Positions 1 through 64,000 of a DNA stretch of 64,000 nt are shown one piece after another. The stretch spans positions 1 to 64,000 of the forward strand of contig JAFDGW010000018.1 of NCBI GenBank assembly GCA_019309115.1, in the 5' to 3' direction. Under the pieces are notes generated by a model. The model saw nothing but the letters and a program-made list of their open reading frames with translations, searched no databases and was not told the origin of the DNA. How positions within the stretch are numbered: the first letter of the stretch is position 1; each line of letters opens with the position of its first letter. Origin of the DNA: Deltaproteobacteria bacterium (GTDB taxonomy: Bacteria > Desulfobacterota > Syntrophobacteria > Syntrophobacterales > Thermodesulforhabdaceae). The position numbers and the translations under genes were made by a program.

Positions 1-2
1 TT

Positions 3-374
3 GAGATTCTTGAACTTCATGAAACCATAATATCCTCTTCCGGTGGAGCCCGTGGCATCCGAGATCTTAGAGCCCTTGAATCGGCCATAAATCAACCACG
101 TGTAACGTTTGATAAGATAGATCTATATCCGGACATCATTTCAAAGGCAGCTGCCCTTTGCTTCTTCATTGTAATGAGTCATCCTTTCATTGATGGTAAT
201 AAACGGGTAGGTCACGCGGCTATGGAAATCTTTCTAGTGCTAAATGGCTATGAAATAAAGACAACAATTGATGAGCAAGAAAAGATTATTATGGACCTTG
301 CAGCAGGAGGCATTAAACTTGAAGAATTCACAAACTGGGTCAGATCGCATGTAATTCACATAACAAGCGGCTGA
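3..374 (+). CDS. doc: Doc/Fic-family toxin, 5' end outside window
   Basis: The open frame enters from the left edge and ends with TGA at 372-374, giving the last 123 residues of a Doc-type protein. The Fic/Doc active-site motif HPFIDGNKR is complete, with the catalytic His and the phosphate-binding GNKR. Doc toxins phosphorylate elongation factor Tu and are normally neutralised by a Phd antitoxin encoded just upstream, which would lie outside this window. The family is about 120-130 residues, so only a few N-terminal residues are missing. The stop codon falls inside an attC-like site, as expected for an integron gene cassette. The family call is firm; activity is inferred from the intact motif. 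Confidence 0.88.
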   Translation, partial: EILELHETIISSSGGARGIRDLRALESAINQPRVTFDKIDLYPDIISKAAALCFFIVMSHPFIDGNKRVGHAAMEIFLVLNGYEIKTTIDEQEKIIMDLAAGGIKLEEFTNWVRSHVIHITSG

Positions 375-432
375 AGGCGGACTGGCAAATCCGCTCCGCT
401 TCTTTGCCACCTGCTTAGCCGCAACGTTCGGG
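358..432 (+). mobile_element. attC-like integron recombination site 1
   Basis: The 75-bp site lies between the Doc gene and the next gene. Its outer boxes are ACATAAC (358-364) and GTTCGGG (426-432), which share only the AAC/GTT core. Inside, GCGGCT pairs with AGCCGC and TGGCAAA pairs with TTTGCCA, with unpaired extra bases on the left arm (a G, and AC). This matches attC architecture: imperfect palindrome, extrahelical bases, upstream stop codon inside the site. The degenerate R' box makes this the weaker of the two sites. Confidence 0.6.
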
Positions 433-440
433 GAGTAATT

Positions 441-1031
441 ATGACTTGGTACAAAACTCGAATATCTCGGTTAATTAAGGGTAAGGAGAAGGACGCTCCT
501 TATTGTTATTGGAGTAATGACATATTCGCCAAGATCTTGCCAAAATTGATTCCAAAAGACTTAGACCGTGTGCTAAGTGATGTTGCGATAATAATAGGCA
601 CTTGGGAGAGAGTATTGGAAACAGCACGCCTTTGGTCGGATGGAAACACGCTCAACGCCGTCAGGCGCGGGTATGTACTCACAATGATGTTCTTCTGCTT
701 GCAATATCCGAGAGAAACGATTTTAGACACATTGATAAAAAACCTACCTGCCAAGAGCCGCGAAAGGAAATTGTGTGAATCCCTGATGCACAAAGACAGT
801 GATTACCGCCATATACGAAACAGTATAGCGCACGGCAGTTTCGAGATAACCGAAGATGGAAAAGCCATTATATTCAAAGATCGTAAGTGGAAGGGCCAAA
901 AGTTATTGGCGGAGGTTGAACTGGATTCCCTGATCGTGTTTGATATTTTGATGTCAGCTTTTGAAGCAAAGTTGGGAAGGATCGCCGAACAAAACGCTCT
1001 ACCTGACCGCTATTCCGCTGGCGCTTCATAG
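441..1031 (+). CDS. HEPN-like protein carried on an apparent integron cassette
   Basis: This 196-residue protein is preceded by a good ribosome-binding site (GGGGAG, 5 bases before ATG), which sits just inside the attC boundary. Near residues 128-135 it has RHIRNSIAHG, containing R-N-S-I-A-H. This fits the R-X4-H signature of HEPN nucleases and of many cassette-borne or toxin-antitoxin proteins. The surrounding sequence is helical and charged with no signal peptide. The TAG stop lies within the second attC-like site, so gene plus site form a cassette-sized unit of about 620 bp. I do not recognise a named family beyond HEPN-like; RNase activity is inference from the short motif. Confidence 0.7.
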   Translation: MTWYKTRISRLIKGKEKDAPYCYWSNDIFAKILPKLIPKDLDRVLSDVAIIIGTWERVLETARLWSDGNTLNAVRRGYVLTMMFFCLQYPRETILDTLIKNLPAKSRERKLCESLMHKDSDYRHIRNSIAHGSFEITEDGKAIIFKDRKWKGQKLLAEVELDSLIVFDILMSAFEAKLGRIAEQNALPDRYSAGAS

Positions 1032-1056
1032 CGGCAGGTGAGCTTGGCCGTTAGGC
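984..1056 (+). mobile_element. attC-like integron recombination site 2
   Basis: The 73-bp site has R''-like GCCGAAC (984-990) and a consensus R' box GTTAGGC (1050-1056; consensus GTTRRRY). The arms GCTC-T-ACCTG-A-CCGCTA and TAGCGGCAGGTGAGC pair over 15 bp, leaving exactly two unpaired bases on the left arm. Such extrahelical bases are how integrases choose the attC strand. The central loop is TTCCGCTGGCGCTTCA. The stop codon of the preceding gene lies inside the site. Together these features make a convincing attC. Confidence 0.8.
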
Positions 1057-1069
1057 ATATGGTCCAAGG

Positions 1070-1587
1070 GTAAGCGATCATAGGGTAATCATAGTGGTAT
1101 TGCAGATTTTTGTATACAGTGAGCGGGCTTTGTGATAGGTGGGAGTGGTCTAAGAGGAGAAGATTGTTGAAGCGAAAGAAAACACCCACCGCTGATATTT
1201 CATCAAGTGCAGAAGCTTTGGGATTGCCTTTTTCGGAGGAGGAACTGGAAGGCAACGCCCACAGTGGTTCGGCATTTTATCATTGAGCGTGAAAAGGCGA
1301 GCATTGAAGATAAGAAGACGATAGCCAAGCTTTCGAAACGTGTTGAGGAGCTTGAAAAACCATTCGCTTTGGAGTTTTGTGGCGGAAAAGAAGTCAGGGT
1401 ACCAGAGGTGATAAAGGATGCCGTTGGGTGGAGCGGATTTTGTCCCTGCGCCATACCTGTAGGCTCCAATGCAAGTCCACCTTCAATGTCCTTGTGGATG
1501 CGTTCTCTGCTTATTTCAAGGGACAAAAACCTGACCTTGAATGGTTAACCGAAGTTGGTAATGCATAATACCCCTGTGATCGCTTAC
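1070..1587 (+). mobile_element. Decayed IS66-family insertion sequence
   Basis: The element begins GTAAGCGATCATAGGG and ends CCCCTGTGATCGCTTAC, terminal inverted repeats with one mismatch. They start GTAAGCG, as is typical of IS66-family ends. Inside are broken pieces of a TnpC-like transposase. One is an N-terminal coiled stretch (about 1203-1362, ending KLSKRVEELE). The other is a C-terminal stretch (about 1480-1566, ending EWLTEVGNA). They are separated by frameshifts, and the central catalytic part is deleted. At about 0.5 kb it is far below the roughly 2.5 kb of an intact IS66. No 8-bp target duplication flanks it (GTCCAAGG on the left, GGTTTTTT on the right). A 145-bp relative lies at 28949-29093. 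Confidence 0.75.
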
Positions 1588-1715
1588 GGTTTTTTCGGTT
1601 CTTATAAGAGCAGCCAGGAGATGGCGGAGGGTAAGTTTCACCAAAAGCGAACTAAATTATTTGGATCGTTTGAGAAAAGAATTAGGAGGGGTCTGTTAGC
1701 CAGTGATTCCAATAA

Positions 1716-1746
1716 CCCTTTTTACAGGAAGTTTGGGACTTGACCC
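1716..1746 (-). repeat. IS256-type terminal sequence, extra outward copy
   Basis: Read on the minus strand, this starts GGGTCAAGTCCC and continues into CTTCCTGTAAAAAGGG. It closely resembles the end at 2159-2190 and has the same orientation. A single IS would have ends in opposite orientation, so this looks like the right end of a second, otherwise deleted copy whose body lay to the left. The stretch between 1588 and 1715 holds nothing I can identify. Confidence 0.5.
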
Positions 1747-2101
1747 TCAATTTAGCTAACTTCTCTAATACCTGGGAATTGTTCCTAAAAAAAGCAACTA
1801 ACTTCGATCGAAAAGGTCTTTCATTGTTTCTTACCTGGGGCTTGTATATATGGATTTCCCCCTAGGCTGTCTTAATCTTGAAAGGCTCGTAACCATTGCG
1901 GTAACCAGTGCTTCCGCCCTTTCGCCTTTCATAATGCCCCCTACCCAAAAACTCTGTCACCTCTTCTTCGAGCAACTCCTGAAGGATGATTGCTGCCCCC
2001 TTCTTAATCAGCTCGCTCAAAAGAAACCCTTCGTTAGCCCTTCCCTTCAATGACTCTTCCAACTCCTTGTGCATCTTTTGACTCGCTGGTATCCTCTTCA
2101 T
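1747..2101 (-). pseudogene. IS256-family transposase, N-terminal fragment
   Basis: The minus-strand frame starts MKRIPASQKMHKEL and contains VTEFLGRGHYERR followed by GSTGYRNGYEPFKIKT. This is the characteristic N-terminal region of IS256/mutator transposases. A TAG nonsense codon at 1862-1864 interrupts it. The same frame then continues with recognisable family sequence (KPQVRN, NERPFRSKL, SQVLEKLA) until it runs into the outward-facing end at 1716-1746. Only about 115 of the usual 400 or so residues remain, and the DDE catalytic domain is gone, so it cannot be active. A good ribosome-binding site (AGGAGGCCACCC) precedes the ATG. Confidence 0.85.
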
Positions 2102-2158
2102 GGGTGGCCTCCTTTTTAGTTTGGTTTTTACCAGTTACACTAATTGCAATTTTGGCCA

Positions 2159-2190
2159 CCCTTTTTACAGGAAAAAATAGGACATTACCC
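2159..2190 (-). repeat. IS256-type terminal sequence (transposase-proximal end)
   Basis: On the minus strand this reads GGGTAATGTCCTA, a T-run, then CCTGTAAAAAGGG. It lies about 60 bp upstream of the transposase start and is the expected 5' terminus of the truncated IS256-family element. It shares CCTGTAAAAAGGG with the copy at 1716-1746. Confidence 0.55.
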
Positions 2191-2234
2191 CTTTGTGCTT
2201 GATTGGACTAAAAAATTACAGGTAATCTATGTGA

Positions 2235-3563
<1,329 letters not shown>

Positions 3564-3581
3564 AGAAGTTAGGTTTAGGTT

Positions 3582-5477
3582 ATGGTTTTGGACGCAGCGT
3601 GGAAGAAACTTTACAAGGAAAGATTAGTTACGGCGGAAGAAGCGGTACGCAAGGCTTTAAGGGACGGGTGTCGTGTGTATCTAGGTCCCGGGTGTGCAGA
3701 GCCGCAATTTCTCGTTCGCTGTCTTTTTGAGCAAATTCGTAACTACCGAGATGTGGAAATCATTCAAAATCTGTCTATGGGAGCGGTCCCGCGGGATTGG
3801 AGAAATTTCAATGGCCACTGCAGACTAAAAACTTTTTTTGTCGGACCTGCAACTCGGGAAGCCGTCAATCTTGGGCAGGTTGATTATATCCCGGCTTATT
3901 ATTCGGCTATTCCACAATTTTTCCAGGAAAGTGGTCCCTTTCCTCTGGATGTTTGTTTTATTCAAGTGAGCCCGCCGGACGATCATGGGTATTGTTCTCT
4001 CGGCATATCCGTGGAAATAAATAAGGCTGCTGCTGAACACGCCAAGGTAGTAGTTGCCCAGGTTAACGAAAAAATGCCAAGAACCCTGGGCGATACCTTT
4101 TTCCATGTTAGCCAAATAGACTATTTTGTGGAACACACAGAGGACCTTCTGGAGGCGACATTTTACGAAAGGAGCGCTATTTCTGAGCGAATTGGTCAGT
4201 ATGTTAGCAGGCTTGTTGATGATGGGGCCACGATACAAACCGGCATCGGGAGAATAGCGAATTCAGTTGTCCGACATCTTGAAGAAAAACGGGATCTCGG
4301 CCTCCACTCGGACATGTTCACCGATGCCCATCGTGAACTCATCGAAAAGGGCGTTCTTACAGGTGCGAAAAAGGCTATCCACCGAAAAAAGGCAGTTGCA
4401 AGCTTTTGCTTGGGCACGAGGGAACTCTACCGCTTTGTGCATGATAATCCAGAGGTCGAATTTTACGGCACAGAGTATATTAACAATACGGAAGTGATAA
4501 GCCAGCACGATCGGATGGTAGCTATAAATTCTGCCCTTGAGATAGACATAACTGGGCAGGTTTGCGCAGATTCGATAGGCCACAAAGTTTACAGCGGTAT
4601 AGGTGGTTATATTGACTTTATGCTTGGTTCGGCCATGTCGAAGGGTGGAAAGTCGATCATATTAGTTCCTTCTACCAGTCCAGACGGTAAAAAATCGCGG
4701 ATTGTAGCCCATCTGACAGGGGGCGCTGGTGTGGCCAGCCCGAGAAGCAGTGTTCGCTATGTGGTCAGTGAATTTGGGGTAGCAAATTTGTTTGGTAAGG
4801 CTATAAGAGAACGAGCCCTTGCACTCATCACCCTTGCTCATCCCAGGTTTCGCGAAAGACTGCTGAATCAGGCCAAAAAGCTGAGGTATGTTTATCAAGA
4901 TCAGATACTTCCCCCTGTATATGAACCTCTGTATCCAGGTCAGTGGGAAACCTACCAGATTTTCCCGGGTGAATTAAAGGTATTTTTCAGGCCTATAAAA
5001 CCAACAGACGAGCGGGCTTTGCAGGAATTTTTTTACTCATTGCCTGATCAGGACATATATTACAGATTTTTATCCGCCATGAAGGTTTTCCCCCATCGCA
5101 ATACTCAAGCTATGTGTAACATTGACTACGAACATGAAATGGCGATCGTGGGGGTTCTGGGAGACATAGGAAATGAAAAAATAATTGCTCTGGGGAGGTA
5201 TATTCTTGATCAGAAAACCAATATGGCTGAGGTGGACTTTGCCGTGAGGGCCGAGTACCAAAAACGAGGGATAGGCACGTTTCTTTTGCACTATCTTTGT
5301 GAAATTGCTAAAAGTAAGGGTATAAAAGGTTTTTGTGCCTACGTGCTGGCATCCAATCGTAAGATGCTAAGTGTTTTTCATAAAGTAGGCTATGTAATAC
5401 ATAGCCATCTCGAAGAGGGAGTATATGAAATCTGGTTTAGGTTTGATGAACCGGCGCAGGTTTGCCTTACCGAATAG
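3582..5477 (+). CDS. Acetyl-CoA hydrolase/CoA-transferase fused to a GNAT domain
   Basis: The 631-residue protein has two parts. Residues about 5-430 resemble the acetyl-CoA hydrolase / 4-hydroxybutyrate CoA-transferase family, including GTEYINNTEVISQHDRMVAI and a GGIGGYIDF-like loop (SGIGGYIDF). Residues about 460-620 form a GNAT acetyltransferase with the acetyl-CoA pyrophosphate motif QKRGIGTFLL. Such fusions are known among bacteria, but their substrate is usually undefined. The GNAT part could act on a small molecule or on protein lysines, using acetyl-CoA handled by the first domain; that link is inference. It follows purA by 18 bp, and the next gene starts inside its 3' end. Confidence 0.85.
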   Translation: MVLDAAWKKLYKERLVTAEEAVRKALRDGCRVYLGPGCAEPQFLVRCLFEQIRNYRDVEIIQNLSMGAVPRDWRNFNGHCRLKTFFVGPATREAVNLGQVDYIPAYYSAIPQFFQESGPFPLDVCFIQVSPPDDHGYCSLGISVEINKAAAEHAKVVVAQVNEKMPRTLGDTFFHVSQIDYFVEHTEDLLEATFYERSAISERIGQYVSRLVDDGATIQTGIGRIANSVVRHLEEKRDLGLHSDMFTDAHRELIEKGVLTGAKKAIHRKKAVASFCLGTRELYRFVHDNPEVEFYGTEYINNTEVISQHDRMVAINSALEIDITGQVCADSIGHKVYSGIGGYIDFMLGSAMSKGGKSIILVPSTSPDGKKSRIVAHLTGGAGVASPRSSVRYVVSEFGVANLFGKAIRERALALITLAHPRFRERLLNQAKKLRYVYQDQILPPVYEPLYPGQWETYQIFPGELKVFFRPIKPTDERALQEFFYSLPDQDIYYRFLSAMKVFPHRNTQAMCNIDYEHEMAIVGVLGDIGNEKIIALGRYILDQKTNMAEVDFAVRAEYQKRGIGTFLLHYLCEIAKSKGIKGFCAYVLASNRKMLSVFHKVGYVIHSHLEEGVYEIWFRFDEPAQVCLTE

Positions 5478-6066
5478 GTTTCGACCTCATCATTTTGCCT
5501 TCGATATAGATGGGGTGGTTGCCGATACGATGGCCGTATTTGTTGAACTTGTTCGGAAAGAACTTGGTATTCGGCATTTCAGCAAAGACGATATCGTAGA
5601 GTATGAACTTTATAAATGTGTACCTGCTCCAAAGGAAACGATTGACGAGGTTCTTTGCAAAACCTTGAGTGATGAGTACACGGAAATGATTCCGCCAATG
5701 CCGGGAGCAAAGGAGTTTCTGACTAGATTGGGAAAACTTGCGGATCTTCGATTTGTAACAGCGCGGGTTTGGCCCGATTCCATAATTAAATGGCTACATA
5801 AACTGTTACCGGACATTGATAAGCGAAGAATCCAAGTTGTAGCCACGGGAGATCCCGGCGCAAAAAAGCGAATACTTAAGGATATGGGGGTCAAGGTCTT
5901 TGTGGAAGATAGACTGGATACATGTTGTGCTTTGAGGAAAGAAGGATTTCATGTAATTCTTTTTGATCAGCCGTGGAACAGAGAGGCTGACGGCTTCTTC
6001 AGGATAAGACACTGGAAAGAGTTGGAAAAATTTATCGAATGGGATGAAGGAGCTGAAAGGCTGTGA
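5425..6066 (+). CDS. HAD-superfamily phosphatase, 5'-nucleotidase C-like
   Basis: This 213-residue protein has the HAD motif I FDIDGVVADT at about residues 27-36, with both Asp residues of the DxD signature. It also has a Ser/Thr motif II near VTARVW and an acidic motif III/IV near VFVEDRLDT. It resembles the 5'(3')-deoxyribonucleotidase-like (NT5C) branch. The substrate is unknown; nucleotide or sugar phosphates are plausible. The start at 5425 is supported by GAGGGAG about 5 bases upstream, and it overlaps the previous gene by 53 bp in another frame. An internal ATG at 5446 is an alternative start. It sits directly before minC, with overlapping ends. Confidence 0.78.
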   Translation: MKSGLGLMNRRRFALPNRFRPHHFAFDIDGVVADTMAVFVELVRKELGIRHFSKDDIVEYELYKCVPAPKETIDEVLCKTLSDEYTEMIPPMPGAKEFLTRLGKLADLRFVTARVWPDSIIKWLHKLLPDIDKRRIQVVATGDPGAKKRILKDMGVKVFVEDRLDTCCALRKEGFHVILFDQPWNREADGFFRIRHWKELEKFIEWDEGAERL

Positions 6067-6731
6067 ATTTGGAAAGGGGTGTTGCGCCGGTACAGATAAG
6101 GGCTCAGAGGGACGGTCAGTTTCTCTTTCTCATTGATTCGTCCATGCCTTTTCAGATGATCCTTCGCTATCTTGAAAAAAAGCACAAGAGCTCTAAGGGC
6201 TTTTTTGTATCGGCAAAGATCATACTGGATCTCGGTAACAGGCCTTTCAGGTTTGAAGAGGTAAAAGCTTTACGAGACATGTTGAGGCATAACTGGGGTG
6301 CCAGCGTGGTAGAATTACGACTCGGACAGCACTTGGATTCTTTCTTCGACTGGGCATCTAAGCAAATTGATATTCCCATAAGGCAAATTCCTGTCGGGGA
6401 AAATCTTATGGAACCAGTGGTGGTTCGTCAAACCTGCAGGTCTGGAGTCAGGGTGGAAGCGCCAATGGATTGCATAATTCTAGGAGATGTTAATCCGGGG
6501 GCGGAAGTTATAGCCGGAAGGGATATTATTGTGTTCGGAGTGCTCAGGGGTATTGCTCATGCCGGGGCAATGGGCAATAGAGATGCCAAAATATGGGCTC
6601 TTTCCATAGAACCCAACCAGATTCGTATAGCTGACCTTGTTGCGGTGCCGCCTCAAGAAGACCGGCATAAGCCGAAAAAATACGAGGTTGCACAGATTAA
6701 GGAAGGCAGAATACAGGTGTTAACCTTCTAG
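6063..6731 (+). CDS. minC: Septum site-determining protein MinC
   Basis: MinC inhibits FtsZ polymerisation away from midcell and is brought to the membrane by MinD. The 222 residues show a divergent N-terminal domain (about 1-105). A C-terminal beta-helix domain (about 118-220) carries the family signature RSGVRVEAP, VNPGAEVIAGRDIIVFGVLRG and AHAGAMG. The GTG start at 6063 overlaps the stop of the HAD gene, implying translational coupling. minD follows 12 bp later and then minE, giving the standard minCDE order. Confidence 0.93.
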   Translation: MNLERGVAPVQIRAQRDGQFLFLIDSSMPFQMILRYLEKKHKSSKGFFVSAKIILDLGNRPFRFEEVKALRDMLRHNWGASVVELRLGQHLDSFFDWASKQIDIPIRQIPVGENLMEPVVVRQTCRSGVRVEAPMDCIILGDVNPGAEVIAGRDIIVFGVLRGIAHAGAMGNRDAKIWALSIEPNQIRIADLVAVPPQEDRHKPKKYEVAQIKEGRIQVLTF

Positions 6732-6743
6732 AGTGAGGGAGAA

Positions 6744-7544
6744 ATGCCCGGAACGACTATAGTTGTAACGTCAGGAAAAGGTGGGGTTGGCAAGACTACC
6801 ACCGTTGCAAACCTCGGAACGGCACTGGCAATGCGGGGACGATCAGTGGTCATGGTGGATGCCGACATTGGCTTACGGAATCTCGACGTTGTTATGGGAT
6901 TGGAAAACAGAATAGTTTACAACCTAGTAGATATTATAGAAGGACGGTGTCGTACCGAACAGGCAATGATAAGAGATAGAAAGCTTAATTCGCTTTTTCT
7001 GATTCCTGCTGCTCAAACTAGGGAAAAAGACGCAGTTCATCCCGATCAGATGAAAGAGCTTTGTGAGAAACTCCAGCAAGATTTCGATTATGTTCTGGTC
7101 GATTGTCCAGCCGGAATTGAGCGTGGCTTCAGAAATGCCGTAGCAGGTGCTCAGAAGGCTATTGTGGTGACCACACCAGAGGTTTCAGCCATTCGTGATG
7201 CCGATCGAGTTATAGGGCTACTGGAAGCGGAGCTAATGAAGGACATACAGCTAATAATCAATCGCTTGAACCACAAAATGGTGAAGCGCGGAGACATGAT
7301 GTCAACAGAGGATATTTGCTCTTTGCTGGCAATACCACTTGTTGGAGTTATACCGGAGAGCGAAGAGGTGGTTGTTTCCACAAACAGAGGAATTCCTTTG
7401 GTTCACGAAAAGAGAAGTTCAGTAGCCGGTGCGTTTCGGAGAATAGCTGCTCGCCTGGAAGGTGAGCAGGTTCCTATTCCGGCAGATAATGCAGAAGAAG
7501 GAGGGATTTTGAGCAGGTTTAAGAGACTGATCTGGAGCTCTTGA
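6744..7544 (+). CDS. minD: Septum site-determining ATPase MinD
   Basis: MinD is a ParA-like ATPase that binds the inner membrane when ATP-bound, recruits MinC and is released by MinE. The deviant Walker A motif KGGVGKTTT lies at residues 12-20, and DADIGLRNLD at about 40-49. The protein ends with a short amphipathic, basic helix (ILSRFKRLIWSS), the usual membrane-targeting tail. Length is 266 residues, normal for the family. GAGGGAGAA precedes the ATG. It lies between minC and minE. Confidence 0.97.
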   Translation: MPGTTIVVTSGKGGVGKTTTVANLGTALAMRGRSVVMVDADIGLRNLDVVMGLENRIVYNLVDIIEGRCRTEQAMIRDRKLNSLFLIPAAQTREKDAVHPDQMKELCEKLQQDFDYVLVDCPAGIERGFRNAVAGAQKAIVVTTPEVSAIRDADRVIGLLEAELMKDIQLIINRLNHKMVKRGDMMSTEDICSLLAIPLVGVIPESEEVVVSTNRGIPLVHEKRSSVAGAFRRIAARLEGEQVPIPADNAEEGGILSRFKRLIWSS

Positions 7545-7565
7545 TGAGGAAACTGGAGGAAAAGA

Positions 7566-7850
7566 ATGCTTGATACTATCAAGCGCTTTTTTGGTGATAA
7601 GAAGAGCGGAGAGGTGGCGAAAAAACGGATGCAGATCGTGCTTTTGCACGATAGGTTGAGTATATCGCCAGAGATGCTCGAAAGTATAAAAAACGACATC
7701 CTTCAGGTGTTAAGTCGTTATATGGAGATTGATGACCGTACTATAAAGGTTTCTATCGAAAAAGGTGAAAATTATGCTGCGCTGGTTTCTAATGTGCAGG
7801 TAAAAAGAGTGTATCGTCATGTGCAGCAACCTTCCACGGAGTCATCCTGA
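7566..7850 (+). CDS. minE: Cell division topological specificity factor MinE
   Basis: MinE stimulates the MinD ATPase and drives Min oscillation. The 94-residue protein has the amphipathic N-terminus (MLDTIKRFFG). It is followed by the MinD-contact helix KKRMQIVLLHDR (about 20-31), then the beta-rich dimerisation domain (SPEMLESIKNDILQVLSRY). It ends in a short serine-containing tail. GGAGGAAAAGA lies just before the ATG. It completes minCDE, and the next small gene begins 14 bp later. Confidence 0.95.
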   Translation: MLDTIKRFFGDKKSGEVAKKRMQIVLLHDRLSISPEMLESIKNDILQVLSRYMEIDDRTIKVSIEKGENYAALVSNVQVKRVYRHVQQPSTESS

Positions 7851-7864
7851 CCGACGGATGCGCT

Positions 7865-8104
7865 ATGGCTGTGGATCTTTTTCTGGCGGCGACTCTTCGA
7901 CAACATGTCAATGATTACGATCCCCAAAAGGGGCTGTGTATTGATGTATCGCCGGGCACTAAAATAAAGGAAGTGCTTCATCGCCTCGGTATCCCAGAGG
8001 GAGAGGTAAAGATTATAATGGTAAACGGGAAGCATGCTTCACTAGATTCGGAACTGGAGGGAAATGAAAGGGTTGGTTTGTTTCCAGCAGTTGGAGGTGG
8101 CTAA
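7865..8104 (+). CDS. MoaD/ThiS-like beta-grasp sulfur carrier protein
   Basis: The 79-residue protein has the size and hydrophobic pattern of ubiquitin-like sulfur carriers, with VNGKHASLDSELEGNERVGLFPAVGGG at the C-terminal end. The terminal Gly-Gly is where an E1-like enzyme (MoaB/ThiF/HesA type) would form an adenylate and then a thiocarboxylate. No activating enzyme or molybdopterin gene is adjacent, so its pathway is unknown. It could serve Moco, thiamine, tungsten cofactor or thiolation of another target. The ribosome-binding site is weak. It ends the purA-min run and overlaps the convergent ATP-grasp gene by 4 bp. Confidence 0.8.
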   Translation: MAVDLFLAATLRQHVNDYDPQKGLCIDVSPGTKIKEVLHRLGIPEGEVKIIMVNGKHASLDSELEGNERVGLFPAVGGG

Positions 8105-8964
8105 TTTGGCCTGATGGTACGAAGCCATGAGTGAATCGCCTTTTTCAGAATATTGTAGTATTTATCCTGTCCTCCTAGGCCAGTTCTTCCAAAGTAATAA
8201 TTGATTTCAATCAGCAAGGGACGTTTTTTCTCCTTATCTTCCCTGTGGAACATGATATCCAAGCCGGCCAAATTTATTCCGGTTTTTTGCTGTAGTTCCT
8301 TTACCAGCTGGATTGCAGAACTTACTTCATTCATGTCTTTGATGTGCCTTATTTCTGCGCCCCTAGAAACATTGTGATAAAATTGAACCACTCCCTGTGG
8401 CACCATTCGCCAGTATGCGACTATGTGATCGTGAAGTATCACAATCCTCAAATCCATTCCGTTGTTGGGTATAAACTCCTGAATTAGAAAACCATTTAGC
8501 CCCGTTTTTTCCATTCTACAGAGGTTTTCCAGGACTCTCTTTAGCTCTGCGGGCGATCCTACCAGGTAAACTCCTTCGCCTTCGCCCCCATGAGATGATT
8601 TAACCACAATAGGGTATTTAATCTGATTGACCGTGTGAAGCGGAAAATTACGAACGGATGAGAAAAGCCAGCTTCTGGGATGAGGAAATCCTAAGGTTCT
8701 GAACAGGCGGATCTGGCCGACTTTTCCGGGGTAAAGAAAGCGGAAGGTATAATTGGGAAAAACATTTGGACAGTTGAAGCGGGCCATCCAGTAGAGATCT
8801 TCTGAGCAACCTTGGGGCAAAATGACGGCCCAGCAATTGCGAATCCAGTAAAGGTCCTCATCATCGGGTTTTCTTCCTGCACACAGACGGTTTATGTCAC
8901 CCTCTATTACAGGATGATATGACAGGACAAGCCTAGCTCTTTCTTGAAGGTGATGGCAATGCAT
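8101..8964 (-). CDS. ATP-grasp (RimK-like) ligase
   Basis: This 287-residue protein has an ATP-grasp core. VVKSSHGGEGEGVYLV (about 120-135) is the ATP-binding loop, LIQEFIPNNGMDLRIVILHD (about 166-185) the purine-binding strand, and LLIEINYYFGRTGLGG (about 250-265) the Mg-binding Glu-Ile-Asn. The family joins a carboxylate to an amine or thiol through an acyl phosphate; RimK members add Glu or other amino acids. The substrate here is unknown. It lies 16 bp after the glycosyltransferase gene on the same strand, so the two may build or modify the same product. Confidence 0.82.
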   Translation of the reverse strand: MHCHHLQERARLVLSYHPVIEGDINRLCAGRKPDDEDLYWIRNCWAVILPQGCSEDLYWMARFNCPNVFPNYTFRFLYPGKVGQIRLFRTLGFPHPRSWLFSSVRNFPLHTVNQIKYPIVVKSSHGGEGEGVYLVGSPAELKRVLENLCRMEKTGLNGFLIQEFIPNNGMDLRIVILHDHIVAYWRMVPQGVVQFYHNVSRGAEIRHIKDMNEVSSAIQLVKELQQKTGINLAGLDIMFHREDKEKKRPLLIEINYYFGRTGLGGQDKYYNILKKAIHSWLRTIRPN

Positions 8965-8980
8965 AGAATGCTTTAAGGAA

Positions 8981-10243
8981 TCAGATTTCGAAGCCGAAGA
9001 AATTGGATATCAAATACCCTAATCGCTTTCGTAAAACGGAATACGAAAAGTGCCTCAGTGCCAATTCGTAGTTGTAATCCACCGTTTCAGAACACTTGCC
9101 GGGATCTTCCAGTAGCTCCCTTACTTCTTCAACCACCCTGTCGGTTATATATCCGTTCATGACAACAAACTTGAATCCCAACGGCTCTATGTCTCTTATG
9201 AATACATCATAGCGATTCACCAGTATCGGTTTTCTGAAGTAAATCGCCTCTAAAAGTGCATTTCCGAATCCTTCGTACAAGCTGGGATAGGTTACAAAGT
9301 CTGCGTTGGGGTAAACATCCCAAAGTGAATACCTCTTTTTACCATCGGGTCCAACACCTCTACGATCTCCCACGAAGGTGTCAATTATTTTAAGATCTAC
9401 TTCAAGGTCTTTGGCATATTCCTGTAAAAACTTGGCGTATTCATAACCTTCGTCTCCGGCAGGGTGAGTTACAACCAGTTTGTACTTAGGATTTCTCAAA
9501 GCACGTACCAAATCAATAGCCAGTTCAATACCTTTGCGCCTTACGACGCGAGTGGGCTGAAGGATAATCTTGTCATCTTCACCTATGCCAATCTCGGATC
9601 GAAAGTCCTTTATGAAATCCCAATCTATTTCCGGTTCATGTTCAAAATCCAGCACATTCGGGATTACCATAGATGATATACCGGTCCTGAGTGCTAGTTC
9701 TTCTTGGGCGATGGAGTTTATGACGACGTGTTGTATATTTGGCAATTTCGGAGGGAACGCCATTTGAATGTAGTCTTGTACGGCATTTACGGCGTATCGA
9801 GTCCGTTCCCAGTAAAAATCGTGGTGGTGAGCTACCGTTGGAATGGCCGTTTCTGCAAGCAGCTCAGTGATGGCCAGCGCAAGCGGAACATGCATGGGTA
9901 AGCTGAGAGCATTTTGTATAATGAGAAGGTCAATGTTGAATTTTGCGATAAATTCGTAAAGCTTTATTTTGAGATAATCCCTGAGTGCGTGAATCCTCCC
10001 TGTTACGTAGGGAGAACGCACCTGTTTTCCGAAGATTCTATCGTTTATCCACCTGTTTTCCTCGTGGTCGAAAAATGCTTCAGGTACTTCCATACTGACT
10101 GAAGCGTGCCTGTCCAGAACACCCGCAAACCAGTATGATATATGCTGGTGGTCCCACAATAGTTGAGCCCATTTGGCGGATTCGAGAGAAACGCCATCAG
10201 TTCCGGCAAACCTTGTGGAAACGAATCCAATATTCTTTCCCAT
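8981..10243 (-). CDS. Glycosyltransferase, GT4-like
   Basis: The 420-residue protein opens GKNIGFVSTRFAGTDGVSLESA, an N-terminal GT-B nucleotide fold. Its C-terminal half has the GT4 donor-site pattern: LQPTRVVRRKGIELAIDLV (about 240), DFVTYPSLYEGFGNALLEA (about 332-350) and the EX7E-type acidic pair YEGFGNALLEA. It would transfer a sugar from a nucleotide-sugar donor. I do not recognise a specific acceptor. Compatible-solute synthases such as mannosylglucosylglycerate synthase belong to this type and are a possibility, given the inositol-solute gene elsewhere in the window. GGGAGGG lies 7 bases before the ATG. Confidence 0.82.
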   Translation of the reverse strand: MGKNIGFVSTRFAGTDGVSLESAKWAQLLWDHQHISYWFAGVLDRHASVSMEVPEAFFDHEENRWINDRIFGKQVRSPYVTGRIHALRDYLKIKLYEFIAKFNIDLLIIQNALSLPMHVPLALAITELLAETAIPTVAHHHDFYWERTRYAVNAVQDYIQMAFPPKLPNIQHVVINSIAQEELALRTGISSMVIPNVLDFEHEPEIDWDFIKDFRSEIGIGEDDKIILQPTRVVRRKGIELAIDLVRALRNPKYKLVVTHPAGDEGYEYAKFLQEYAKDLEVDLKIIDTFVGDRRGVGPDGKKRYSLWDVYPNADFVTYPSLYEGFGNALLEAIYFRKPILVNRYDVFIRDIEPLGFKFVVMNGYITDRVVEEVRELLEDPGKCSETVDYNYELALRHFSYSVLRKRLGYLISNFFGFEI

Positions 10244-10342
10244 CCGTTCGCCCTCCCTGAATCTATTATCGACAAAACCATTTTACAGGCTAAATAGTTT
10301 GTGTAAAGCATTTGGCCGATCTTCGATGGGGGAGATAATGAT

Positions 10343-11398
10343 ATGTCGAAGTGGACTGCAAAATCACTTTGCGATTACATAAGTAGCAGGCCAGAACTGC
10401 TAGCCGTTACAAAGAAGTACCCTTTTCGTATTACATCTCACGTGGCGAGCTTGATTAAACATCCCGGCGACCCCTTATGGCTTCAATTCGTGCCAGATTC
10501 TAGGGAACTGGAAAATGATGGCGGCTACGAGGATCCGCTTGGAGAGGAAAGCCTATCACCCCTTCCAAATCTGGTGCATCGTTATCCTGATAGAGTGCTG
10601 TGGATTGTAACTTCAGAGTGTGCTGCTTACTGCCGTTTTTGCACGCGAAAAAGGCTATGGAATAAGAAGGTGCACATAGATCAAAGATCCATCAGAGATG
10701 TGGTGGAATACTTGAGACATAACAAAAGAATTAGCGAAGTACTCGTATCGGGAGGTGACCCATTACTCATAAGGACGACCAAGCTCAGAGAATTTTTTTC
10801 AGCGATTCGCCGTGTAAAGCACATAAGTGTTATAAGGGTAGGCACACGTTTGCCAATTGTGAGTCCTCAAAGCATAACAAGAAAAAAAATGGACCTTCTT
10901 AGAGAATTTCAACCTCTTTATGTTATGCTTCATATCAACCATCCGTCTGAGCTCAACGACCCTGTTTGCGAGGTTCTAAGCAGAATGGCCGATTGTGGTA
11001 TTCCCATGGCAAGCCAGACCGTGTTGCTCAGAGGCGTAAACGACCGAGCGGAAATTTTGCGTGAACTCTTCGTAAAATTGTTGGCACTTCGCGTGCGTCC
11101 TTACTATCTGTTACAGGCAGACCTTATGAAGGGTACGTCCCACTTCCGTGCGCCTATAAGTGAAGGATTACGCATTATGTTCGAACTCAGGCACCGCACT
11201 TCGGGATTGGCGATACCTCATTACATGGTGGATTTGCCGGAGGGTGGTGGAAAGATTGAGTTAACACCGTCTTTCATCGAGGCTGTTTGCGAGAATAGAG
11301 TGATTTTCAGAAACAGGTTGGGAAAACCTGCTTTTTATCCGCTTTTTCATGGAGAAAAGAGAGTTTTAAGGCGATTACTTCTTCCGCGCCTTGAATGA
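10343..11398 (+). CDS. KamA-family radical SAM protein (lysine 2,3-aminomutase-like)
   Basis: The 351-residue protein has CAAYCRFCTRKR (about 94-105), the CX3CX2C cluster that binds [4Fe-4S] and SAM. Its C-terminal motif LPEGGGKIELTPS matches the PLP-lysine loop GGGGK of lysine 2,3-aminomutase. It is shorter than clostridial KamA (about 416 residues). It may be a genuine lysine 2,3-aminomutase feeding beta-lysine or N-acetyl-beta-lysine osmolyte synthesis, or an EpmB-like enzyme for EF-P; no partner gene nearby decides this. It is divergent from the glycosyltransferase, with GGGGGAGA before the ATG. Confidence 0.85.
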   Translation: MSKWTAKSLCDYISSRPELLAVTKKYPFRITSHVASLIKHPGDPLWLQFVPDSRELENDGGYEDPLGEESLSPLPNLVHRYPDRVLWIVTSECAAYCRFCTRKRLWNKKVHIDQRSIRDVVEYLRHNKRISEVLVSGGDPLLIRTTKLREFFSAIRRVKHISVIRVGTRLPIVSPQSITRKKMDLLREFQPLYVMLHINHPSELNDPVCEVLSRMADCGIPMASQTVLLRGVNDRAEILRELFVKLLALRVRPYYLLQADLMKGTSHFRAPISEGLRIMFELRHRTSGLAIPHYMVDLPEGGGKIELTPSFIEAVCENRVIFRNRLGKPAFYPLFHGEKRVLRRLLLPRLE

Positions 11399-11577
11399 CG
11401 AAAAAGCTTTAAAAGTTTACAGTGGTCTTTCTTTTAAGGTTTTGATAACTACTTCTCCGGCAGTACCTGGCTGTTGTGCATGGAGCATAATCAGGTCTCG
11501 CCAAAATATGAAATAATGGTTACAAATATTTGGAACTTATTGCATAAGAATATCGCTGTTTAAGGAGGATGGTTGCA
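11399..11577. other. Leader region between kamA-like gene and ftsH
   Basis: The 179-bp gap has no clear gene. A 27-codon open frame (11480-11563) ends at the ftsH ribosome-binding site but lacks its own. I see no clear sigma-32-type promoter or riboswitch. Confidence 0.35.
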
Positions 11578-13500
11578 TTGAACCCGTTTTACAAGAATTT
11601 GGCACTATGGCTTGCAATAACACTGCTGGTGATTTTTCTTTTTAATGTTGTCAACAAGCCTCAGGAAACGAATTTTGACATTACCTATACCGCTTTCCTT
11701 GACGCGGTAGAGCGAGGAAAGGTAGTTCAGGTTACAATTCAGGGAAGCAATGTCCATGGGATTATGATTGACGGGAAACCCTTCCGAACATATGTGCCGG
11801 AAGATCCTGGTCTTATCAAAACGCTACGAAAATACGGCGTGGAAATCAACGCCAGGCCAAAAGAAGATTCTCCGTGGTACATGACAGTTCTAGTGAGCTG
11901 GCTGCCGATGATTGTTCTCATTGGAATTTGGATATTCTTCATGAGGCAGATGCAGGTTGGTGGCGGTAAGGCTATGAGCTTCGGGCGTAGCCGCGCCAGG
12001 TTGCTGAATGAGAACATGGTGAAAGTAACCTTTGAAGATGTGGCCGGTGTGGATGAGGCAAAAGAAGAGTTGCAGGAGATAGTGGAGTTTTTGAAAGATC
12101 CTAGGAAATTTACGCGCCTAGGGGGAAGAATTCCCAAGGGAGTGTTGTTGGTTGGCGCACCTGGCACAGGCAAGACTTTGCTGGCCCGAGCGATAGCGGG
12201 TGAAGCCGGTGTTCCATTTTTTAGCATAAGCGGCTCTGATTTCGTGGAAATGTTTGTCGGTGTAGGGGCAGCGCGGGTTAGAGACTTATTTCAACAGGGC
12301 AAGAAACATGCTCCATGCATTATCTTCATCGATGAGATTGACGCTGTTGGGCGGCACCGTGGAGCTGGGCTGGGTGGCGGCCATGATGAAAGGGAGCAGA
12401 CTCTCAATCAATTGCTGGTTGAGATGGATGGTTTTGAAGCCAATGAAGGCGTCATCCTGATTGCAGCTACCAATCGTCCCGATGTTCTGGATCCCGCCCT
12501 GTTGCGTCCAGGGCGCTTTGATCGTCAGGTTGTGGTGCCTGTGCCGGACATTCGAGGTCGGGAAAGCATACTGAAAGTTCACCTACGAAATAAACCTCTG
12601 GCGCCGGATGTAGACGTAAAAATTCTGGCTAGGGGAACCCCAGGATTTTCAGGGGCAGATTTGGAAAATCTGGTAAATGAAGCTGCGTTGCTCGCAGCCC
12701 GTAAGAACAAAGACAAGATTGACATGTCTGACTTTGAAGAAGCAAAAGACAAAGTTCTTATGGGCCTTGAGCGGAAGAGTATGGTGCTGTCACCAGAAGA
12801 GAAAAAAACCACTGCCTATCACGAAGCCGGTCACGCACTTATCGCCTATTTGCTTCCCAACAGTGATCCTGTTCACAAGGTAACAATAATTCCAAGAGGG
12901 CGTGCTCTTGGGTTGACCCAGCAACTACCCGAGGGCGACAGACATACTTATTCGAAGGAGTACCTCATTGATACAATTTGTGTGCTGATGGGCGGACGAG
13001 TTGCGGAAGAACTCTTTCTGAACAAGAAGTCAACAGGTGCGGCGAATGACATTGAGAGGGCTACGGAAATCGCAAGGCGTATGGTTTGTGAATGGGGCAT
13101 GAGTGACCGATTAGGACCTTTAGCCTTCGGCAAACGCGAGGAACAGATATTCCTTGGCCGTGAGATTACTCGTCATCAGGATTATAGCGAAACAACTGCC
13201 ATGGAAATAGACAGGGAAGTCCGGAACATAGTGGAAAGCTGTTATAAAAAGGCTCGGGAAATGCTGGAAGAGCATTCCGAAATTCTACAAGCCCTAGCCG
13301 CAGAATTGCTCGAAAAAGAAACGATAACCAGACAAGATATGGATCGCATTGTAGGCTCTTTTCGGCCAGAACTTGTTCGCATGTTAAAAGACGAAGAAAA
13401 TCAAGATGTGGCGGAAGACGAGGAAACGGATGGGACTAGGGATTCGGTTACTGTATCGGAAACGGAGGAGGCAGGGGAAGAGAAAGATGAAGTTTCCTAA
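11578..13500 (+). CDS. ftsH: ATP-dependent zinc metalloprotease FtsH
   Basis: FtsH is a membrane-anchored AAA+ protease that removes misassembled membrane proteins and regulators. The TTG at 11578 is preferred: AGGAGG (11563-11568) abuts the upstream ATG at 11569 but is 9 bases from this TTG, and the protein then starts [11 protein letters not shown] as in homologues. It has 640 residues. Membrane segments lie at about 7-24 and 107-124. Walker A GAPGTGKT is near 192-199, Walker B IIFIDEID near 246 and the zinc site HEAGH near 415. The acidic C-terminal tail is unremarkable. folP starts inside its last codons, giving the common ftsH-folP-glmM order without tilS. Confidence 0.97.
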
Positions 13501-14356
13501 AAGGCCAATTTATAAATTACGTTTGCCTCGTAACCGACAAATGGTGCTTGGGGAAAGAACTCTGATAATGGGGGTTCTCAATGTAACACCTGACTCGTTT
13601 TCTGATGGAGGTCGTTTCTTCGATAAGCCTAAGGCCATCGAGCGTGCTAAAGAGATGATTGATGAAGGTGTTGATATAATTGACATTGGTGGGGAATCGG
13701 CCAGACCATTTTCTGATCCAATTCCTTTGGATGAAGAGATGCGCAGGACTATTCCGGTAATTGAAGCTGTTCGGTCTATTTCCGAAGACATTCCGATTTC
13801 CATAGATACTACCAAGGCGGAAGTTGCACGGGCAGCATTGAATGCTGGAGCGGATATCATTAACGACATTAGTGCTCTTAGGTTTGACCCTGACATGGTG
13901 CGTGTGGCCGCCGATTTTGGAGTTCCAGTTGTGCTCATGCACATGTTGGGTACTCCGAAAACAATGCAAGAAAATCCGACCTATCGTTCGTTAATATCGG
14001 AAATTATTTCCTTTCTTCAGCAAAGGATAGAAGTAGCTGTCGAAGGGGGCATTGATTTTGAGCAGCTCGTTGTGGATCCTGGGATTGGGTTCGGAAAAAC
14101 ATTGGAACACAACCTGCGGCTTATTAAAGACCTGGATCTTTTCCACAGTTTAGAACGCCCTCTATTACTTGGGGCGTCAAGGAAACGTTTTATAGGGGCT
14201 GTCCTGGACCTCCCGGTAGAAGAGCGAGAAGTTGGAACGGCCGCAGTCAATGTTTGTGGAGTGCTCGCCGGTGCGCATATATTGAGGGTTCACGATGTGG
14301 GTTTTCACCGACAGGCTGCCATGATGGCTGATGCCGTCTTCAATGTGAGATCATAA
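13487..14356 (+). CDS. folP: Dihydropteroate synthase
   Basis: FolP condenses dihydropterin pyrophosphate with p-aminobenzoate in folate synthesis. The start at 13487 follows AGGGGAAG and gives 289 residues, the usual size; it overlaps the end of ftsH by 14 bp. The diagnostic [16 protein letters not shown] lies at about 27-42, [10 protein letters not shown] near 67-76, the [10 protein letters not shown] strand near 106, and the C-terminal GASRKRFIG near 226. The sulfonamide-sensitive TRP-type loop is replaced by SARPF, which is common. Confidence 0.96.
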
Positions 14357-14403
14357 AGAGTTGCAGTTTTGGGCAGGTTCAATTTGAGAGGGGGAGGAAG
14401 TGT

Positions 14404-15750
14404 ATGGCTTTGAAGCTTTTTGGCACCGACGGCATTCGGGGTGTGGCGAATCAGTTTCCTATGACAGCTGAGTTGGCTCTTAAAGTGGGGGCCGCGGTAG
14501 CTTTAGTATTGAGGAATCATCATACCCGTCCCAGGGTTCTTATTGGCAAAGATACCCGCCTTTCTGGCTATATGTTGGAATATGCAATCACTGCCGGTGT
14601 GTGTTCCATGGGTGCTGATGTTCTACTCGCAGGTCCACTACCCACGCCGGGAATAGCCTTTATTACCAGGAACATGAGAGCCGATGCCGGAATAGTTATT
14701 TCCGCTTCTCATAATCCCTACGAATACAATGGTATAAAGATTTTCGGCCGCGATGGTTATAAGTTGCCCGACGAAGTGGAAAAAAAATTGGAAGATGTTG
14801 TGGAAAATTTCGCTGATCTGGAGCTTCCTTCCTTTGACAAGATTGGCAGGGCGAAAAGGATAGACGATGTTCAAGGGCGTTATATCGTTTACCTTAAAAA
14901 CACCTTTCCCGATGATCTTACGCTTGAAGGTGTAAAACTGGTTGTGGACTGCGCTAATGGTGCCGCCTACAAGGTTGCACCGCTTATTTTTGAAGAACTG
15001 GGAGCGGAAGTTGTGCGCCTTGGGGTAGCTCCGGATGGTAAAAATATAAACGATGGATATGGAGCTCTTCACCCGGACAAGATTGCAGAAGTCGTGGTAA
15101 AGTGCAATGCTGATGCAGGAATAGCCTTTGATGGAGATGCCGACAGAGTCATTTTTTCCGACGAAAAAGGAAATATCCTAGATGGCGATGTTCTCCTGGG
15201 GATATGCGCCAGGCATTTGATAGAACGGGATGCTTTACCGGGACGCACGGTGGTGGCGACGGTGATGAGCAATCTTGGACTTGAGCTTGCGATGGAGAAG
15301 ATGGGGGGACGTTTGGTTCGCACGCCTGTTGGAGATCGATATGTGGTGGAGCATATGAAGGCTGAGGGGTATGTGCTGGGAGGGGAACAGTCAGGACACA
15401 TCGTTTTTTTGGATCACAGTACCACGGGGGATGGAATCCTTTCAGCGTTGCAAGTTCTGGCAGTCATGTTGCGGGAGGGAAAGCCTCTGTCGGAATTAGC
15501 AAAAGTTGTCGAGAAGGTGCCCCAGAAACTTGTCAATATCCCGCTCGATAATGGGAAATCTCTAAAGAATGTTCGCGGACTTGATGAGTTCCTGGTTGAT
15601 TTGAAAAAACGTCTGGGAGAAAAATGCCGGATTGTGGTTAGGGCGTCCGGAACGGAGCCGATGGTGAGGGTCATGGTAGAAGCGGTTCATGAGGAAGTTA
15701 TGGACTCGGCCCTCGAAGAAACCATGTCTTTTTTAAGGAAAAATCTTTGA
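14404..15750 (+). CDS. glmM: Phosphoglucosamine mutase
   Basis: GlmM converts glucosamine-6-P to glucosamine-1-P for UDP-GlcNAc, the precursor of peptidoglycan and lipid A. The 448-residue protein starts MALKLFGTDGIRGVAN. It carries the phosphoserine loop VISASHNPYEYNGIKIF (about 98-114), the metal loop FDGDADRV (about 241-248), the sugar-binding GGEQSGH (about 326-332), and the phosphate loop RASGTEPMVRVM near the C-terminus. GAGGGGGAGGAAG lies before the ATG. The ftsH-folP-glmM order is widely conserved. Confidence 0.97.
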   Translation: MALKLFGTDGIRGVANQFPMTAELALKVGAAVALVLRNHHTRPRVLIGKDTRLSGYMLEYAITAGVCSMGADVLLAGPLPTPGIAFITRNMRADAGIVISASHNPYEYNGIKIFGRDGYKLPDEVEKKLEDVVENFADLELPSFDKIGRAKRIDDVQGRYIVYLKNTFPDDLTLEGVKLVVDCANGAAYKVAPLIFEELGAEVVRLGVAPDGKNINDGYGALHPDKIAEVVVKCNADAGIAFDGDADRVIFSDEKGNILDGDVLLGICARHLIERDALPGRTVVATVMSNLGLELAMEKMGGRLVRTPVGDRYVVEHMKAEGYVLGGEQSGHIVFLDHSTTGDGILSALQVLAVMLREGKPLSELAKVVEKVPQKLVNIPLDNGKSLKNVRGLDEFLVDLKKRLGEKCRIVVRASGTEPMVRVMVEAVHEEVMDSALEETMSFLRKNL

Positions 15751-15778
15751 GAAACTGGAACAAGTAGAGTGCTGAATA

Positions 15779-16546
15779 ATGTTGCTTGCAATAGACGTTG
15801 GAAATACTCACACTGTGCTGGGCCTTTTTGACGGCGATCAACTGCTCAAAGACTGGCGGCTCAGGACTTCAGTAGATGCTACAGAAGACGAATGGGGCAT
15901 TTCTGTTTATGAGCTTTTCAAGATGGACAAAATTCGTTTTACTGGGGTGAAGCACGTCATAGTTTCGTGCGTGGTCCCACCAGTACTTCACGCTGTTGAG
16001 AAGTTTTGTCAAAAATATCTAAAGGTTAATCCTCTGGTGGTAGGCCCAGGTATAAAGACGGGTATGCCTATCCTTTACGATAACCCAAAGGAAGTCGGTG
16101 CTGACCGCATAGTTAATGCCGTTGCTGCCTATGAGAAGTACAAGGACACAACGGTGGTAATAGACTTTGGCACAGCCACGACATTTGATTATATCTCACG
16201 TCGTGGAGAGTATCTCGGTGGTGTTATTTGCCCTGGGGTGTTGATATCCTGCGAGGCACTGTTCCAAAAAGCTTCTAAGCTTCCCCGTCCTCAGGTGTTT
16301 GTGAAACCCAGGTCGATTCTGGGAAAAAACACTATGGACTCGATGAACGCCGGTATTATTTATGGATATGCCAGTCTGGTCGAAGGCATCATCAGACGAT
16401 TTGAAAAAGAGCTTGGCTGTCCGGTGAGAACTATTGCGACAGGAGGGCTTGCGGGTGTCATTGCACCGGTTTGTGAAGTCATTGAAGAAGTGGATCCTTA
16501 TTTAACACTCCGAGGTCTGAAGATTCTCTTTGAGCGAAACCGGTAA
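15779..16546 (+). CDS. coaX: Type III pantothenate kinase
   Basis: CoaX phosphorylates pantothenate, the first step of CoA synthesis, using an ASKHA-fold active site that needs a monovalent cation. The 255 residues show DVGNTHTVLGLF (about 5-16), the pantothenate-site motif GADRIVNAVAAYE (about 107-119) and DFGTATTFDY (about 129-138). The family ends with an adenosine-binding ATGGLA loop, seen here near 221-226. It follows glmM by 28 bp with a weak ribosome-binding site and is probably co-transcribed. Confidence 0.95.
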   Translation: MLLAIDVGNTHTVLGLFDGDQLLKDWRLRTSVDATEDEWGISVYELFKMDKIRFTGVKHVIVSCVVPPVLHAVEKFCQKYLKVNPLVVGPGIKTGMPILYDNPKEVGADRIVNAVAAYEKYKDTTVVIDFGTATTFDYISRRGEYLGGVICPGVLISCEALFQKASKLPRPQVFVKPRSILGKNTMDSMNAGIIYGYASLVEGIIRRFEKELGCPVRTIATGGLAGVIAPVCEVIEEVDPYLTLRGLKILFERNR

Positions 16547-16561
16547 ACCCTGCCTACCCAC

Positions 16562-17449
16562 ATGCGAGCTATGCTTTTCAATAAAAAGAGAAAAATAGCA
16601 CTGGTGGCCCCCGCCGGATCATTTGATAGGGAAATCTTCGAGCATGCGACGAAGAAGTTGGAAGAGCAGGGGATTGAATCATGCCACACGGACAGAATAT
16701 TTCACCATTGGCGTGGATTTTCCGCTCAAGATTGGGAACGCGCGTTAGATCTTGCGGAGCATTTTTCAGATCCTGGTGTGCAGATCCTTTGGTGTGTGCG
16801 AGGGGGTTATGGCAGTTCAAGGGTTTTACCGTTTCTTGACTTGAAGAGACTGGCTGATAGCGGCAAGACTCTCATGGGCTATAGTGACATTACTTTTTTG
16901 CACAATGCGTTGCTCGAAGCGGGTGCGGAAATCACCTTGCATGGACCCAATTTTCTGGAAATTTCTTCGATGCAAAATGAGGATGTGAACAGGTTGTTTT
17001 CTTTTCTGGATGGTTCTCGTCCTTTTCGGTGGAAGCTGTCAGGGAAGAACACGGTCCGTTCAGGATTGGCAACGGGACGACTTTTAGGTGGCAACCTGGC
17101 CTGTGTGTGCCATCTTCTCGGGACTCCATACCTTTCGTTAAAAACCTTCGAAGGAGCCATCCTCTTTTTGGAAGACAAAAATGAAGCCGGTTATAGAATA
17201 GACCGCATGCTGAATCATTTAAAAATGGCCGGTGTTTTTGATGTCATCAAAGGACTTGTGCTCGGCACTTTCTGGGATTGTGAGCCTTACGATGAAATAA
17301 TCCAAAAGGTCGTTGATGTAACGTCTGATTATAATTTTCCAATAATATGCCTACTTCCCTTTGGGCATGGTATCAAGCAGGATTTGTTACCTCTCGGCGG
17401 ATCTGCCTTAGTGGACACAGATTCTGGCTTGTTTGAAGTATCTCTTTAA
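16562..17449 (+). CDS. ldcA: LD-carboxypeptidase (peptidase S66, LdcA/MccF type)
   Basis: Peptidase S66 members remove the terminal D-Ala from murein tetrapeptides in the cytoplasm (LdcA) or cleave acyl-nucleotide toxins (MccF). The 295-residue protein has the nucleophile motif MGYSDITFLHNAL (Ser near residue 104), the upstream RGGYGSSRVLPFLD, and a C-terminal PFGHGI with the expected His. Context favours LdcA: the gene ends 4 bp into a convergent AmpG-like muropeptide permease. ATGs at 16562 and 16571 are both possible starts. The gene symbol is assigned by family and context, not proven. Confidence 0.85.
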   Translation: MRAMLFNKKRKIALVAPAGSFDREIFEHATKKLEEQGIESCHTDRIFHHWRGFSAQDWERALDLAEHFSDPGVQILWCVRGGYGSSRVLPFLDLKRLADSGKTLMGYSDITFLHNALLEAGAEITLHGPNFLEISSMQNEDVNRLFSFLDGSRPFRWKLSGKNTVRSGLATGRLLGGNLACVCHLLGTPYLSLKTFEGAILFLEDKNEAGYRIDRMLNHLKMAGVFDVIKGLVLGTFWDCEPYDEIIQKVVDVTSDYNFPIICLLPFGHGIKQDLLPLGGSALVDTDSGLFEVSL

Positions 17450-18699
17450 CGGGGTTTATCATTTTGGCCTGCCAATGTTTCAGGTTCGCTGTTCCATGGG
17501 GCAAATTTAGGCAAAAGAAGTATTCCCGGTACCGCTCCCAAAGTGCTTAGCACGTAATACATAGTCCATCCGAAATGTGCTGCCATAAAACCCGTTGGTA
17601 TTCCTGCGACGACACGAGTTACCGCCATAAGACTGGATAAAAGAGCGTACTGGGTTGCTGTGAACCTGGTGTTACATAGCGACATCAGGAAGGCCACAAA
17701 ACCGGCGGTTCCCATTCCTCCTGCTATGTTTTCTACGGCTACGGCGGCTATCAACATGGCATGGTTTTTTCCAAGACTGGCCAGAACGGCAAACGACAAG
17801 TTTGATATGGCCTGAAGCCCTGCAAAAATCCACAGAGACCTATTAAGCCCTACTGCTGCCAGGATTGTCCCTCCGACTCCGGCCCCAGCGAGGGTGCTGG
17901 CAAGCCCGAAGGCCTTATAAACGAGGCCTATTTCAGAGCGGGAAAAGCCCAAATCCAGCAAAAAAGGCGTGGTCATTGCAGCGGCTAGAACATCTCCGAG
18001 CTTGAACAGTATGATGAAAAATAGCATTGAAACGGCTGAAGGGCGGGAAAAATAATCGGCGAACGGAAGAACGACTGCTTCTTTCAGAGATGACGGTGTT
18101 TTCGACTGATTTTCCGGTTCAGGTGACAGCGCAGTGAAAAGCGTGCACAAAGCCATGGTAATTCCCAGAAGCAGAAATACGGTTTTCCACGGCATAAGAT
18201 CCGATAGCATAAGGGCCAGTCCACCCGATACAAGCATAGCCATGCGATAGCCGAAGACGGTGGTAGCCGCCCCCGCGCCCCGCTCTTCCGGCTTAAGTAT
18301 CTCCGTTCTGTACGCGTCAATTACAATGTCTTGGCTGGCACTGAACAGCGCTATGGAAAGAGCCATTATGGCCGCTATTAGAGGTAATTTTCTGGGATTA
18401 AGTAAGCCCATGGTAGCTATTATGGTAGCGAGGATGAGCTGAAACAGTAATATCCAGCCGCGCCTTCTGCCTAAGAAAGGCGGTGAAAATCTGTCCAGCA
18501 GAGGTGACCAAATGGGCTTAAATGTATACGGAAGACCCACAATGGAGAAAAGGCCGATAATTCTAATGTCCGTTCCGAAAGTCATCAGCCACGCCTGGAG
18601 AGTGGATCCGGTTAAAGCTAGGGGCAGTCCCGAAGAAAAGCCTAATCCAGTAAGAACAGAAACGCGGCGGTTTAGGTAAATTTCAATGAATTTTTTCAT
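17446..18699 (-). CDS. ampG: AmpG-like muropeptide permease (MFS)
   Basis: AmpG imports anhydro-muropeptides released during wall turnover. The 417-residue protein has about 12 hydrophobic spans. The N-terminal signature [20 protein letters not shown] is followed by a loop resembling [19 protein letters not shown], typical of AmpG. Facing the LD-carboxypeptidase gene supports murein recycling. Its start overlaps the aroQ stop by 4 bp (ATGA), so the two are co-translated on the reverse strand. The substrate is inferred from family and context. Confidence 0.86.
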
Positions 18700-19142
18700 T
18701 CTGGGGCTTCCAGGAGTGCTACAAGGGCACGAAGACCGAGCAGGTAACTATTAACACCGAAGCCGGATATCTGACCTTTTGCCACAGGGGCTATGACAGA
18801 GTGGTGCCTAAAGGGTTCACGGGCGTGAATGTTGGACATGTGTACTTCTACGACAGGTATATCAAGCATTTCGAGGGCATCTCTGATGGCATAACTGTAA
18901 TGTGTCCATGCTCCTGGATTGATAATTATTCCGTCGATGTTTTCGTCCATGGCTTGGTGGATTTTCCCAACCATCTCGGCTTCCGAATTGGTTTGGAAAA
19001 TTTCCAGAGAAACCCCGAGTTCTTCAGCAAGTAATAGAAGCCGCTTGTTTATTTCATCAAGAGTGATTGTGCCGTAGTGCCTGGGGTCTCTCCTCCCGAA
19101 CATGTTCAAATTGACCCCGTGCAATACCAGTATTCGTTTCAT
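18696..19142 (-). CDS. aroQ: Type II 3-dehydroquinate dehydratase
   Basis: AroQ forms 3-dehydroshikimate in the shikimate pathway. The 148 residues contain [18 protein letters not shown] with the catalytic Arg/Tyr region (about 6-23), [17 protein letters not shown] (Asn near 74) and [17 protein letters not shown] (His near 100). The C-terminal segment is [22 protein letters not shown] replaces the more usual GTR; the active-site Tyr remains. It is upstream of and overlaps ampG, an unusual pairing for an aromatic amino acid gene. Confidence 0.95.
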
Positions 19143-19304
19143 AACAAGACCTACTCGTCAATAAGTGAATGGATTAAGCAATTCCGGGAAACGGCTACAA
19201 AATACCGAGCTGCGTGCGTTACTTCAAGAGGTGGGGGAATTTTTCGGTAATTTTACTATAGCGTTTTGTCAAGTGTGTCCGTAGGAGAGAAGGCTTTCCT
19301 GAAC

Positions 19305-19598
19305 TTAGCAATAGTTTCCTGGAATCCTGGTAAGCTTTCCTTGCTGTATCTTTCGCTCATATGCGATAGTACCAAATAAACCACTTTGTAGTCTAACTCC
19401 CAGGTTACTCAATGCATTTACCAGTCGCTCCAGCCGTTCGAAAAATTCGCTATATTTTATGCGCTTGACATCACGATAGACGATCTCTATGTCTCTGGCT
19501 ATTTGTCTGGGAGTGTGTAGAAGATGCCTGATAATGAGCGGATAATCGTATGCAGACTCGGTCTTGGGAATAACCCGTAGAGCCATGTTGACCTCCAT
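19305..19598 (-). pseudogene. Remnant of an AMP-forming acyl-CoA ligase (N-terminus)
   Basis: Residues 1-71 or so read like the first part of a medium/long-chain acyl-CoA synthetase: YDYPLIIRHLLHTPRQIA, then EIVYRDVKRIKYSEFFERLERLVNALSNLGV. After LGVR the family sequence stops; the frame runs on for about 25 unrelated residues and ends. The whole adenylation domain (SGTTGRPKG motif and C-terminal lysine domain) is missing. At 97 residues it is a relic. It lies just downstream of the reverse beta-oxidation operon, where an intact ligase would make sense. A good ribosome-binding site (GGAGG) still precedes the start. The 160 bp between it and aroQ hold no gene I can identify. Confidence 0.72.
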
Positions 19599-19697
19599 GA
19601 ATCTGGGATTCTACCAGGATCGTTCCCTCTCACAAAGGGGTTTTCATGTGGAGTTCCTTTATTCCCATGCTCCCAAAAACCCTGGGTAATTAGATTT

Positions 19698-20915
19698 CTA
19701 CCTCATTAAATTTTCCCAGATTATCGTATATCCCTGTCCCCGTCCCACACAGAGGGTTGTTACGCCATAGCGATATTGCGGATTTTCCTGAAAAATTCTT
19801 TGCAGGAAGGCGATCAGTCGGGCTCCGGATGCGGCCAGAGGATGGCCGTAAGCAATCGCTCCGCCCCACATGTTAACCCGGGGATCATCAGGGCTGAGTC
19901 CCAATCGATTCAGACAATAAAGTACCTGCACTGCGAAAGCTTCATTAATTTCCACAACGTCAATATCGTCCATTTTGAGTCCCGCTTTTTGCAAAGCCTT
20001 TTGTGTTGCAGGAACCGGGGCGGTGCCCATTATTCTCGGGTCCACTCCAGCGACAGCACAGCATACGAAGCGCATCTTGGGTTCCAGACCGAGTTCTTGC
20101 GCTTTCTTTTCGCTCATGACAAGAACTGCGGCCGCTCCATCAGTGAGAGGGCACGCATTGCCGGCAGTAACCCGCCCATTTTTGCGAAAAACAGGCTTCA
20201 ACCCAGCAAGGACTTCCATTGTCGTATTTGGCCTTGGTGTTTGATCTTCACTAACAGTCGTCACCGTTCCATCGGGAAGTTCAACTGTCATGGGCACTAT
20301 CATGTCTTTCATCTTTCCAGCCCGGATTGCTCGAGCAGCCTTTTGCTGACTCATGAAGGCATAACGGTCGGCCATTTCCCGTGTGAATTCCGGAAATCGG
20401 TCATGGATATTTTCCGCCGTTTGGCCCATCACAAGGGCTGTTTCATCTCCCAGGGCTTTTACCGCATTGGGGTGAATATCCCGCATATAACCCATGGGAA
20501 GATGACCCATGTGTTCTACCCCTCCCGCTATAAGGCATTCGGCCATTCCCGATGCAATCATGGAGGCGCCAAACGCCACCGCCGTGATGCTGCCTGCGCA
20601 CATACGATCAATGGAACAGCCCGGAATATTCCAACCCTGTTTTCCCAAAGCGAGTATGGGAACCATGCGTCCCAGCGTTCCGCCCTGTTCTCCGATTTGA
20701 TTAGTAACACCCCAAATACTGTCGTCTATGATGGAGGGATCAACGGCGGGGTTCCTTTCAAGCAAAGCCTTAAATAACGCTATTGCCAAGTCTTCCGCTC
20801 TCGTTTTCCAAAAAATTCCTCTTTCTCCGGCTCGACCAAAAGGAGTCCTGACACTATCCACTACGACAACATTTTCCATGGCGGCCTTCAGTGTGACCAT
20901 TGTTCCCCTCGTCAT
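19698..20915 (-). CDS. Acetyl-CoA acyltransferase (thiolase)
   Basis: This 405-residue thiolase would cleave 3-ketoacyl-CoA to acetyl-CoA and a shortened acyl-CoA. The nucleophile Cys lies in SIDRMCAGSITAVAFGASMI (near residue 100). INEAFAVQ, AYGHPLAASGAR (His) and a C-terminal TTLCVGRGQGYTI with the second Cys are all present. VGR in place of the usual GGG is slightly unusual. The start at 20915 overlaps the upstream thiolase stop (ATGA). Internal ATGs at about 20900 and 20879 are alternatives, the last giving the classic MENVVVVDSVRTPFGR start. It is the last complete gene of the beta-oxidation run. Confidence 0.93.
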   Translation of the reverse strand: MTRGTMVTLKAAMENVVVVDSVRTPFGRAGERGIFWKTRAEDLAIALFKALLERNPAVDPSIIDDSIWGVTNQIGEQGGTLGRMVPILALGKQGWNIPGCSIDRMCAGSITAVAFGASMIASGMAECLIAGGVEHMGHLPMGYMRDIHPNAVKALGDETALVMGQTAENIHDRFPEFTREMADRYAFMSQQKAARAIRAGKMKDMIVPMTVELPDGTVTTVSEDQTPRPNTTMEVLAGLKPVFRKNGRVTAGNACPLTDGAAAVLVMSEKKAQELGLEPKMRFVCCAVAGVDPRIMGTAPVPATQKALQKAGLKMDDIDVVEINEAFAVQVLYCLNRLGLSPDDPRVNMWGGAIAYGHPLAASGARLIAFLQRIFQENPQYRYGVTTLCVGRGQGYTIIWENLMR

Positions 20916-22159
20916 TTCAGGCTTCTTTCAAAAACGCCCGCTATTCCGAGTCCTCCTCCCCCACAGATACATTCCAATCCATATCGTGCACCCCGGCGTT
21001 TCATTTCATGTATTAGTGTAACGAGAACCCTTGTTCCTGTGCAGGCTATGGGATGCCCTAGAGATATACCACTTCCGTTTACGTTAATTCGTTCGTAGTC
21101 CTTTTCGGTGAGACCCATTTTTTTGATGTCGGCAAGAACCTGAGCGGCAAAGGCTTCCTGGATCTCTATAAGATCCATCTGGTCAAGAGAAAGTCCAGCG
21201 GCTTTTAAAGCCTTTTCTACAGCGTCCGGCACGGCATTATAGGTATATCTGGGATCAGAACCAGCGACGGCTATGCTCCGAATCGAAACGAATGGCTCAA
21301 GATCAAACGACTGAGCTTTTTCAGCGGACATTAACAACACAGCAGCAGCTCCGTCGTTTTCCGATGAGGAATTTCCAGCCGTACAGACTCCGCCCAGAAC
21401 AGGTTTCAACGAAGCAAGCTTCTCAAGACTGGTATCTCTCCGAGGGGTCTCGTCACGGTCCACGACGATCTTCTCGCTCTTGCGTCCACTTACCGTAACC
21501 GGCACAATTTCAGCATCGAATTTTCCTTCGTCCACGGCCTTTATGGCTTTGCGATGACTTTCTAAAGCCCACCTGTCGCACTCTTCACGGCCTATCCCTT
21601 CTTCCGAAGCGGCCGTCTCAGCCCAGCTCATCATGGTGGGAAGCACTCCATAACGTTCAACGGGTTGAGACATAACGCGAGCCCGCTGGATCCGGTCGTA
21701 CAGTGGAATACCCCACAGCGAAAGATCCCCATGACCCCGAGGCATCTTACCCTTGCCACCAATTCCCCACTTGATGCTTCCGGGTAGGTAAAATTCGGCA
21801 TTACTCATGCTTTCTACACCGCCGGCCACCACTATATCAGCTTGGCCTGACTTGATAAGAGCCATGCCGAAACGGACCACATCCAGCCCTGTGCAACAGC
21901 GCCGGTCAATGGTAATACCAGGGATAGTGTCAGGCCAACCGGCTGTGAGGAGCGCCATTCGGGCAATGTTCACGTATTCACCGTTTTGATAGGCCTGCCC
22001 CATGATGACTTCGTCTATCACGTCAGGTGTGAGACCAACCCGTTCAATGAGCTCATTTAGAACAATCGCCGCAAGATCGTAAGCCTCGACATCTTTCAGA
22101 ACTCCACCATAGCGTCCGACAGGAGTTCTAACGCCGCTTACGATCACCACCTCTCTCAT
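20912..22159 (-). CDS. Acetyl-CoA acyltransferase (thiolase), second copy
   Basis: The 415-residue protein starts MREVVIVSGVRTPVGRYGG after GGGAGG. Catalytic motifs are the nucleophile Cys in IDRRCCTGLDVVRFG (near residue 88), EIQEAFAAQ, SLGHPIACTGTR (His) and CICGGGGLGIAG (second Cys). It differs clearly from the adjacent thiolase, so the two may prefer different chain lengths or one may act biosynthetically. It lies 12 bp after the dehydrogenase gene on the reverse strand and overlaps the next thiolase by 4 bp. Confidence 0.94.
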   Translation of the reverse strand: MREVVIVSGVRTPVGRYGGVLKDVEAYDLAAIVLNELIERVGLTPDVIDEVIMGQAYQNGEYVNIARMALLTAGWPDTIPGITIDRRCCTGLDVVRFGMALIKSGQADIVVAGGVESMSNAEFYLPGSIKWGIGGKGKMPRGHGDLSLWGIPLYDRIQRARVMSQPVERYGVLPTMMSWAETAASEEGIGREECDRWALESHRKAIKAVDEGKFDAEIVPVTVSGRKSEKIVVDRDETPRRDTSLEKLASLKPVLGGVCTAGNSSSENDGAAAVLLMSAEKAQSFDLEPFVSIRSIAVAGSDPRYTYNAVPDAVEKALKAAGLSLDQMDLIEIQEAFAAQVLADIKKMGLTEKDYERINVNGSGISLGHPIACTGTRVLVTLIHEMKRRGARYGLECICGGGGLGIAGVFERSLK

Positions 22160-22171
22160 AAATTGCCTCCC

Positions 22172-23056
22172 TTAGCTATCGGCAGGACCAATCCGATTTC
22201 CGTTTTCATCATAAACATACCAACCTCGTCCAGTTTTCTTCCCGAGGTGACCAAGGGTAACTTTTCGCCTCAAAATTTCGGGCGGATACCACCTGGGATC
22301 CTTGGTTTCTTCGTAAATAGCCATAAGAGCCCCGTAGGTTACATCCAACCCCACCATATCGCCCGTTTCAAAGATACCCATCTTGCGACCGGCGGCGAGC
22401 CTCAAACCCTTGTCTATGTCTTCCACCGTGGCTACTCCAGCTTCTACCAAGCGCATTGCTTCCATGGTTGACGGAAAGTTGATGCGATTGATTATAAAGC
22501 CCGGGATGTCCTTTTTAACAAGAATGGGTTCCTTGCCGAGGCTGATAACGAACTGTTTCCCTGTTTCAAAGGTTTCATCGCTGGTAGTTATGGCACGCAC
22601 CACTTCAACAGCCTGCATCATGGGAACAGGACTAAAAAAGTGGAGGCCCAAGACGCGGTCATGACGGTTTGTCACAGCCGCGAGGGTCGTTATGGGTATA
22701 GCGCTGGTGTTACTGGCAATCAGAGCATGCTCTGGAAGAGTAGCATCAAGTTTTTTAAAAATTTCCTTTTTTAGATCCACCTTTTCGAAGACAGCTTCTA
22801 TAGCGATATCTGCATCCTTTGCATCTTCAGGATTCAGAGTGGGTTTTATACGAGAAGTAACCGTATCAACTGGCTCTTTAAGTTTCCCCTTTTCCACAAA
22901 TTTGCCCACCGACCAGGTAATGTTTTTCATGGCTTTATCGAGTGCTTCTTGAGAAATGTCACACATGGCAACGTCGTAGCCAGCCTGAGCACACACCTGT
23001 GCTATTCCGGTGCCCATAAGGCCGGCTCCCATTACAAAGACCTTTTTAATATTCAT
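22172..23056 (-). CDS. 3-hydroxyacyl-CoA (3-hydroxybutyryl-CoA) dehydrogenase
   Basis: The 294-residue single-domain enzyme oxidises 3-hydroxyacyl-CoA with NAD. I chose the ATG at 23056 because GGAGGGG lies 6 bases upstream; a longer frame begins at 23080. The Rossmann loop GAGLMGTGIAQV lies at 10-21. The catalytic His is in GLHFFSPVPMMQAVEVV (near 138), with NTSAIPITTLA before it. The C-terminal domain has GFIINRINFP and GLDVTYG. Unlike FadB it carries no fused hydratase; the neighbouring enoyl-CoA hydratase gene would have supplied that step. Confidence 0.95.
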   Translation of the reverse strand: MNIKKVFVMGAGLMGTGIAQVCAQAGYDVAMCDISQEALDKAMKNITWSVGKFVEKGKLKEPVDTVTSRIKPTLNPEDAKDADIAIEAVFEKVDLKKEIFKKLDATLPEHALIASNTSAIPITTLAAVTNRHDRVLGLHFFSPVPMMQAVEVVRAITTSDETFETGKQFVISLGKEPILVKKDIPGFIINRINFPSTMEAMRLVEAGVATVEDIDKGLRLAAGRKMGIFETGDMVGLDVTYGALMAIYEETKDPRWYPPEILRRKVTLGHLGKKTGRGWYVYDENGNRIGPADS

Positions 23057-23076
23057 GGTTTTCCCCTCCGTTTCCA

Positions 23077-24240
23077 TCACTCAAATGCCTTCAAAACTTC
23101 TCGGGATATGACAAGTTTCTGTATTTCGCTGGTACCTTCATAAATTCTCATAAGCCGTACATCTCGATAAAATCTTTCGACAGGGCATTCTTTCATGTAG
23201 CCCATGCCCCCATGGATCTGAACAGCCATATCGGCCACGCGATTTACCATTTCAGTACAAAAAAGTTTTACCATAGCCGCTTCTTTAGTGACCGGTGCTC
23301 CTGTGGTATCACGAAGCCATGCTGCGTGGTAAACCATGTTTCGAGCAGCATATATCTGGGTTGCCATGTCAGCAAGCATGAACCGGATCGCCTGAAATTC
23401 TGCGATAGGTCGCCCGAATTGAACCCTCTGCTTTGCATATCTCGCGGATAGTTCCAAAAGTTTCTGGGCTGCCCCTACAGCACTGGCTCCCATAGTAAGT
23501 CTGCCTTTGTCGAGGACTTTCATTGCTGTCTTGAATCCCTGGCCGATCATGGCATCACCGCCGATAACGTTCTCTCGAGGTACAATACAGTCTTCAAACA
23601 CAAGTTCCGCTGTGTGGCTGCCTCGAAGACCCATTTTCTTCTCAATCTTTCCAACGTGATACCCAGGAAAAGTTCTCTCAACAATAAACGCCGTTATGCC
23701 GCCACGTGCTCTTTTTTCGGGATCTGTTACGGCAAAAACGGTCGCCACATCGGCGATATCGCCATTGGTGATAAAGTGTTTGCGCCCATTTATTACCCAG
23801 TGGTCTCCTTTGAGCTCAGCGCGGGTGCGGATAGCTGCGGCATCCGATCCTGCGTCGGGCTCGGTCAGGGCGAAACAGGCCGTCCATTCTCCAGAGGCAA
23901 TTTTAGGAAGGTATTTCCTTTTCTGTTCTTCTGTGCCGTCTATCACGATTCCCTGGGATCCTATTCCGTTATTGGTGGCCACCCGGGTGCGAAAGCAAAG
24001 GTTGGTTTTAGACAGCTCTTCGTAAGCAATGCATTCTCCCAGGACTCCAAGCCCGAGCCCCCCGTACTCTTCCGGAATGGATATTCCAAAGAGTCCGAGT
24101 TCTTTCATTTTCTGGACAATTTCTTCAGGTATGCGGTCATCTTCTTCCACCTGCTGGCTGATGGGTTCTAAATCCCGCTCCACGAACTTTCTAATCGTGT
24201 TGGCCATCATTTTTAGATTTTCCGGAATATTAAAATCCAT
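23077..24240 (-). CDS. Acyl-CoA dehydrogenase
   Basis: This FAD enzyme makes trans-2-enoyl-CoA, passing electrons to electron-transfer flavoprotein. The start at 24240 has GGAGG 8 bases upstream; the GTG at 24249 would overlap that site. The 387 residues include CFALTEPDAGSDAAAIRT (about 125-142), WVINGRKHFITNG, and the catalytic Glu in RIYEGTSEIQ near 368. The chain-length class cannot be told from sequence alone. No ETF genes are in the window. Confidence 0.95.
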   Translation of the reverse strand: MDFNIPENLKMMANTIRKFVERDLEPISQQVEEDDRIPEEIVQKMKELGLFGISIPEEYGGLGLGVLGECIAYEELSKTNLCFRTRVATNNGIGSQGIVIDGTEEQKRKYLPKIASGEWTACFALTEPDAGSDAAAIRTRAELKGDHWVINGRKHFITNGDIADVATVFAVTDPEKRARGGITAFIVERTFPGYHVGKIEKKMGLRGSHTAELVFEDCIVPRENVIGGDAMIGQGFKTAMKVLDKGRLTMGASAVGAAQKLLELSARYAKQRVQFGRPIAEFQAIRFMLADMATQIYAARNMVYHAAWLRDTTGAPVTKEAAMVKLFCTEMVNRVADMAVQIHGGMGYMKECPVERFYRDVRLMRIYEGTSEIQKLVISREVLKAFE

Positions 24241-24262
24241 GCCACCCACCTCCGTTGGGTGA

Positions 24263-25055
24263 TTATCGTCTCTTCCACTGCGGCTTTCTCTTTTCAGTAA
24301 AAGCTCGGGCTCCCTCCATGTAATCTTCAGACTGCCTTAGAGCAGCCATGCCCGGGAAGATCGCCGTCAATGCCTGCTCCAGAGGCATTCCAAGGCTTCT
24401 TATGGCTGATTCCTTCGTGGCGCGCAGCGCAACAGGCGAACATGCCAGCATTTCATTCGCCCACTTGCGGGCACACGTCATTAGCTCTTTAAGAGGGACA
24501 ACTTCGTTAACAATGCCCAGAGCATGTGCTTCTTGAGCGGTTATATGACGGCCAGTGAGAAGCATTCCCATGGCAATATGATAAGGGATCTGACGAGGAA
24601 GCCTTACAACGCCGCCAGCTGCGGCCATGTCACCAACCCTGGGCTCAGAAAGGCCAAACTTGGCATAGTCTACCGCAATGATAACATCGCAGGCCAGAGC
24701 TATCTCGAACCCTCCCTCCAAGGGCGAACCCATTAACTGCCGCAATAATGGGTTTGTAGCAGCTCGTTCGTCGAGTAATACCACCAAAACCACCATTCAA
24801 AGAATCAATCTCACGGCGAAGGGCTTCTCCCCCATGCTGAGCCTGCCACTTAAGGTCATTTCCCACACAGAAAGCCCGGTTGCCTTCTCCTGTTATGACA
24901 GCAACCCATACATTCGAGTTTTCTTCAAAATGGTCAAAAATCATATCCAGCTCTCGGCATGCGGGAGGATGAAGAGCGTTCATGGATTTGGGGCGGCAAA
25001 TGGTAATAGTCAGGAGATGTCCTTCCTGTGCAATTTGAATGAACTTTGTTTGCAT
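24263..25055 (-). pseudogene. Enoyl-CoA hydratase broken by a 1-bp frameshift
   Basis: Two reverse frames together make one crotonase-family protein of about 264 residues. The first (from 25055) has TITICRPKSMNALHPPACREL and IIAAVNGFALGG. The second resumes with GGFEIALACDVIIAVDYAKFGLSEPRVG and runs to KRKPQWKRR. They meet near 24718-24728. There the coding strand reads CTTGGAGGGAGGGTTC, whereas an in-frame version needs one base fewer (GGAGGAGGG). The extra G lies in a G-rich run, so a sequencing or assembly error is as likely as a real mutation. Catalytic Glu positions are preserved. If real, the operon lacks its hydratase. Confidence 0.85.
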
Positions 25056-25657
25056 TTTTCTGATTCTCCTGAACTTCCGGCCCGCAAGCCGCTCAAAAAA
25101 ATTTCTGTCATTACTGAAGCGATTTCGTCTGCGGATTTTTCTCCATTTGGTTTAACCCAGCGAATGAGCCAATTCACCATGCCCAACAGGGCAAAACCCG
25201 CGAGTTTTTCGTCGATATTTTTAAACTCACCTGTTTTTATACCCGCGCGGATTATGCCCCGTATTATGCTTTCGTAATGGTCTCTCAAGGCCACAGCTTC
25301 AGGCCAGTGTGGTCCCATATTGAGAGGGTTTATGTCTCTAAGGCTTACGGTGAAAATATCAAGGTATTCCACAATGAGGCGGATATGGCCCCTGATGATG
25401 GCTTTGAGTTTATCTGTTGGGTTCAGGTTGGAGTAAGCAATGCGCTCGGCTTCCTCAAGAAGCATGTTCATGCATTTTCGGGCTACTTCCACTAAGAGTT
25501 CCTGTTTAGATTTAACGTAATAATATATGGAAGCTTTTTGTATTCCCACGGCAGAGGCAATGTCTGCCATGGAGGTTGCAGAGTAACCTTTTTCTCGAAA
25601 TAGCCGGGTTGCCTCTGCAAAGAGGCGATCTTTTGTTGGGTTCATTCCATTTTTCAT
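25010..25657 (-). CDS. TetR-family regulator of the beta-oxidation operon
   Basis: The 215-residue protein has a TetR helix-turn-helix at about residues 22-50 (FREKGYSATSMADIASAVGI, then KASIYYYVKSKQELL) and a helical ligand domain. It is the first gene of the reverse fatty-acid operon and overlaps the hydratase start by 46 bp. Like FadR/PsrA-type TetR proteins, it probably senses acyl-CoA and represses this operon and perhaps the divergent fabF gene. A 28-bp inverted repeat 46 bp upstream is a candidate operator. Confidence 0.88.
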   Translation of the reverse strand: MKNGMNPTKDRLFAEATRLFREKGYSATSMADIASAVGIQKASIYYYVKSKQELLVEVARKCMNMLLEEAERIAYSNLNPTDKLKAIIRGHIRLIVEYLDIFTVSLRDINPLNMGPHWPEAVALRDHYESIIRGIIRAGIKTGEFKNIDEKLAGFALLGMVNWLIRWVKPNGEKSADEIASVMTEIFLSGLRAGSSGESEKCKQSSFKLHRKDIS

Positions 25658-25702
25658 AGCGACCTACCTACCATTCATTCAAATAAGTTTACTATCACAC
25701 CC

Positions 25703-25730
25703 TTTGGTTATATGTCAATATGCAACCAAA
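25703..25730. promoter_or_regulatory. Inverted repeat, candidate TetR operator
   Basis: TTTGGTT (25703-25709) and AACCAAA (25724-25730) form perfect 7-bp arms, with further ATAT/ATAT symmetry inside. It lies between the TetR gene and the divergent fabF-like gene, 46 bp from the TetR start, where autoregulation is usual. No direct evidence of binding. Confidence 0.4.
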
Positions 25731-26013
25731 ATTGTTTAAAAAAAGCTTTTAACTTCACAGCTCTCCAGATGGTAAAATTTTGATAATATTGTGAAGAACA
25801 CAACAAAAAGTCTCCGAAATCTCCAACAAGAAACAAATCCGTCGCATTTCAAGTCGATGCCTCCAGGAAACTAGGTATTATTCATCCTGTTTCTCTCGTT
25901 TTATGAATCAGTTCAACGTGCTACATTGCTTTTAAGTTCGCATCTTGATAATATTAAAAACTTAAGAAAATAAAAACAGGACTTAATTTTTCATATAACC
26001 TGGGGGCAGTGCA
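25731..26013. other. A+T-rich divergent control region
   Basis: The rest of the 356-bp space between the TetR and fabF-like genes has no coding potential that I trust. It contains the palindrome AAAAGCTTTT near 25740-25750 and two near-identical short A+T stretches, TTGATAATATT, about 160 bp apart (near 25781 and 25946). The second could supply a -10 (GATAAT or TAATAT) for fabF. No confident -35 is seen. Confidence 0.35.
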
Positions 26014-27261
26014 ATGCGAAAACGAGCAGCTGTTGTCACAGGTATGGAGGTTATAACACCCGTTGGGGTAGGGCTGGAAAAGTCCTGGAATGCGCTAATT
26101 CAAGGCAAATCCGGTATAAGCCGTATTACTCTCTTTGACCCATCCAAACATCGGTGTCAAATTGCCGGGGAGTGCCGAGAATTTTCGGCTGAGCAGTTCT
26201 TGGACAGAAAAACTTTGACTCGGTTCGATCGCATGGCTCATTTCTTCGTGGCGTCAGCCATACTTGCCGTTGAAAAATGGAATTTTTCGCGCGTTGGAGA
26301 TCCATTTCGATTTTCTATTATAGGTGCAAGTGCGATTGGTTGTCCGGCGACCTTTGAGCGAAGCCATAATGAATTGGCTTTAAGGGGTCCACGTAAGGTT
26401 TCTCCCTTCTGCGTAGTAGCTATAGCAGCCAATACGACGGCTTCTGAAGTGGCAAGGCGCTTAGGAGCCAGAGGCCCTCAGTATTTTTTACAGGAAGCCT
26501 GCGCTGCAGGAACCAAAGCCATAGCTACAGCAGCTTCTTTGATACGCCAGGATATAATTGACGTAGCTATTGTTGTCGGTGCTGATGCCGGAATTACACC
26601 TACTATCATGGCAAGCCTGGAGAATCTCGGGGCTATTGCAACGGGTCAGTGGAATGAACTTCCGGAGAAAGCTTCTAGGCCGTTTGACCGGGAAAGGAAG
26701 GGTTTTGTACCATCTGAAGGTGCAGGGTGCATGATTATCGAAGCCTACGAACATGCCGAAAAACGAGGGGCTGTTCCTCTTGCAGAAATAGCCGGCATTG
26801 GAGCAACCTGTGATGCCTATCACCCCACTGCTGCTGAACCTTCAGGGTGGAGCATAGTACGCTGCATGGAACTAGCCATAAAAGATGCCGGTATTAGTCC
26901 AGATGATATTGATTACATCAATGCGCATGGAACGTCTACTCCTCTTAACGATATGGTTGAAACCAGAGCGATTAAGCAAGTCTTCGGAGATCGTGCGTAC
27001 AATATTCCAATTTCTTCGAACAAATCTATGATCGGACATCTCTGGGGGGCTGCCGGGATAGTGGAAGCTGCTTTCTCTATTAAAACCATTCTTGATGGCA
27101 TCATCCCACCCACTATTAACCTTGAGCACCCCGACCCTGAGTGTGACCTTGATTATGTGCCAAACTGGGCTCGAAATTCGAACGTAAGGATAGTCCTTTC
27201 TAATTCCTTTGGTTTTGGCGGAATCAACGCGTCACTTGTTATAAAACGGATGGAGGTATGA
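26014..27261 (+). CDS. Beta-ketoacyl-ACP synthase II-like (FabF family)
   Basis: The 415-residue condensing enzyme has a complete Cys-His-His triad: Cys in LQEACAAGTKA near 163, His in NAHGTSTPLND near 305 and His in NKSMIGHLWGAAG near 342. The C-terminal NSFGFGGINASLV is typical. FabF elongates acyl-ACP with malonyl-ACP. No ACP, malonyl transferase or reductase is adjacent, so this may be a specialised or secondary-metabolite copy, not the housekeeping fabF. It is divergent from the TetR/beta-oxidation operon and is followed directly by an acyl-CoA ligase, which could supply or recycle its acyl substrate. That link is inference. Confidence 0.9.
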   Translation: MRKRAAVVTGMEVITPVGVGLEKSWNALIQGKSGISRITLFDPSKHRCQIAGECREFSAEQFLDRKTLTRFDRMAHFFVASAILAVEKWNFSRVGDPFRFSIIGASAIGCPATFERSHNELALRGPRKVSPFCVVAIAANTTASEVARRLGARGPQYFLQEACAAGTKAIATAASLIRQDIIDVAIVVGADAGITPTIMASLENLGAIATGQWNELPEKASRPFDRERKGFVPSEGAGCMIIEAYEHAEKRGAVPLAEIAGIGATCDAYHPTAAEPSGWSIVRCMELAIKDAGISPDDIDYINAHGTSTPLNDMVETRAIKQVFGDRAYNIPISSNKSMIGHLWGAAGIVEAAFSIKTILDGIIPPTINLEHPDPECDLDYVPNWARNSNVRIVLSNSFGFGGINASLVIKRMEV

Positions 27262-27264
27262 GCA

Positions 27265-28920
27265 ATGGTTACTTACAATGAAGAGTCTTTTCGGAGGTTT
27301 TTCGAGAGGAATTTTACGTACATTGAAGGTTTCTTACGAAATGTTCGACGTTACGGCAATCGCCTTGCAATGGTAGAAGCAGAGTCAGGAAAAACTTGGA
27401 ATTACAGGCAACTCAACGCGGAAGCCAATAGACTTGCCCATACTCTTCTATCATGCGGGGTGCGTCCAGGTGACGTAGTTACGTATCAGCTACCTAACTG
27501 TCCTGAATTTGCTTTTATATATCTGGGTTGTCAGAAAATCGGGGCAATCAACAATCCTGTTAACTTCCGACTTTCATCGGGTGAAATGGCTTACATACTC
27601 GAGGATTCCTACAGTAAGGTTTACATATTCGATGCTTCAATTGGAAACATAGCTGAAGAGGCTCTGAAGCTTTCGTCGCATAAGCCTGAAAAGGTTGTTG
27701 TAGTGGGAGAGGATGAAGCTACGGAATACTCCTTTGCCGTAACCTACGATAAGTTCGTTTCAGATGCTTCGGAGGCTGATCCTAAGGACCCGGTGTCTTT
27801 CGGAGTCAATGCCTTTGGGGAATCGACTCGCTTGTACACTTCAGGAACCACGGGGCGGCCTAAGGGAGTACCTATTAACAACGTTAATGAAATTATTACC
27901 GTTCACGATGTAATTATGCATTTGCATCTAACTCCTGATGATGTTCTGTTGAATATATCTCCATGGTTTCATCGCGGTGGAATTCACATCGGTGGTCCGG
28001 GACCGGCCTTGTATGTAGGGGCATCGGTGGTAGCCATGAGGTCCTTTCACCCGAGAACTACTCTTGATGCGATAAGTAAATACGGTGTGACTTTTGTGGT
28101 TGGAGTTCCCACAATGTACAAACTCATGCTAGAAGAACAGAAAAAGCGACAATTCGATCTTTCAAAGCTTCGAGGGATTATCAGTATGGGAGCCCCTTTG
28201 GATAGGGCCCTCTGCATTGAAATGCAAGAAGTGTTTGTCCCCAATATTTTCAATGGTTATGGAACGTCGGAGACTTTTTGGAATACCTTGCTTTTACCTA
28301 GGGATCTTCCTGAACAGGCCGGCAAGGCCGGGAAGGCGTGTATTGACGATGAAATAAGGGTAGTGCGAGTATATGAAGACAGGTTGGCCGAACCCGACGA
28401 TATGGTGGCTCAAAATGGGGAAGAGGTTGGAGAGGTCATAGTGAAGACCTTTAAAGGCTCGTATGATTACATCCACAAGCCTGAAGAACTCAAAAAGAAG
28501 GTTTACAAGGACTGGTTTTACACAGGCGATTTGGCGGTTTGGGATGAAAACAGGTACATAACCATCGTTTCACGCAAGGATGACATGATAATCGTGGGAG
28601 GGGAAAATGTTTACCCCATACAGGTTGAGGAGGTGATCCAGGAGCATCCGAAAGTTATGAGTTGCGCCGTTGTGGGAGTGCCGGATCGCCAGAGAGGACA
28701 GGCTCTGGCTGCTTATATTGTGAAAAAGGATGACTCCCTGACGGCTGAAGAACTTCGGGAGTTTTTAAACCGCCATCCCATGCTTCCTCCTTACAAGCGT
28801 CCCAGGTATTATCGCTTTGTGGATGAATTACCCATGACGGCAACGGGGAAGAAACAGCATTACAAGCTGCGTGAGCGAGCGGCGAAAGATCTGGAGGAGA
28901 AAAGGCTTCTAAGATTTTAA
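27265..28920 (+). CDS. AMP-forming acyl-CoA synthetase
   Basis: The 551-residue ligase activates a fatty or related acid to acyl-AMP and then acyl-CoA. It has the P-loop-like YTSGTTGRPKGV (about 190-201), the NGYGTSETFW motif (about 330), YTGDLAVWDENRYITIVSRKDDMI (about 414-437) with the hinge region, and the catalytic Lys in MTATGKKQHYKL near the C-terminus. It starts 3 bp after the fabF-like stop with GGAGG before it. It could replace the ligase whose relic lies at 19305-19598. A short A+T palindrome (CTAAGATT/AATCTTAG) spans its stop codon. The IS66 remnant begins 29 bp downstream. Confidence 0.93.
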   Translation: MVTYNEESFRRFFERNFTYIEGFLRNVRRYGNRLAMVEAESGKTWNYRQLNAEANRLAHTLLSCGVRPGDVVTYQLPNCPEFAFIYLGCQKIGAINNPVNFRLSSGEMAYILEDSYSKVYIFDASIGNIAEEALKLSSHKPEKVVVVGEDEATEYSFAVTYDKFVSDASEADPKDPVSFGVNAFGESTRLYTSGTTGRPKGVPINNVNEIITVHDVIMHLHLTPDDVLLNISPWFHRGGIHIGGPGPALYVGASVVAMRSFHPRTTLDAISKYGVTFVVGVPTMYKLMLEEQKKRQFDLSKLRGIISMGAPLDRALCIEMQEVFVPNIFNGYGTSETFWNTLLLPRDLPEQAGKAGKACIDDEIRVVRVYEDRLAEPDDMVAQNGEEVGEVIVKTFKGSYDYIHKPEELKKKVYKDWFYTGDLAVWDENRYITIVSRKDDMIIVGGENVYPIQVEEVIQEHPKVMSCAVVGVPDRQRGQALAAYIVKKDDSLTAEELREFLNRHPMLPPYKRPRYYRFVDELPMTATGKKQHYKLRERAAKDLEEKRLLRF

Positions 28921-28948
28921 TCTTAGTGTTTAGCCAAATAATCCGTAG

Positions 28949-29093
28949 GTAAGCGATCACAGGGTAATCATAGCGGGGTTATACATTTTTGTACACGATG
29001 GCTTTTGTGACATGTTGGAATAGTCCCCTAGGGGGAAGGGAGTATGAATGGTTAACCGAAATCGGTAATGTATAACATCCCGTGATCGCTTAC
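28949..29093 (+). mobile_element. 145-bp internally deleted IS66-type element (MITE-like)
   Basis: The ends GTAAGCGATCACAGGG and CCCGTGATCGCTTAC form inverted repeats like those of the remnant at 1070-1587, and internal sequence next to both ends matches that element. On the left, GGGTAATCATAG and TTTTTGTA are shared. On the right, the transposase C-terminal codons for EWLTEIGNV followed by a stop are shared. All other transposase sequence is gone, so it could move only in trans. No 8-bp target duplication is visible (ATCCGTAG / TAAGCTCC). Confidence 0.75.
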
Positions 29094-29354
29094 TAAGCTC
29101 CTTATCATAACTTGCAACGTCTAGTTATTTTTAAACAGCCTTTTTATAGGCTAGCAAATCCCATTAAATTAAGCTAATTAGTTTGGCTTACGGAATACTT
29201 CCCGCACCCTGGTGAATAAGCGGTGGTAAACCACGCTTTCCGCCTGATAGGGTGAGATGATAGACGAAATTTGGTGTGATTCAGCCATAGCTACCGGCTA
29301 TTGAATGCCTGATGGCGGAAAAATTCATAAAAAGCTTTTTACGGGGGGCAGAAG
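29094..29354 (+). promoter_or_regulatory. Possible structured RNA leader before a secreted-protein gene
   Basis: Two stem-loops follow each other. The first (29205-29254) is closed by CACCCT/AGGGTG and contains GCGGTGG-TAAA-CCACGC with one bulged G, or alternatively GCGG/CCGC. The second (29279-29304) is ATTCA-gcc-ATAGC-loop-GCTAT-TGAAT, a 10-bp stem with a 3-base bulge. They end about 50 bp before the start at 29355. The alternative pairings in the first hairpin are reminiscent of a regulatory leader, but I do not recognise a known riboswitch class. Confidence 0.35.
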
Positions 29355-30461
29355 ATGTTCAAATATTGCAAACTCATGCTAGCTCTTTTTTTGGCTTGTT
29401 TTTTCTCCATGGCATATCGAGTTCTGGCGAACCCTCCGAGGGACGAGTTTTTTGCTCAGGGGGTTGCTTCAGTCCAGGGCATGGAGGATCCAGCACGCTT
29501 AGAAGCCCTTCAAGATTTTAAGAAACAGGCTGTGTTGCAAGCGATTCTGCAGCTTGCAGGACCCGATGCGGTTGTTGCGCATAAGAAGACAATAGATTCT
29601 GAAGTGCTTTGCCATGCTGATGATTTCGTAGAATCTTTTCGCATTATTAATGAGGGGAATATGGAAGGCCTCTACAGGGTAAACGGTGTTGCCAAGGTGC
29701 TTCTTCATGACCTGGAGCAGGCTCTCAAAGAGAGCGGGATAATTGGCGAAGAAGAGGGTAAAGATGGGATGCGACCGGAAGCGGAAACGGCAAGAAATCT
29801 GATTCACTGGCTTAGCCTTCAGGGCTGTTCTGCTGATGTGAGCGGCAGGACGGCGCAGAGTTTTTTTGATGATATTTTGAAGCAAAAACTTTCCGAAAGG
29901 GGGTGGGCTGTTTCCGAAGACGAAACTGCAGAGGCTAAATGGGTTGTAAAGTCGCTGGTCGAATGTTCTAATAGTATTATTGTTGCCAAAGTGGAAGTGA
30001 GGAGTGCTTCTGATGAGAGTGTCAAAGGTGTTGTATCTGAGAGTGTCATGAGCGACAGCGAAACACCGTTAATGGAATCCTTGCTTACCCTTGTCGAAGT
30101 GGTGTATCCACAACTTATGGATATTATTGATAGGATAGTGCCTACATCTAAAGTGTTCACTTCTTCATCTGTTGCAGAAAGCGATCGAAACACATGGAAC
30201 GTGGTTATAGAAGATTGTGCGGAGTTTTCATGTTGGGAAAAACTTGAAGGTGCCTTGCACACCAAAGGTTTAAAAGGAAGAGTACAGGAAATAGTAATCG
30301 ATCGCAATTCGGTAAATGTCAGGCTGGCAGGTGTTCCAGATTCGCTTCCCGATTATGTAGAGAATCTCAATGTGGGATCCGGTTTGAAGGTGACAATTGA
30401 TAAACTAGATCCCGTTGAAAGGAACCTGTCCTTGATGTTTCAATCTGCCGGCTCGCAGTAA
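29355..30461 (+). CDS. Exported protein of unknown function
   Basis: The 368-residue protein starts with a clear signal peptide (MFKYCKLMLALFLACFFSMA, then YRVLA, probable cleavage after Ala-26 or nearby), so it is periplasmic. GGGGGG lies 7 bases before the ATG. The mature N-terminus has an ARLEALQDFKKQAVLQAILQ-type helix resembling the start of periplasmic repeat proteins such as FlgT or DUF2066-type proteins, but I cannot assign a family. The C-terminal half alternates strands and helices, with a WNVVIEDCAEFSCWEKLEGAL stretch containing two Cys. pgsA starts 5 bp downstream. It is preceded by the possible structured leader. Confidence 0.7.
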   Translation: MFKYCKLMLALFLACFFSMAYRVLANPPRDEFFAQGVASVQGMEDPARLEALQDFKKQAVLQAILQLAGPDAVVAHKKTIDSEVLCHADDFVESFRIINEGNMEGLYRVNGVAKVLLHDLEQALKESGIIGEEEGKDGMRPEAETARNLIHWLSLQGCSADVSGRTAQSFFDDILKQKLSERGWAVSEDETAEAKWVVKSLVECSNSIIVAKVEVRSASDESVKGVVSESVMSDSETPLMESLLTLVEVVYPQLMDIIDRIVPTSKVFTSSSVAESDRNTWNVVIEDCAEFSCWEKLEGALHTKGLKGRVQEIVIDRNSVNVRLAGVPDSLPDYVENLNVGSGLKVTIDKLDPVERNLSLMFQSAGSQ

Positions 30462-30466
30462 GCAAA

Positions 30467-31009
30467 ATGACTGTTCCCAACATCCTTACGGTCATAAGGA
30501 TATTATTAACGCCCCTGCTCGTCTGGCTCCTTCTGGACGGTAGGATGTCATCAGCGCTTTGTGTTTTTTTTGTGGCCGGAGTTACCGATGGCCTTGACGG
30601 ATTCATAGCCCGAACATTTAATCAAAAGTCGCGGCTTGGAACGTACCTTGATCCCCTGGCGGACAAACTGCTCTTGGACACCACTTTCATACTTCTGGCT
30701 TACCTTCACATCATTCCAACATGGCTAACTATTATTGTAGTCAGCCGCGATGCTATAATAGTATTGGGAGTATTTTTGTTTTTTCTGAACCACATTTATT
30801 TCGAAGTTAAACCCTCCTTACCGAGCAAGCTTACCACACTGAGCCAGATCCTCACAGCTCTTGTTGCCCTGAGTTCGTCCCTATGGAATCCGCACTGGTT
30901 TTTGCTGAGTTTTATTTTTACAGTTACAGCAATTTTTACTATCGTAAGTGGCTTGCATTATATTTACCACGGATTTCGAATATGGGAATCCGAGCGTGTG
31001 GAGGATTAG
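30467..31009 (+). CDS. pgsA: CDP-diacylglycerol--glycerol-3-phosphate phosphatidyltransferase
   Basis: PgsA makes phosphatidylglycerol phosphate in the inner membrane. The 180 residues carry the full CDP-alcohol phosphotransferase signature: DGLDGFIARTF, then G in RLGTYLDPLADKLLLD (about 42-70). Hydrophobic spans follow. It starts MTVPNILTVIRILLTPLLVW, the standard N-terminus. The ribosome-binding site is weak and the preceding gene ends 5 bp before. The next gene, lpxK, starts inside its 3' end. Confidence 0.93.
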   Translation: MTVPNILTVIRILLTPLLVWLLLDGRMSSALCVFFVAGVTDGLDGFIARTFNQKSRLGTYLDPLADKLLLDTTFILLAYLHIIPTWLTIIVVSRDAIIVLGVFLFFLNHIYFEVKPSLPSKLTTLSQILTALVALSSSLWNPHWFLLSFIFTVTAIFTIVSGLHYIYHGFRIWESERVED

Positions 31010-32093
31010 GGCTTATTTCAACAGTGTTCTTTCTAAATGGTGGTACTCTGCGCCACTTTTGCCACCGGTTGCTGGTGCGTTAAGCCTTCCGACTAGGGCC
31101 GTTAACGAAATTATCCAAAGATTGGCTGGTTTAAACGTAGTTGAAGTTCCCGCTTTGGTGGTTGGAGTAAGTGGGTTGGTAGTGGGAGGAGGGGGCAAGA
31201 CGCCTTTTACCATCTGGCTTGCCGGTGAACTGGCCGATGTTGGGGTAAAGACTGTCGTCGTGCACGGAGGATATGGTCGCAGGGTGAGTGTGCTGGCCCG
31301 AGTCGTGGATACTGAAGATTATGAAGGCGCTTTTCGCGTCTTCGGAGACGAAGCGGTTTTGATTTATCGTCGTCTAAATTCAACCGGTCCTGAGCGCGTA
31401 CCGGTGTGGGTAGGTCCCAAATGGATGGCTGCGGCTATGGCCTGTGGTGTTGACCGACCGGATGTGGTGATAGTTGACGATGCAGGTCAGCACCGAAGGC
31501 TCAAGAAAAACATGGAAATTATGGTTTTTAATCTTGAATCACCTTGGGGAAATGGTTCCCTTGTTCCATTTGGCCCTTTGAGGGAGCCCCTTTCGGCTGT
31601 CGGAAGGGCTCGGTTCGCTGTATGCACTGGAATTGATAGTTTTCGTTTTCCTGAAACGGTTTGCGTCCTGAAGCGCTTCTTGCACGACGGTGTCAGTGTA
31701 GTGCTTGCCAGAAAAAGGCCAGCGCAGTTCGTTATGGGGGATACATTTTATCCTGCGTCTTTTTTAGAAGATCGCAAAGTGGTGGCTTTTGCTGGAACTG
31801 CTAGACCTGAAGGTTTTTTCCGCCTTCTTAAACTCTGTGGTGCTGTGCTGAAAGGTGTAGTTTCTTTTCCGGACCATTATCCGTATTCTGGACGAGACAT
31901 AGCTGTATTGGCCAAGCGGGCAGAGCAATCCGGTGCAGATCTTCTCGTCTGTACCGAGAAAGATTATTGTCGTGTGCCCGTTTCTTGGCAGAATAAGGTT
32001 GGTTATGTAACCATTGATCTGGATTTTGGGGAGTGGAATAGTGATGTAAGAAAGAATTTGATTGATGCAATTGTTTCGAGGGTCAAGAAATGA
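30996..32093 (+). CDS. lpxK: Tetraacyldisaccharide 4'-kinase
   Basis: LpxK adds the 4'-phosphate to the lipid A precursor at the inner membrane. VVGVSGLVVGGGGKTPFTIW (about 56-75) is the P-loop, diverged from the usual VGNLTVGGTGKTP. VVHGGYGRR and DDAGQHRRLKKNMEIMVF (usually DDGFQHRRL) follow. FPDHYPYSGRDIA and LLVCTEKDYCRV near the C-terminus are typical. I favour the GTG at 30996, giving 365 residues and a start near the conserved WWYS helix, overlapping pgsA by 14 bp; the ATG at 30948 is possible. The two odd motifs make it a divergent LpxK. Confidence 0.88.
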   Translation: MWRIRAYFNSVLSKWWYSAPLLPPVAGALSLPTRAVNEIIQRLAGLNVVEVPALVVGVSGLVVGGGGKTPFTIWLAGELADVGVKTVVVHGGYGRRVSVLARVVDTEDYEGAFRVFGDEAVLIYRRLNSTGPERVPVWVGPKWMAAAMACGVDRPDVVIVDDAGQHRRLKKNMEIMVFNLESPWGNGSLVPFGPLREPLSAVGRARFAVCTGIDSFRFPETVCVLKRFLHDGVSVVLARKRPAQFVMGDTFYPASFLEDRKVVAFAGTARPEGFFRLLKLCGAVLKGVVSFPDHYPYSGRDIAVLAKRAEQSGADLLVCTEKDYCRVPVSWQNKVGYVTIDLDFGEWNSDVRKNLIDAIVSRVKK

Positions 32094-33394
32094 CGCATCT
32101 TCCGGCTATCTTGAGGATATTTATAATCTTTGCGTTGGTCCTTTTTGCCATCAGAAAGAATGTTGCCCTTGGTCATGTCTTTACGGGATCTGCCATCGTG
32201 TTGGGATTTTTATTTGGCATGGATCCCGTACACCTTGGTGTTGCCGCTTTTCATGCCCTTACCCATCCTAAAACGTTAGCACTTGCCTGCGTGGTCTCTC
32301 TTATACTGGTCCTCAGCCACAGCATGGAAAAAGCGAAGGAGATGGAACGCTTGCTCGAAGCCTTCAGGGGAATTATAGGAAACCCTCGGTTAAACGTGGT
32401 TATTTTCCCCGCCCTGATTGGGCTGTTGCCGATGCCGGGAGGAGCAATTTTTTCTGCTCCCATGGTTAAAAATATTGGAGGCCGCTTTGGCCTGACGCCT
32501 CCCCAGCTCAGCTATATCAACTATTGGTTCCGCCACATCTGGGAATACTGGTGGCCTCTTTATCCAGGAATTTTGCTGACAACGGCTCTAGCAGGCATTG
32601 ATCTGTGGAAGTTTGTGTTATCTACATTGCCTCTCACCGCCGTTGCCGTTTTTATTGGTTATCGGACATTAAAGTTTGGAGGTTTGAGGGAACAATCGTC
32701 TTCTGCAAATTTAGCGCACTCTACGCCCCTTCGCCCTTTTCTGGTAAGGCTCATTCCCATTGCAATAGTAATAGGTGGTGGGCTCGGGCTTGGAGCTATT
32801 TTCAATTATACTATGTCGGGAGAAATTCAAAAGATTTCTAGGGAGTTGGGACTAATTGTTTCCCTTTGCTGTGCCATTGCTTTCGTATGGATTAAGAGCA
32901 GGTTCCGCCTGACCGAATGTGTTGCCATTTTGACCACGAAGCAGCTCGTAAGAATGTTCTACATGGTTTGTTCCATTCTCATATTCAAAGGCATTCTTCA
33001 GGAAAGTCAGGCGGCGGAAGCCATAACCCGCGAACTTCTTGCTTTACACATACCGCTCATTTCCGTCTGTGTAGTGCTTCCTTTTTTGATGGGCATGATC
33101 ACGGGGATTACCGTGGCCTTCGTGGGAACCACCTTTCCTATTATCATTGCGCTGGTTCAGAACCTTGGAGAGAGCCAGTTCCTGTTGCAGTATCTTATGC
33201 TATCGTTGGTTAGTGGCTTTGTAGGGGTTATGTTATCACCGGTACACCTCTGCCTTTTGCTGTCCAATGAGTACTTTCAAACCACCATGCCGCCAGTTTA
33301 TCGGTACCTGCTGATGCCCTGTTCAGTAGTTTTAATCTTCGCTCTGTCCTATTTTGAAGTTCTGCGCCTAGGGTTTGCTTTTCTTAGGTCGTAA
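32090..33394 (+). CDS. DUF401-family integral membrane protein
   Basis: The 434-residue protein is hydrophobic throughout, with about 10-12 membrane spans. It has the motif LLPMPGGAIFSAPMV (about 110-124) and a FRHIWEYWWPLYPG stretch, which I associate with the DUF401 family. That family resembles gluconate/lactate-type permeases, but its substrate is unknown. It overlaps lpxK by 4 bp (ATGA). It is probably the last gene of the pgsA-lpxK run, since a 96-bp gap follows before the Hsp70 cluster. Confidence 0.78.
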   Translation: MTHLPAILRIFIIFALVLFAIRKNVALGHVFTGSAIVLGFLFGMDPVHLGVAAFHALTHPKTLALACVVSLILVLSHSMEKAKEMERLLEAFRGIIGNPRLNVVIFPALIGLLPMPGGAIFSAPMVKNIGGRFGLTPPQLSYINYWFRHIWEYWWPLYPGILLTTALAGIDLWKFVLSTLPLTAVAVFIGYRTLKFGGLREQSSSANLAHSTPLRPFLVRLIPIAIVIGGGLGLGAIFNYTMSGEIQKISRELGLIVSLCCAIAFVWIKSRFRLTECVAILTTKQLVRMFYMVCSILIFKGILQESQAAEAITRELLALHIPLISVCVVLPFLMGMITGITVAFVGTTFPIIIALVQNLGESQFLLQYLMLSLVSGFVGVMLSPVHLCLLLSNEYFQTTMPPVYRYLLMPCSVVLIFALSYFEVLRLGFAFLRS

Positions 33395-33490
33395 AGTGAG
33401 AAGCGTTACCCAAAACCTCTTGTCTTTGCCGACCTTCTGGCTTAAATCTCAGGATTGCTTACACAGAGACTTTAATGACGGAGGAGTCAG

Positions 33491-34318
33491 ATGGCGGAAA
33501 AGCGTAGGTGGTTGTGGCAGTCCTTTCTTGTGTGTTTTATTTTTAATGCAATCCTTGCAGTAGCTTTGTTCTGGCCGTTTCGTGAGGGACTAAAGGTGGT
33601 TTCTTCTTACTTGGAGCCACTTCTTAGCAATGCAGACTTGAAAGCACAGTTACCGAAAGAAGTCATGCTTCTTATTACTAACCTTCAGGATCTGGTCATC
33701 ATGACGGAAAAGTATGCAATACCAGCCATCTTTGGGGCTGTCGGAACCGTAACGCTCGCTATGTGGATTGTTATCGCCTTGGTCGGCGCGAAGCGAATTG
33801 AAGCTGCTGCTAAAGGGCCGTTAACACCGGAAAAGCCCGACAGAGACAGAGAAGAAAGAGTAGAAGAAAAGCCTGTTAAAAAAGCGGAAAAGGTTGATGA
33901 GCGACGTCGCTTGCTCCCGGCCGTGCAGTTTATTGCGCTTATGCAGAGGGAAGGCCGTTTTGTTGATTTTCTGAAAGAAGATATTTCGTTGTATGAAGAT
34001 TCTCAAATAGGTGCTGCCGTTCGAACATTGCATGATGAGTGGCGCAAGATTTTCGACGAACACGTTAAGGTGGAGCCTGTTTACTCGGAGGTTGAAGGAA
34101 CGGAGGTTGTGATTGAAAAAGGTTTTGATCCTGTGGCTATTCGCCTTACGGGGCGAGTATTGGGTGATCCACCTTTTAAAGGCATAGTCAAGCACAGAGG
34201 TTGGCGGCTTGTGAGGATAGAGCTTCCTCAGATGGTTGATCCAGATAGGGATGATCTCGTTCTTGCGCCGGCAGAAGTAGAAGTTCAACAACCTTCAGAA
34301 GGAGGTGATTCGGCTTGA
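33491..34318 (+). CDS. DUF2760 membrane-anchored protein
   Basis: The 275-residue protein has two membrane spans, at about 11-30 (FLVCFIFNAILAVALFWPF) and 75-97 (YAIPAIFGAVGTVTL, then AMWIVIALV). A charged linker rich in Lys/Glu follows (about 100-138), then a cytosolic domain (about 140-275) with LPAVQFIALMQREGRFVDFL, VRTLHDEWRKIF and GVRLTGRVLG-like sequence (AIRLTGRVLG). I recognise the last part as DUF2760. The gene starts after GGAGG, and its stop overlaps the TTG start of the first Hsp70. Anchoring the Hsp70s to the membrane or handing them substrates is a reasonable guess, not established. Confidence 0.82.
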   Translation: MAEKRRWLWQSFLVCFIFNAILAVALFWPFREGLKVVSSYLEPLLSNADLKAQLPKEVMLLITNLQDLVIMTEKYAIPAIFGAVGTVTLAMWIVIALVGAKRIEAAAKGPLTPEKPDRDREERVEEKPVKKAEKVDERRRLLPAVQFIALMQREGRFVDFLKEDISLYEDSQIGAAVRTLHDEWRKIFDEHVKVEPVYSEVEGTEVVIEKGFDPVAIRLTGRVLGDPPFKGIVKHRGWRLVRIELPQMVDPDRDDLVLAPAEVEVQQPSEGGDSA

Positions 34319-36114
34319 GTTCAGAAGCTAAATACGTAGTTGGTATTGACCTTGGGACGACTCACTGTGTCGTTGCCTACGCTCCCATAATGGCCGAAGG
34401 TGAAAAGCCCAACATCCGCATATTTGAAATCCTTCAAATAACCGCTCCGAACGAAATGCGATCCCTCTCGTTACTTCCCTCTTTCTTGTATCTTCTTGGA
34501 AAGGGGGACGTTGATCCATCGAGCGTGAGGTTACCCTGGCAAGAAAGTGTGTTTGCGCTGGTTGGTAGTTTTGCAAGGAAGAGGGGTTCCGAGGTTCCTC
34601 ATCGCCTTGTTGCTTCGGCCAAGTCCTGGCTTTGCCACAGCGGAGTAGACAGGACAAAGCCCATACTTCCATGGAATAGCCCGGACGAGGTTCAAAAAGT
34701 TTCGCCTGTCGAGGCGTCGTCCATGTTTCTCGAGCATGTACGCGATGCGTGGAATCATACCATAGCAGCGAACGATCCCGAAGCCAGGCTAGAAAATCAG
34801 GATATTCTCATAACCGTTCCCGCATCTTTCGATGCTGTTGCACGGGAACTAACCGTTCAGGCAGCTCGACTGGCGGGTTTTGAACATTTTACACTTCTGG
34901 AGGAACCTCAGGCGGCTTTTTATGCTTGGATAGAGGCAAACGAGGACAACTGGCGGAATCTGGTAAAACTTGGTGATTCCATTCTGGTGTGCGACGTTGG
35001 TGGAGGTACTACGGATTTCAGCCTGATTGAAGTTTCCGAAGAAGACGGAACGCTCGCTTTGAAGCGCGTTGCAGTTGGGGAGCACATACTACTGGGCGGG
35101 GATAACATGGATCTGGCCCTTGCCTACACTTTGCGTCACAAAATTTCGGCGCGTCTTGACGATTGGCAATTTCGCGCACTCTGGTACCGTGTCCGCAGCG
35201 CCAAGGAAAGGCTTCTTTCCGATCCTGATCTTCAAAAAGAGCCAGTTGTTATTCTCGGACGAGGCACATCCCTGATTGGGGGCACCATAAAAACTGAGCT
35301 GACCCGCCGAGAAGTCGAAGAAATTCTGGTGGACGGGTTTTTCCCCATGTGTGATCTTTCGGACCGTCCCAAACGTACATCTCGAGTTGGCATGCGCGAG
35401 ATGGGGCTTCCTTACGAGGAAGATCCGGCCATCACACGTCATCTTGCCCACTTCGTGAGTCGTCATCTGGAAAGGTTGCCTTCATTCCCGTCGGCTGTTC
35501 TGTTCAACGGTGGCGTAATGAAGGCCGAACAGTTTCGTGGGAGAATTATTGATCTTTTGCGTTCTTGGGGTGGTGAAGGTGAGGTTCGTGAACTTTCTTT
35601 TGCGGATCTAGACCTTGCCGTTGCCAGAGGGGCCACCTATTACGGTTTTGCCCGCAGAGGACGTGGTGTCAGGATTAGAGCGGGAGCATCGAGATCCTAT
35701 TACATTGGAGTGGAAAGTGCTATGCCGACGGTTCCGGGTGTTCCAACGCCAATGAAGGCACTTTGTGTTGTACCTTTCGGGATGGAAGAGGGAACCACGG
35801 AGGAAATTAAAGAACGGGAGTTCGGATTGGTTGTTGGTGAGCCGGCGGTTTTTCATCTACTTTCGTCAACGATAAGACAGGATGATAGAGCAGGCGAGGT
35901 TGTTGAAGACTGGGAAGGTACCATCGAGCCGGTTGGCACTATGGAGACGGAGTTGCCTGCTACAGAGGAGGAAGCTGGGGGGACAGTTGTGCCGGTATGG
36001 CTTGAGTCAGCCATGACGGAAATCGGAACGCTTGAACTCAGGTGTGTTGACGTGATTAACCCGGAGAGAAAGTGGAAGCTGGAGTTTAACCTGAAGGAAA
36101 GAGAAGCGAAATAA
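34315..36114 (+). CDS. Hsp70-family protein, first of a tandem pair
   Basis: This 599-residue Hsp70 relative starts at a TTG (34315) with AGGAGGTGA upstream, overlapping the DUF2760 stop. Phosphate loop 1 is GIDLGTTHCVVAY (about 10-22). The DnaK Lys-70 region becomes SAKSWLCH, keeping the Lys. LEEPQAAFYAW supplies the catalytic-base Glu, and VCDVGGGTTDF the second phosphate loop. The conserved DnaK linker (VLLLD) and following VTPLSLG are absent; RGVRIRAGASRSYYIGV stands there instead. A shortened C-terminal beta part remains, but no helical lid. It is probably an active ATPase with an unusual substrate end. Confidence 0.88.
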   Translation: MSSEAKYVVGIDLGTTHCVVAYAPIMAEGEKPNIRIFEILQITAPNEMRSLSLLPSFLYLLGKGDVDPSSVRLPWQESVFALVGSFARKRGSEVPHRLVASAKSWLCHSGVDRTKPILPWNSPDEVQKVSPVEASSMFLEHVRDAWNHTIAANDPEARLENQDILITVPASFDAVARELTVQAARLAGFEHFTLLEEPQAAFYAWIEANEDNWRNLVKLGDSILVCDVGGGTTDFSLIEVSEEDGTLALKRVAVGEHILLGGDNMDLALAYTLRHKISARLDDWQFRALWYRVRSAKERLLSDPDLQKEPVVILGRGTSLIGGTIKTELTRREVEEILVDGFFPMCDLSDRPKRTSRVGMREMGLPYEEDPAITRHLAHFVSRHLERLPSFPSAVLFNGGVMKAEQFRGRIIDLLRSWGGEGEVRELSFADLDLAVARGATYYGFARRGRGVRIRAGASRSYYIGVESAMPTVPGVPTPMKALCVVPFGMEEGTTEEIKEREFGLVVGEPAVFHLLSSTIRQDDRAGEVVEDWEGTIEPVGTMETELPATEEEAGGTVVPVWLESAMTEIGTLELRCVDVINPERKWKLEFNLKEREAK

Positions 36115-36123
36115 TCGGGTAAA

Positions 36124-38976
36124 ATGAAAGAAACGAGCGGAACAGAAGATTGGTCATTCAGGTTTGTTATCGGCATTGATCTGGGGACTACAAATTCTGC
36201 AGTTGCTTTCGTTGATCTGGCCGATGAGCGCAGACAAATAAAGATTTTTAAAATTCCGCAGGTGGTTTCGCTTGGAGAAATTGCCGAACGATCTCTGTTA
36301 CCATCTTTTCTTTATCTCCCTGGGAGTTACGAGGTTCCACTCGACCAGTTGCGCCTTCCATGGAAGCAGAATGTTCGGGATGTGGTAGGTGAGTTTGCCC
36401 GTGAGCAGGGAGCACTTGTTCCAGAGCGTTTGGTTTCATCTGCAAAGTCCTGGCTATGTCATGCTCGAGTGGACAGAAAAGCCCCGATTCTTCCGTGGGG
36501 AGTCAGTGGCGATGACGTGAGAAAGGTTTCCCCTGTAGAAGCCAGCGCCAAATACTTGGAGCACATACGGGAATCATGGAATTACGTCGTAGCCCGTGAT
36601 GACGATGAGCTTCGCTTCGAAGAGCAATTGATAGTCCTGACCGTGCCGGCTTCATTTGACGAGGTGGCCAGGGAACTTACCGTTGAAGCGGCTCGGATGG
36701 CCGGCATACCTAAATTAGTACTTCTGGAAGAGCCTCTTGCTGCTTTTTATGCGTGGTTGAGCCGCCACAGGGATAATTGGCAGGAGCAGCTTCAAGCAGG
36801 TCATGTGATTCTTGTGTGCGATGTGGGTGGTGGAACCACCGACTTTACGATAGTTGCGTTTCGGGAAGGGGAAAAAGGGCTTCGATTTGATCGCCTGGCA
36901 GTAGGAGAGCATCTTCTGCTGGGTGGAGACAATATGGATCTTGCCATAGGAAGACACGTTGAGATTGGGCGTTTTGGCAAAGCCGGAGCACTAGATTCCA
37001 AGCAATGGCATCAATTATGTCATCAATGTCGAAAAGCGAAGGAGCAGTTGCTGGAAAACCCGGATATAGAAGCGGTTAAGGTCACTGTGGTCGGACGTGG
37101 CACTAGACTCATTGGAGATACTGTATCGGTAAACCTGTCCCGGCAAGAGGTTGAAGATCGCATCATAGAGGGATTTTTCCCCTTTTGTAACCTTGACGAT
37201 GAATTGAAAAGCTCTGGGAGATCGGGACTTACCGAGTGGGGGCTACCTTACGTACAGGATCCTGCTATAACTCGCCATCTTGCTTCGTTCTGGCGTAGGT
37301 TTGAGGATTTCCTCAAATCCGAAGTAGGTAGGAAAGATCCTTACCCAGATTTTATTCTGTTCAATGGTGGTGCACTGGCTCCGGCGGTTATAAGGCGAAG
37401 ACTTCTTAATGTCGTGGGAAGCTGGTTTGAGGACCGTGCCGGTAAAGGATGGAAACCGGGGGAACTCCACAATCCGAAGCCCGATTTGGCCGTTGCTTTC
37501 GGCGCCGCTTACTACGGCATGGTGCGCCTTGGGTTTGGAGTTCGTGTTGGGGCTGGCACGCCCAGGAGTTACTACGTGCAAGTGGACAGCGGTCAGGATG
37601 ATGACGGTGGTATGGTTTACCGCGGGGTTTGCATTGTCCCAAGAGGTTCGGAGGAAGGTTTTGAGGCTGAACTCCGGAATCATGACTTTCAGGTCATCAC
37701 TAACAGGCCGGTAGCTTTTCAGGTGCTCTGTTCAACGACGAGGCTGGAAGACAGACTGGGAGATGTAGTTGATCTGCCCGATGGCGAAGTGACTCCTCTG
37801 CCACCAATTAGGACCGTCTTACGTTTCGGAAAGAAAGGGGTAACGCAGCAAATACCGGTTACTATTGCATGTCAGTTATCTGAAGTCGGAACACTTGATA
37901 TTTGGTGTAAGTCCCTAAAAACACCTCATAAGTGGAAGCTCCGGTTTGATGTCAGACAACATGCGGACACGGAAAAGCGATCAATTCTGCCCGGCGAAAT
38001 CTTTGATGAAGAGCTTTTAAATGAGGCGTCAAACCTAATAAAGAACGTCTTTACGGGTGGACATTCAGAAAAACGTTTGGATCCAGACGCTTTGGTAAAA
38101 CATCTCACGGAGCTCTTTGGTACACCGCGTGAAAAGTGGTCGCTTCTGGCGATTCGCAAATTGGCCGACACTCTCTTGGGTGTGGCGGAAGGTCGTAAAC
38201 TTACCTTTCGCCATGAAGCACGATGGTTGAACTTGCTTGGATTTTGTATGCGTCCCGGCTACGGAGATCCTGTTGACGAGTGGCGCATAAGGCAGATCTG
38301 GAGGATATATCATCAAGGGTTGAGTTATCATCGGCAGCCAATGTGCCGTCTTGAGTGGTGGATATTTTGGAGGAGGGTTGCCGGAGGATTGTCGGCTGGG
38401 CAGCAGCTTCATGTTTACCAACAGCATTCGGCTTATTTCCAACATGGAGAAACTAAGGGCAGAAAAAAGGCTAGGAAGTTGAATTCACAGGAGATAACTG
38501 AATTCTGGATGGCTTTTGCCAATTTTGAGCGGCTTCCTGTAGAGGTTAAAGTTCTGCTGGGACGTAGAATGCTAGATCGAGTACTTTCACAGAAAAAACC
38601 CCGCCATCAAGATCTATGGTCTTTGGCTAAGCTTGGAGCTAGAATTCCTCTTTACGGGCCCATTGACAGGGTTGTTTCGGCTGACGAGGTTATGAAATGG
38701 ATATCCGCATTGCTGGATAAAGCTGATGAACTGGAGGCTGTATGTGTAAGACCTATAGTACACATGGCGCGTTTGACAGGGGATAGAGCGAGAGACCTTC
38801 CAGAGGATTTTAGAAGAAGGATTTACGAAACCTTGCTAGGATTGGAGGATGACGATAAGCTGAAGGTGCTTTTTAAAGAACCGTCGGAAGAATTGAGTCT
38901 TCAGGAACAGGAGTGGGCCTTTGGCGAATCCCTGCCGTCAGGGCTTGTGCTTGGGGAAACCAACCAGATAAAATGA
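36124..38976 (+). CDS. Hsp70-family protein with C-terminal DUF3731-like extension
   Basis: The 950-residue paralogue starts 9 bp after the first. It has [13 protein letters not shown] (about 18-30), SAKSWLCH, LEEPLAAFYAW and VCDVGGGTTDF. It also lacks the VLLLD linker, having GFGVRVGAGTPRSYYVQV instead. After about residue 620 comes a 330-residue helical region (LLNEASNLIKNVFTGG, WSLLAIRKLADTLLG, QIWRIYHQGLSYH, WWIFWRRVAGGLSAGQQ) that I associate with DUF3731. The pair with DUF2760 is conserved in relatives as far as I recall; function is unknown. It may act as the second half of a heteromeric chaperone machine. Confidence 0.88.
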   Translation: MKETSGTEDWSFRFVIGIDLGTTNSAVAFVDLADERRQIKIFKIPQVVSLGEIAERSLLPSFLYLPGSYEVPLDQLRLPWKQNVRDVVGEFAREQGALVPERLVSSAKSWLCHARVDRKAPILPWGVSGDDVRKVSPVEASAKYLEHIRESWNYVVARDDDELRFEEQLIVLTVPASFDEVARELTVEAARMAGIPKLVLLEEPLAAFYAWLSRHRDNWQEQLQAGHVILVCDVGGGTTDFTIVAFREGEKGLRFDRLAVGEHLLLGGDNMDLAIGRHVEIGRFGKAGALDSKQWHQLCHQCRKAKEQLLENPDIEAVKVTVVGRGTRLIGDTVSVNLSRQEVEDRIIEGFFPFCNLDDELKSSGRSGLTEWGLPYVQDPAITRHLASFWRRFEDFLKSEVGRKDPYPDFILFNGGALAPAVIRRRLLNVVGSWFEDRAGKGWKPGELHNPKPDLAVAFGAAYYGMVRLGFGVRVGAGTPRSYYVQVDSGQDDDGGMVYRGVCIVPRGSEEGFEAELRNHDFQVITNRPVAFQVLCSTTRLEDRLGDVVDLPDGEVTPLPPIRTVLRFGKKGVTQQIPVTIACQLSEVGTLDIWCKSLKTPHKWKLRFDVRQHADTEKRSILPGEIFDEELLNEASNLIKNVFTGGHSEKRLDPDALVKHLTELFGTPREKWSLLAIRKLADTLLGVAEGRKLTFRHEARWLNLLGFCMRPGYGDPVDEWRIRQIWRIYHQGLSYHRQPMCRLEWWIFWRRVAGGLSAGQQLHVYQQHSAYFQHGETKGRKKARKLNSQEITEFWMAFANFERLPVEVKVLLGRRMLDRVLSQKKPRHQDLWSLAKLGARIPLYGPIDRVVSADEVMKWISALLDKADELEAVCVRPIVHMARLTGDRARDLPEDFRRRIYETLLGLEDDDKLKVLFKEPSEELSLQEQEWAFGESLPSGLVLGETNQIK

Positions 38977-38993
38977 ACTGAGGAGGCAGAGCA

Positions 38994-39182
38994 ATGTGTG
39001 AGGCAAACGCTTATCTGCTGAAGGATAATAGAGAAGAGCTTATTATGGAAGCTGTGGACGTGGTGGAAAACGAAGACGGCCTGCTGAAAATGCGCAATAT
39101 TTTCGGCGAGCAAAAGACGGTGAAAGGCGTTATAAAACGAATGGCTCTTGTGGATCACAAGATTATTATTGAAGAAGCCTGA
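38994..39182 (+). CDS. cooT: CooT-family nickel-binding protein
   Basis: The 62-residue protein begins MCEANAYLL and continues with MEAVDVVENEDGLLKMRNIFGEQK and MALVDHKIIIEE, the family pattern of CooT. In Rhodospirillum rubrum CooT is a small dimeric Ni(II)-binding protein for carbon monoxide dehydrogenase maturation, using the Cys near the N-terminus. No CODH gene is in this window. Here it lies 17 bp after the Hsp70 pair with AGGAGG before the ATG, and a terminator-like hairpin follows, so it seems to be the last gene of that operon. Confidence 0.85.
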   Translation: MCEANAYLLKDNREELIMEAVDVVENEDGLLKMRNIFGEQKTVKGVIKRMALVDHKIIIEEA

Positions 39183-39191
39183 AAATAATAA

Positions 39192-39262
39192 GGTGCACCC
39201 AATCCTGACGCATGAACGTTGCGGAGTGGAGGGAAGGGTGCGCCCTGTGTTTTCTTTTTGTT
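39192..39262 (+). terminator. Rho-independent terminator after cooT
   Basis: GGTGCACCC (39192-39200) pairs with GGGTGCGCC (39236-39244) with one G-U, enclosing a 35-base loop that can fold further. A T-rich tract (TGTTTTCTTTTTGTTTTG) follows. It closes the DUF2760-Hsp70-cooT unit. Confidence 0.6.
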
Positions 39263-39322
39263 TTGTCTGCTCGTTCTTCTGATAGATTCCAGAAACATTT
39301 TTCCTTATGAGGCGTCACGACT

Positions 39323-40588
39323 ATGATAAATATTCTGACCGAAGTCGGTTTCAATAGCTTAGTTTTTGCCGGGCTATTTGGCATATCAGCTTTTTTTGCC
39401 GGTTCTGAAACCGCCCTCATGGCCGTCAACCGTTTTAAAATAGCCTACCTGGCAAGAACCGATGGCAAGGCAAAACTGCTGGAGAAAATCTTAAAAGATC
39501 CGGATAGACTTATTGGAACACTCCTTCTGTGTAACAACTTGGTGAATGTGGCGCTATCCGCAATGGGAACAGCTATTGCCATTAGGCTTTTTGGGGATCG
39601 AGGGGTTCTGTACGCCACTTTCGTCATAACCCTTGGGCTTCTTATTTTTGGCGAAATTACTCCGAAGACCATAGCGGCTTATCATGCTACTCCCATAGCT
39701 TTGCGCGTTTCCCCGGTTATGCGCTTTCTTATAAGCTTTTGTTATCCTTGTGTTCGAGGGCTTACCTTTTTGTCCAATGCCATAATACGTTTGCTGAGGT
39801 TAGAACGGCAAAAGGGGGATTTAGATCTGAGTGAGGAGGAGCTTCAGGCGTTGATTGAATCATCGGGAAGTGGGGCCGGGCTAGAGCGTGAAAAACAGGA
39901 AATGCTGATTGGAGTGTTGTTGCTCGATAAGACCACTCTCGGTGACATCATGGTTCCTTGGAGGGATGTAGTTTCCCTTGAGTTGAACGCAACTCTTCAA
40001 GAAGTGCTCACTGTGGTGGAAGAAAACAAGTTTTCCAGATACCCTGTGTACGAAAAAGACCCTAGCAATGTCGTTGGGTTTGTACACGTTAAGGATTTAT
40101 TACTAAAAATCGGGGAAAACCAAACAGAGGTCAGACTCAAGGATGTGCTGATGCCTCCGCCTTTTGCTCCTGAATCGAGAACCATTCGGGATCAGCTGGA
40201 AGCCTTCAAGCGCGAGCAACTTCACATGTGTTTCGTCGTTGATGAGTACGGGCAAGTCGTAGGGCTGGTAACTCTGGAAGACGTTCTGGAAGAAATCGTT
40301 GGCGAAATCGAAGACGAACACGATTCATCGGGAATTGAAAGATTATTTCGTCTTGCAGACGGATCCTATCTGGTTGATGGTTCTATGCTGATACGGGACA
40401 TTAATAGGCGGCTTGGGCTTGAACTTCCTGAAAACGGCGTCAGGACCGTTGCCGGTTTGATAATAAGTAGGCTGGATCGGTTTCCGGATGTGGGAGAAGT
40501 TGTTTCTGTTGGAAGGTGCAAACTACAGGTCGTGAGGAAACGGGGTTTTTCGATAGAAAAGGTAAGAATTCAGGTGCCAGGTGGGTAA
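39323..40588 (+). CDS. CNNM/CorC-HlyC family transporter
   Basis: The 421-residue protein has a DUF21/CNNM membrane domain (about 10-190, including FFAGSETALMAVNRFKI and GEITPKTIAA). A CBS pair follows (about 200-330, MVPWRDVVSLE and VDEYGQVVGLVTLEDVLEEIVGEI). The C-terminal CorC_HlyC domain spans about 340-420. Family members export Mg or other divalent cations or sense metals. GAGG lies before the ATG. It has its own spacing from the preceding terminator, and its 3' end abuts rsmH, 5 bp away. Confidence 0.9.
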   Translation: MINILTEVGFNSLVFAGLFGISAFFAGSETALMAVNRFKIAYLARTDGKAKLLEKILKDPDRLIGTLLLCNNLVNVALSAMGTAIAIRLFGDRGVLYATFVITLGLLIFGEITPKTIAAYHATPIALRVSPVMRFLISFCYPCVRGLTFLSNAIIRLLRLERQKGDLDLSEEELQALIESSGSGAGLEREKQEMLIGVLLLDKTTLGDIMVPWRDVVSLELNATLQEVLTVVEENKFSRYPVYEKDPSNVVGFVHVKDLLLKIGENQTEVRLKDVLMPPPFAPESRTIRDQLEAFKREQLHMCFVVDEYGQVVGLVTLEDVLEEIVGEIEDEHDSSGIERLFRLADGSYLVDGSMLIRDINRRLGLELPENGVRTVAGLIISRLDRFPDVGEVVSVGRCKLQVVRKRGFSIEKVRIQVPGG

Positions 40589-40593
40589 AAGTA

Positions 40594-41538
40594 GTGAAAA
40601 TTATGCATGTCCCGGTTCTTTGTGAAGAGATTATTGATTTTTTTAGAGTATCGGCAGGGAATTTTGTTTTTCTTGATGGCACCATTGGTTCTGGTGGCCA
40701 TACAGAAGCTATTTTAACGCGTGTCAACCCGAATTGTCGGGTTATTGGCATTGACAGAGATGAGAAAGCCATTCACCGGGTATGTGATAGACTCGGTGAC
40801 TATGTTTCGGAAGGACGTCTTTTATTGTTCTGTGATAATTACGAGAACTTCGATGAGGTGCTCCAGTTGACAGGAGTGGATTTTCTCGATGGCGTCGTGC
40901 TTGACCTTGGGGTATCTTCCGAGCAACTGGAGTCTTCGGAAAGAGGATTCAGCTTTATCCATGATGGACCTCTGGATATGAGAATGTCCCGGCAGGGAAC
41001 GCTGTCGGCTTACCATGTGGTGAACAGTTTTTCAGAGAATGAACTGGCTCGTATTTTCAGGGAATTTGGAGAAGAGCGTTACGCCAGAAGAATTGCCAGA
41101 GAAATAGTCAAGGCCAGGAAGGTTACTGCCATTGGTAGCACATTGCAATTGGCCGAAATTGTGTCGAAGGCAATTCCGCCACGCAACGCCAGATCCCGTA
41201 TTCACCCTGCTACTAGAGTTTTTCAGGCTCTCCGAATATTCGTGAACGATGAACTGGGAGCGTTAAAACGGTTTTTAGGTAAGATACTGAACTGGCTTGC
41301 ACCAGGTGGAGTGCTCTGCATTGTGGCGTTTCACTCGCTCGAGGATCGTATTGTGAAGCATACTTTTAGAAAGTGGGCCAACCCCTGCACATGCCCTCCG
41401 GAGTATCCTGTATGCGTTTGTGGCAAGAAGCCAATGGTACGGTTGCTTACCAGAAAAGCTGTGAAACCTTCTGAAAATGAAATAAGAAACAACCCCCGTG
41501 CTCGAAGTGCTCGTTTGAGGGCAGTGCAGAAGCTGTAA
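40594..41538 (+). CDS. rsmH: 16S rRNA (cytosine-1402-N4) methyltransferase
   Basis: RsmH (MraW) methylates C1402 of 16S rRNA. I chose the GTG at 40594, which has AGGTGGG 8 bases upstream and gives 314 residues; MHVPVLCEEIIDFF then follows three codons later. The SAM site FLDGTIGSGGHTEAIL (about 21-36), GVSSEQLESSERGFSF, the NSFSENELARIFREFGEERYA region and the C-terminal IVAFHSLEDRIVK are all typical. It normally opens the dcw cell-division cluster after mraZ; here a CorC transporter precedes it. Confidence 0.95.
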   Translation: MKIMHVPVLCEEIIDFFRVSAGNFVFLDGTIGSGGHTEAILTRVNPNCRVIGIDRDEKAIHRVCDRLGDYVSEGRLLLFCDNYENFDEVLQLTGVDFLDGVVLDLGVSSEQLESSERGFSFIHDGPLDMRMSRQGTLSAYHVVNSFSENELARIFREFGEERYARRIAREIVKARKVTAIGSTLQLAEIVSKAIPPRNARSRIHPATRVFQALRIFVNDELGALKRFLGKILNWLAPGGVLCIVAFHSLEDRIVKHTFRKWANPCTCPPEYPVCVCGKKPMVRLLTRKAVKPSENEIRNNPRARSARLRAVQKL

Positions 41539-41560
41539 CCAGCAAGGAGCATCGTAGGAG

Positions 41561-41839
41561 ATGAGTGGTAAAAATTTTCTGGCACATATTGTTTGTGTGA
41601 TTTTCTTAACAATTATGGCCCTCGGACTAGTGTGGATTCGAACGGAACGCATAAGGCTGGGTTATACTTTCTCACAGGCTTACAAAGTTTTGGCAGAGCT
41701 TGGCGAGGTGAACAAAAAATTGCGGCTCGAGTGGGAATATCTGACAGGATATACCAACCTTAGTAGGATAGCTTCTAAGGAATTTAATATGCACCCGCCT
41801 CGTAGTTCTGATATTTTATTCGTGATTACGGAAAAGTAG
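41561..41839 (+). CDS. ftsL: Cell division protein FtsL-like
   Basis: The 92-residue protein has one membrane span (about 8-26, AHIVCVIFLTIMALGLVWI). A periplasmic coiled-coil stretch with heptad hydrophobics follows (about 35-75, LGYTFSQAYKVLAELGEVNK and beyond). This topology and the position right after rsmH identify FtsL, a late divisome protein that acts with FtsB and FtsQ. Sequence identity in this family is low, so context carries the call. The usual next genes, ftsI and murE, do not follow. Confidence 0.85.
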   Translation: MSGKNFLAHIVCVIFLTIMALGLVWIRTERIRLGYTFSQAYKVLAELGEVNKKLRLEWEYLTGYTNLSRIASKEFNMHPPRSSDILFVITEK

Positions 41840-41883
41840 ATGAACTTACACCGAAATCCAGCGTATTGGGAACGACCTTGAAT

Positions 41884-41913
41884 TTGACTTCACATTCCAG
41901 TGTTTTGTAATAT
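41884..41913 (+). promoter_or_regulatory. Candidate sigma-70 promoter for the inositol solute gene
   Basis: TTGACT (41884-41889), an 18-bp spacer and TAATAT (41908-41913). It lies in the 165-bp gap after ftsL and about 90 bp before the GTG start at 42005, so this gene probably has its own transcript. Confidence 0.45.
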
Positions 41914-42004
41914 CATTACCTTGTTATCAATTCGATTATCAGTTTAGCGCTTTTGTCTGGTGTCTGTATTTCATGAGAGGAAGAGGCTAGGAGGAGGTGG
42001 AGAA

Positions 42005-43474
42005 GTGCGGGCAAAAAATTTATTAAGGGACATTCCGGCGGTTATTCTGGCAGCAGGAGAAGGTTCGAGGCTGAGGAACAGCGAGGGTGAGGTACCCAAA
42101 CCCCTAGTCAGGATCCATGGGCTTAGCCTTCTTGAAAGATCTTTGCTGACTTTCAAAACCGCTGGAGTTCGCAAGTTTTATGTTGTCGTCGGGTTTCAAA
42201 AGGACCGCGTGATAGAACACGCAAGAGAACTTGCAGAAAAACACGATATTTTCATTGAAATTATCAGCAGTGATTGCTGGCAATTAGGCAACGGAGCTTC
42301 AGCCAGTGCCCCGGCCGGCAGGATAGACAAACCTTTTTTCCTTGCTATGTGTGATCACCTTTTCGATCCAGAGATACCAGTTCGTTTGTTCGAGACCGAG
42401 TGTGAAAATAATTCTGCCGTGTGTCGTCTTGCTGTGGACAGGAATTTTAGGGGAATTAACGACGTGGGGGAAGCCACGCTGGTTTCTATATTGGGTGACA
42501 CTGTGGTTGACATTGGCAAAGGTATCCCAAATGCGGATGCCATGGACACGGGGATTTTTCTTTGCAAACCTGAATTATTTGACGTGCTTAAGAAAGCTAT
42601 TTCGCAAGGCAAGGGCAATCTGTCTGACGCATTGCGGCTTTTAATTCCTGAAAAAAAGTTCAAAGTGGCGGACGTAACTGGCTTGTTCTGGTTTGATATA
42701 GATACGCCGTGGGACTTGAAAAAAGCCGAGGATTCTCTTCTGGCTCTTTTAAAAAGATCCAAAAATATTGATGGTCCGGTGAGCAAATACATAAATCGAC
42801 ATTTCTCAATAGAGATAACCCGCAGGATTGCTCGGAAATCCATAACGCCCAACCAGGTGTCGGCTGTTGGGGCGGTTGTGGGGATACTAGGTGCTATGGG
42901 GTTTTTCATATCCGGTATGCTGGCTGATTCAGCTCCGTTGTTCTCGTTGGCATGTATTATAGCAGGATTGCTTGTACAGGTGTCCTCGATAATTGACGGT
43001 GTTGATGGAGAGATTGCGAGGCTGAAGTTTCAGCATTCGCCCTACGGAGCTTATGTAGACTACATGCTGGATCGGTATGTGGACGGTCTGGTTGTATGCG
43101 GTATTGCCTTTGCCCTGTTTAAGACGTCAGGATCGTTGAGTGCCTTTCTGTGGGGTGGGTTGGCTTTAATAGGACTTCCATTGTCATCCATTCACAGGGC
43201 AAAATTTCGGGCTGAGACAGGCCGGAACTACCTACCAGAAGAAGACGGATTTTTAAGAGTTTTACCATATTCCAGAGATGTCAGATTATTCGTGGTGTTT
43301 CTGGGAGCTGTGTTCGGAAGAATCGATTTTGTGCTTTATTATCTCTCAATTGTGCCAAATGTCGTGTCAATCATCAGATTTCGCCGAGTTAAGAAGGCTA
43401 TGGAAGATGAAAGGGTTAGGGCTGTCGACGAGGCTAAAAGATTTGTCATTACCAGAGCAGATCAGATTGTGTGA
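42005..43474 (+). CDS. Bifunctional inositol-1-P cytidylyltransferase / DIPP synthase-like
   Basis: The 489-residue protein joins two domains. The N-terminal nucleotidyltransferase (about 1-240) has PAVILAAGEGSRLR and PKPLVRIHG. The C-terminal CDP-alcohol phosphotransferase (about 265-489) has the full signature DGVDGEIARLKF, then G, D and D in YGAYVDYMLDRY (about 333-358). This architecture is the IPCT/DIPPS enzyme that makes di-myo-inositol-phosphate phosphate, a solute of hyperthermophiles. A phospholipid-related role is also possible. The GTG at 42005 is chosen because AGGAGGAGGTGG precedes it; the upstream GTG at 41960 has no such site. No inositol-phosphate synthase is in the window. 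Confidence 0.82.
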   Translation: MRAKNLLRDIPAVILAAGEGSRLRNSEGEVPKPLVRIHGLSLLERSLLTFKTAGVRKFYVVVGFQKDRVIEHARELAEKHDIFIEIISSDCWQLGNGASASAPAGRIDKPFFLAMCDHLFDPEIPVRLFETECENNSAVCRLAVDRNFRGINDVGEATLVSILGDTVVDIGKGIPNADAMDTGIFLCKPELFDVLKKAISQGKGNLSDALRLLIPEKKFKVADVTGLFWFDIDTPWDLKKAEDSLLALLKRSKNIDGPVSKYINRHFSIEITRRIARKSITPNQVSAVGAVVGILGAMGFFISGMLADSAPLFSLACIIAGLLVQVSSIIDGVDGEIARLKFQHSPYGAYVDYMLDRYVDGLVVCGIAFALFKTSGSLSAFLWGGLALIGLPLSSIHRAKFRAETGRNYLPEEDGFLRVLPYSRDVRLFVVFLGAVFGRIDFVLYYLSIVPNVVSIIRFRRVKKAMEDERVRAVDEAKRFVITRADQIV

Positions 43475-44192
43475 TGAAATTGGGGTTGAATTTGTTGAAA
43501 TTGTTGCTGAGATTTTTTGGGGATTACCGGGGGACAGATCAAGATGGTCAGAAATAAAATCGGCGCTTGAAAAGGTGTCTGTAGAACCCATTCTTCACGC
43601 TGCTTATATAGAGCTTAACATGGCCAGCATCAGGGATCGGATTGCCAAAGCGGCAGTTGACGAGTGCAGGTTGTGTCTCGAGATCGCGGAATATCTTGGA
43701 GCTAGGTACATGGTCATTCATCCGGGTAATTTAAATCGGAATTTTCCCCCGTCGTTCATCAACCGAGCGCGGGATAACCTTGTGAATTCTCTGAGAGACC
43801 TTGTAGAGGAAGCGCAGAACAGGAAAGTTATGATGGCTCTAGAAAATGGGTGGAACGGAGAAAATCATCCTGTAATTGACTGTGTGGAGGTTCACAGAGA
43901 GATCATCGAACGTGTATCGAGCCCCTATCTTAGAGCTCTTGTTGACGTTGGTCACGTTAATACCTTTGGGGCCGATATTATTGAGTACATTGAGAGTCTA
44001 AAAGACTTGATAGTTGGGTTTCACATTCATGATAATGATGGGACAAAGGACCAGCACCTGCCGCCGGGAAGCGGTTCAATTGATGATGACGTATATGAGC
44101 ACTGTTTGCGGCAGGACGTTCCTTCTGTTATTGAAGTGAATTCTCTCGAAGATATTTACAAAGCGTTTAATTACCTCAAGTCTTTGTCGTGA
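43407..44192 (+). CDS. TIM-barrel sugar phosphate isomerase/epimerase-like protein
   Basis: This 261-residue protein is in the AP endonuclease 2 / xylose isomerase-like TIM-barrel family. ARYMVIHPGN (about 107), MMALENGW (metal-binding Glu near 145), LVDVGHVNTFG (Asp/His near 182) and FHIHDNDGTKDQHLPPGSGSID (His near 210) provide the usual divalent-metal ligands. The substrate is unknown. It overlaps the inositol-solute gene by 68 bp, so it may act on an inositol or other sugar in the same pathway. The ATG at 43407 follows AAGAAGG; a longer frame to 43278 lies wholly inside the upstream gene. Confidence 0.8.
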   Translation: MKGLGLSTRLKDLSLPEQIRLCDEIGVEFVEIVAEIFWGLPGDRSRWSEIKSALEKVSVEPILHAAYIELNMASIRDRIAKAAVDECRLCLEIAEYLGARYMVIHPGNLNRNFPPSFINRARDNLVNSLRDLVEEAQNRKVMMALENGWNGENHPVIDCVEVHREIIERVSSPYLRALVDVGHVNTFGADIIEYIESLKDLIVGFHIHDNDGTKDQHLPPGSGSIDDDVYEHCLRQDVPSVIEVNSLEDIYKAFNYLKSLS

Positions 44193-44348
44193 CGAAACGA
44201 TAGATTTTTCGAACATCTCCTCCGGGGTGCTTGACAACAAGCACATGTGCAGTTTAATAACATCGTTCCTTGTGAAAAAAGTATCGGGTTGTTTTCTTTC
44301 GGTTGTGAAAAAGTATTTAAACCAAAATGTCGTCAGGGGCGGCTCGTC

Positions 44349-44897
44349 ATGGAACACAACAAAGGCGCAACTTCTGGTAAAGTGGTCGTTGTAGTGGCGT
44401 TCCTCATAGGGTTTATAGGAGCGCTGGTTTTTGGGTGGGTGATTTTCCCGCAGATTCTTTATTCTAAGAAATATCAACCGATTAACTTTTCCCACGCTGC
44501 ACATCAGGACAGTTCCTGTGAAGATTGCCATTATTTTCGTGAGGATGGAACTTATTCCGGGATACCAAACATAGACAATTGTCGGGAGTGTCATGAAGAG
44601 ATGATGGGGGAAAGTGAGGCCGAACGAATTCTTGTTGAGGAATACATTCAGAAGGACAAACCAATCCCGTGGCTTATCTATGCTTGGCAGCCGGACAATG
44701 TTTACTTTTCTCACGCACCCCATAAGGACATGGATTGTGTGAGATGCCATCGCGATGTAAGTGAAGAGGAAAAGGCGCCACCTTATTACGAAAATAGGCT
44801 TACGGGATACAGTAAGAACACGATGAAAATGGTAGAATGTGAAAAGTGCCACGCCGCTCACGGTGCCAGTAACGCCTGTCAGGTTTGTCATAAATAG
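44349..44897 (+). CDS. qrcA: QrcA, membrane-anchored multiheme cytochrome c
   Basis: The 182-residue protein has an N-terminal membrane anchor (about 11-35, VVVVVAFLIGFIGALVFGWV) and a periplasmic domain with five CXXCH motifs (CEDCH, CRECH, CVRCH, CEKCH, CQVCH). Two HAxH distal His pairs (FSHAAHQD and FSHAPHKD) and other His residues could serve as distal ligands. Position before a molybdopterin-like protein, an FeS protein and an NrfD protein identifies the Qrc complex, which takes electrons from periplasmic hydrogenases and formate dehydrogenases via cytochrome c3 to menaquinone. Characterised QrcA is described as hexaheme; only five canonical motifs are visible. A longer start at 44247 is unlikely. 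Confidence 0.9.
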   Translation: MEHNKGATSGKVVVVVAFLIGFIGALVFGWVIFPQILYSKKYQPINFSHAAHQDSSCEDCHYFREDGTYSGIPNIDNCRECHEEMMGESEAERILVEEYIQKDKPIPWLIYAWQPDNVYFSHAPHKDMDCVRCHRDVSEEEKAPPYYENRLTGYSKNTMKMVECEKCHAAHGASNACQVCHK

Positions 44898-44918
44898 GGC
44901 TGCATAGGAGAATTCGGA

Positions 44919-47282
44919 ATGAAGGTAGGAAGGCGAGCATTCATCGGTTTTGTAGCTGGTGCAGTCGGAGGTACTTTGCTGTCGCCGTTACCCTGGAAAT
45001 TGGCCGACGATATTGCCATATGGACTCAGAACTGGTCCTGGAGGCCATCTCCGGAGCGAGGCCACAGGGCGGCAAAGAAGACAATTTGTACTCTTTGTGG
45101 GGGCGGTTGCCCGATAGAAGTGGACTTTATAGATGGTAAACGGGCTGTTTATGCAAGAGGTGGTGATTGGGGGATTTGTTCGCTCGGTGCTTCTGCGGTG
45201 CAATACTTGTATGCTCCTTATCGAGTCCAGACGCCCCTCAAACAAACGAAAAAACGGGGAGATATTTCGGGTTTTAAGCCCATAACCTGGAATGAAGCCC
45301 TGTCTGAGATTACTCAGAAAATCACTAAACTACTAGGAGAAAGAAAAGGGCACTCTGTAGCATGTATAACCGGCCAAAAATATTCCAGCATTTTTGATCT
45401 ATGGAAGCAATTTTTAAGAGCCTGCGGGTCAAAAAATGTCTTTTCGATGCCGGATTCTTTTGATTGTCAGCGAGCTGTAAGCCGAGCGATATTTGGAGCG
45501 GACGTTACTTTCGGCTTTAACCTTGCCGATGTTACGTGCGTTTTAAGTTTCGGCGCCGAATGGGCTGACGGATGGGGACCCAGGGCGCCGATGGCAAAGG
45601 TAGCTTCTGGATGGTTTTCGGAAAATCCCGGTAAGCCTGTGACCGAAGTTATTCACGTGTCATCTCGTCTGTCCATGAGTGCAGCCAAAGCCAGTGAATG
45701 GGTTGCTGTGAAGCCAGGCACTGAAGCAGCGCTGGCCTTGGGAATTGCTCATGTGATGATAAAAGAAAATCGTTTTGATCCGATAGTACGGGAATATGCT
45801 GGTTTTGAGGATTGGACTGATTTGAGCGGAAAAGAACGTCGTGGATTTAAGGATCTGGTGCTTAAAGATTACACACCAGAGAAGGTCGAAAAAATTACGG
45901 GCGTGGAAGCCCAAAAGATAGTGGAGATTGCTCATTCCTTTGCGAAACATCCCAAGGCTGTGGCTATATGGGGGCAGGGAACGGGGGGTCCGAGGTCGTT
46001 CTATGATGAGTCGGTTTTTGTCACCCTGAATTTGTTAAAAGGCAACCTGGAAAAAGGGTTATTTCACCTTAAAGGGAATGTTCCTGTTGCTCCGTTGCCA
46101 GCAATCGAAGATGAGGTTGTCGAAACCGCTCCTAGACTGGAAGTAGCAGCCGACTGGAAGATACCGTTCGGTGAATACAGCTATCCTCTTTATCCATTTC
46201 TTGATGCTGTGGCTTCTCAGAAAGGCTATCCCATTGAGTTGCTTTTTGTACAGGAAGCCAACCCGGTCTATTGCTTACCTGAATCTGGGTTGGTCAAAGA
46301 AGCTTTTTCGAAGATTGGAATGGTAGTTGACGTGACCAGTTTCATGGATGAGACGGCAGTTAATGCGGACATCATACTGCCCGCGCCGGTCATGCTGGAG
46401 CGATGGGATGACGTTTACGGTTTGCCCGTTTTTGCTCAGTCCATGTATGCTCTTTCTCGTCCACTTATCAATGCAAAGTACGATGTACGTCATCCGGGCG
46501 ATGTCATACTAAATATAGCTGTTAAGGTGGGTGGTACGGTTAAAACGGCATTGCCTTGGAGGAATTACACCGATTATTTAAAGTTCAGGATTAAGGGAAT
46601 TGCGGATTCTGGCCGCGGAGCTATCACGAATCGTATGGACGAGCTCGTCAGTGTGTCAACGGTTAAGAAGAATTTCGGTGATATGGAAAGCCTTTGGAGA
46701 GAACTTTCCAAAGGTAAGATATGGTTTGATGTTCCGCCTTCAGCCTATGAGATTATAGGAACCGATAATGGAAAACCACAATTTTCAATTACGGCTTTAG
46801 GCGAGGCGGAAATGAAGATTGAAAAGGATGAATTGTTGTTGCCTCACTATGAGCCATTTGTCGTTAGTAAAGGCAGCGGGGGTGAACATTCCCTGCTATT
46901 GATGGCTTATAATTGTGGCTTTATCAGTACAGGTTATTTGCCCAATTCTTACCTTATGATGAAAAATATCTGGGATTTTCAGCTCAAGGGAGATGACATT
47001 TTTGTTGAAATAAATCCCGCTACTGCCAGCAAGCTAGGGTTTAGGGAAGGTGACATGGCAGTGCTTAAGACGGTGAAAGGAGAGGCCAGAGTGAGGGTAC
47101 ATGTAGTTCCCTCCGTTCCCAAAGGGGTCATTGGCATTCCTAAAGGGTTTGGCCACGGGGCTTATGATGTTTTTGTAAAGGATAAAGGTACGAATGCCAA
47201 CCGCATGGTTGAGATCCACGTTGACCCTGTGACTGGCCTTGGAATTGAAGTTGTTACTGGGGCGAAGCTGGTGCGAGCTTAA
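44919..47282 (+). CDS. qrcB: QrcB, molybdopterin oxidoreductase-family subunit
   Basis: The 787-residue protein starts MKVGRRAFIGFVAGAVGG, a Tat-type signal, so it is exported folded. It is a member of the complex iron-sulfur molybdoenzyme family. CTLCGGGCPIEV, then GICSLG (about 57-90), offers four Cys for a [4Fe-4S] cluster, and GQGTGGPRSF and the C-terminal domain match the family. QrcB of Desulfovibrio vulgaris was reported to lack molybdenum; whether this one binds it cannot be told here. It lies 21 bp after qrcA. It is placed in Qrc by gene order more than by a unique motif. Confidence 0.9.
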   Translation: MKVGRRAFIGFVAGAVGGTLLSPLPWKLADDIAIWTQNWSWRPSPERGHRAAKKTICTLCGGGCPIEVDFIDGKRAVYARGGDWGICSLGASAVQYLYAPYRVQTPLKQTKKRGDISGFKPITWNEALSEITQKITKLLGERKGHSVACITGQKYSSIFDLWKQFLRACGSKNVFSMPDSFDCQRAVSRAIFGADVTFGFNLADVTCVLSFGAEWADGWGPRAPMAKVASGWFSENPGKPVTEVIHVSSRLSMSAAKASEWVAVKPGTEAALALGIAHVMIKENRFDPIVREYAGFEDWTDLSGKERRGFKDLVLKDYTPEKVEKITGVEAQKIVEIAHSFAKHPKAVAIWGQGTGGPRSFYDESVFVTLNLLKGNLEKGLFHLKGNVPVAPLPAIEDEVVETAPRLEVAADWKIPFGEYSYPLYPFLDAVASQKGYPIELLFVQEANPVYCLPESGLVKEAFSKIGMVVDVTSFMDETAVNADIILPAPVMLERWDDVYGLPVFAQSMYALSRPLINAKYDVRHPGDVILNIAVKVGGTVKTALPWRNYTDYLKFRIKGIADSGRGAITNRMDELVSVSTVKKNFGDMESLWRELSKGKIWFDVPPSAYEIIGTDNGKPQFSITALGEAEMKIEKDELLLPHYEPFVVSKGSGGEHSLLLMAYNCGFISTGYLPNSYLMMKNIWDFQLKGDDIFVEINPATASKLGFREGDMAVLKTVKGEARVRVHVVPSVPKGVIGIPKGFGHGAYDVFVKDKGTNANRMVEIHVDPVTGLGIEVVTGAKLVRA

Positions 47283-47318
47283 GTTTTTCGAATTTGCCGG
47301 ATGAAGAGGGTGATGTCT

Positions 47319-48071
47319 ATGAGCGGACATGAGGAACACAAAGGTGGCGTTAGATACGGGATGGTCATAGATCTGGATAAGTGTACCGGATGTATGGCCT
47401 GTGCAATTGCGTGCCATCAGGAGAACAATGTTTCCTTTAGGACCGATGAAACAGATAAAACACGTAATATAGCTTGGATGCGCTTTTATCTCTTGGAAAA
47501 CGGGAAAGATTATCCGGAATACAGCTTTGCTTATCTGCCGCGACCATGCTTTCACTGTGACGCTCCGCATCATGCGCCTTGTACATTTGTCTGTCCCGTT
47601 AATGCTACTCAGAGGGATGAACGAACCGGTATAGTCAACATGATATATCCTCGTTGCATAGGTTGCAGATACTGCATGGTAGCATGTCCATATCATGCAA
47701 GAAGCTTCAATTGGTGGGATCCAAAGTGGCCTTCTCCGATGGAGGAGATGCTAAATCCGGAAGTGAGCACCAGAATGCGTGGAGTTATTGAAAAATGTAC
47801 CTTTTGTCATCACAGGTTGAATAGAGCCAGGGATAAGGCCCGGATTGCGGGTGAAGATCCGGATAAGGTAGAGTACACGCCGGCTTGTGTGGAAGCCTGT
47901 CCCACTGGTGCCATAGTCTTTGGAAACTTGCTGGATCCTGAAAGTGAAGTGGCCAAATTGGCAAAAAGTTCTCGTGCCTTTACTATTTCGGCAAAGCTGG
48001 AGACCTATCCCAAGGTGTATTATTTAAGCAGTAAACCTTGGGTTAGAAAGCTTGCGGACAAGGGTTTGTAG
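47319..48071 (+). CDS. qrcC: QrcC, periplasmic iron-sulfur subunit
   Basis: The 250-residue ferredoxin-type protein has four Cys groups: CTGCMACAIACHQEN, CFHCDAPHHAPCTFVCP, CIGCRYCMVACPYHARSFNW and CTFCHHRLN with CVEACPTGA. These can hold three [4Fe-4S] plus one [3Fe-4S] or four [4Fe-4S] clusters and would wire QrcB to QrcA and the quinone site. It has no signal peptide of its own, so it is probably exported with QrcB through Tat. Start chosen at 47319 (AGAGGG 8 bases upstream); ATGs at 47301 and 47313 are alternatives. Confidence 0.9.
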   Translation: MSGHEEHKGGVRYGMVIDLDKCTGCMACAIACHQENNVSFRTDETDKTRNIAWMRFYLLENGKDYPEYSFAYLPRPCFHCDAPHHAPCTFVCPVNATQRDERTGIVNMIYPRCIGCRYCMVACPYHARSFNWWDPKWPSPMEEMLNPEVSTRMRGVIEKCTFCHHRLNRARDKARIAGEDPDKVEYTPACVEACPTGAIVFGNLLDPESEVAKLAKSSRAFTISAKLETYPKVYYLSSKPWVRKLADKGL

Positions 48072-48102
48072 GAGTTTATGAAAATTCGTGTGAGGGGCAA
48101 CA

Positions 48103-49347
48103 ATGGATAAGGCTTTAATTCCTGAAGGCGTTAAAAGGTGTCCTTTTCCGGTTTTTGTGTTGTGGTTGCTTTTTTTGTTTGCGGTGATTGCATGGGGAGT
48201 ATGGGCTGGAGTGTCGGTTTTGTGGAAGGGGCTTAATCTTACAGGTCTTAACAATTACTTTGGGTTTGGTCTTTACATAACCGTTGACCTTGGAGTTATC
48301 GCCCTTGGCGCTGGAGCTTTCTTTTCCGGTTTTTTGTTTTACGGAATATCGAGGTTTTTCCCAGCTTTGAAAGAAATTAAGAAAATAATAAATCTCGCCG
48401 TTGTGGTGGGCTTTGTTTGTTATACAGGTGCTCTTCTCGTTCTTTTGCTCGAAATTGGACAACCTCTTCGTGGCTGGTTTGGTTACTGGCATCCCAATGT
48501 ACACTCCATGCTGACAGAAGTAATTTTCTGCATAACCTGCTATGCCATCGTGCTGACCATCGAGTATGTTCCCATTATTCTCGAAAATAGAAAGTTGGAT
48601 GCCATCAGACCTGTGCATATTTTTGGGCACTCCCTCCATGAGATCATGGCACTTTTTGCCCTTACGGGCACATTCCTTAGTTTTTTCCACCAGGGATCGC
48701 TTGGTGGAGTTGCCGGTGTACTTTTTGCCCGTCCTTTTTGCTACCGGACCGGCTTTTTCATTTGGCCTTGGACCTTCTTTCTGTTTGTGATTTCCGCCAT
48801 TGCATCCGGCCCAGCATTTACGGCTCTGATTTGCCGAACCATAGAAAAGTTCGGACGTAAGCAGCTCGTTGATAGAAGCGTTTACGAGTTAATAGCGAAG
48901 ATAGAGGGTTCCATTCTGGCTATATATATCGTGTTGAAGATTGCGGATACTCTGTATTGGGCCATGGTCACAGCACCTGAGATGGGTTTCAAACTCACGG
49001 ATTTTTACCGCGAACCTTACGGTATGTGGTTACTTTTTGCGGAGATAGTTGTGTGTGGAGTGGTCCCGGCAGCTGTTTTGCTTTCCCCTAAAGGACGCGC
49101 AAGCAACACCTTGATGTTCGGCGCCTTTTTCCTTGACTGTGCAGGAATAGTGATCAATAGGTTTGTTATGACCGTGCAGGCTTTGGCCGTGCCGGTTATG
49201 CCTTTTGATCACTGGGAAGTGTATGTTCCGACCGTTTACGAGTGGGCACCCAGCATCGCGATGCTTGCTTACGGTGCTTTGATAATTTCGCTATCTTATC
49301 GTTACCTTCCGTTGTTCCCTCGTGAAAGAGAATTGAACCCAACGTAG
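48103..49347 (+). CDS. qrcD: QrcD, NrfD/PsrC-type membrane subunit
   Basis: The 414-residue protein has about 10 membrane spans with the NrfD/PsrC family pattern (ALLVLLLEIGQPLRGWFGYW near 115-135, then a YVPTVYEWAPSIAML segment near the end). NrfD proteins bind menaquinone near the periplasmic face, and the charge-coupled Qrc reaction conserves energy. GAGGGGCAACA precedes the ATG. The gene is 31 bp after qrcC and ends the qrcABCD set before the terminator shared with clpB. Confidence 0.9.
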   Translation: MDKALIPEGVKRCPFPVFVLWLLFLFAVIAWGVWAGVSVLWKGLNLTGLNNYFGFGLYITVDLGVIALGAGAFFSGFLFYGISRFFPALKEIKKIINLAVVVGFVCYTGALLVLLLEIGQPLRGWFGYWHPNVHSMLTEVIFCITCYAIVLTIEYVPIILENRKLDAIRPVHIFGHSLHEIMALFALTGTFLSFFHQGSLGGVAGVLFARPFCYRTGFFIWPWTFFLFVISAIASGPAFTALICRTIEKFGRKQLVDRSVYELIAKIEGSILAIYIVLKIADTLYWAMVTAPEMGFKLTDFYREPYGMWLLFAEIVVCGVVPAAVLLSPKGRASNTLMFGAFFLDCAGIVINRFVMTVQALAVPVMPFDHWEVYVPTVYEWAPSIAMLAYGALIISLSYRYLPLFPRERELNPT

Positions 49348-49365
49348 TATTGATAATGGAAAAGC

Positions 49366-49392
49366 TGGGGCACGCTTTTGTGACGTGCCCCA
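49366..49392. terminator. Bidirectional terminator between qrcD and clpB
   Basis: TGGGGCACG (49366-49374) pairs perfectly with CGTGCCCCA (49384-49392), a 9-bp stem with a 9-base loop. It lies in the 56-bp gap between convergent genes. No long T-run follows on either side, so termination efficiency is uncertain. Confidence 0.6.
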
Positions 49393-49403
49393 CACCATGC
49401 TTG

Positions 49404-52034
49404 TTATTCTGCCACCACTTCGGCCGTAACGATTGGGATTACGGTCAGTTCACCGTCTTGCATGTCAACCTTGAGGGTTGACCCTTCGGGAACTTCTCCG
49501 GCAATAAGTTCTCTTGCTATTTTGGTTTCAAGGTTGCGTTGTATGTAACGTCTGAGCGGTCTGGCTCCGAAAACCGGATCGTATCCTGACCGGGCAATGT
49601 GTTCTCGAGCTGCTTCGGTCAGCTCCAACACTATACGCCGCTCTTTAAGTCGTTTTGCTATGTCCTGAATCATCAGGTCAACTATTTGTTTAATTTCATC
49701 AAGCGTCAGTGGCTTGAAAAGAACCACTTCGTCAACCCTATTGAGAAACTCCGGCCTGAAATGGCGCCTTAGTTCAGCCATCACCCGTTCTCGGACGTCT
49801 TCTCTTATGTTACCAGAGCTATCAACTCCTTCGAGCAGATAAGTTGAACCGATGTTACTGGTCATGATAATGATGGTATTCTTGAAATCCACGGTTCGGC
49901 CGTGACTATCCGTCAGCCTTCCATCATCCATAATCTGGAGCAGTATGTTAAATACGTCTGGGTGTGCTTTCTCTATTTCGTCGAACAGAATTACAGAATA
50001 GGGTTTACGTCGCACCGCTTCGGTGAGTTGGCCGCCTTCTTCGTAACCTACGTAGCCAGGTGGAGCGCCTATAAGTCGGGACACTGCATGTTTTTCCATA
50101 TACTCCGTCATATCTATACGGATCATGTTTTCTTCGGTGTCGAACAGGGCTTCTGCCAAGGTTTTTGCCAGCTCGGTCTTTCCAACACCGGTAGGTCCGA
50201 GGAAAATGAACGATCCTATGGGTCTTCGAGGATCCTTTATGCCAGCTCGAGCCCTGAGCACTGCATCGGCAACTAGGCGCACTGCTTCGTCCTGTCCGAC
50301 GACGCGCCTGTGCAGCACTTCGTCGAGCTTCAAGAGTTTTTCCCGTTCACCTTCCATTAGCTTAGACACAGGGATGCCGGTCCAGCGGGATACTATCTCG
50401 GCAATCTCTTCTTCTGTAACTTCCTCTCTGAGGAGTTTCTTCCCGCCTTGGATTTCGGTCAGTCTCTTTTCGACTTCTTGGAGTCGAGCCTGCAACTCAG
50501 GGAGTTTTCCGTGCCTGAGTTCCGCAACTTTGTTGAGGTCGTACTGTCTTTCGGCGATCTCGATTTCGCGGTGAACCTTTTCAATTTCCTCCCTCAGAGC
50601 CTGAACCTCTTTGATTGCACTCTTTTCGGCTTCCCACTGAGCCTTCATAGCGTCCGCCTGGGATCTGAGTTCAGCCAGCTCTTTCCTGAGTATTTCCAGT
50701 CGCTCCATGCTAGCCTTGTCTTTTTCCTTTTTCAGTGCTGCTTCCTCGATTTCCAGCTGCATTATGCGTCGCATTACCTCGTCCAGTTCGGCTGGCATGG
50801 AATCAATTTCCGTTCTGATCATGGCGCAGGCTTCGTCAACAAGGTCTATCGCTTTATCTGGTAGAAAGCGGTCAGTAATATACCTGTGGGACAGAACAGC
50901 TGCTGCTACCAGTGCGCTGTCGTGGATTTTGACACCATGATGGACTTCGTAGCGTTCTTTCAGTCCACGCAATATGGATATGGTATCTTCAACACTGGGT
51001 TCTTCCACCAACACGGGCTGGAACCGTCTTTCCAGCGCCGGGTCTTTTTCAATGTATTTTCTGTACTCATCCAATGTCGTTGCACCAATGCAGTGCAGTT
51101 CGCCTCGAGCTAGCATGGGCTTGAGCATGTTCCCCGCGTCCATTGTCCCTTCGGCTTTTCCTGCACCAACGATGTTGTGAACTTCATCGATAAAAAGAAT
51201 AATTCGACCTTCTGATTCTTTAATTTCCTGCAGGACTGCCTTGAGCCGCTCCTCGAATTCGCCACGGTACTTTGCTCCGGCAATAAGGGCGCCCATGTCG
51301 AGGGCGAAAATCGTTTTGTCTTTCAGCCCTTCCGGTACATCTCCACGGACTATCCGGTGAGCTAGACCCTCGACAATGGCAGTTTTTCCGACTCCCGGTT
51401 CCCCTATCAGGACGGGGTTGTTCTTAGTTTTGCGGCTGAGTATGCGTATAACTCGTCGGATTTCAGAGTCACGTCCTATTACTGGATCGAGTTTTCCGCT
51501 TCTGGCTTCCTGTACCAGATCCCGACCGTATTTTTGCAGAGCTTCATAGGTTTGTTCGGGTGTTGCGCTGGTTACACGTTGGTGACCACGCACAGCCGTA
51601 AGGGCTTTCAAGATAGAATCCCTGGTAACACCAAACTGTGCCAAGATTCGCCCTGCTGGGGTGGTTGATCCTTCTTCTGCAAAGGCCAGGAGCAAATGTT
51701 CAACCGATACGTATTCGTCCTTGAGGTGTTTGGCTTCTTCTTCCGCTTTGATAAGCAGCTTGCTGAGCCTCTGGGTTATGTAAACCTTGCCCGGTTCAAT
51801 TCCCGGCCCGCTTACACGAGGACGCTTTTCTAATTCCCTTTCTACTGCATCTCGGAGAGAATCAACAGGCACTTCCATTTTCTGGAGAAGTTTTGGTACG
51901 AGCCCGTCATGCTGTTCCAGCAGAGCCAGAAGCAGGTGCTCTCCGTCAACCTCCTGATGTCCATATTTTATTGCTTTGGTCTGAGCCTGTTGCAAAGCTT
52001 CTTGCGATTTAACGGTGAATTTGTTTATATCCAT
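49404..52034 (-). CDS. clpB: ATP-dependent disaggregase ClpB
   Basis: ClpB is the Hsp100 hexamer that resolubilises aggregates with DnaK. The 876 residues have the N-domain (about 1-145), Walker A GEPGVGKT near 207-214, a coiled-coil M-domain (about 400-530), and the second Walker A GPTGVGKT near 608-615. The M-domain, absent in ClpA/ClpC, makes this ClpB. AGGAGGTG lies before the ATG. It follows cbpM by 16 bp and is the last gene of the dnaK-cbpA-cbpM-clpB unit. Confidence 0.97.
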
Positions 52035-52050
52035 AACGGCACACCTCCTT

Positions 52051-52392
52051 TTATTCTTTCATAAATCGCTTAAGATGCATCTCCAGAACGGAGATGCGTC
52101 TTTCCAGTTCTTCAAGGCGATTTAACAATTCAAGCACTACGCCTATGCCGGCGTAGTTAATTCCCAGGTCGCGCCTTAGCCTAATTATCCTCTTTACAAT
52201 GGGCACGACTTCAGGCGGAAACAACCAGCTTTCGTTCACAGGGTCTCTGTCTGTTGGATCAATCAAGCCGAGCTTCACGAACCGTTCGATGAGCTCGGGG
52301 TGAACTCCGCATATAGACGCCACTTGTTCACACCTTAAATATTTCGTGTAATTAACATAACGAATGGATACCGGTTTACTTCTTTCCGCCAT
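52051..52392 (-). CDS. cbpM: Chaperone modulator CbpM (MerR-like)
   Basis: The 113-residue protein has a MerR-type winged-helix half ([27 protein letters not shown], about 18-44) and a C-terminal coiled coil ([20 protein letters not shown]). CbpM-type proteins bind the J-domain of CbpA and limit its activity with DnaK. GGAGGAACC precedes the ATG. It lies directly between cbpA and clpB, the expected place. A DNA-binding (HspR-like) role is an alternative, because HspR is also MerR-type and sits beside dnaK/clpB in other bacteria. Confidence 0.85.
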
Positions 52393-52403
52393 GGTTCCTC
52401 CGG

Positions 52404-53351
52404 TTATGATCTTGGATTAAAATCAGATACATTCTTAAGTTCTTCAAAAAGCTCTCTTTCTTTCGATGAAAGATGCTTTGGCACCTTTATTTGCACAACC
52501 GCATACAGATCTCCCGGTGTTCCTCTAGGATTGGGCATGCCCTTTCCCCTGAGCCTCAACTTCTGACCGCTCTGGGTGCCGGGTGGAATTCTTACCGTTA
52601 TTGATCCGCCCAGGGTGTCCACGGAAACGTCTACTCCCAATGCCGCTTCCCACGGCGTTACCGGAAGATCCATATAAATATCTCTTCCTTCCAGTCTGTA
52701 CTTTGGGTGTGGTTCTATTTCCACGCGCAGATACAGATCGCCACTTTTCCCACCCCCTATTCCAGGACTGCCCTGACCGGCCAGGCGGATTTTCTGACCG
52801 GGAAGGATCCCTGCCGGAATTTTGACTTCGTAGGTTTTGTTGGTTTGCGGCAGGGTGATAGCCTTTGTAGCGCCATGATAAGCTTCTTCCAGGGTTATAC
52901 GAATTGTTGCTTCCTGGTCTGCTCCATCTCTAACCCACGTGAAGCCACCTCCGGTAAAGGGACCTCGATTCCCATATTTTCGCCTTCCCCGTCCAAAGAG
53001 AAGCTCAAAAAAGTCACTGAATCCCGATTCTCCGCCGAAAAATATATCTTCCACTCCACTTCCACCACCGGTTCCGAAATCAAAGTGGATGTCCCATCCG
53101 GGTGGGGGTCTGAATTCCTGACCGGCTTTCCAGTGGGCACCAAGCTGATCGTATCTTTTGCGCTTTTCCGGATCTTTCAAAACCTCATAAGCTTCGTTAA
53201 TTTCCTTGAACTTTTCTTCAGCTCCGGGTTCCTTGTTCACATCGGGGTGGTACTTGCGAGCCAGTTTGCGGTAAGCCCGCTGGATTTCTTCTTGGGTCGC
53301 GTTTCGTGGTACACCAAGAATTTCATAATAGTCTTTGTATTGCACTCCCAT
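52404..53351 (-). CDS. cbpA: DnaJ-family co-chaperone, CbpA type
   Basis: The 315-residue protein has a J-domain (about 1-75, [18 protein letters not shown], then [19 protein letters not shown] with the HPD motif) and a Gly/Phe-rich linker (about 75-150). Two C-terminal substrate-binding beta domains follow. It lacks the zinc-finger Cys region of DnaJ, so it is a class B, CbpA-like protein. It is downstream of dnaK with a large hairpin between them and upstream of cbpM by 11 bp. Confidence 0.93.
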
Positions 53352-53403
53352 GGCTCTCCGTTACCCTTTTTTAATGAGTATCGAAAGAATGTATTTCTCT
53401 CAT

Positions 53404-53457
53404 TAAGAAGGAGGCTTTGATCCCGTTCGCGTTTGTCGAACGGGCGCCTCCTTCTTA
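53404..53457 (-). promoter_or_regulatory. Large hairpin between dnaK and cbpA
   Basis: TAAGAAGGAGGC (53404-53415) pairs exactly with GCCTCCTTCTTA (53446-53457), and inside it CCCGTTCG pairs with CGAACGGG, giving about 20 bp of stem. On the coding (minus) strand no T-run follows, so it is more likely an mRNA-stabilising, processing or partially terminating element. It would let dnaK be made in excess over cbpA-cbpM-clpB. Confidence 0.65.
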
Positions 53458-53503
53458 GCGTATTTTGAGGAAGCTCCCTTTGCGGGACGCCTTTAAGATC
53501 TGG

Positions 53504-55429
53504 TTACTTTTCAGTGAATTCTGCGTCTATTACATCGTCGGAGCCACCTGAGCCCTGAGTTGATGATCCGGCTCCGCCTGCCTGGGCTTCACTGCCAGAT
53601 CCGGCCTGGTGTTGTGCTCCCGATGCCTGTTGGTAAGCTGCGGCAGCGAGCATATGCAGGGCCTGTTGCAGATCGCCAGCTAGCTGTTTGAACCGCTCGG
53701 TTGTTGTATTTTCGTCGTTTATGGCAGCACGTGCATCTTCTATGAGTTTCTCGCATCTAGCCTTTTCGTTCACGGGCACCTTGTCACCGAGATCTTTCAG
53801 GGTCTTTTCAAGTTGGTACGCCAGGCTGTCGGTCTGATTCCTGGCTTCGACCTTTTCCTTGCGCTTTCTGTCTTCTTCAGCGTACTGCTCAGCCTCCTTA
53901 ATCATCCGCTCAATTTCGCTCTTATCCAGATTCGTGGATTCCGTAATGGTGACGGTCTGCTCTTTGCCGGTTGCCATATCCTTTGCCGTCACCTTCAAGA
54001 TGCCGTTTGCGTCGATATCGAAAGTGACCTTAATTTGAGGTACACCACGCGGTGCAGGTGGAATTCCTTCTAGTCGGAATCTTCCGAGCACCCTATTGTC
54101 CTTTGCCATTTCACGCTCGCCCTGCAGCACTACTATGTCAACGGCCGTCTGATTATCTTCAGCGGTCGTGAAGATTTCTTCACGACGACATGGTATTGTA
54201 GTATTCCTTTCAATCAGTTTGGTCATAACGCCGCCAAGGGTTTCAATTCCAAGGGACAGCGGTGTAACATCGAGCAATACCACGTCTTTGACATCGCCCT
54301 TGATGATTGCCGCCTGAATTGATGCTCCGACGGCCACAACCTCATCAGGGTTTACGCTCATGTTGGGTTCTTTGCCACCGGTTAGACGTTTTACAAGTTC
54401 CTGAACAGCAGGAATTCGGGTCGAACCACCCACCAAGATGACTTCATCGATATCATTCTCGGTCAACCCTGCATCAGCCAAAGCCTGCTTTACGGGGCCC
54501 ATGCACCTTTCAACTAGATCAGCAGTTAGGGCTTCAAATTTAGCCCTGGTGAGTTTCTTTACCAGGTGTTTAGGGCCAGTGGCATCGGCCGTAATAAACG
54601 GCAGGTTGATTTCCGTTTCCATCGTAGATGAAAGTTCACACTTGGCCTTTTCAGCCGCTTCGTACAGCCTCTGCAATGCCTGGCGGTCGTTACGTAGATC
54701 TATTCCCGTTTCTTTCTTGAATTCGTCTGCGAGCCAATCAACTATGCGTTGATCGAAATCATCACCGCCCAAGTGTGTATCACCGGACGTTGCCCTTACT
54801 TCACAGACTCCATCGCCGACATCGAGAATGGATACGTCAAAAGTTCCACCACCCAAGTCGAATACCAGTACAGTCTCGTTCTTTTTCTTTTCTAGACCAT
54901 AAGCCAGCGCGGCTGCCGTTGGCTCATTTATAATTCTGAGCACCTTCAATCCGGCGATTTCACCCGCGTTTTTTGTCGCCTGCCTTTGGGCATCGTTAAA
55001 ATAAGCAGGAACGGTTATGACTGCTTCTGTAATCTTTTCACCCAGGAACTTGGACGCATCGTCCACGAGTTTCCTCAGTACCTGGGCGGATACTTCTTCC
55101 GGGGCGATGAGCTTACCCCGGACTTCAAATCGCACGGCATCATTCGGCCCTTTAACCACTTTATAAGGGACCATTCCAATTTCTGTCTGGACTTCATCCC
55201 ATCTGCGCCCAATGAAGCGCTTAGCCGAATATATGGTTGCTTCGGGATTTAATACAGACTGGCGCTTAGCAATTTGCCCCACCAGCCTTTGGCCATCTTC
55301 TGTATACGCTACAACAGATGGCGTGGTTCTGGATCCTTCAGCATTTTGAATGACTGTCGCCTTTCCGTTTTCCCATACCGCAATAACTGAGTTGGTAGTT
55401 CCAAGGTCGATTCCTACAGCTTTAGCCAT
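53504..55429 (-). CDS. dnaK: Chaperone protein DnaK (Hsp70)
   Basis: The 641-residue canonical DnaK begins [20 protein letters not shown]. It keeps SAKRFIGR (Lys-70 region), [25 protein letters not shown], and the linker [20 protein letters not shown] that the two Hsp70 paralogues at 34.3-39.0 kb lack. The C-terminal lid ends in [14 protein letters not shown], the DVIDAEF-like tail typical of DnaK. AAGGAGGGATATATAGCA precedes the ATG. It heads the reverse heat-shock operon. No grpE is near. I see no CIRCE element upstream. Confidence 0.98.
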
Positions 55430-55455
55430 TGCTATATATCCCTCCTTCGTCTTGA

Positions 55456-55562
55456 ATTTTCTGGCTTTTTAATCGTGCGAAACTTCAGTCAAAAATTAAT
55501 CACATCTTTCAACTTTTCCAGATGGGCAGGCAAAAAAAATTCCTCTTAAAAAGCCAGAAAAT
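55456..55562. promoter_or_regulatory. 17-bp perfect inverted repeat between dnaK and nrdJ
   Basis: ATTTTCTGGCTTTTTAA (55456-55472) and its exact reverse complement TTAAAAAGCCAGAAAAT (55546-55562) flank 73 bp in the divergent space. Read toward each gene, the same TTAAAAAGCCAGAAAAT precedes both dnaK (about 27 bp from its start) and nrdJ. It may be a shared operator or mRNA leader element, or a very long hairpin. No known regulator site matches. Confidence 0.6.
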
Positions 55563-55680
55563 ACGAGGCGATATGGATAAGTCCTTAAAATAGCTTATTT
55601 TATTCACCTTTGATGGTTGTGATTTGTTGCGTAAAATTTTATCGAAGCTAACAGAAACCAAGAATGCAGGGGAAGGTTAC

Positions 55681-57960
55681 ATGGAAGCTGTTGCTGAGAA
55701 AAGTAGGATGCGTAAACCTGAAATCATGATAGATGGTGAGGGGGATCTTTTAAGCCAGATAGTTTCCAGGAGTAAGAAGGCTCGGACTTTGCCTCCATTG
55801 GAGTTGAGTCAGAACGCGCTGGTTGTGTTAAAGAAGAGATATTTAAAAAAGGATGATGAAGGTAAGCCGGTTGAGACACCCGAGGAGATGTTTTGGCGCG
55901 TGGCCTTGCACATTGCCAGGGCCGATGCACTTTATGGGGCGACGGCGGAACAGGTGGCAGAGACGGCCGTGAAATTTTACTCGCTCATGGCAGCTAAGAA
56001 CTTTATGCCGAATTCTCCGACCCTGATGAATGCTGGAAGAAGGCTTGGGCAATTGTCTGCCTGTTTTGTCCTTCCGGTGGAGGATTCGATTGACAGCATA
56101 TTTGAAGCTATCAAGTACGCTGCCATAATTCACAAAAGTGGCGGTGGTACTGGTTTCAGCTTTTCGCGAATAAGGCCGGAAAATGATCAGGTTCTTTCCA
56201 CAAGAGGGGTTGCGAGTGGTCCCATTTCCTTTATGACCGTTTTTGATACGGCTACTGAAACCATAAAACAGGGTGGAACTCGCAGAGGGGCGAACATGGG
56301 GATTTTGCGGGTTGACCATCCTGACATTGAAAAGTTCATAACCTGTAAGGAAGACAATTCGAAATTGACCAATTTCAACATTTCTGTTGCCGTTACGGAT
56401 GAGTTCATGCGGGCGGTGGAAGAGGATCGGACTTATCCGCTTATAAATCCCAGGACGGGTCAGAAGGTTCGTGAAGTGTCGGCTCGGAAAATTTTCGACA
56501 AGATCGTTCATGCCGCCTGGAAGAATGGAGAACCCGGGGTGATATTTCTTGACACAATAAATCGATCCAATCCCACGCCCCATGTAGGGATGATTGAAAG
56601 CACCAATCCCTGCGGTGAACAACCTCTGCTCCCCTTTGAATCTTGCAATCTCGGGTCCATTAACCTCTCAAACATGGTGATAGACGGAAAGATTGACTAC
56701 AACAGGCTGAAGTCGGTGGTGTGGGAAGCAGTTCACTTCCTCGATAACGTGATTGACGTTAACAAATATCCTCTGCCTCAAATAGAGCAAATAACGCTGG
56801 CCAACAGAAAAATCGGGCTCGGAGTCATGGGATTTGCCGATATGCTTGTAAAACTCGATATCCCTTATAATTCGGAAGACGCCGAGCAAATTGCCGAAGA
56901 GGTTATGTCATTTATTCAGAGTGAATCTAAAAAAGCATCTGCAGCTTTGGCTCGCGAAAGAGGTAACTTTCCGAACTATAAAGGTTCTATCTGGGATAAA
57001 CCGGAGACGCCTTACATGCGAAATGCTACAACCACCACAATTGCCCCAACAGGAACCATCAGTATTATTGCAGGTTGTTCCAGTGGGGTAGAACCGATTT
57101 TTGCGCTTTGTTTCATTAGACGAGTGCTTGACGGAGAAGAACTTCTTGAGGTCCATCCATACTTTGAAAAGGTGGCGAAAGAAAAAGGATTTTACAGCGA
57201 CGAGTTGATGAAAGAAATATCCCGCAAGGGAACGATAAGAGGCTTTACGGAGATTTCCGAAAGTGTGCGGCGTATATTTGTAACTGCTCATGATATAGAT
57301 CCGGAATGGCATGTGCGTATACAGGCTGCTTTTCAAAAGTACGTTGATAACGCTGTTAGTAAGACCATAAATTTCCCGAATAAGGCTACGCCTGAAGATG
57401 TAGAGAAAGCTTACTGGCTTGCTTACAAACTGGGGTGCAAGGGCATCACGGTGTACAGGGACGGTAGCCGTGAACAGCAGGTTCTGTCGGTCGGTAAGGC
57501 TTCAAAGTATCCTCAGGTTGAACCCCGTCCTCGCCCCCGTGTGACAAAGGGAGCCACCCTGCGCATGAACACCGGCTGTGGCAAGCTTTACGTTACTATT
57601 AACGAAGATGAATACGGCATATGTGAGGTTTTTGCTCAGATGGGTAAGGCAGGGGGTTGCGCCTATTCGCAGATAGAGGCAACGGGGCGCCTTATTTCGC
57701 TGGCGCTTCGATCCGGTGTTCGTGTAGATTCCATTATTAAACAGCTCTTGGGAATCAGATGCCCTTCGCCGGTGTGGCAAAATGGTGATCAAATTGTTTC
57801 CTGCTCTGATGCCATAGCCAAAGCTCTGAAGGAATACACCAAATCCACTGTTGAAACTCAAAAGTCTGAAATGGGCGCATGCCCTGACTGTGGCGCTTCT
57901 GTCGAATATGACGGTGGATGCATCGTGTGCAGATCTTGTGGATTTTCCAGATGCGCGTAA
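55681..57960 (+). CDS. nrdJ: Class II (B12-dependent) ribonucleoside-diphosphate reductase
   Basis: NrdJ makes deoxynucleotides using adenosylcobalamin and works with or without oxygen. I chose the ATG at 55681, where AGGGGAAGG lies 4-5 bases upstream. A TTG at 55624 without a good site would add 19 residues. The 759-residue protein has [37 protein letters not shown], the active-site [20 protein letters not shown], and the C-terminal [14 protein letters not shown] with CRSCGFSRC that relays thiol electrons. No B12 riboswitch is evident. Confidence 0.95.
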
Positions 57961-57969
57961 AGGGGAAAA

Positions 57970-58677
57970 ATGTTTGTGCCGGAGAGTCCCAAGGATGCGA
58001 TAAGATTGCAGAAAGAGCTTGCCGGGAAGGTGGTAATCTGCCCTCTTCCCGCAAATTTTCGGTTTTTAGGAGCATCGGACCTTGGTTATTTTTCGCTCCC
58101 CGCAGGAGATAGAGGTAAAGACCGGTTTTGCGTGGCTGTTATACTGGTATTTGATTGGCCTGATCTGAATTTGGTAGACGAGGCCAGTCATGTGGCTTCG
58201 GTTACCTTTCCTTACGTTCCTGGACTTCTTTCCTTCCGTGAAGTGCCTGCTATGTTGGAAGCCTGGAGAAAGTTGTGCATAAAGCCCGATGTGTTCTTGT
58301 GTGATGGACAGGGCATAGCTCATCCACGGGGCATCGGTCTTGCCAGTCACCTGGGAGTTATCCTGGATATTCCAACAGTCGGCTGCGCAAAAAAAAGGTT
58401 GTGTGGCACTCATGACGAACTGCCGCTACAAAAAGGCAGTCGTACCCCGCTCTTTTTTCAGGGTCGTCAGGTAGGGGTGGTTTATCGTTCCAGGACGGGT
58501 GTGAAGCCTCTTTACATATCACCTGGTCATCGTGCAGATATTGATTCAAGTGTCAAAGTCGTCGAAAAGTGTATTGGGAAGTACCGTATTCCAGAGCCGC
58601 TCAGACAGGCCCATCGTCGCGCCGCTGACCTAACCCGTAAGGCGAAGCTCTTCAGATCTTCAGAAATTTTGTGTTAA
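57970..58677 (+). CDS. nfi: Endonuclease V
   Basis: Endonuclease V cuts near deaminated purines (hypoxanthine). The 235 residues show ASDLGYFS (metal-binding Asp, motif I), TFPYVPGLLSFRE (about 74-86), VFLCDGQGIAHPRGIGLASHLGV (about 106-128) and GVVYRSRTGVKPLYISPGHR (about 170-190), all family blocks. It starts 9 bp after nrdJ with AGGGGAA before the ATG, so repair is co-transcribed with deoxynucleotide synthesis. It is convergent with the GNAT-like gene. Confidence 0.95.
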   Translation: MFVPESPKDAIRLQKELAGKVVICPLPANFRFLGASDLGYFSLPAGDRGKDRFCVAVILVFDWPDLNLVDEASHVASVTFPYVPGLLSFREVPAMLEAWRKLCIKPDVFLCDGQGIAHPRGIGLASHLGVILDIPTVGCAKKRLCGTHDELPLQKGSRTPLFFQGRQVGVVYRSRTGVKPLYISPGHRADIDSSVKVVEKCIGKYRIPEPLRQAHRRAADLTRKAKLFRSSEILC

Positions 58678-58726
58678 AATCATTGGAAACTGATCCATTT
58701 TCGACACCACAAATTTATACATTGAT

Positions 58727-59473
58727 TCACAGACCGCCATTTACTTCCCAAATAACATCCCAAACTTTTTTAACCTCTGGAGCGAGATGCCATTCTTCTG
58801 GACGCGTGACATAATTCAAGGCTTCCTGGGTGAATTGGTAAAAGTGAACGGTGCATCCACGATATTCTTCATTGTCGCCATTCCAGCGAGTGAATCTTCC
58901 AGGGAAAACCCCAGCAATCTTCCAGCCTCCTTTCAAGCACCACTTTTGCGTAATGTCGTGCCAAGTTTCGCAAAAGGTGGTGAAGTATTCTGCCCCGCTT
59001 CCAGCTGCAACCTTTCTAGCAAAGCGACGCACTTCGTCAGTGAGTCTTCTTTCGCGCAAATGGGGAAGGGTGGCCACAAAGGAAAATTCTACTTGAAGAT
59101 TTCGTTCAAACTTGGTCAACACCGATCCGGACAAAACCTCACCGCTGGCGACATCTTCCAGCACCGCCATGCAATAGACCTTGGATTTTGCATCTTCTTC
59201 CCAACGGTCCCACAGAGCCACCCAGCGCTCATACTGGTCAGGATCCAAAAGGAATTCGTGAGGTGATCCATAAAGCTCGGGGTAGCTCAGTTGCCAAAGC
59301 CTTGCCGCAGCATCTATCAGATCTCGGCGGAGCAAGGTCATCCGGTATTTCCCATTTTCCAGCGTCACAGGCTCGATCTTTGGCCACACAATTTGTTTGG
59401 GTCGCACCGGGCGTGTACGACAGGTTGTTGCCATTTTCCGGTAAGGCCGGCTTTCCTCTATAGAAATTGCCAT
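58727..59473 (-). CDS. GNAT-like acetyltransferase
   Basis: The 248-residue protein has an N-terminal arm (MAISIEESRPYRKM), then a GNAT-like fold. LRRDLIDAAARLWQLSYPELYGSP opens it, the beta-4 strand is LQVEFSFVATLPHLRERRLTDEVRRFA, and the C-terminal half is ITQKWCLKGGWKIAGVFPGRFTR. The usual Q/RxxGxG/A is replaced by LRERRLTDE, so cofactor binding is uncertain. I recognise the overall shape but not a named subfamily. The start at 59473 follows GGGAGGGAGAGG; a longer frame to 59518 exists. It stands alone between nfi and the efflux genes. Confidence 0.6.
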   Translation of the reverse strand: MAISIEESRPYRKMATTCRTRPVRPKQIVWPKIEPVTLENGKYRMTLLRRDLIDAAARLWQLSYPELYGSPHEFLLDPDQYERWVALWDRWEEDAKSKVYCMAVLEDVASGEVLSGSVLTKFERNLQVEFSFVATLPHLRERRLTDEVRRFARKVAAGSGAEYFTTFCETWHDITQKWCLKGGWKIAGVFPGRFTRWNGDNEEYRGCTVHFYQFTQEALNYVTRPEEWHLAPEVKKVWDVIWEVNGGL

Positions 59474-59640
59474 CGTCCTCTCCCTCCCAGTGACCTTGGT
59501 ACCTACGGCTACCATCACGACCTAAGTTTGTCAATTTTTCTTGATGGTTTTTCGAACAGGCTTTGAACATTTTGACTTTCTGCTAAGCAAATTTTAAAGA
59601 TAGAGATCCTGACAAAAATGGCAAGTGTAGTGGGTGCGTT

Positions 59641-60903
59641 ATGGCAGAAGAAAAAAGCAAGACTGGTGGAAATAAAAAGCCCGTTAGGCTTATTTTGCTG
59701 TTGATCTTGGTGCTTGGAGGCTTGGCCGGCGGATTGTGGTGGTTTACTCATCGTCATTTGGTTACCACAGACAACGCTTATGTTATGGCTGATAGCGCAG
59801 CCGTTAGTAGCAGGGTGTCCGGTCAGATACTCAAAGTACTGGTGGATAATGACGATTTTGTTCAGAAAGGACAATTGCTTGTGGAACTTGATCCGGATAG
59901 TTACCGATTGAGGGTGGAAGAAGCTCAAGCTAGGGTTAATAGCCTTAAAGCGGAATATCGACTTGCACAAACAGAACTCACTTATATAGATGCTGTGACG
60001 AGTGCAGCTCTTCAGGAAGCCGGGTTTGCTCTTGACATGGCGAGGAATCGCAAGAGACAAGCGATGGATAATCTGAAAGAACTTCAAAAGAAAAGAAAAA
60101 GTGCTAAGGCCGATTTCGGCCATGCAAAAAAAGACTTCGCCCGTTATTCGGCTTTATTTGCCCAGAAAGCCGTTGCCGAAAGAGATTTCGACAGGATACG
60201 TACAGCGTATAAAAAAGCTTTGGCACAACTGGAAGCCATCGATGCCGCTATAGATGCTGCTAGCAAGGAGGTTCGGGTAGCAGAAGATCTTGTTCACCAA
60301 GCCGAGGCCAGACTGCTCAAGGCGAAAGCAGAGAGACTAAAAGTGGAGGTAAAAAAGCATGAACTGAACGCCCTGAAGGCTAAAATCAATCAAGCAGAAA
60401 AGGATTTGGCACTTGCCAAGTTGAACCTCAGCTATTGCAGGATAAAAGCGCCGATATCCGGGTATGTTGCCCAGAAAAATATACAGGCTGGCAATTTTGT
60501 TCAACCCGGCCAGCCCTTGATGGCAATAGTGCCTCTCAGGGATGTTTATGTAGAAGCAAATTTCAAAGAAACTCAGCTAACGCACATGAGAATCGGTCAG
60601 AAAGCAATCATAGAGGCAGACATATACCCGGGATATAAGTATTATGGGCGGGTAATAGGCATAAGAGCAGGTACCGGCACGGCTTTTTCTTTGCTTCCTC
60701 CGGAAAATGCCACAGGAAACTGGATTAAGGTGGTTCAGCGTGTACCCGTCAAAATCAGGCTTGATTCTCCACCTCCAGTTGATCATCCCTTACGGGTGGG
60801 GCTTTCCCTTGAAGTAACTGTAGATACAAGTGATCGGAATGGCCCTTACCTCAGGCCACCCGAGACGGCTAAAGCAGCGTTCATAGAACAAAACCCTAGC
60901 TAG
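59641..60903 (+). CDS. HlyD/EmrA-family membrane fusion protein
   Basis: The 420-residue protein has a short cytosolic N-terminus and one membrane span (about 16-37, LILLLILVLGGLAGGLWWFTH). A biotinyl-lipoyl half follows (TTDNAYVMADSAAVSSRVSGQI), then a long coiled-coil hairpin (about 95-265) and the second lipoyl half with IKAPISGYVAQKNIQAGNFV. This is the EmrA type that bridges an inner-membrane MFS exporter to the outer membrane. The MFS partner starts 23 bp downstream. No TolC-like gene is present. Confidence 0.92.
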   Translation: MAEEKSKTGGNKKPVRLILLLILVLGGLAGGLWWFTHRHLVTTDNAYVMADSAAVSSRVSGQILKVLVDNDDFVQKGQLLVELDPDSYRLRVEEAQARVNSLKAEYRLAQTELTYIDAVTSAALQEAGFALDMARNRKRQAMDNLKELQKKRKSAKADFGHAKKDFARYSALFAQKAVAERDFDRIRTAYKKALAQLEAIDAAIDAASKEVRVAEDLVHQAEARLLKAKAERLKVEVKKHELNALKAKINQAEKDLALAKLNLSYCRIKAPISGYVAQKNIQAGNFVQPGQPLMAIVPLRDVYVEANFKETQLTHMRIGQKAIIEADIYPGYKYYGRVIGIRAGTGTAFSLLPPENATGNWIKVVQRVPVKIRLDSPPPVDHPLRVGLSLEVTVDTSDRNGPYLRPPETAKAAFIEQNPS

Positions 60904-60926
60904 AGCTAGCAACAGGGCCGGTTTTT

Positions 60927-62480
60927 ATGAATCGGGAAAACCCCGGCAATGTAAACAAATGGATTGTTGCTCTTACCGTAATACTTCCCACCTTTATTGA
61001 GGTAATGGATACCAGCGTTGTGAATGTTTCCCTGCCTCACATTCGAGGAAGCCTCAGCGCCGGTGTTGACGAAGTAACCTGGGTTTTGACATCTTATCTG
61101 GTATCAAATGCCATCATAATTCCTATAACAGGCTGGCTATCAAGCGTATTTGGACGAAAAAATTATCTTCTTTTTTCCATTGTTTTGTTTACGATCAGTT
61201 CTATGATATGCGGGTCTGCCCCATCGTTAGAAGTGCTTATTATTGCTCGAATTTTGCAGGGACTGGGTGGTGGAGGACTTCAGCCCATATCTCAAGCGAT
61301 ACTTCTTGAGACCTTTCCTCCCCGGGAACATGGGACAGCCATGGCGATTTTTGGCATGGGGGTAGTCTTTGCCCCGATTCTTGGACCCGTTCTCGGTGGC
61401 TGGATCACCGACAACTGGAGCTGGCGTTGGGTGTTCTACATAAACCTTCCGGTGGGAATAGTTGCCGTTATCCTGACTATCTTCTGCATATTCGATCCTC
61501 CCTACCTGAAAAGAGGAAAGCTTGGAATCGACTACTGGGGATTGGGACTTCTAGCCGTCGGTCTTGGATGCCTTCAGGTGGTTCTCGACAAGGGAGAACG
61601 TGAAGATTGGTTTGAATCTAATTTTATTGTAGCCTTAAGCATAATATCTGCTGTTTGCCTCATCATGTTAGTTATTGTTGAGTTAAGATCTGAGCATCCT
61701 GTGGTTAACCTTCGCGTTTTCAAGGACAGGACCTTTTCTTTCGGAAATATAATAATGTTCACCGGTTTTTTCTGCATGTTCGGCAGCATAGTCTTACTCC
61801 CGCTATATCTTCAAAACCTTATGGGTTATACAGCTCTATGGGCCGGTTTTGTGCTGGGACCTGGGGGTATTGCCAGCTTGTTGATTATGCCCATAGCTGC
61901 TACGCTTCTTAAAAGGGGAGGCCGACCTCACCTGCTACTCACTGTTGGTCTTACTCTTGCCGCGATATCACTCTGGATGATGTCTCGATTTAATCTGGAT
62001 GCCGATTTTGTGTCTATTGCAATCCCCAGGATAATACAGGGCTTTGGAATGGGGCTTTTCTTTGTTCCGCTGGGGGCAGCAACCTATGTTAACATTCCTA
62101 AAGAAGAAATGGGCAACGCTTCTGGGATTTTTAATCTTCTCAGGAATCTAGGCGGTAGCTTTGGCACGGCCGTAGGCACCACTATTTTGTCTCAGAGATC
62201 TCAGTTTCACCAGAATTTTCTAGTAGAGCACGTAACCCCTTTTAATCCAGTGTTTCAGCAGCGGTTTCAGGAAATACTCCACCACTTTGGTGTGTCTACT
62301 CCAAATGTGGTAGAACAAAAAAAAGCTCTTGCTTTCATTTACCAAGAAGTGCTAAGGCAAGCCAGCATGTTAGGTTTTAACGATGCTTTTTGGATTTTTT
62401 CCATTATGACCGGTCTTTTGGTTCCTCTTGCACTTTCTATGAAAACCAAAAGGTCCACGGAGCTTGCGGCAGTACATTAG
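60927..62480 (+). CDS. EmrB/DHA2-family drug exporter (MFS, 14 spans)
   Basis: The 517-residue protein has 14 predicted spans. The N-terminus VILPTFIEVMDTSVVNVSLPHIRGSL contains the DHA2 motif D1 (LDTTIVNVALP type). Motif A (GWLSSVFGRKNYLLFSI) and motif C (VFAPILGPVLGGWITDNWSWRWVFYINLPVG) are present. It would export drugs or hydrophobic compounds by proton antiport with the HlyD-type partner. Its stop is 2 bp from the convergent DUF374 gene. Confidence 0.92.
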   Translation: MNRENPGNVNKWIVALTVILPTFIEVMDTSVVNVSLPHIRGSLSAGVDEVTWVLTSYLVSNAIIIPITGWLSSVFGRKNYLLFSIVLFTISSMICGSAPSLEVLIIARILQGLGGGGLQPISQAILLETFPPREHGTAMAIFGMGVVFAPILGPVLGGWITDNWSWRWVFYINLPVGIVAVILTIFCIFDPPYLKRGKLGIDYWGLGLLAVGLGCLQVVLDKGEREDWFESNFIVALSIISAVCLIMLVIVELRSEHPVVNLRVFKDRTFSFGNIIMFTGFFCMFGSIVLLPLYLQNLMGYTALWAGFVLGPGGIASLLIMPIAATLLKRGGRPHLLLTVGLTLAAISLWMMSRFNLDADFVSIAIPRIIQGFGMGLFFVPLGAATYVNIPKEEMGNASGIFNLLRNLGGSFGTAVGTTILSQRSQFHQNFLVEHVTPFNPVFQQRFQEILHHFGVSTPNVVEQKKALAFIYQEVLRQASMLGFNDAFWIFSIMTGLLVPLALSMKTKRSTELAAVH

Positions 62481-62482
62481 TT

Positions 62483-63142
62483 TCAGTAAATTGTTCTCAT
62501 CCCATAAAGTTCATTCAAATAGGTTTCAAGATATTCTGCTAGTTTTTTTATATCTGCGTTATGACCAACATGAATTAATCTGCCAGGGCGTATGAAAATC
62601 CTAGAGAAGGGCAGGGGTAGCATCATCCGATCCCAGGTAGGAAGGCGTAACACCGGTTTTGCAGACACTCCAATGGGCAAGATTGGAACTTGTGCCACCT
62701 TTGCCAGAAAAATGGCACCCTTTTGAACCTTAAAGGCCGGCCCTCTGCTTCCGTCCACCACCAGACCACCGTGATAACCCGACTTCAAATATCGAATCAT
62801 TTTCCTTGCGGCCTTGCTTCCATGCTTGCCAGACGATCCCCGTATGCAGATAAAACCCCACCTGCTGACAACTTTCTCAATCCACTCTCCATCATGGCTG
62901 GGGCTTACCATAACAGCCGTTTTCTCGCGCCGAAAGTAGTAAAGAATCGGCAAAATCCCACAGTGCCAGGTTGCTACAATAGTAGGAATACCGGACCTTC
63001 TTACCTCCTCTACCTGGTCTGCGCAGAACAAGTGATATCGACAGGACGCCAGCCATGCGGTGGCCGTTACGCTGACAATTTTAGACGCTGAGTGAATAAA
63101 TCTGTTGTCATGAGTGAGTTTCTTAATCCATTTCGCTGTCAT
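62483..63142 (-). CDS. DUF374 lysophospholipid/LPS acyltransferase-like protein
   Basis: The 219-residue protein fits the DUF374 family, related to LPLAT acyltransferases. It has TWHCGILPILYYFRREKTAVMVSPSHDGEWI, where HDGE is an HX4D-like motif, then WGFICIRGSSGKHGSKAARKMI and GGLVVDGSRGPAFKVQKGAIFLAK. In relatives it is placed near lipid A genes and may add a secondary acyl chain; that is inference. Its start overlaps the stop of the next reverse gene, so the two are coupled. Confidence 0.83.
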   Translation of the reverse strand: MTAKWIKKLTHDNRFIHSASKIVSVTATAWLASCRYHLFCADQVEEVRRSGIPTIVATWHCGILPILYYFRREKTAVMVSPSHDGEWIEKVVSRWGFICIRGSSGKHGSKAARKMIRYLKSGYHGGLVVDGSRGPAFKVQKGAIFLAKVAQVPILPIGVSAKPVLRLPTWDRMMLPLPFSRIFIRPGRLIHVGHNADIKKLAEYLETYLNELYGMRTIY

Positions 63143-64000
63143 GGGTATCTTTTATTTTTTCCTTTTTCCTGTTGTTGCACGATCATGACCGGAAGAGGGG
63201 AATCTACGAATGCAGAAAACCTTCGAGCGTCACCCTCAGTTGGCACGAACCAAAAGGCTTCATCTGGCGTGAGGTCATTCAGCGGGAAATCTTCTCGTGT
63301 ACGCCATTCCTTTTCGTCTTTCCAGAGGCTCGATGGTGGTTCGTGTTTTTGAAACCGGAAACGTTCCGATAAAGGTAGCTTACAGTATAATTTCTCCGGA
63401 ATGTAACAAACCGGTTTCGCTCCCCGCTTTTTCAAAAAGTCCTTTCTTACAGCAATTCCATAGTCTTCGATTGTCCACCGCTGAGATGGAGCGTTCCATT
63501 TTTTAAGTTTCTGTACCATAGGTGGCGGTACACTAGTCCAACTTACAACTCTGAAACCTCCTTTCACGATCTTGCCCGTTGCTCTGATAATTTTCTCCCT
63601 GGCAATGTTTATCAGACTGTCCAGAGCCGAGTGTTGTGACAAAGGGTGAGCGTCCAGGAGATGGTCGAGGTAGGTTTCCAGGCTTTCACCAGGCCATGGG
63701 CCGCGAGATCGCCTCGTGTAATGATAGAGATATTCGTGCCAGGGGAAGCTAAGCGAGGGATATACTGGGTTAAATTTTCCATTGATGTGCGGCCATAAAA
63801 CCGAAAAAAATTGTTTTTCTGTGTCTTCCTCTATGGTCCACCTGAACGCCTCCGGAAAAAGCCTCAGCAGGCTTTTATTGGCCGACTTTAGAGATGGATC
63901 GTCTGGCGGAAGCCACAGGGCGATAGGCTTTGCTTCTGCGGCTGCCATTTGAGTCAGCATGGGAATTAGCGAGCTTCTAGGTCGAATCTGGATGATGACC
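63139..64000 (-). CDS. Unknown protein, 5' end outside window
   Basis: The reverse frame is open to the right edge, giving at least 287 residues; an internal ATG at 63960 is not necessarily the start. The sequence includes WHEYLYHYTRRSRGPWPGES, VVSWTSVPPPMVQKLKKW, IEDYGIAVRKDFLKKRGA, KEWRTREDFPLNDLTPDEAF and WFVPTEGDA. The pattern FT(or ST)-x-P, YGI-x-x-x-K-x-x and EWR resembles AbiGi/DUF2971-like proteins, but I am not sure. It overlaps the DUF374 gene by 4 bp. No domain beyond this can be supported. Confidence 0.6.
   Translation of the reverse strand, partial: VIIQIRPRSSLIPMLTQMAAAEAKPIALWLPPDDPSLKSANKSLLRLFPEAFRWTIEEDTEKQFFSVLWPHINGKFNPVYPSLSFPWHEYLYHYTRRSRGPWPGESLETYLDHLLDAHPLSQHSALDSLINIAREKIIRATGKIVKGGFRVVSWTSVPPPMVQKLKKWNAPSQRWTIEDYGIAVRKDFLKKRGAKPVCYIPEKLYCKLPLSERFRFQKHEPPSSLWKDEKEWRTREDFPLNDLTPDEAFWFVPTEGDARRFSAFVDSPLPVMIVQQQEKGKNKRYP

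Follow-up and report, generated by a model that had tools for sequence, protein, structure and literature searches.

Known Hsp70 machines use a hydrophobic linker and J-proteins to couple ATP use to client binding, and in DnaK Arg167 is the contact to the HPD motif of the J-protein. Bacteria may contain dedicated Hsp70s such as HscA, HscC and YegD alongside the housekeeping DnaK, and in Hsp110/Sse1 a paralogous Hsp70 with a longer C-terminus occurs beside one of standard length. Here we describe a locus in a stretch of 64,000 nucleotides (the window) in which a DUF2760 gene is followed by two Hsp70 genes, here called HspA and HspB. With DnaK (4jn4, 4b9q, 7kru) the products share the ATPase fold, the catalytic residues and, in the HspB model, an SBD-beta docked on the ATPase domain, but the VLLLD linker, R167 and N170 are replaced, and the lid is absent (HspA) or exchanged for DUF3731 (HspB). 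The arrangement of a longer beside a standard-length paralogue is reminiscent of Hsp110/Sse1, and the fold match is detectable; however, DnaK is the better fit to the HspB model, and DUF2760, a membrane protein, is the constant partner. As with HscA, HscC and YegD, the locus provides dedicated Hsp70s next to DnaK, although HspA and HspB are two tandem paralogues with a membrane protein and are not members of those families by curated cut-offs: the NCBIfam model of HscA, the Fe-S chaperone, gave 81 and 94 bits against a cut-off of 708.55, and PRK11678 was also far below its cut-off.

In Vibrio cholerae, VC1373-VC1375 form a three-gene operon with two genes annotated as DnaK-related (PMC9201469, PMC5816637), and judged by this annotation VC1375-1373 is probably a DUF2760-HspA-HspB unit. 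The quorum-sensing regulator HapR acts as an activator at the VC1375 promoter (PMC10328515), VC1374 was found among in-biofilm repressed genes in a screen (PMC9201469), and VC1374 transcripts in a vc1639 mutant differ from those in the wild type (PMC5636140). A mutant phenotype of VC1373-VC1375 was not found in the literature searched. That search, with subscription journals largely outside it, returned no text naming DUF2760 or DUF3731 and no description of the three-gene unit. The proteins described here are full members of the Pfam families DUF2760 (PF10816) and DUF3731 (PF12531, 'DNA-K related protein'), which carry no function, in agreement with the original prediction that these domains lack a described role.

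Layout of the locus

Four genes on the plus strand, in the order DUF2760, HspA, HspB and CooT, occupy positions 33491-39182 of the window (Table 1). The small overlap and short gaps between them bear out the array as it had been predicted, and so does the terminator expected at its end: 3' of CooT a hairpin with a U-rich tail was found (z = -3.35), and equally good folding occurred in 3 of 200 shuffles. The hairpin was absent from a simple terminator scan because its loop is longer than the scan allows.

Table 1. Positions of the four genes, the terminator and the surrounding features in the window.
Feature	Position	Strand	Spacing and remarks	Length	Support
PgsA-like, LpxK-like and DUF401 genes	30467-33394	+	directly before DUF2760		
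DUF2760 gene	33491-34318	+		275 aa	Pfam PF10816 E 1.6e-44
HspA gene	34315-36114	+	TTG start; 4-bp overlap with DUF2760	599 aa	PF00012 E 1.2e-18
HspB gene	36124-38976	+	9-bp gap after HspA	950 aa	PF00012 E 4.4e-21, PF12531 E 1.7e-81
CooT-like gene	38994-39182	+	17-bp gap after HspB	62 aa	PF10133 E 1.6e-25
Likely intrinsic terminator	39189-39262	+	long stem with internal loops, then U-rich tail		RNA fold -33.1 kcal/mol
ClpB, CbpM-like, CbpA-like and DnaK cluster	49404-55429	-			

The canonical dnaK-cbpA-cbpM-clpB set reported for this DNA is indeed present on the minus strand of the window, and two full-length canonical DnaK genes were identified in the host genome (G000:C9:83532-85316 and G000:C3:53633-55420). 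As the window cluster and a second DnaK cover canonical DnaK, HspA and HspB are extra, non-housekeeping Hsp70s.

Homologues of the LpxK and DUF401 genes that lie upstream of DUF2760 in the window precede the three-gene unit in G037, G162 and G187 too, and on a Comamonadaceae plasmid an LpxR-like gene is located at the corresponding place. The LpxK- and LpxR-like neighbours possibly reflect a link to lipid A, and chance may equally be named. When neighbours were clustered across the examined loci as a clue to the client, only lineage-specific genes were obtained and a client-revealing stable neighbour gene was not found. IspF-CysS-UvrB/C were lineage-specific neighbours in Desulfobacterales, and an apparent cluster of ABC-F-like neighbours was a mixture of ABC ATPases.

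Two Hsp70 paralogues and a membrane protein

HspA and HspB are both members of the Hsp70 superfamily, with PF00012 above its cut-off. They are 46% identical over 606 aa, and the identity of the ATPase domain to that of the window's own DnaK is about 28-30%; an hhalign comparison of HspA with this DnaK gave a probability of 99.2 over the ATPase domain. In a profile search the ATPase domain scored against MreB models too. The AF2 model of HspB (pLDDT 85.1, pTM 0.82) consisted of an ATPase part (residues 14-468), a beta-sandwich corresponding to SBD-beta (482-609) and, at the C-terminus, a helical part (629-931). Using Foldseek, the model matched DnaK in docked states (4jn4, 4b9q, 7kru) at an E of about 1e-22, with an rmsd of 5.8 A over 636 columns to 7kru, and also Sse1/Hsp110 (2qxl, 3d2e) at about 1e-18.

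The extra helical part of the second Hsp70, put at 330 residues in the original prediction, was recovered as a C-terminal extension of approx. 310 additional helical residues. DUF3731 lies C-terminal to the Hsp70 part at residues 696-943 (PF12531, 274 bits against a gathering cut-off of 25) and, searched alone against Pfam with E up to 10, hit no other family. HspA stops after the region homologous to the SBD-beta of HspB and has no helical SBD-alpha lid; in HspB, DUF3731 stands in its place. A complete SBD-beta is thus predicted by the model for HspB and, given the 46% identity of the two proteins over 606 aa, by homology for HspA. An apparent HspA-HspB gene fusion in G092, with an open frame of 1515 aa, was rejected: each gene has its own reading frame, and the surplus comes from an extension that is out of frame.

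The equivalents of D8, K70, P143, R151, E171, D194 and T199 (DnaK numbering) were invariant in 51 HspB and 17 HspA sequences, and the ATP-site motifs pointed out earlier in both window proteins are therefore kept throughout these relatives. The position of R167 was occupied in HspB mostly by Thr, Val or Ile (Lys in 2, Phe in 1 and Arg in 0 of the 51) and in the 17 HspA by Thr or Val, never by Arg, and that of N170 was always Glu in both sets. The hydrophobic VLLLD linker, which reads VVLLDVTP in the window's DnaK, is absent from HspA and HspB. At its position a conserved GVRVGAGTPRSYY-like segment is found in HspB and a GVRIRAGASRSYY-like one in HspA; as patterns, GVRVGxGSPR or GIRIRxGxxR stands at the matching place, resembling GxRVGxG. 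The description of these proteins as linker-less is hence correct for the canonical motif, but not in the sense that a coupled substrate domain has been lost, as SBD-beta of HspB is predicted behind the conserved replacement segment and HspA is homologous throughout. In summary, the ATPase centres are intact, whereas the J-contact residue, the alpha lid and the hydrophobic linker motif have been lost or exchanged. The HspA/HspB system probably works without J-proteins; the loss of R167 is by itself no proof of J-independence.

The first protein of the array is a clear DUF2760 member (PF10816, 151 bits against a gathering cut-off of 25). Hydropathy placed hydrophobic helices at about residues 12-30 and 80-98 of the window protein and at similar places in 7 relatives, which by sequence makes it a two-helix membrane anchor. 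The N-terminus and the stretch behind helix 2 carry positive residues, which suggests a cytoplasmic position for both ends. The AF2 model had a pLDDT of 86.5 and, with a pTM of 0.44, low global confidence; it showed a long helical hairpin, a flexible stretch and a C-terminal alpha/beta domain (144-264). A fold search of the PDB with this model returned nothing at E <= 0.001 and no likeness to any known co-chaperone.

Gene order and co-occurrence

A scan for DUF3731 over the genomes of 84,980 species turned up relatives in at least 577 stretches, and the gene order was examined in the best 80 named loci. Upstream of HspB on the same strand, DUF2760 was encoded in 43 and HspA in 41 of these best 80 of at least 577 loci, and most of the others end at contig edges. 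Gaps or overlaps were usually small, the HspA-HspB spacing clustering between -20 and +12 bp. The order DUF2760-HspA-HspB was also seen in Planctomycetota and, among replicons of alpha- and betaproteobacteria, on a Comamonadaceae plasmid, on a conjugative Bradyrhizobium plasmid, where groES-groEL lie downstream of the unit (L192:15854-17898), and on a Burkholderia replicon. Rarity of the adjacency in other genomes had been named at the outset as the observation that would speak against a common unit; DUF2760, HspA and HspB were repeatedly found adjacent elsewhere, but CooT was not.

In a sample of 198 Desulfobacterota genomes the presence was sparse (12-13%): DUF2760 was encoded in 25, DUF3731 in 24 and both in 23 genomes (Fisher p about 1e-26, in a test that ignores shared ancestry), and the three genomes with a mismatch had estimated completeness of 62, 67 and 85%. 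In a second sample, 199 genomes from the phylum of an acidobacterial carrier, the same 5 genomes contained DUF3731 and DUF2760 above the cut-off (p about 4e-10, likewise ignoring shared ancestry). Among six further HspB carriers (by title two Chloroflexi, one anammox planctomycete, one KSB1, one Terriglobia and one Kofleriaceae), five also encode DUF2760. Both genes were kept also where they are unlinked: they are 250 kb apart in the single-contig G161, each sits on a long contig of its own in G029 and G155, and their contigs also differ in G066 and G156. Where the two are split, HspA mostly remains next to DUF2760.

HspA was the variable member. HspB comes immediately after DUF2760 in 13 loci, and an HspA orthologue was not found in G134 and G155, both 99% complete. 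In the tree HspA forms one clade and the HspA-less rows are nested among HspB at several places; therefore HspA has been lost repeatedly. We concluded that DUF2760 and HspB are the core pair, that HspA is dispensable in several lineages, and that the three genes are passed on and kept as a set, probably also in transfer between phyla. Gene order and co-occurrence thus support the prediction of a single functional unit in which the membrane protein is combined with two Hsp70s that are not the housekeeping ones and retain their ATP sites. Rows from Chloroflexota, Planctomycetota and KSB1 were placed among Syntrophobacteraceae in both the HspA and the HspB part of the tree, from which the unit has probably been transferred between phyla; the tree is a quick one with several open forks and paralogue splitting, and this reading of it is no proof of transfer.

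Several loci depart from the common arrangement. In L112 (G001) and L097 (G077) several kilobases separate HspA from HspB. An RNase II-like (RNB) gene is located close upstream of DUF2760-HspA where HspB is encoded elsewhere (L087:6803-8818, similar in G029, G156 and G181). At or near the end of a detached HspB a DUF3592 gene begins (L160:4065-4535, L141:10148-10603, L181:3670-3924 and, in G181, L095 at 10066-10563), and the detached HspB may have found another membrane partner in DUF3592. On the Thiodictyon plasmid pTs485 (L194:11318-13836) DUF2760-HspA occurs without HspB and is flanked by anti-phage genes and a TIR-domain gene. A role in anti-phage defence was discarded, as PADLOC matches were negligible and defence genes accompany DUF2760-HspA on one plasmid only. 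A phage origin was rejected as well: DUF3731 had no match in phage records, and the PHROGs matches were unnamed families covering the general Hsp70 ATPase region.

The inclusion of CooT in the unit did not hold, and the assembly of metal enzymes derived from it was not supported. CooT adjoins HspB in all five examined genomes of the window's own family, with gaps of about 15-20 bp, and is probably co-transcribed with HspB there. CooT was adjacent in none of the best 80 of at least 577 named DUF3731 loci and in none of the other CooT loci examined. Among the 198 Desulfobacterota genomes 116 encode CooT, and so do 18 of the 24 module carriers, slightly above the average and not significant (Fisher p = 0.12). 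The module occurs without CooT in G187, and on the Burkholderia and Bradyrhizobium replicons no CooT lies alongside. A chaperone machine that assembles metal enzymes (CODH or nickel) together with CooT, to which the constant adjacency within the family and the slight excess among carriers would point, is very improbable in view of these distributions. CooT is outside the conserved module, a lineage-specific hitch-hiker that gives no clue to its function.

Possible function of the DUF2760-HspA-HspB unit

With moderate confidence we favour a dedicated membrane-tethered Hsp70 system made of DUF2760, HspA and HspB. DUF2760 would hold its C-terminal domain at the cytoplasmic face of the inner membrane, and this domain would recruit HspB, plus HspA where present. 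Standing in for a J-protein or an exchange factor, DUF2760 may both anchor and regulate HspB (and HspA). At the membrane, clients would be captured and released via SBD-beta, driven by the binding and hydrolysis of ATP in HspA and HspB, which probably act as a pair; DUF3731 could serve as a lid or as an adaptor for a client or partner. Contact between DUF2760 and the Hsp70s is predicted from co-inheritance, and a physical DUF2760-HspB/HspA complex, its client and the direction of regulation are likewise putative. Counting against this reading, the HspB gene sometimes lies apart from DUF2760, several lineages do without HspA, and the DUF2760 model, of low global confidence, resembles no known co-chaperone fold. 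Of the membrane-tethered chaperone-like ATPase machine for metal enzymes that had been proposed, the membrane-linked Hsp70 unit is supported and the metal-enzyme task is not.

HspA and HspB could instead be a soluble pair resembling Hsp70/Hsp110, in which one serves the other, or DnaK, as exchange factor; DUF2760 would then be co-regulated without touching them. Two paralogues of 46% identity, one with a C-terminal extension, and the match of the HspB model to Sse1/Hsp110 would fit such a pair, but DnaK structures outscore Hsp110, and the constant pair is DUF2760-HspB and not HspA-HspB, because HspA was lost several times while DUF2760 and HspB were kept. We regard this explanation as unlikely. 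Rather unlikely, too, is a role other than that of a chaperone, with the proteins forming ATP-dependent scaffolds, switches or actin-like filaments at the membrane and DUF2760 as their receptor. The replacement of the classical linker and lid, the scores against MreB models and a membrane protein as the sole constant partner are in line with it; the full SBD-beta predicted to be docked as in DnaK argues against it, and the overall match is to Hsp70 and not to actin-like filament proteins. For a general stress back-up set of chaperones, lacking a specific membrane task, one could cite groES-groEL just downstream on the Bradyrhizobium plasmid, the HapR activation of the VC1375 promoter (PMC10328515) and VC1374 in the in-biofilm repressed screen (PMC9201469). 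The sparse presence in the sampled Desulfobacterota, the strict retention of the membrane partner and the changed J-contact residues point to a special role, and such a back-up set appears improbable.

A tentative extension of the membrane-tethered system is that it represents a new J-protein-free class of Hsp70, in which DUF2760 possibly both activates and anchors HspB, with DUF3731 as a lid of a new type and the conserved GxRVGxG segment as a different element of inter-domain coupling. The ATPase has been left untouched and both coupling devices changed, and the same membrane protein has been kept in many bacteria across several phyla. If the reading is true, the unit would be a second solution to the control of Hsp70 and would give a function to two widespread domains of unknown function. 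It would also offer a simple system for testing which parts are essential. The unit is found in tractable groups, in Burkholderiales and probably in Vibrio, and is thus open to experiment.
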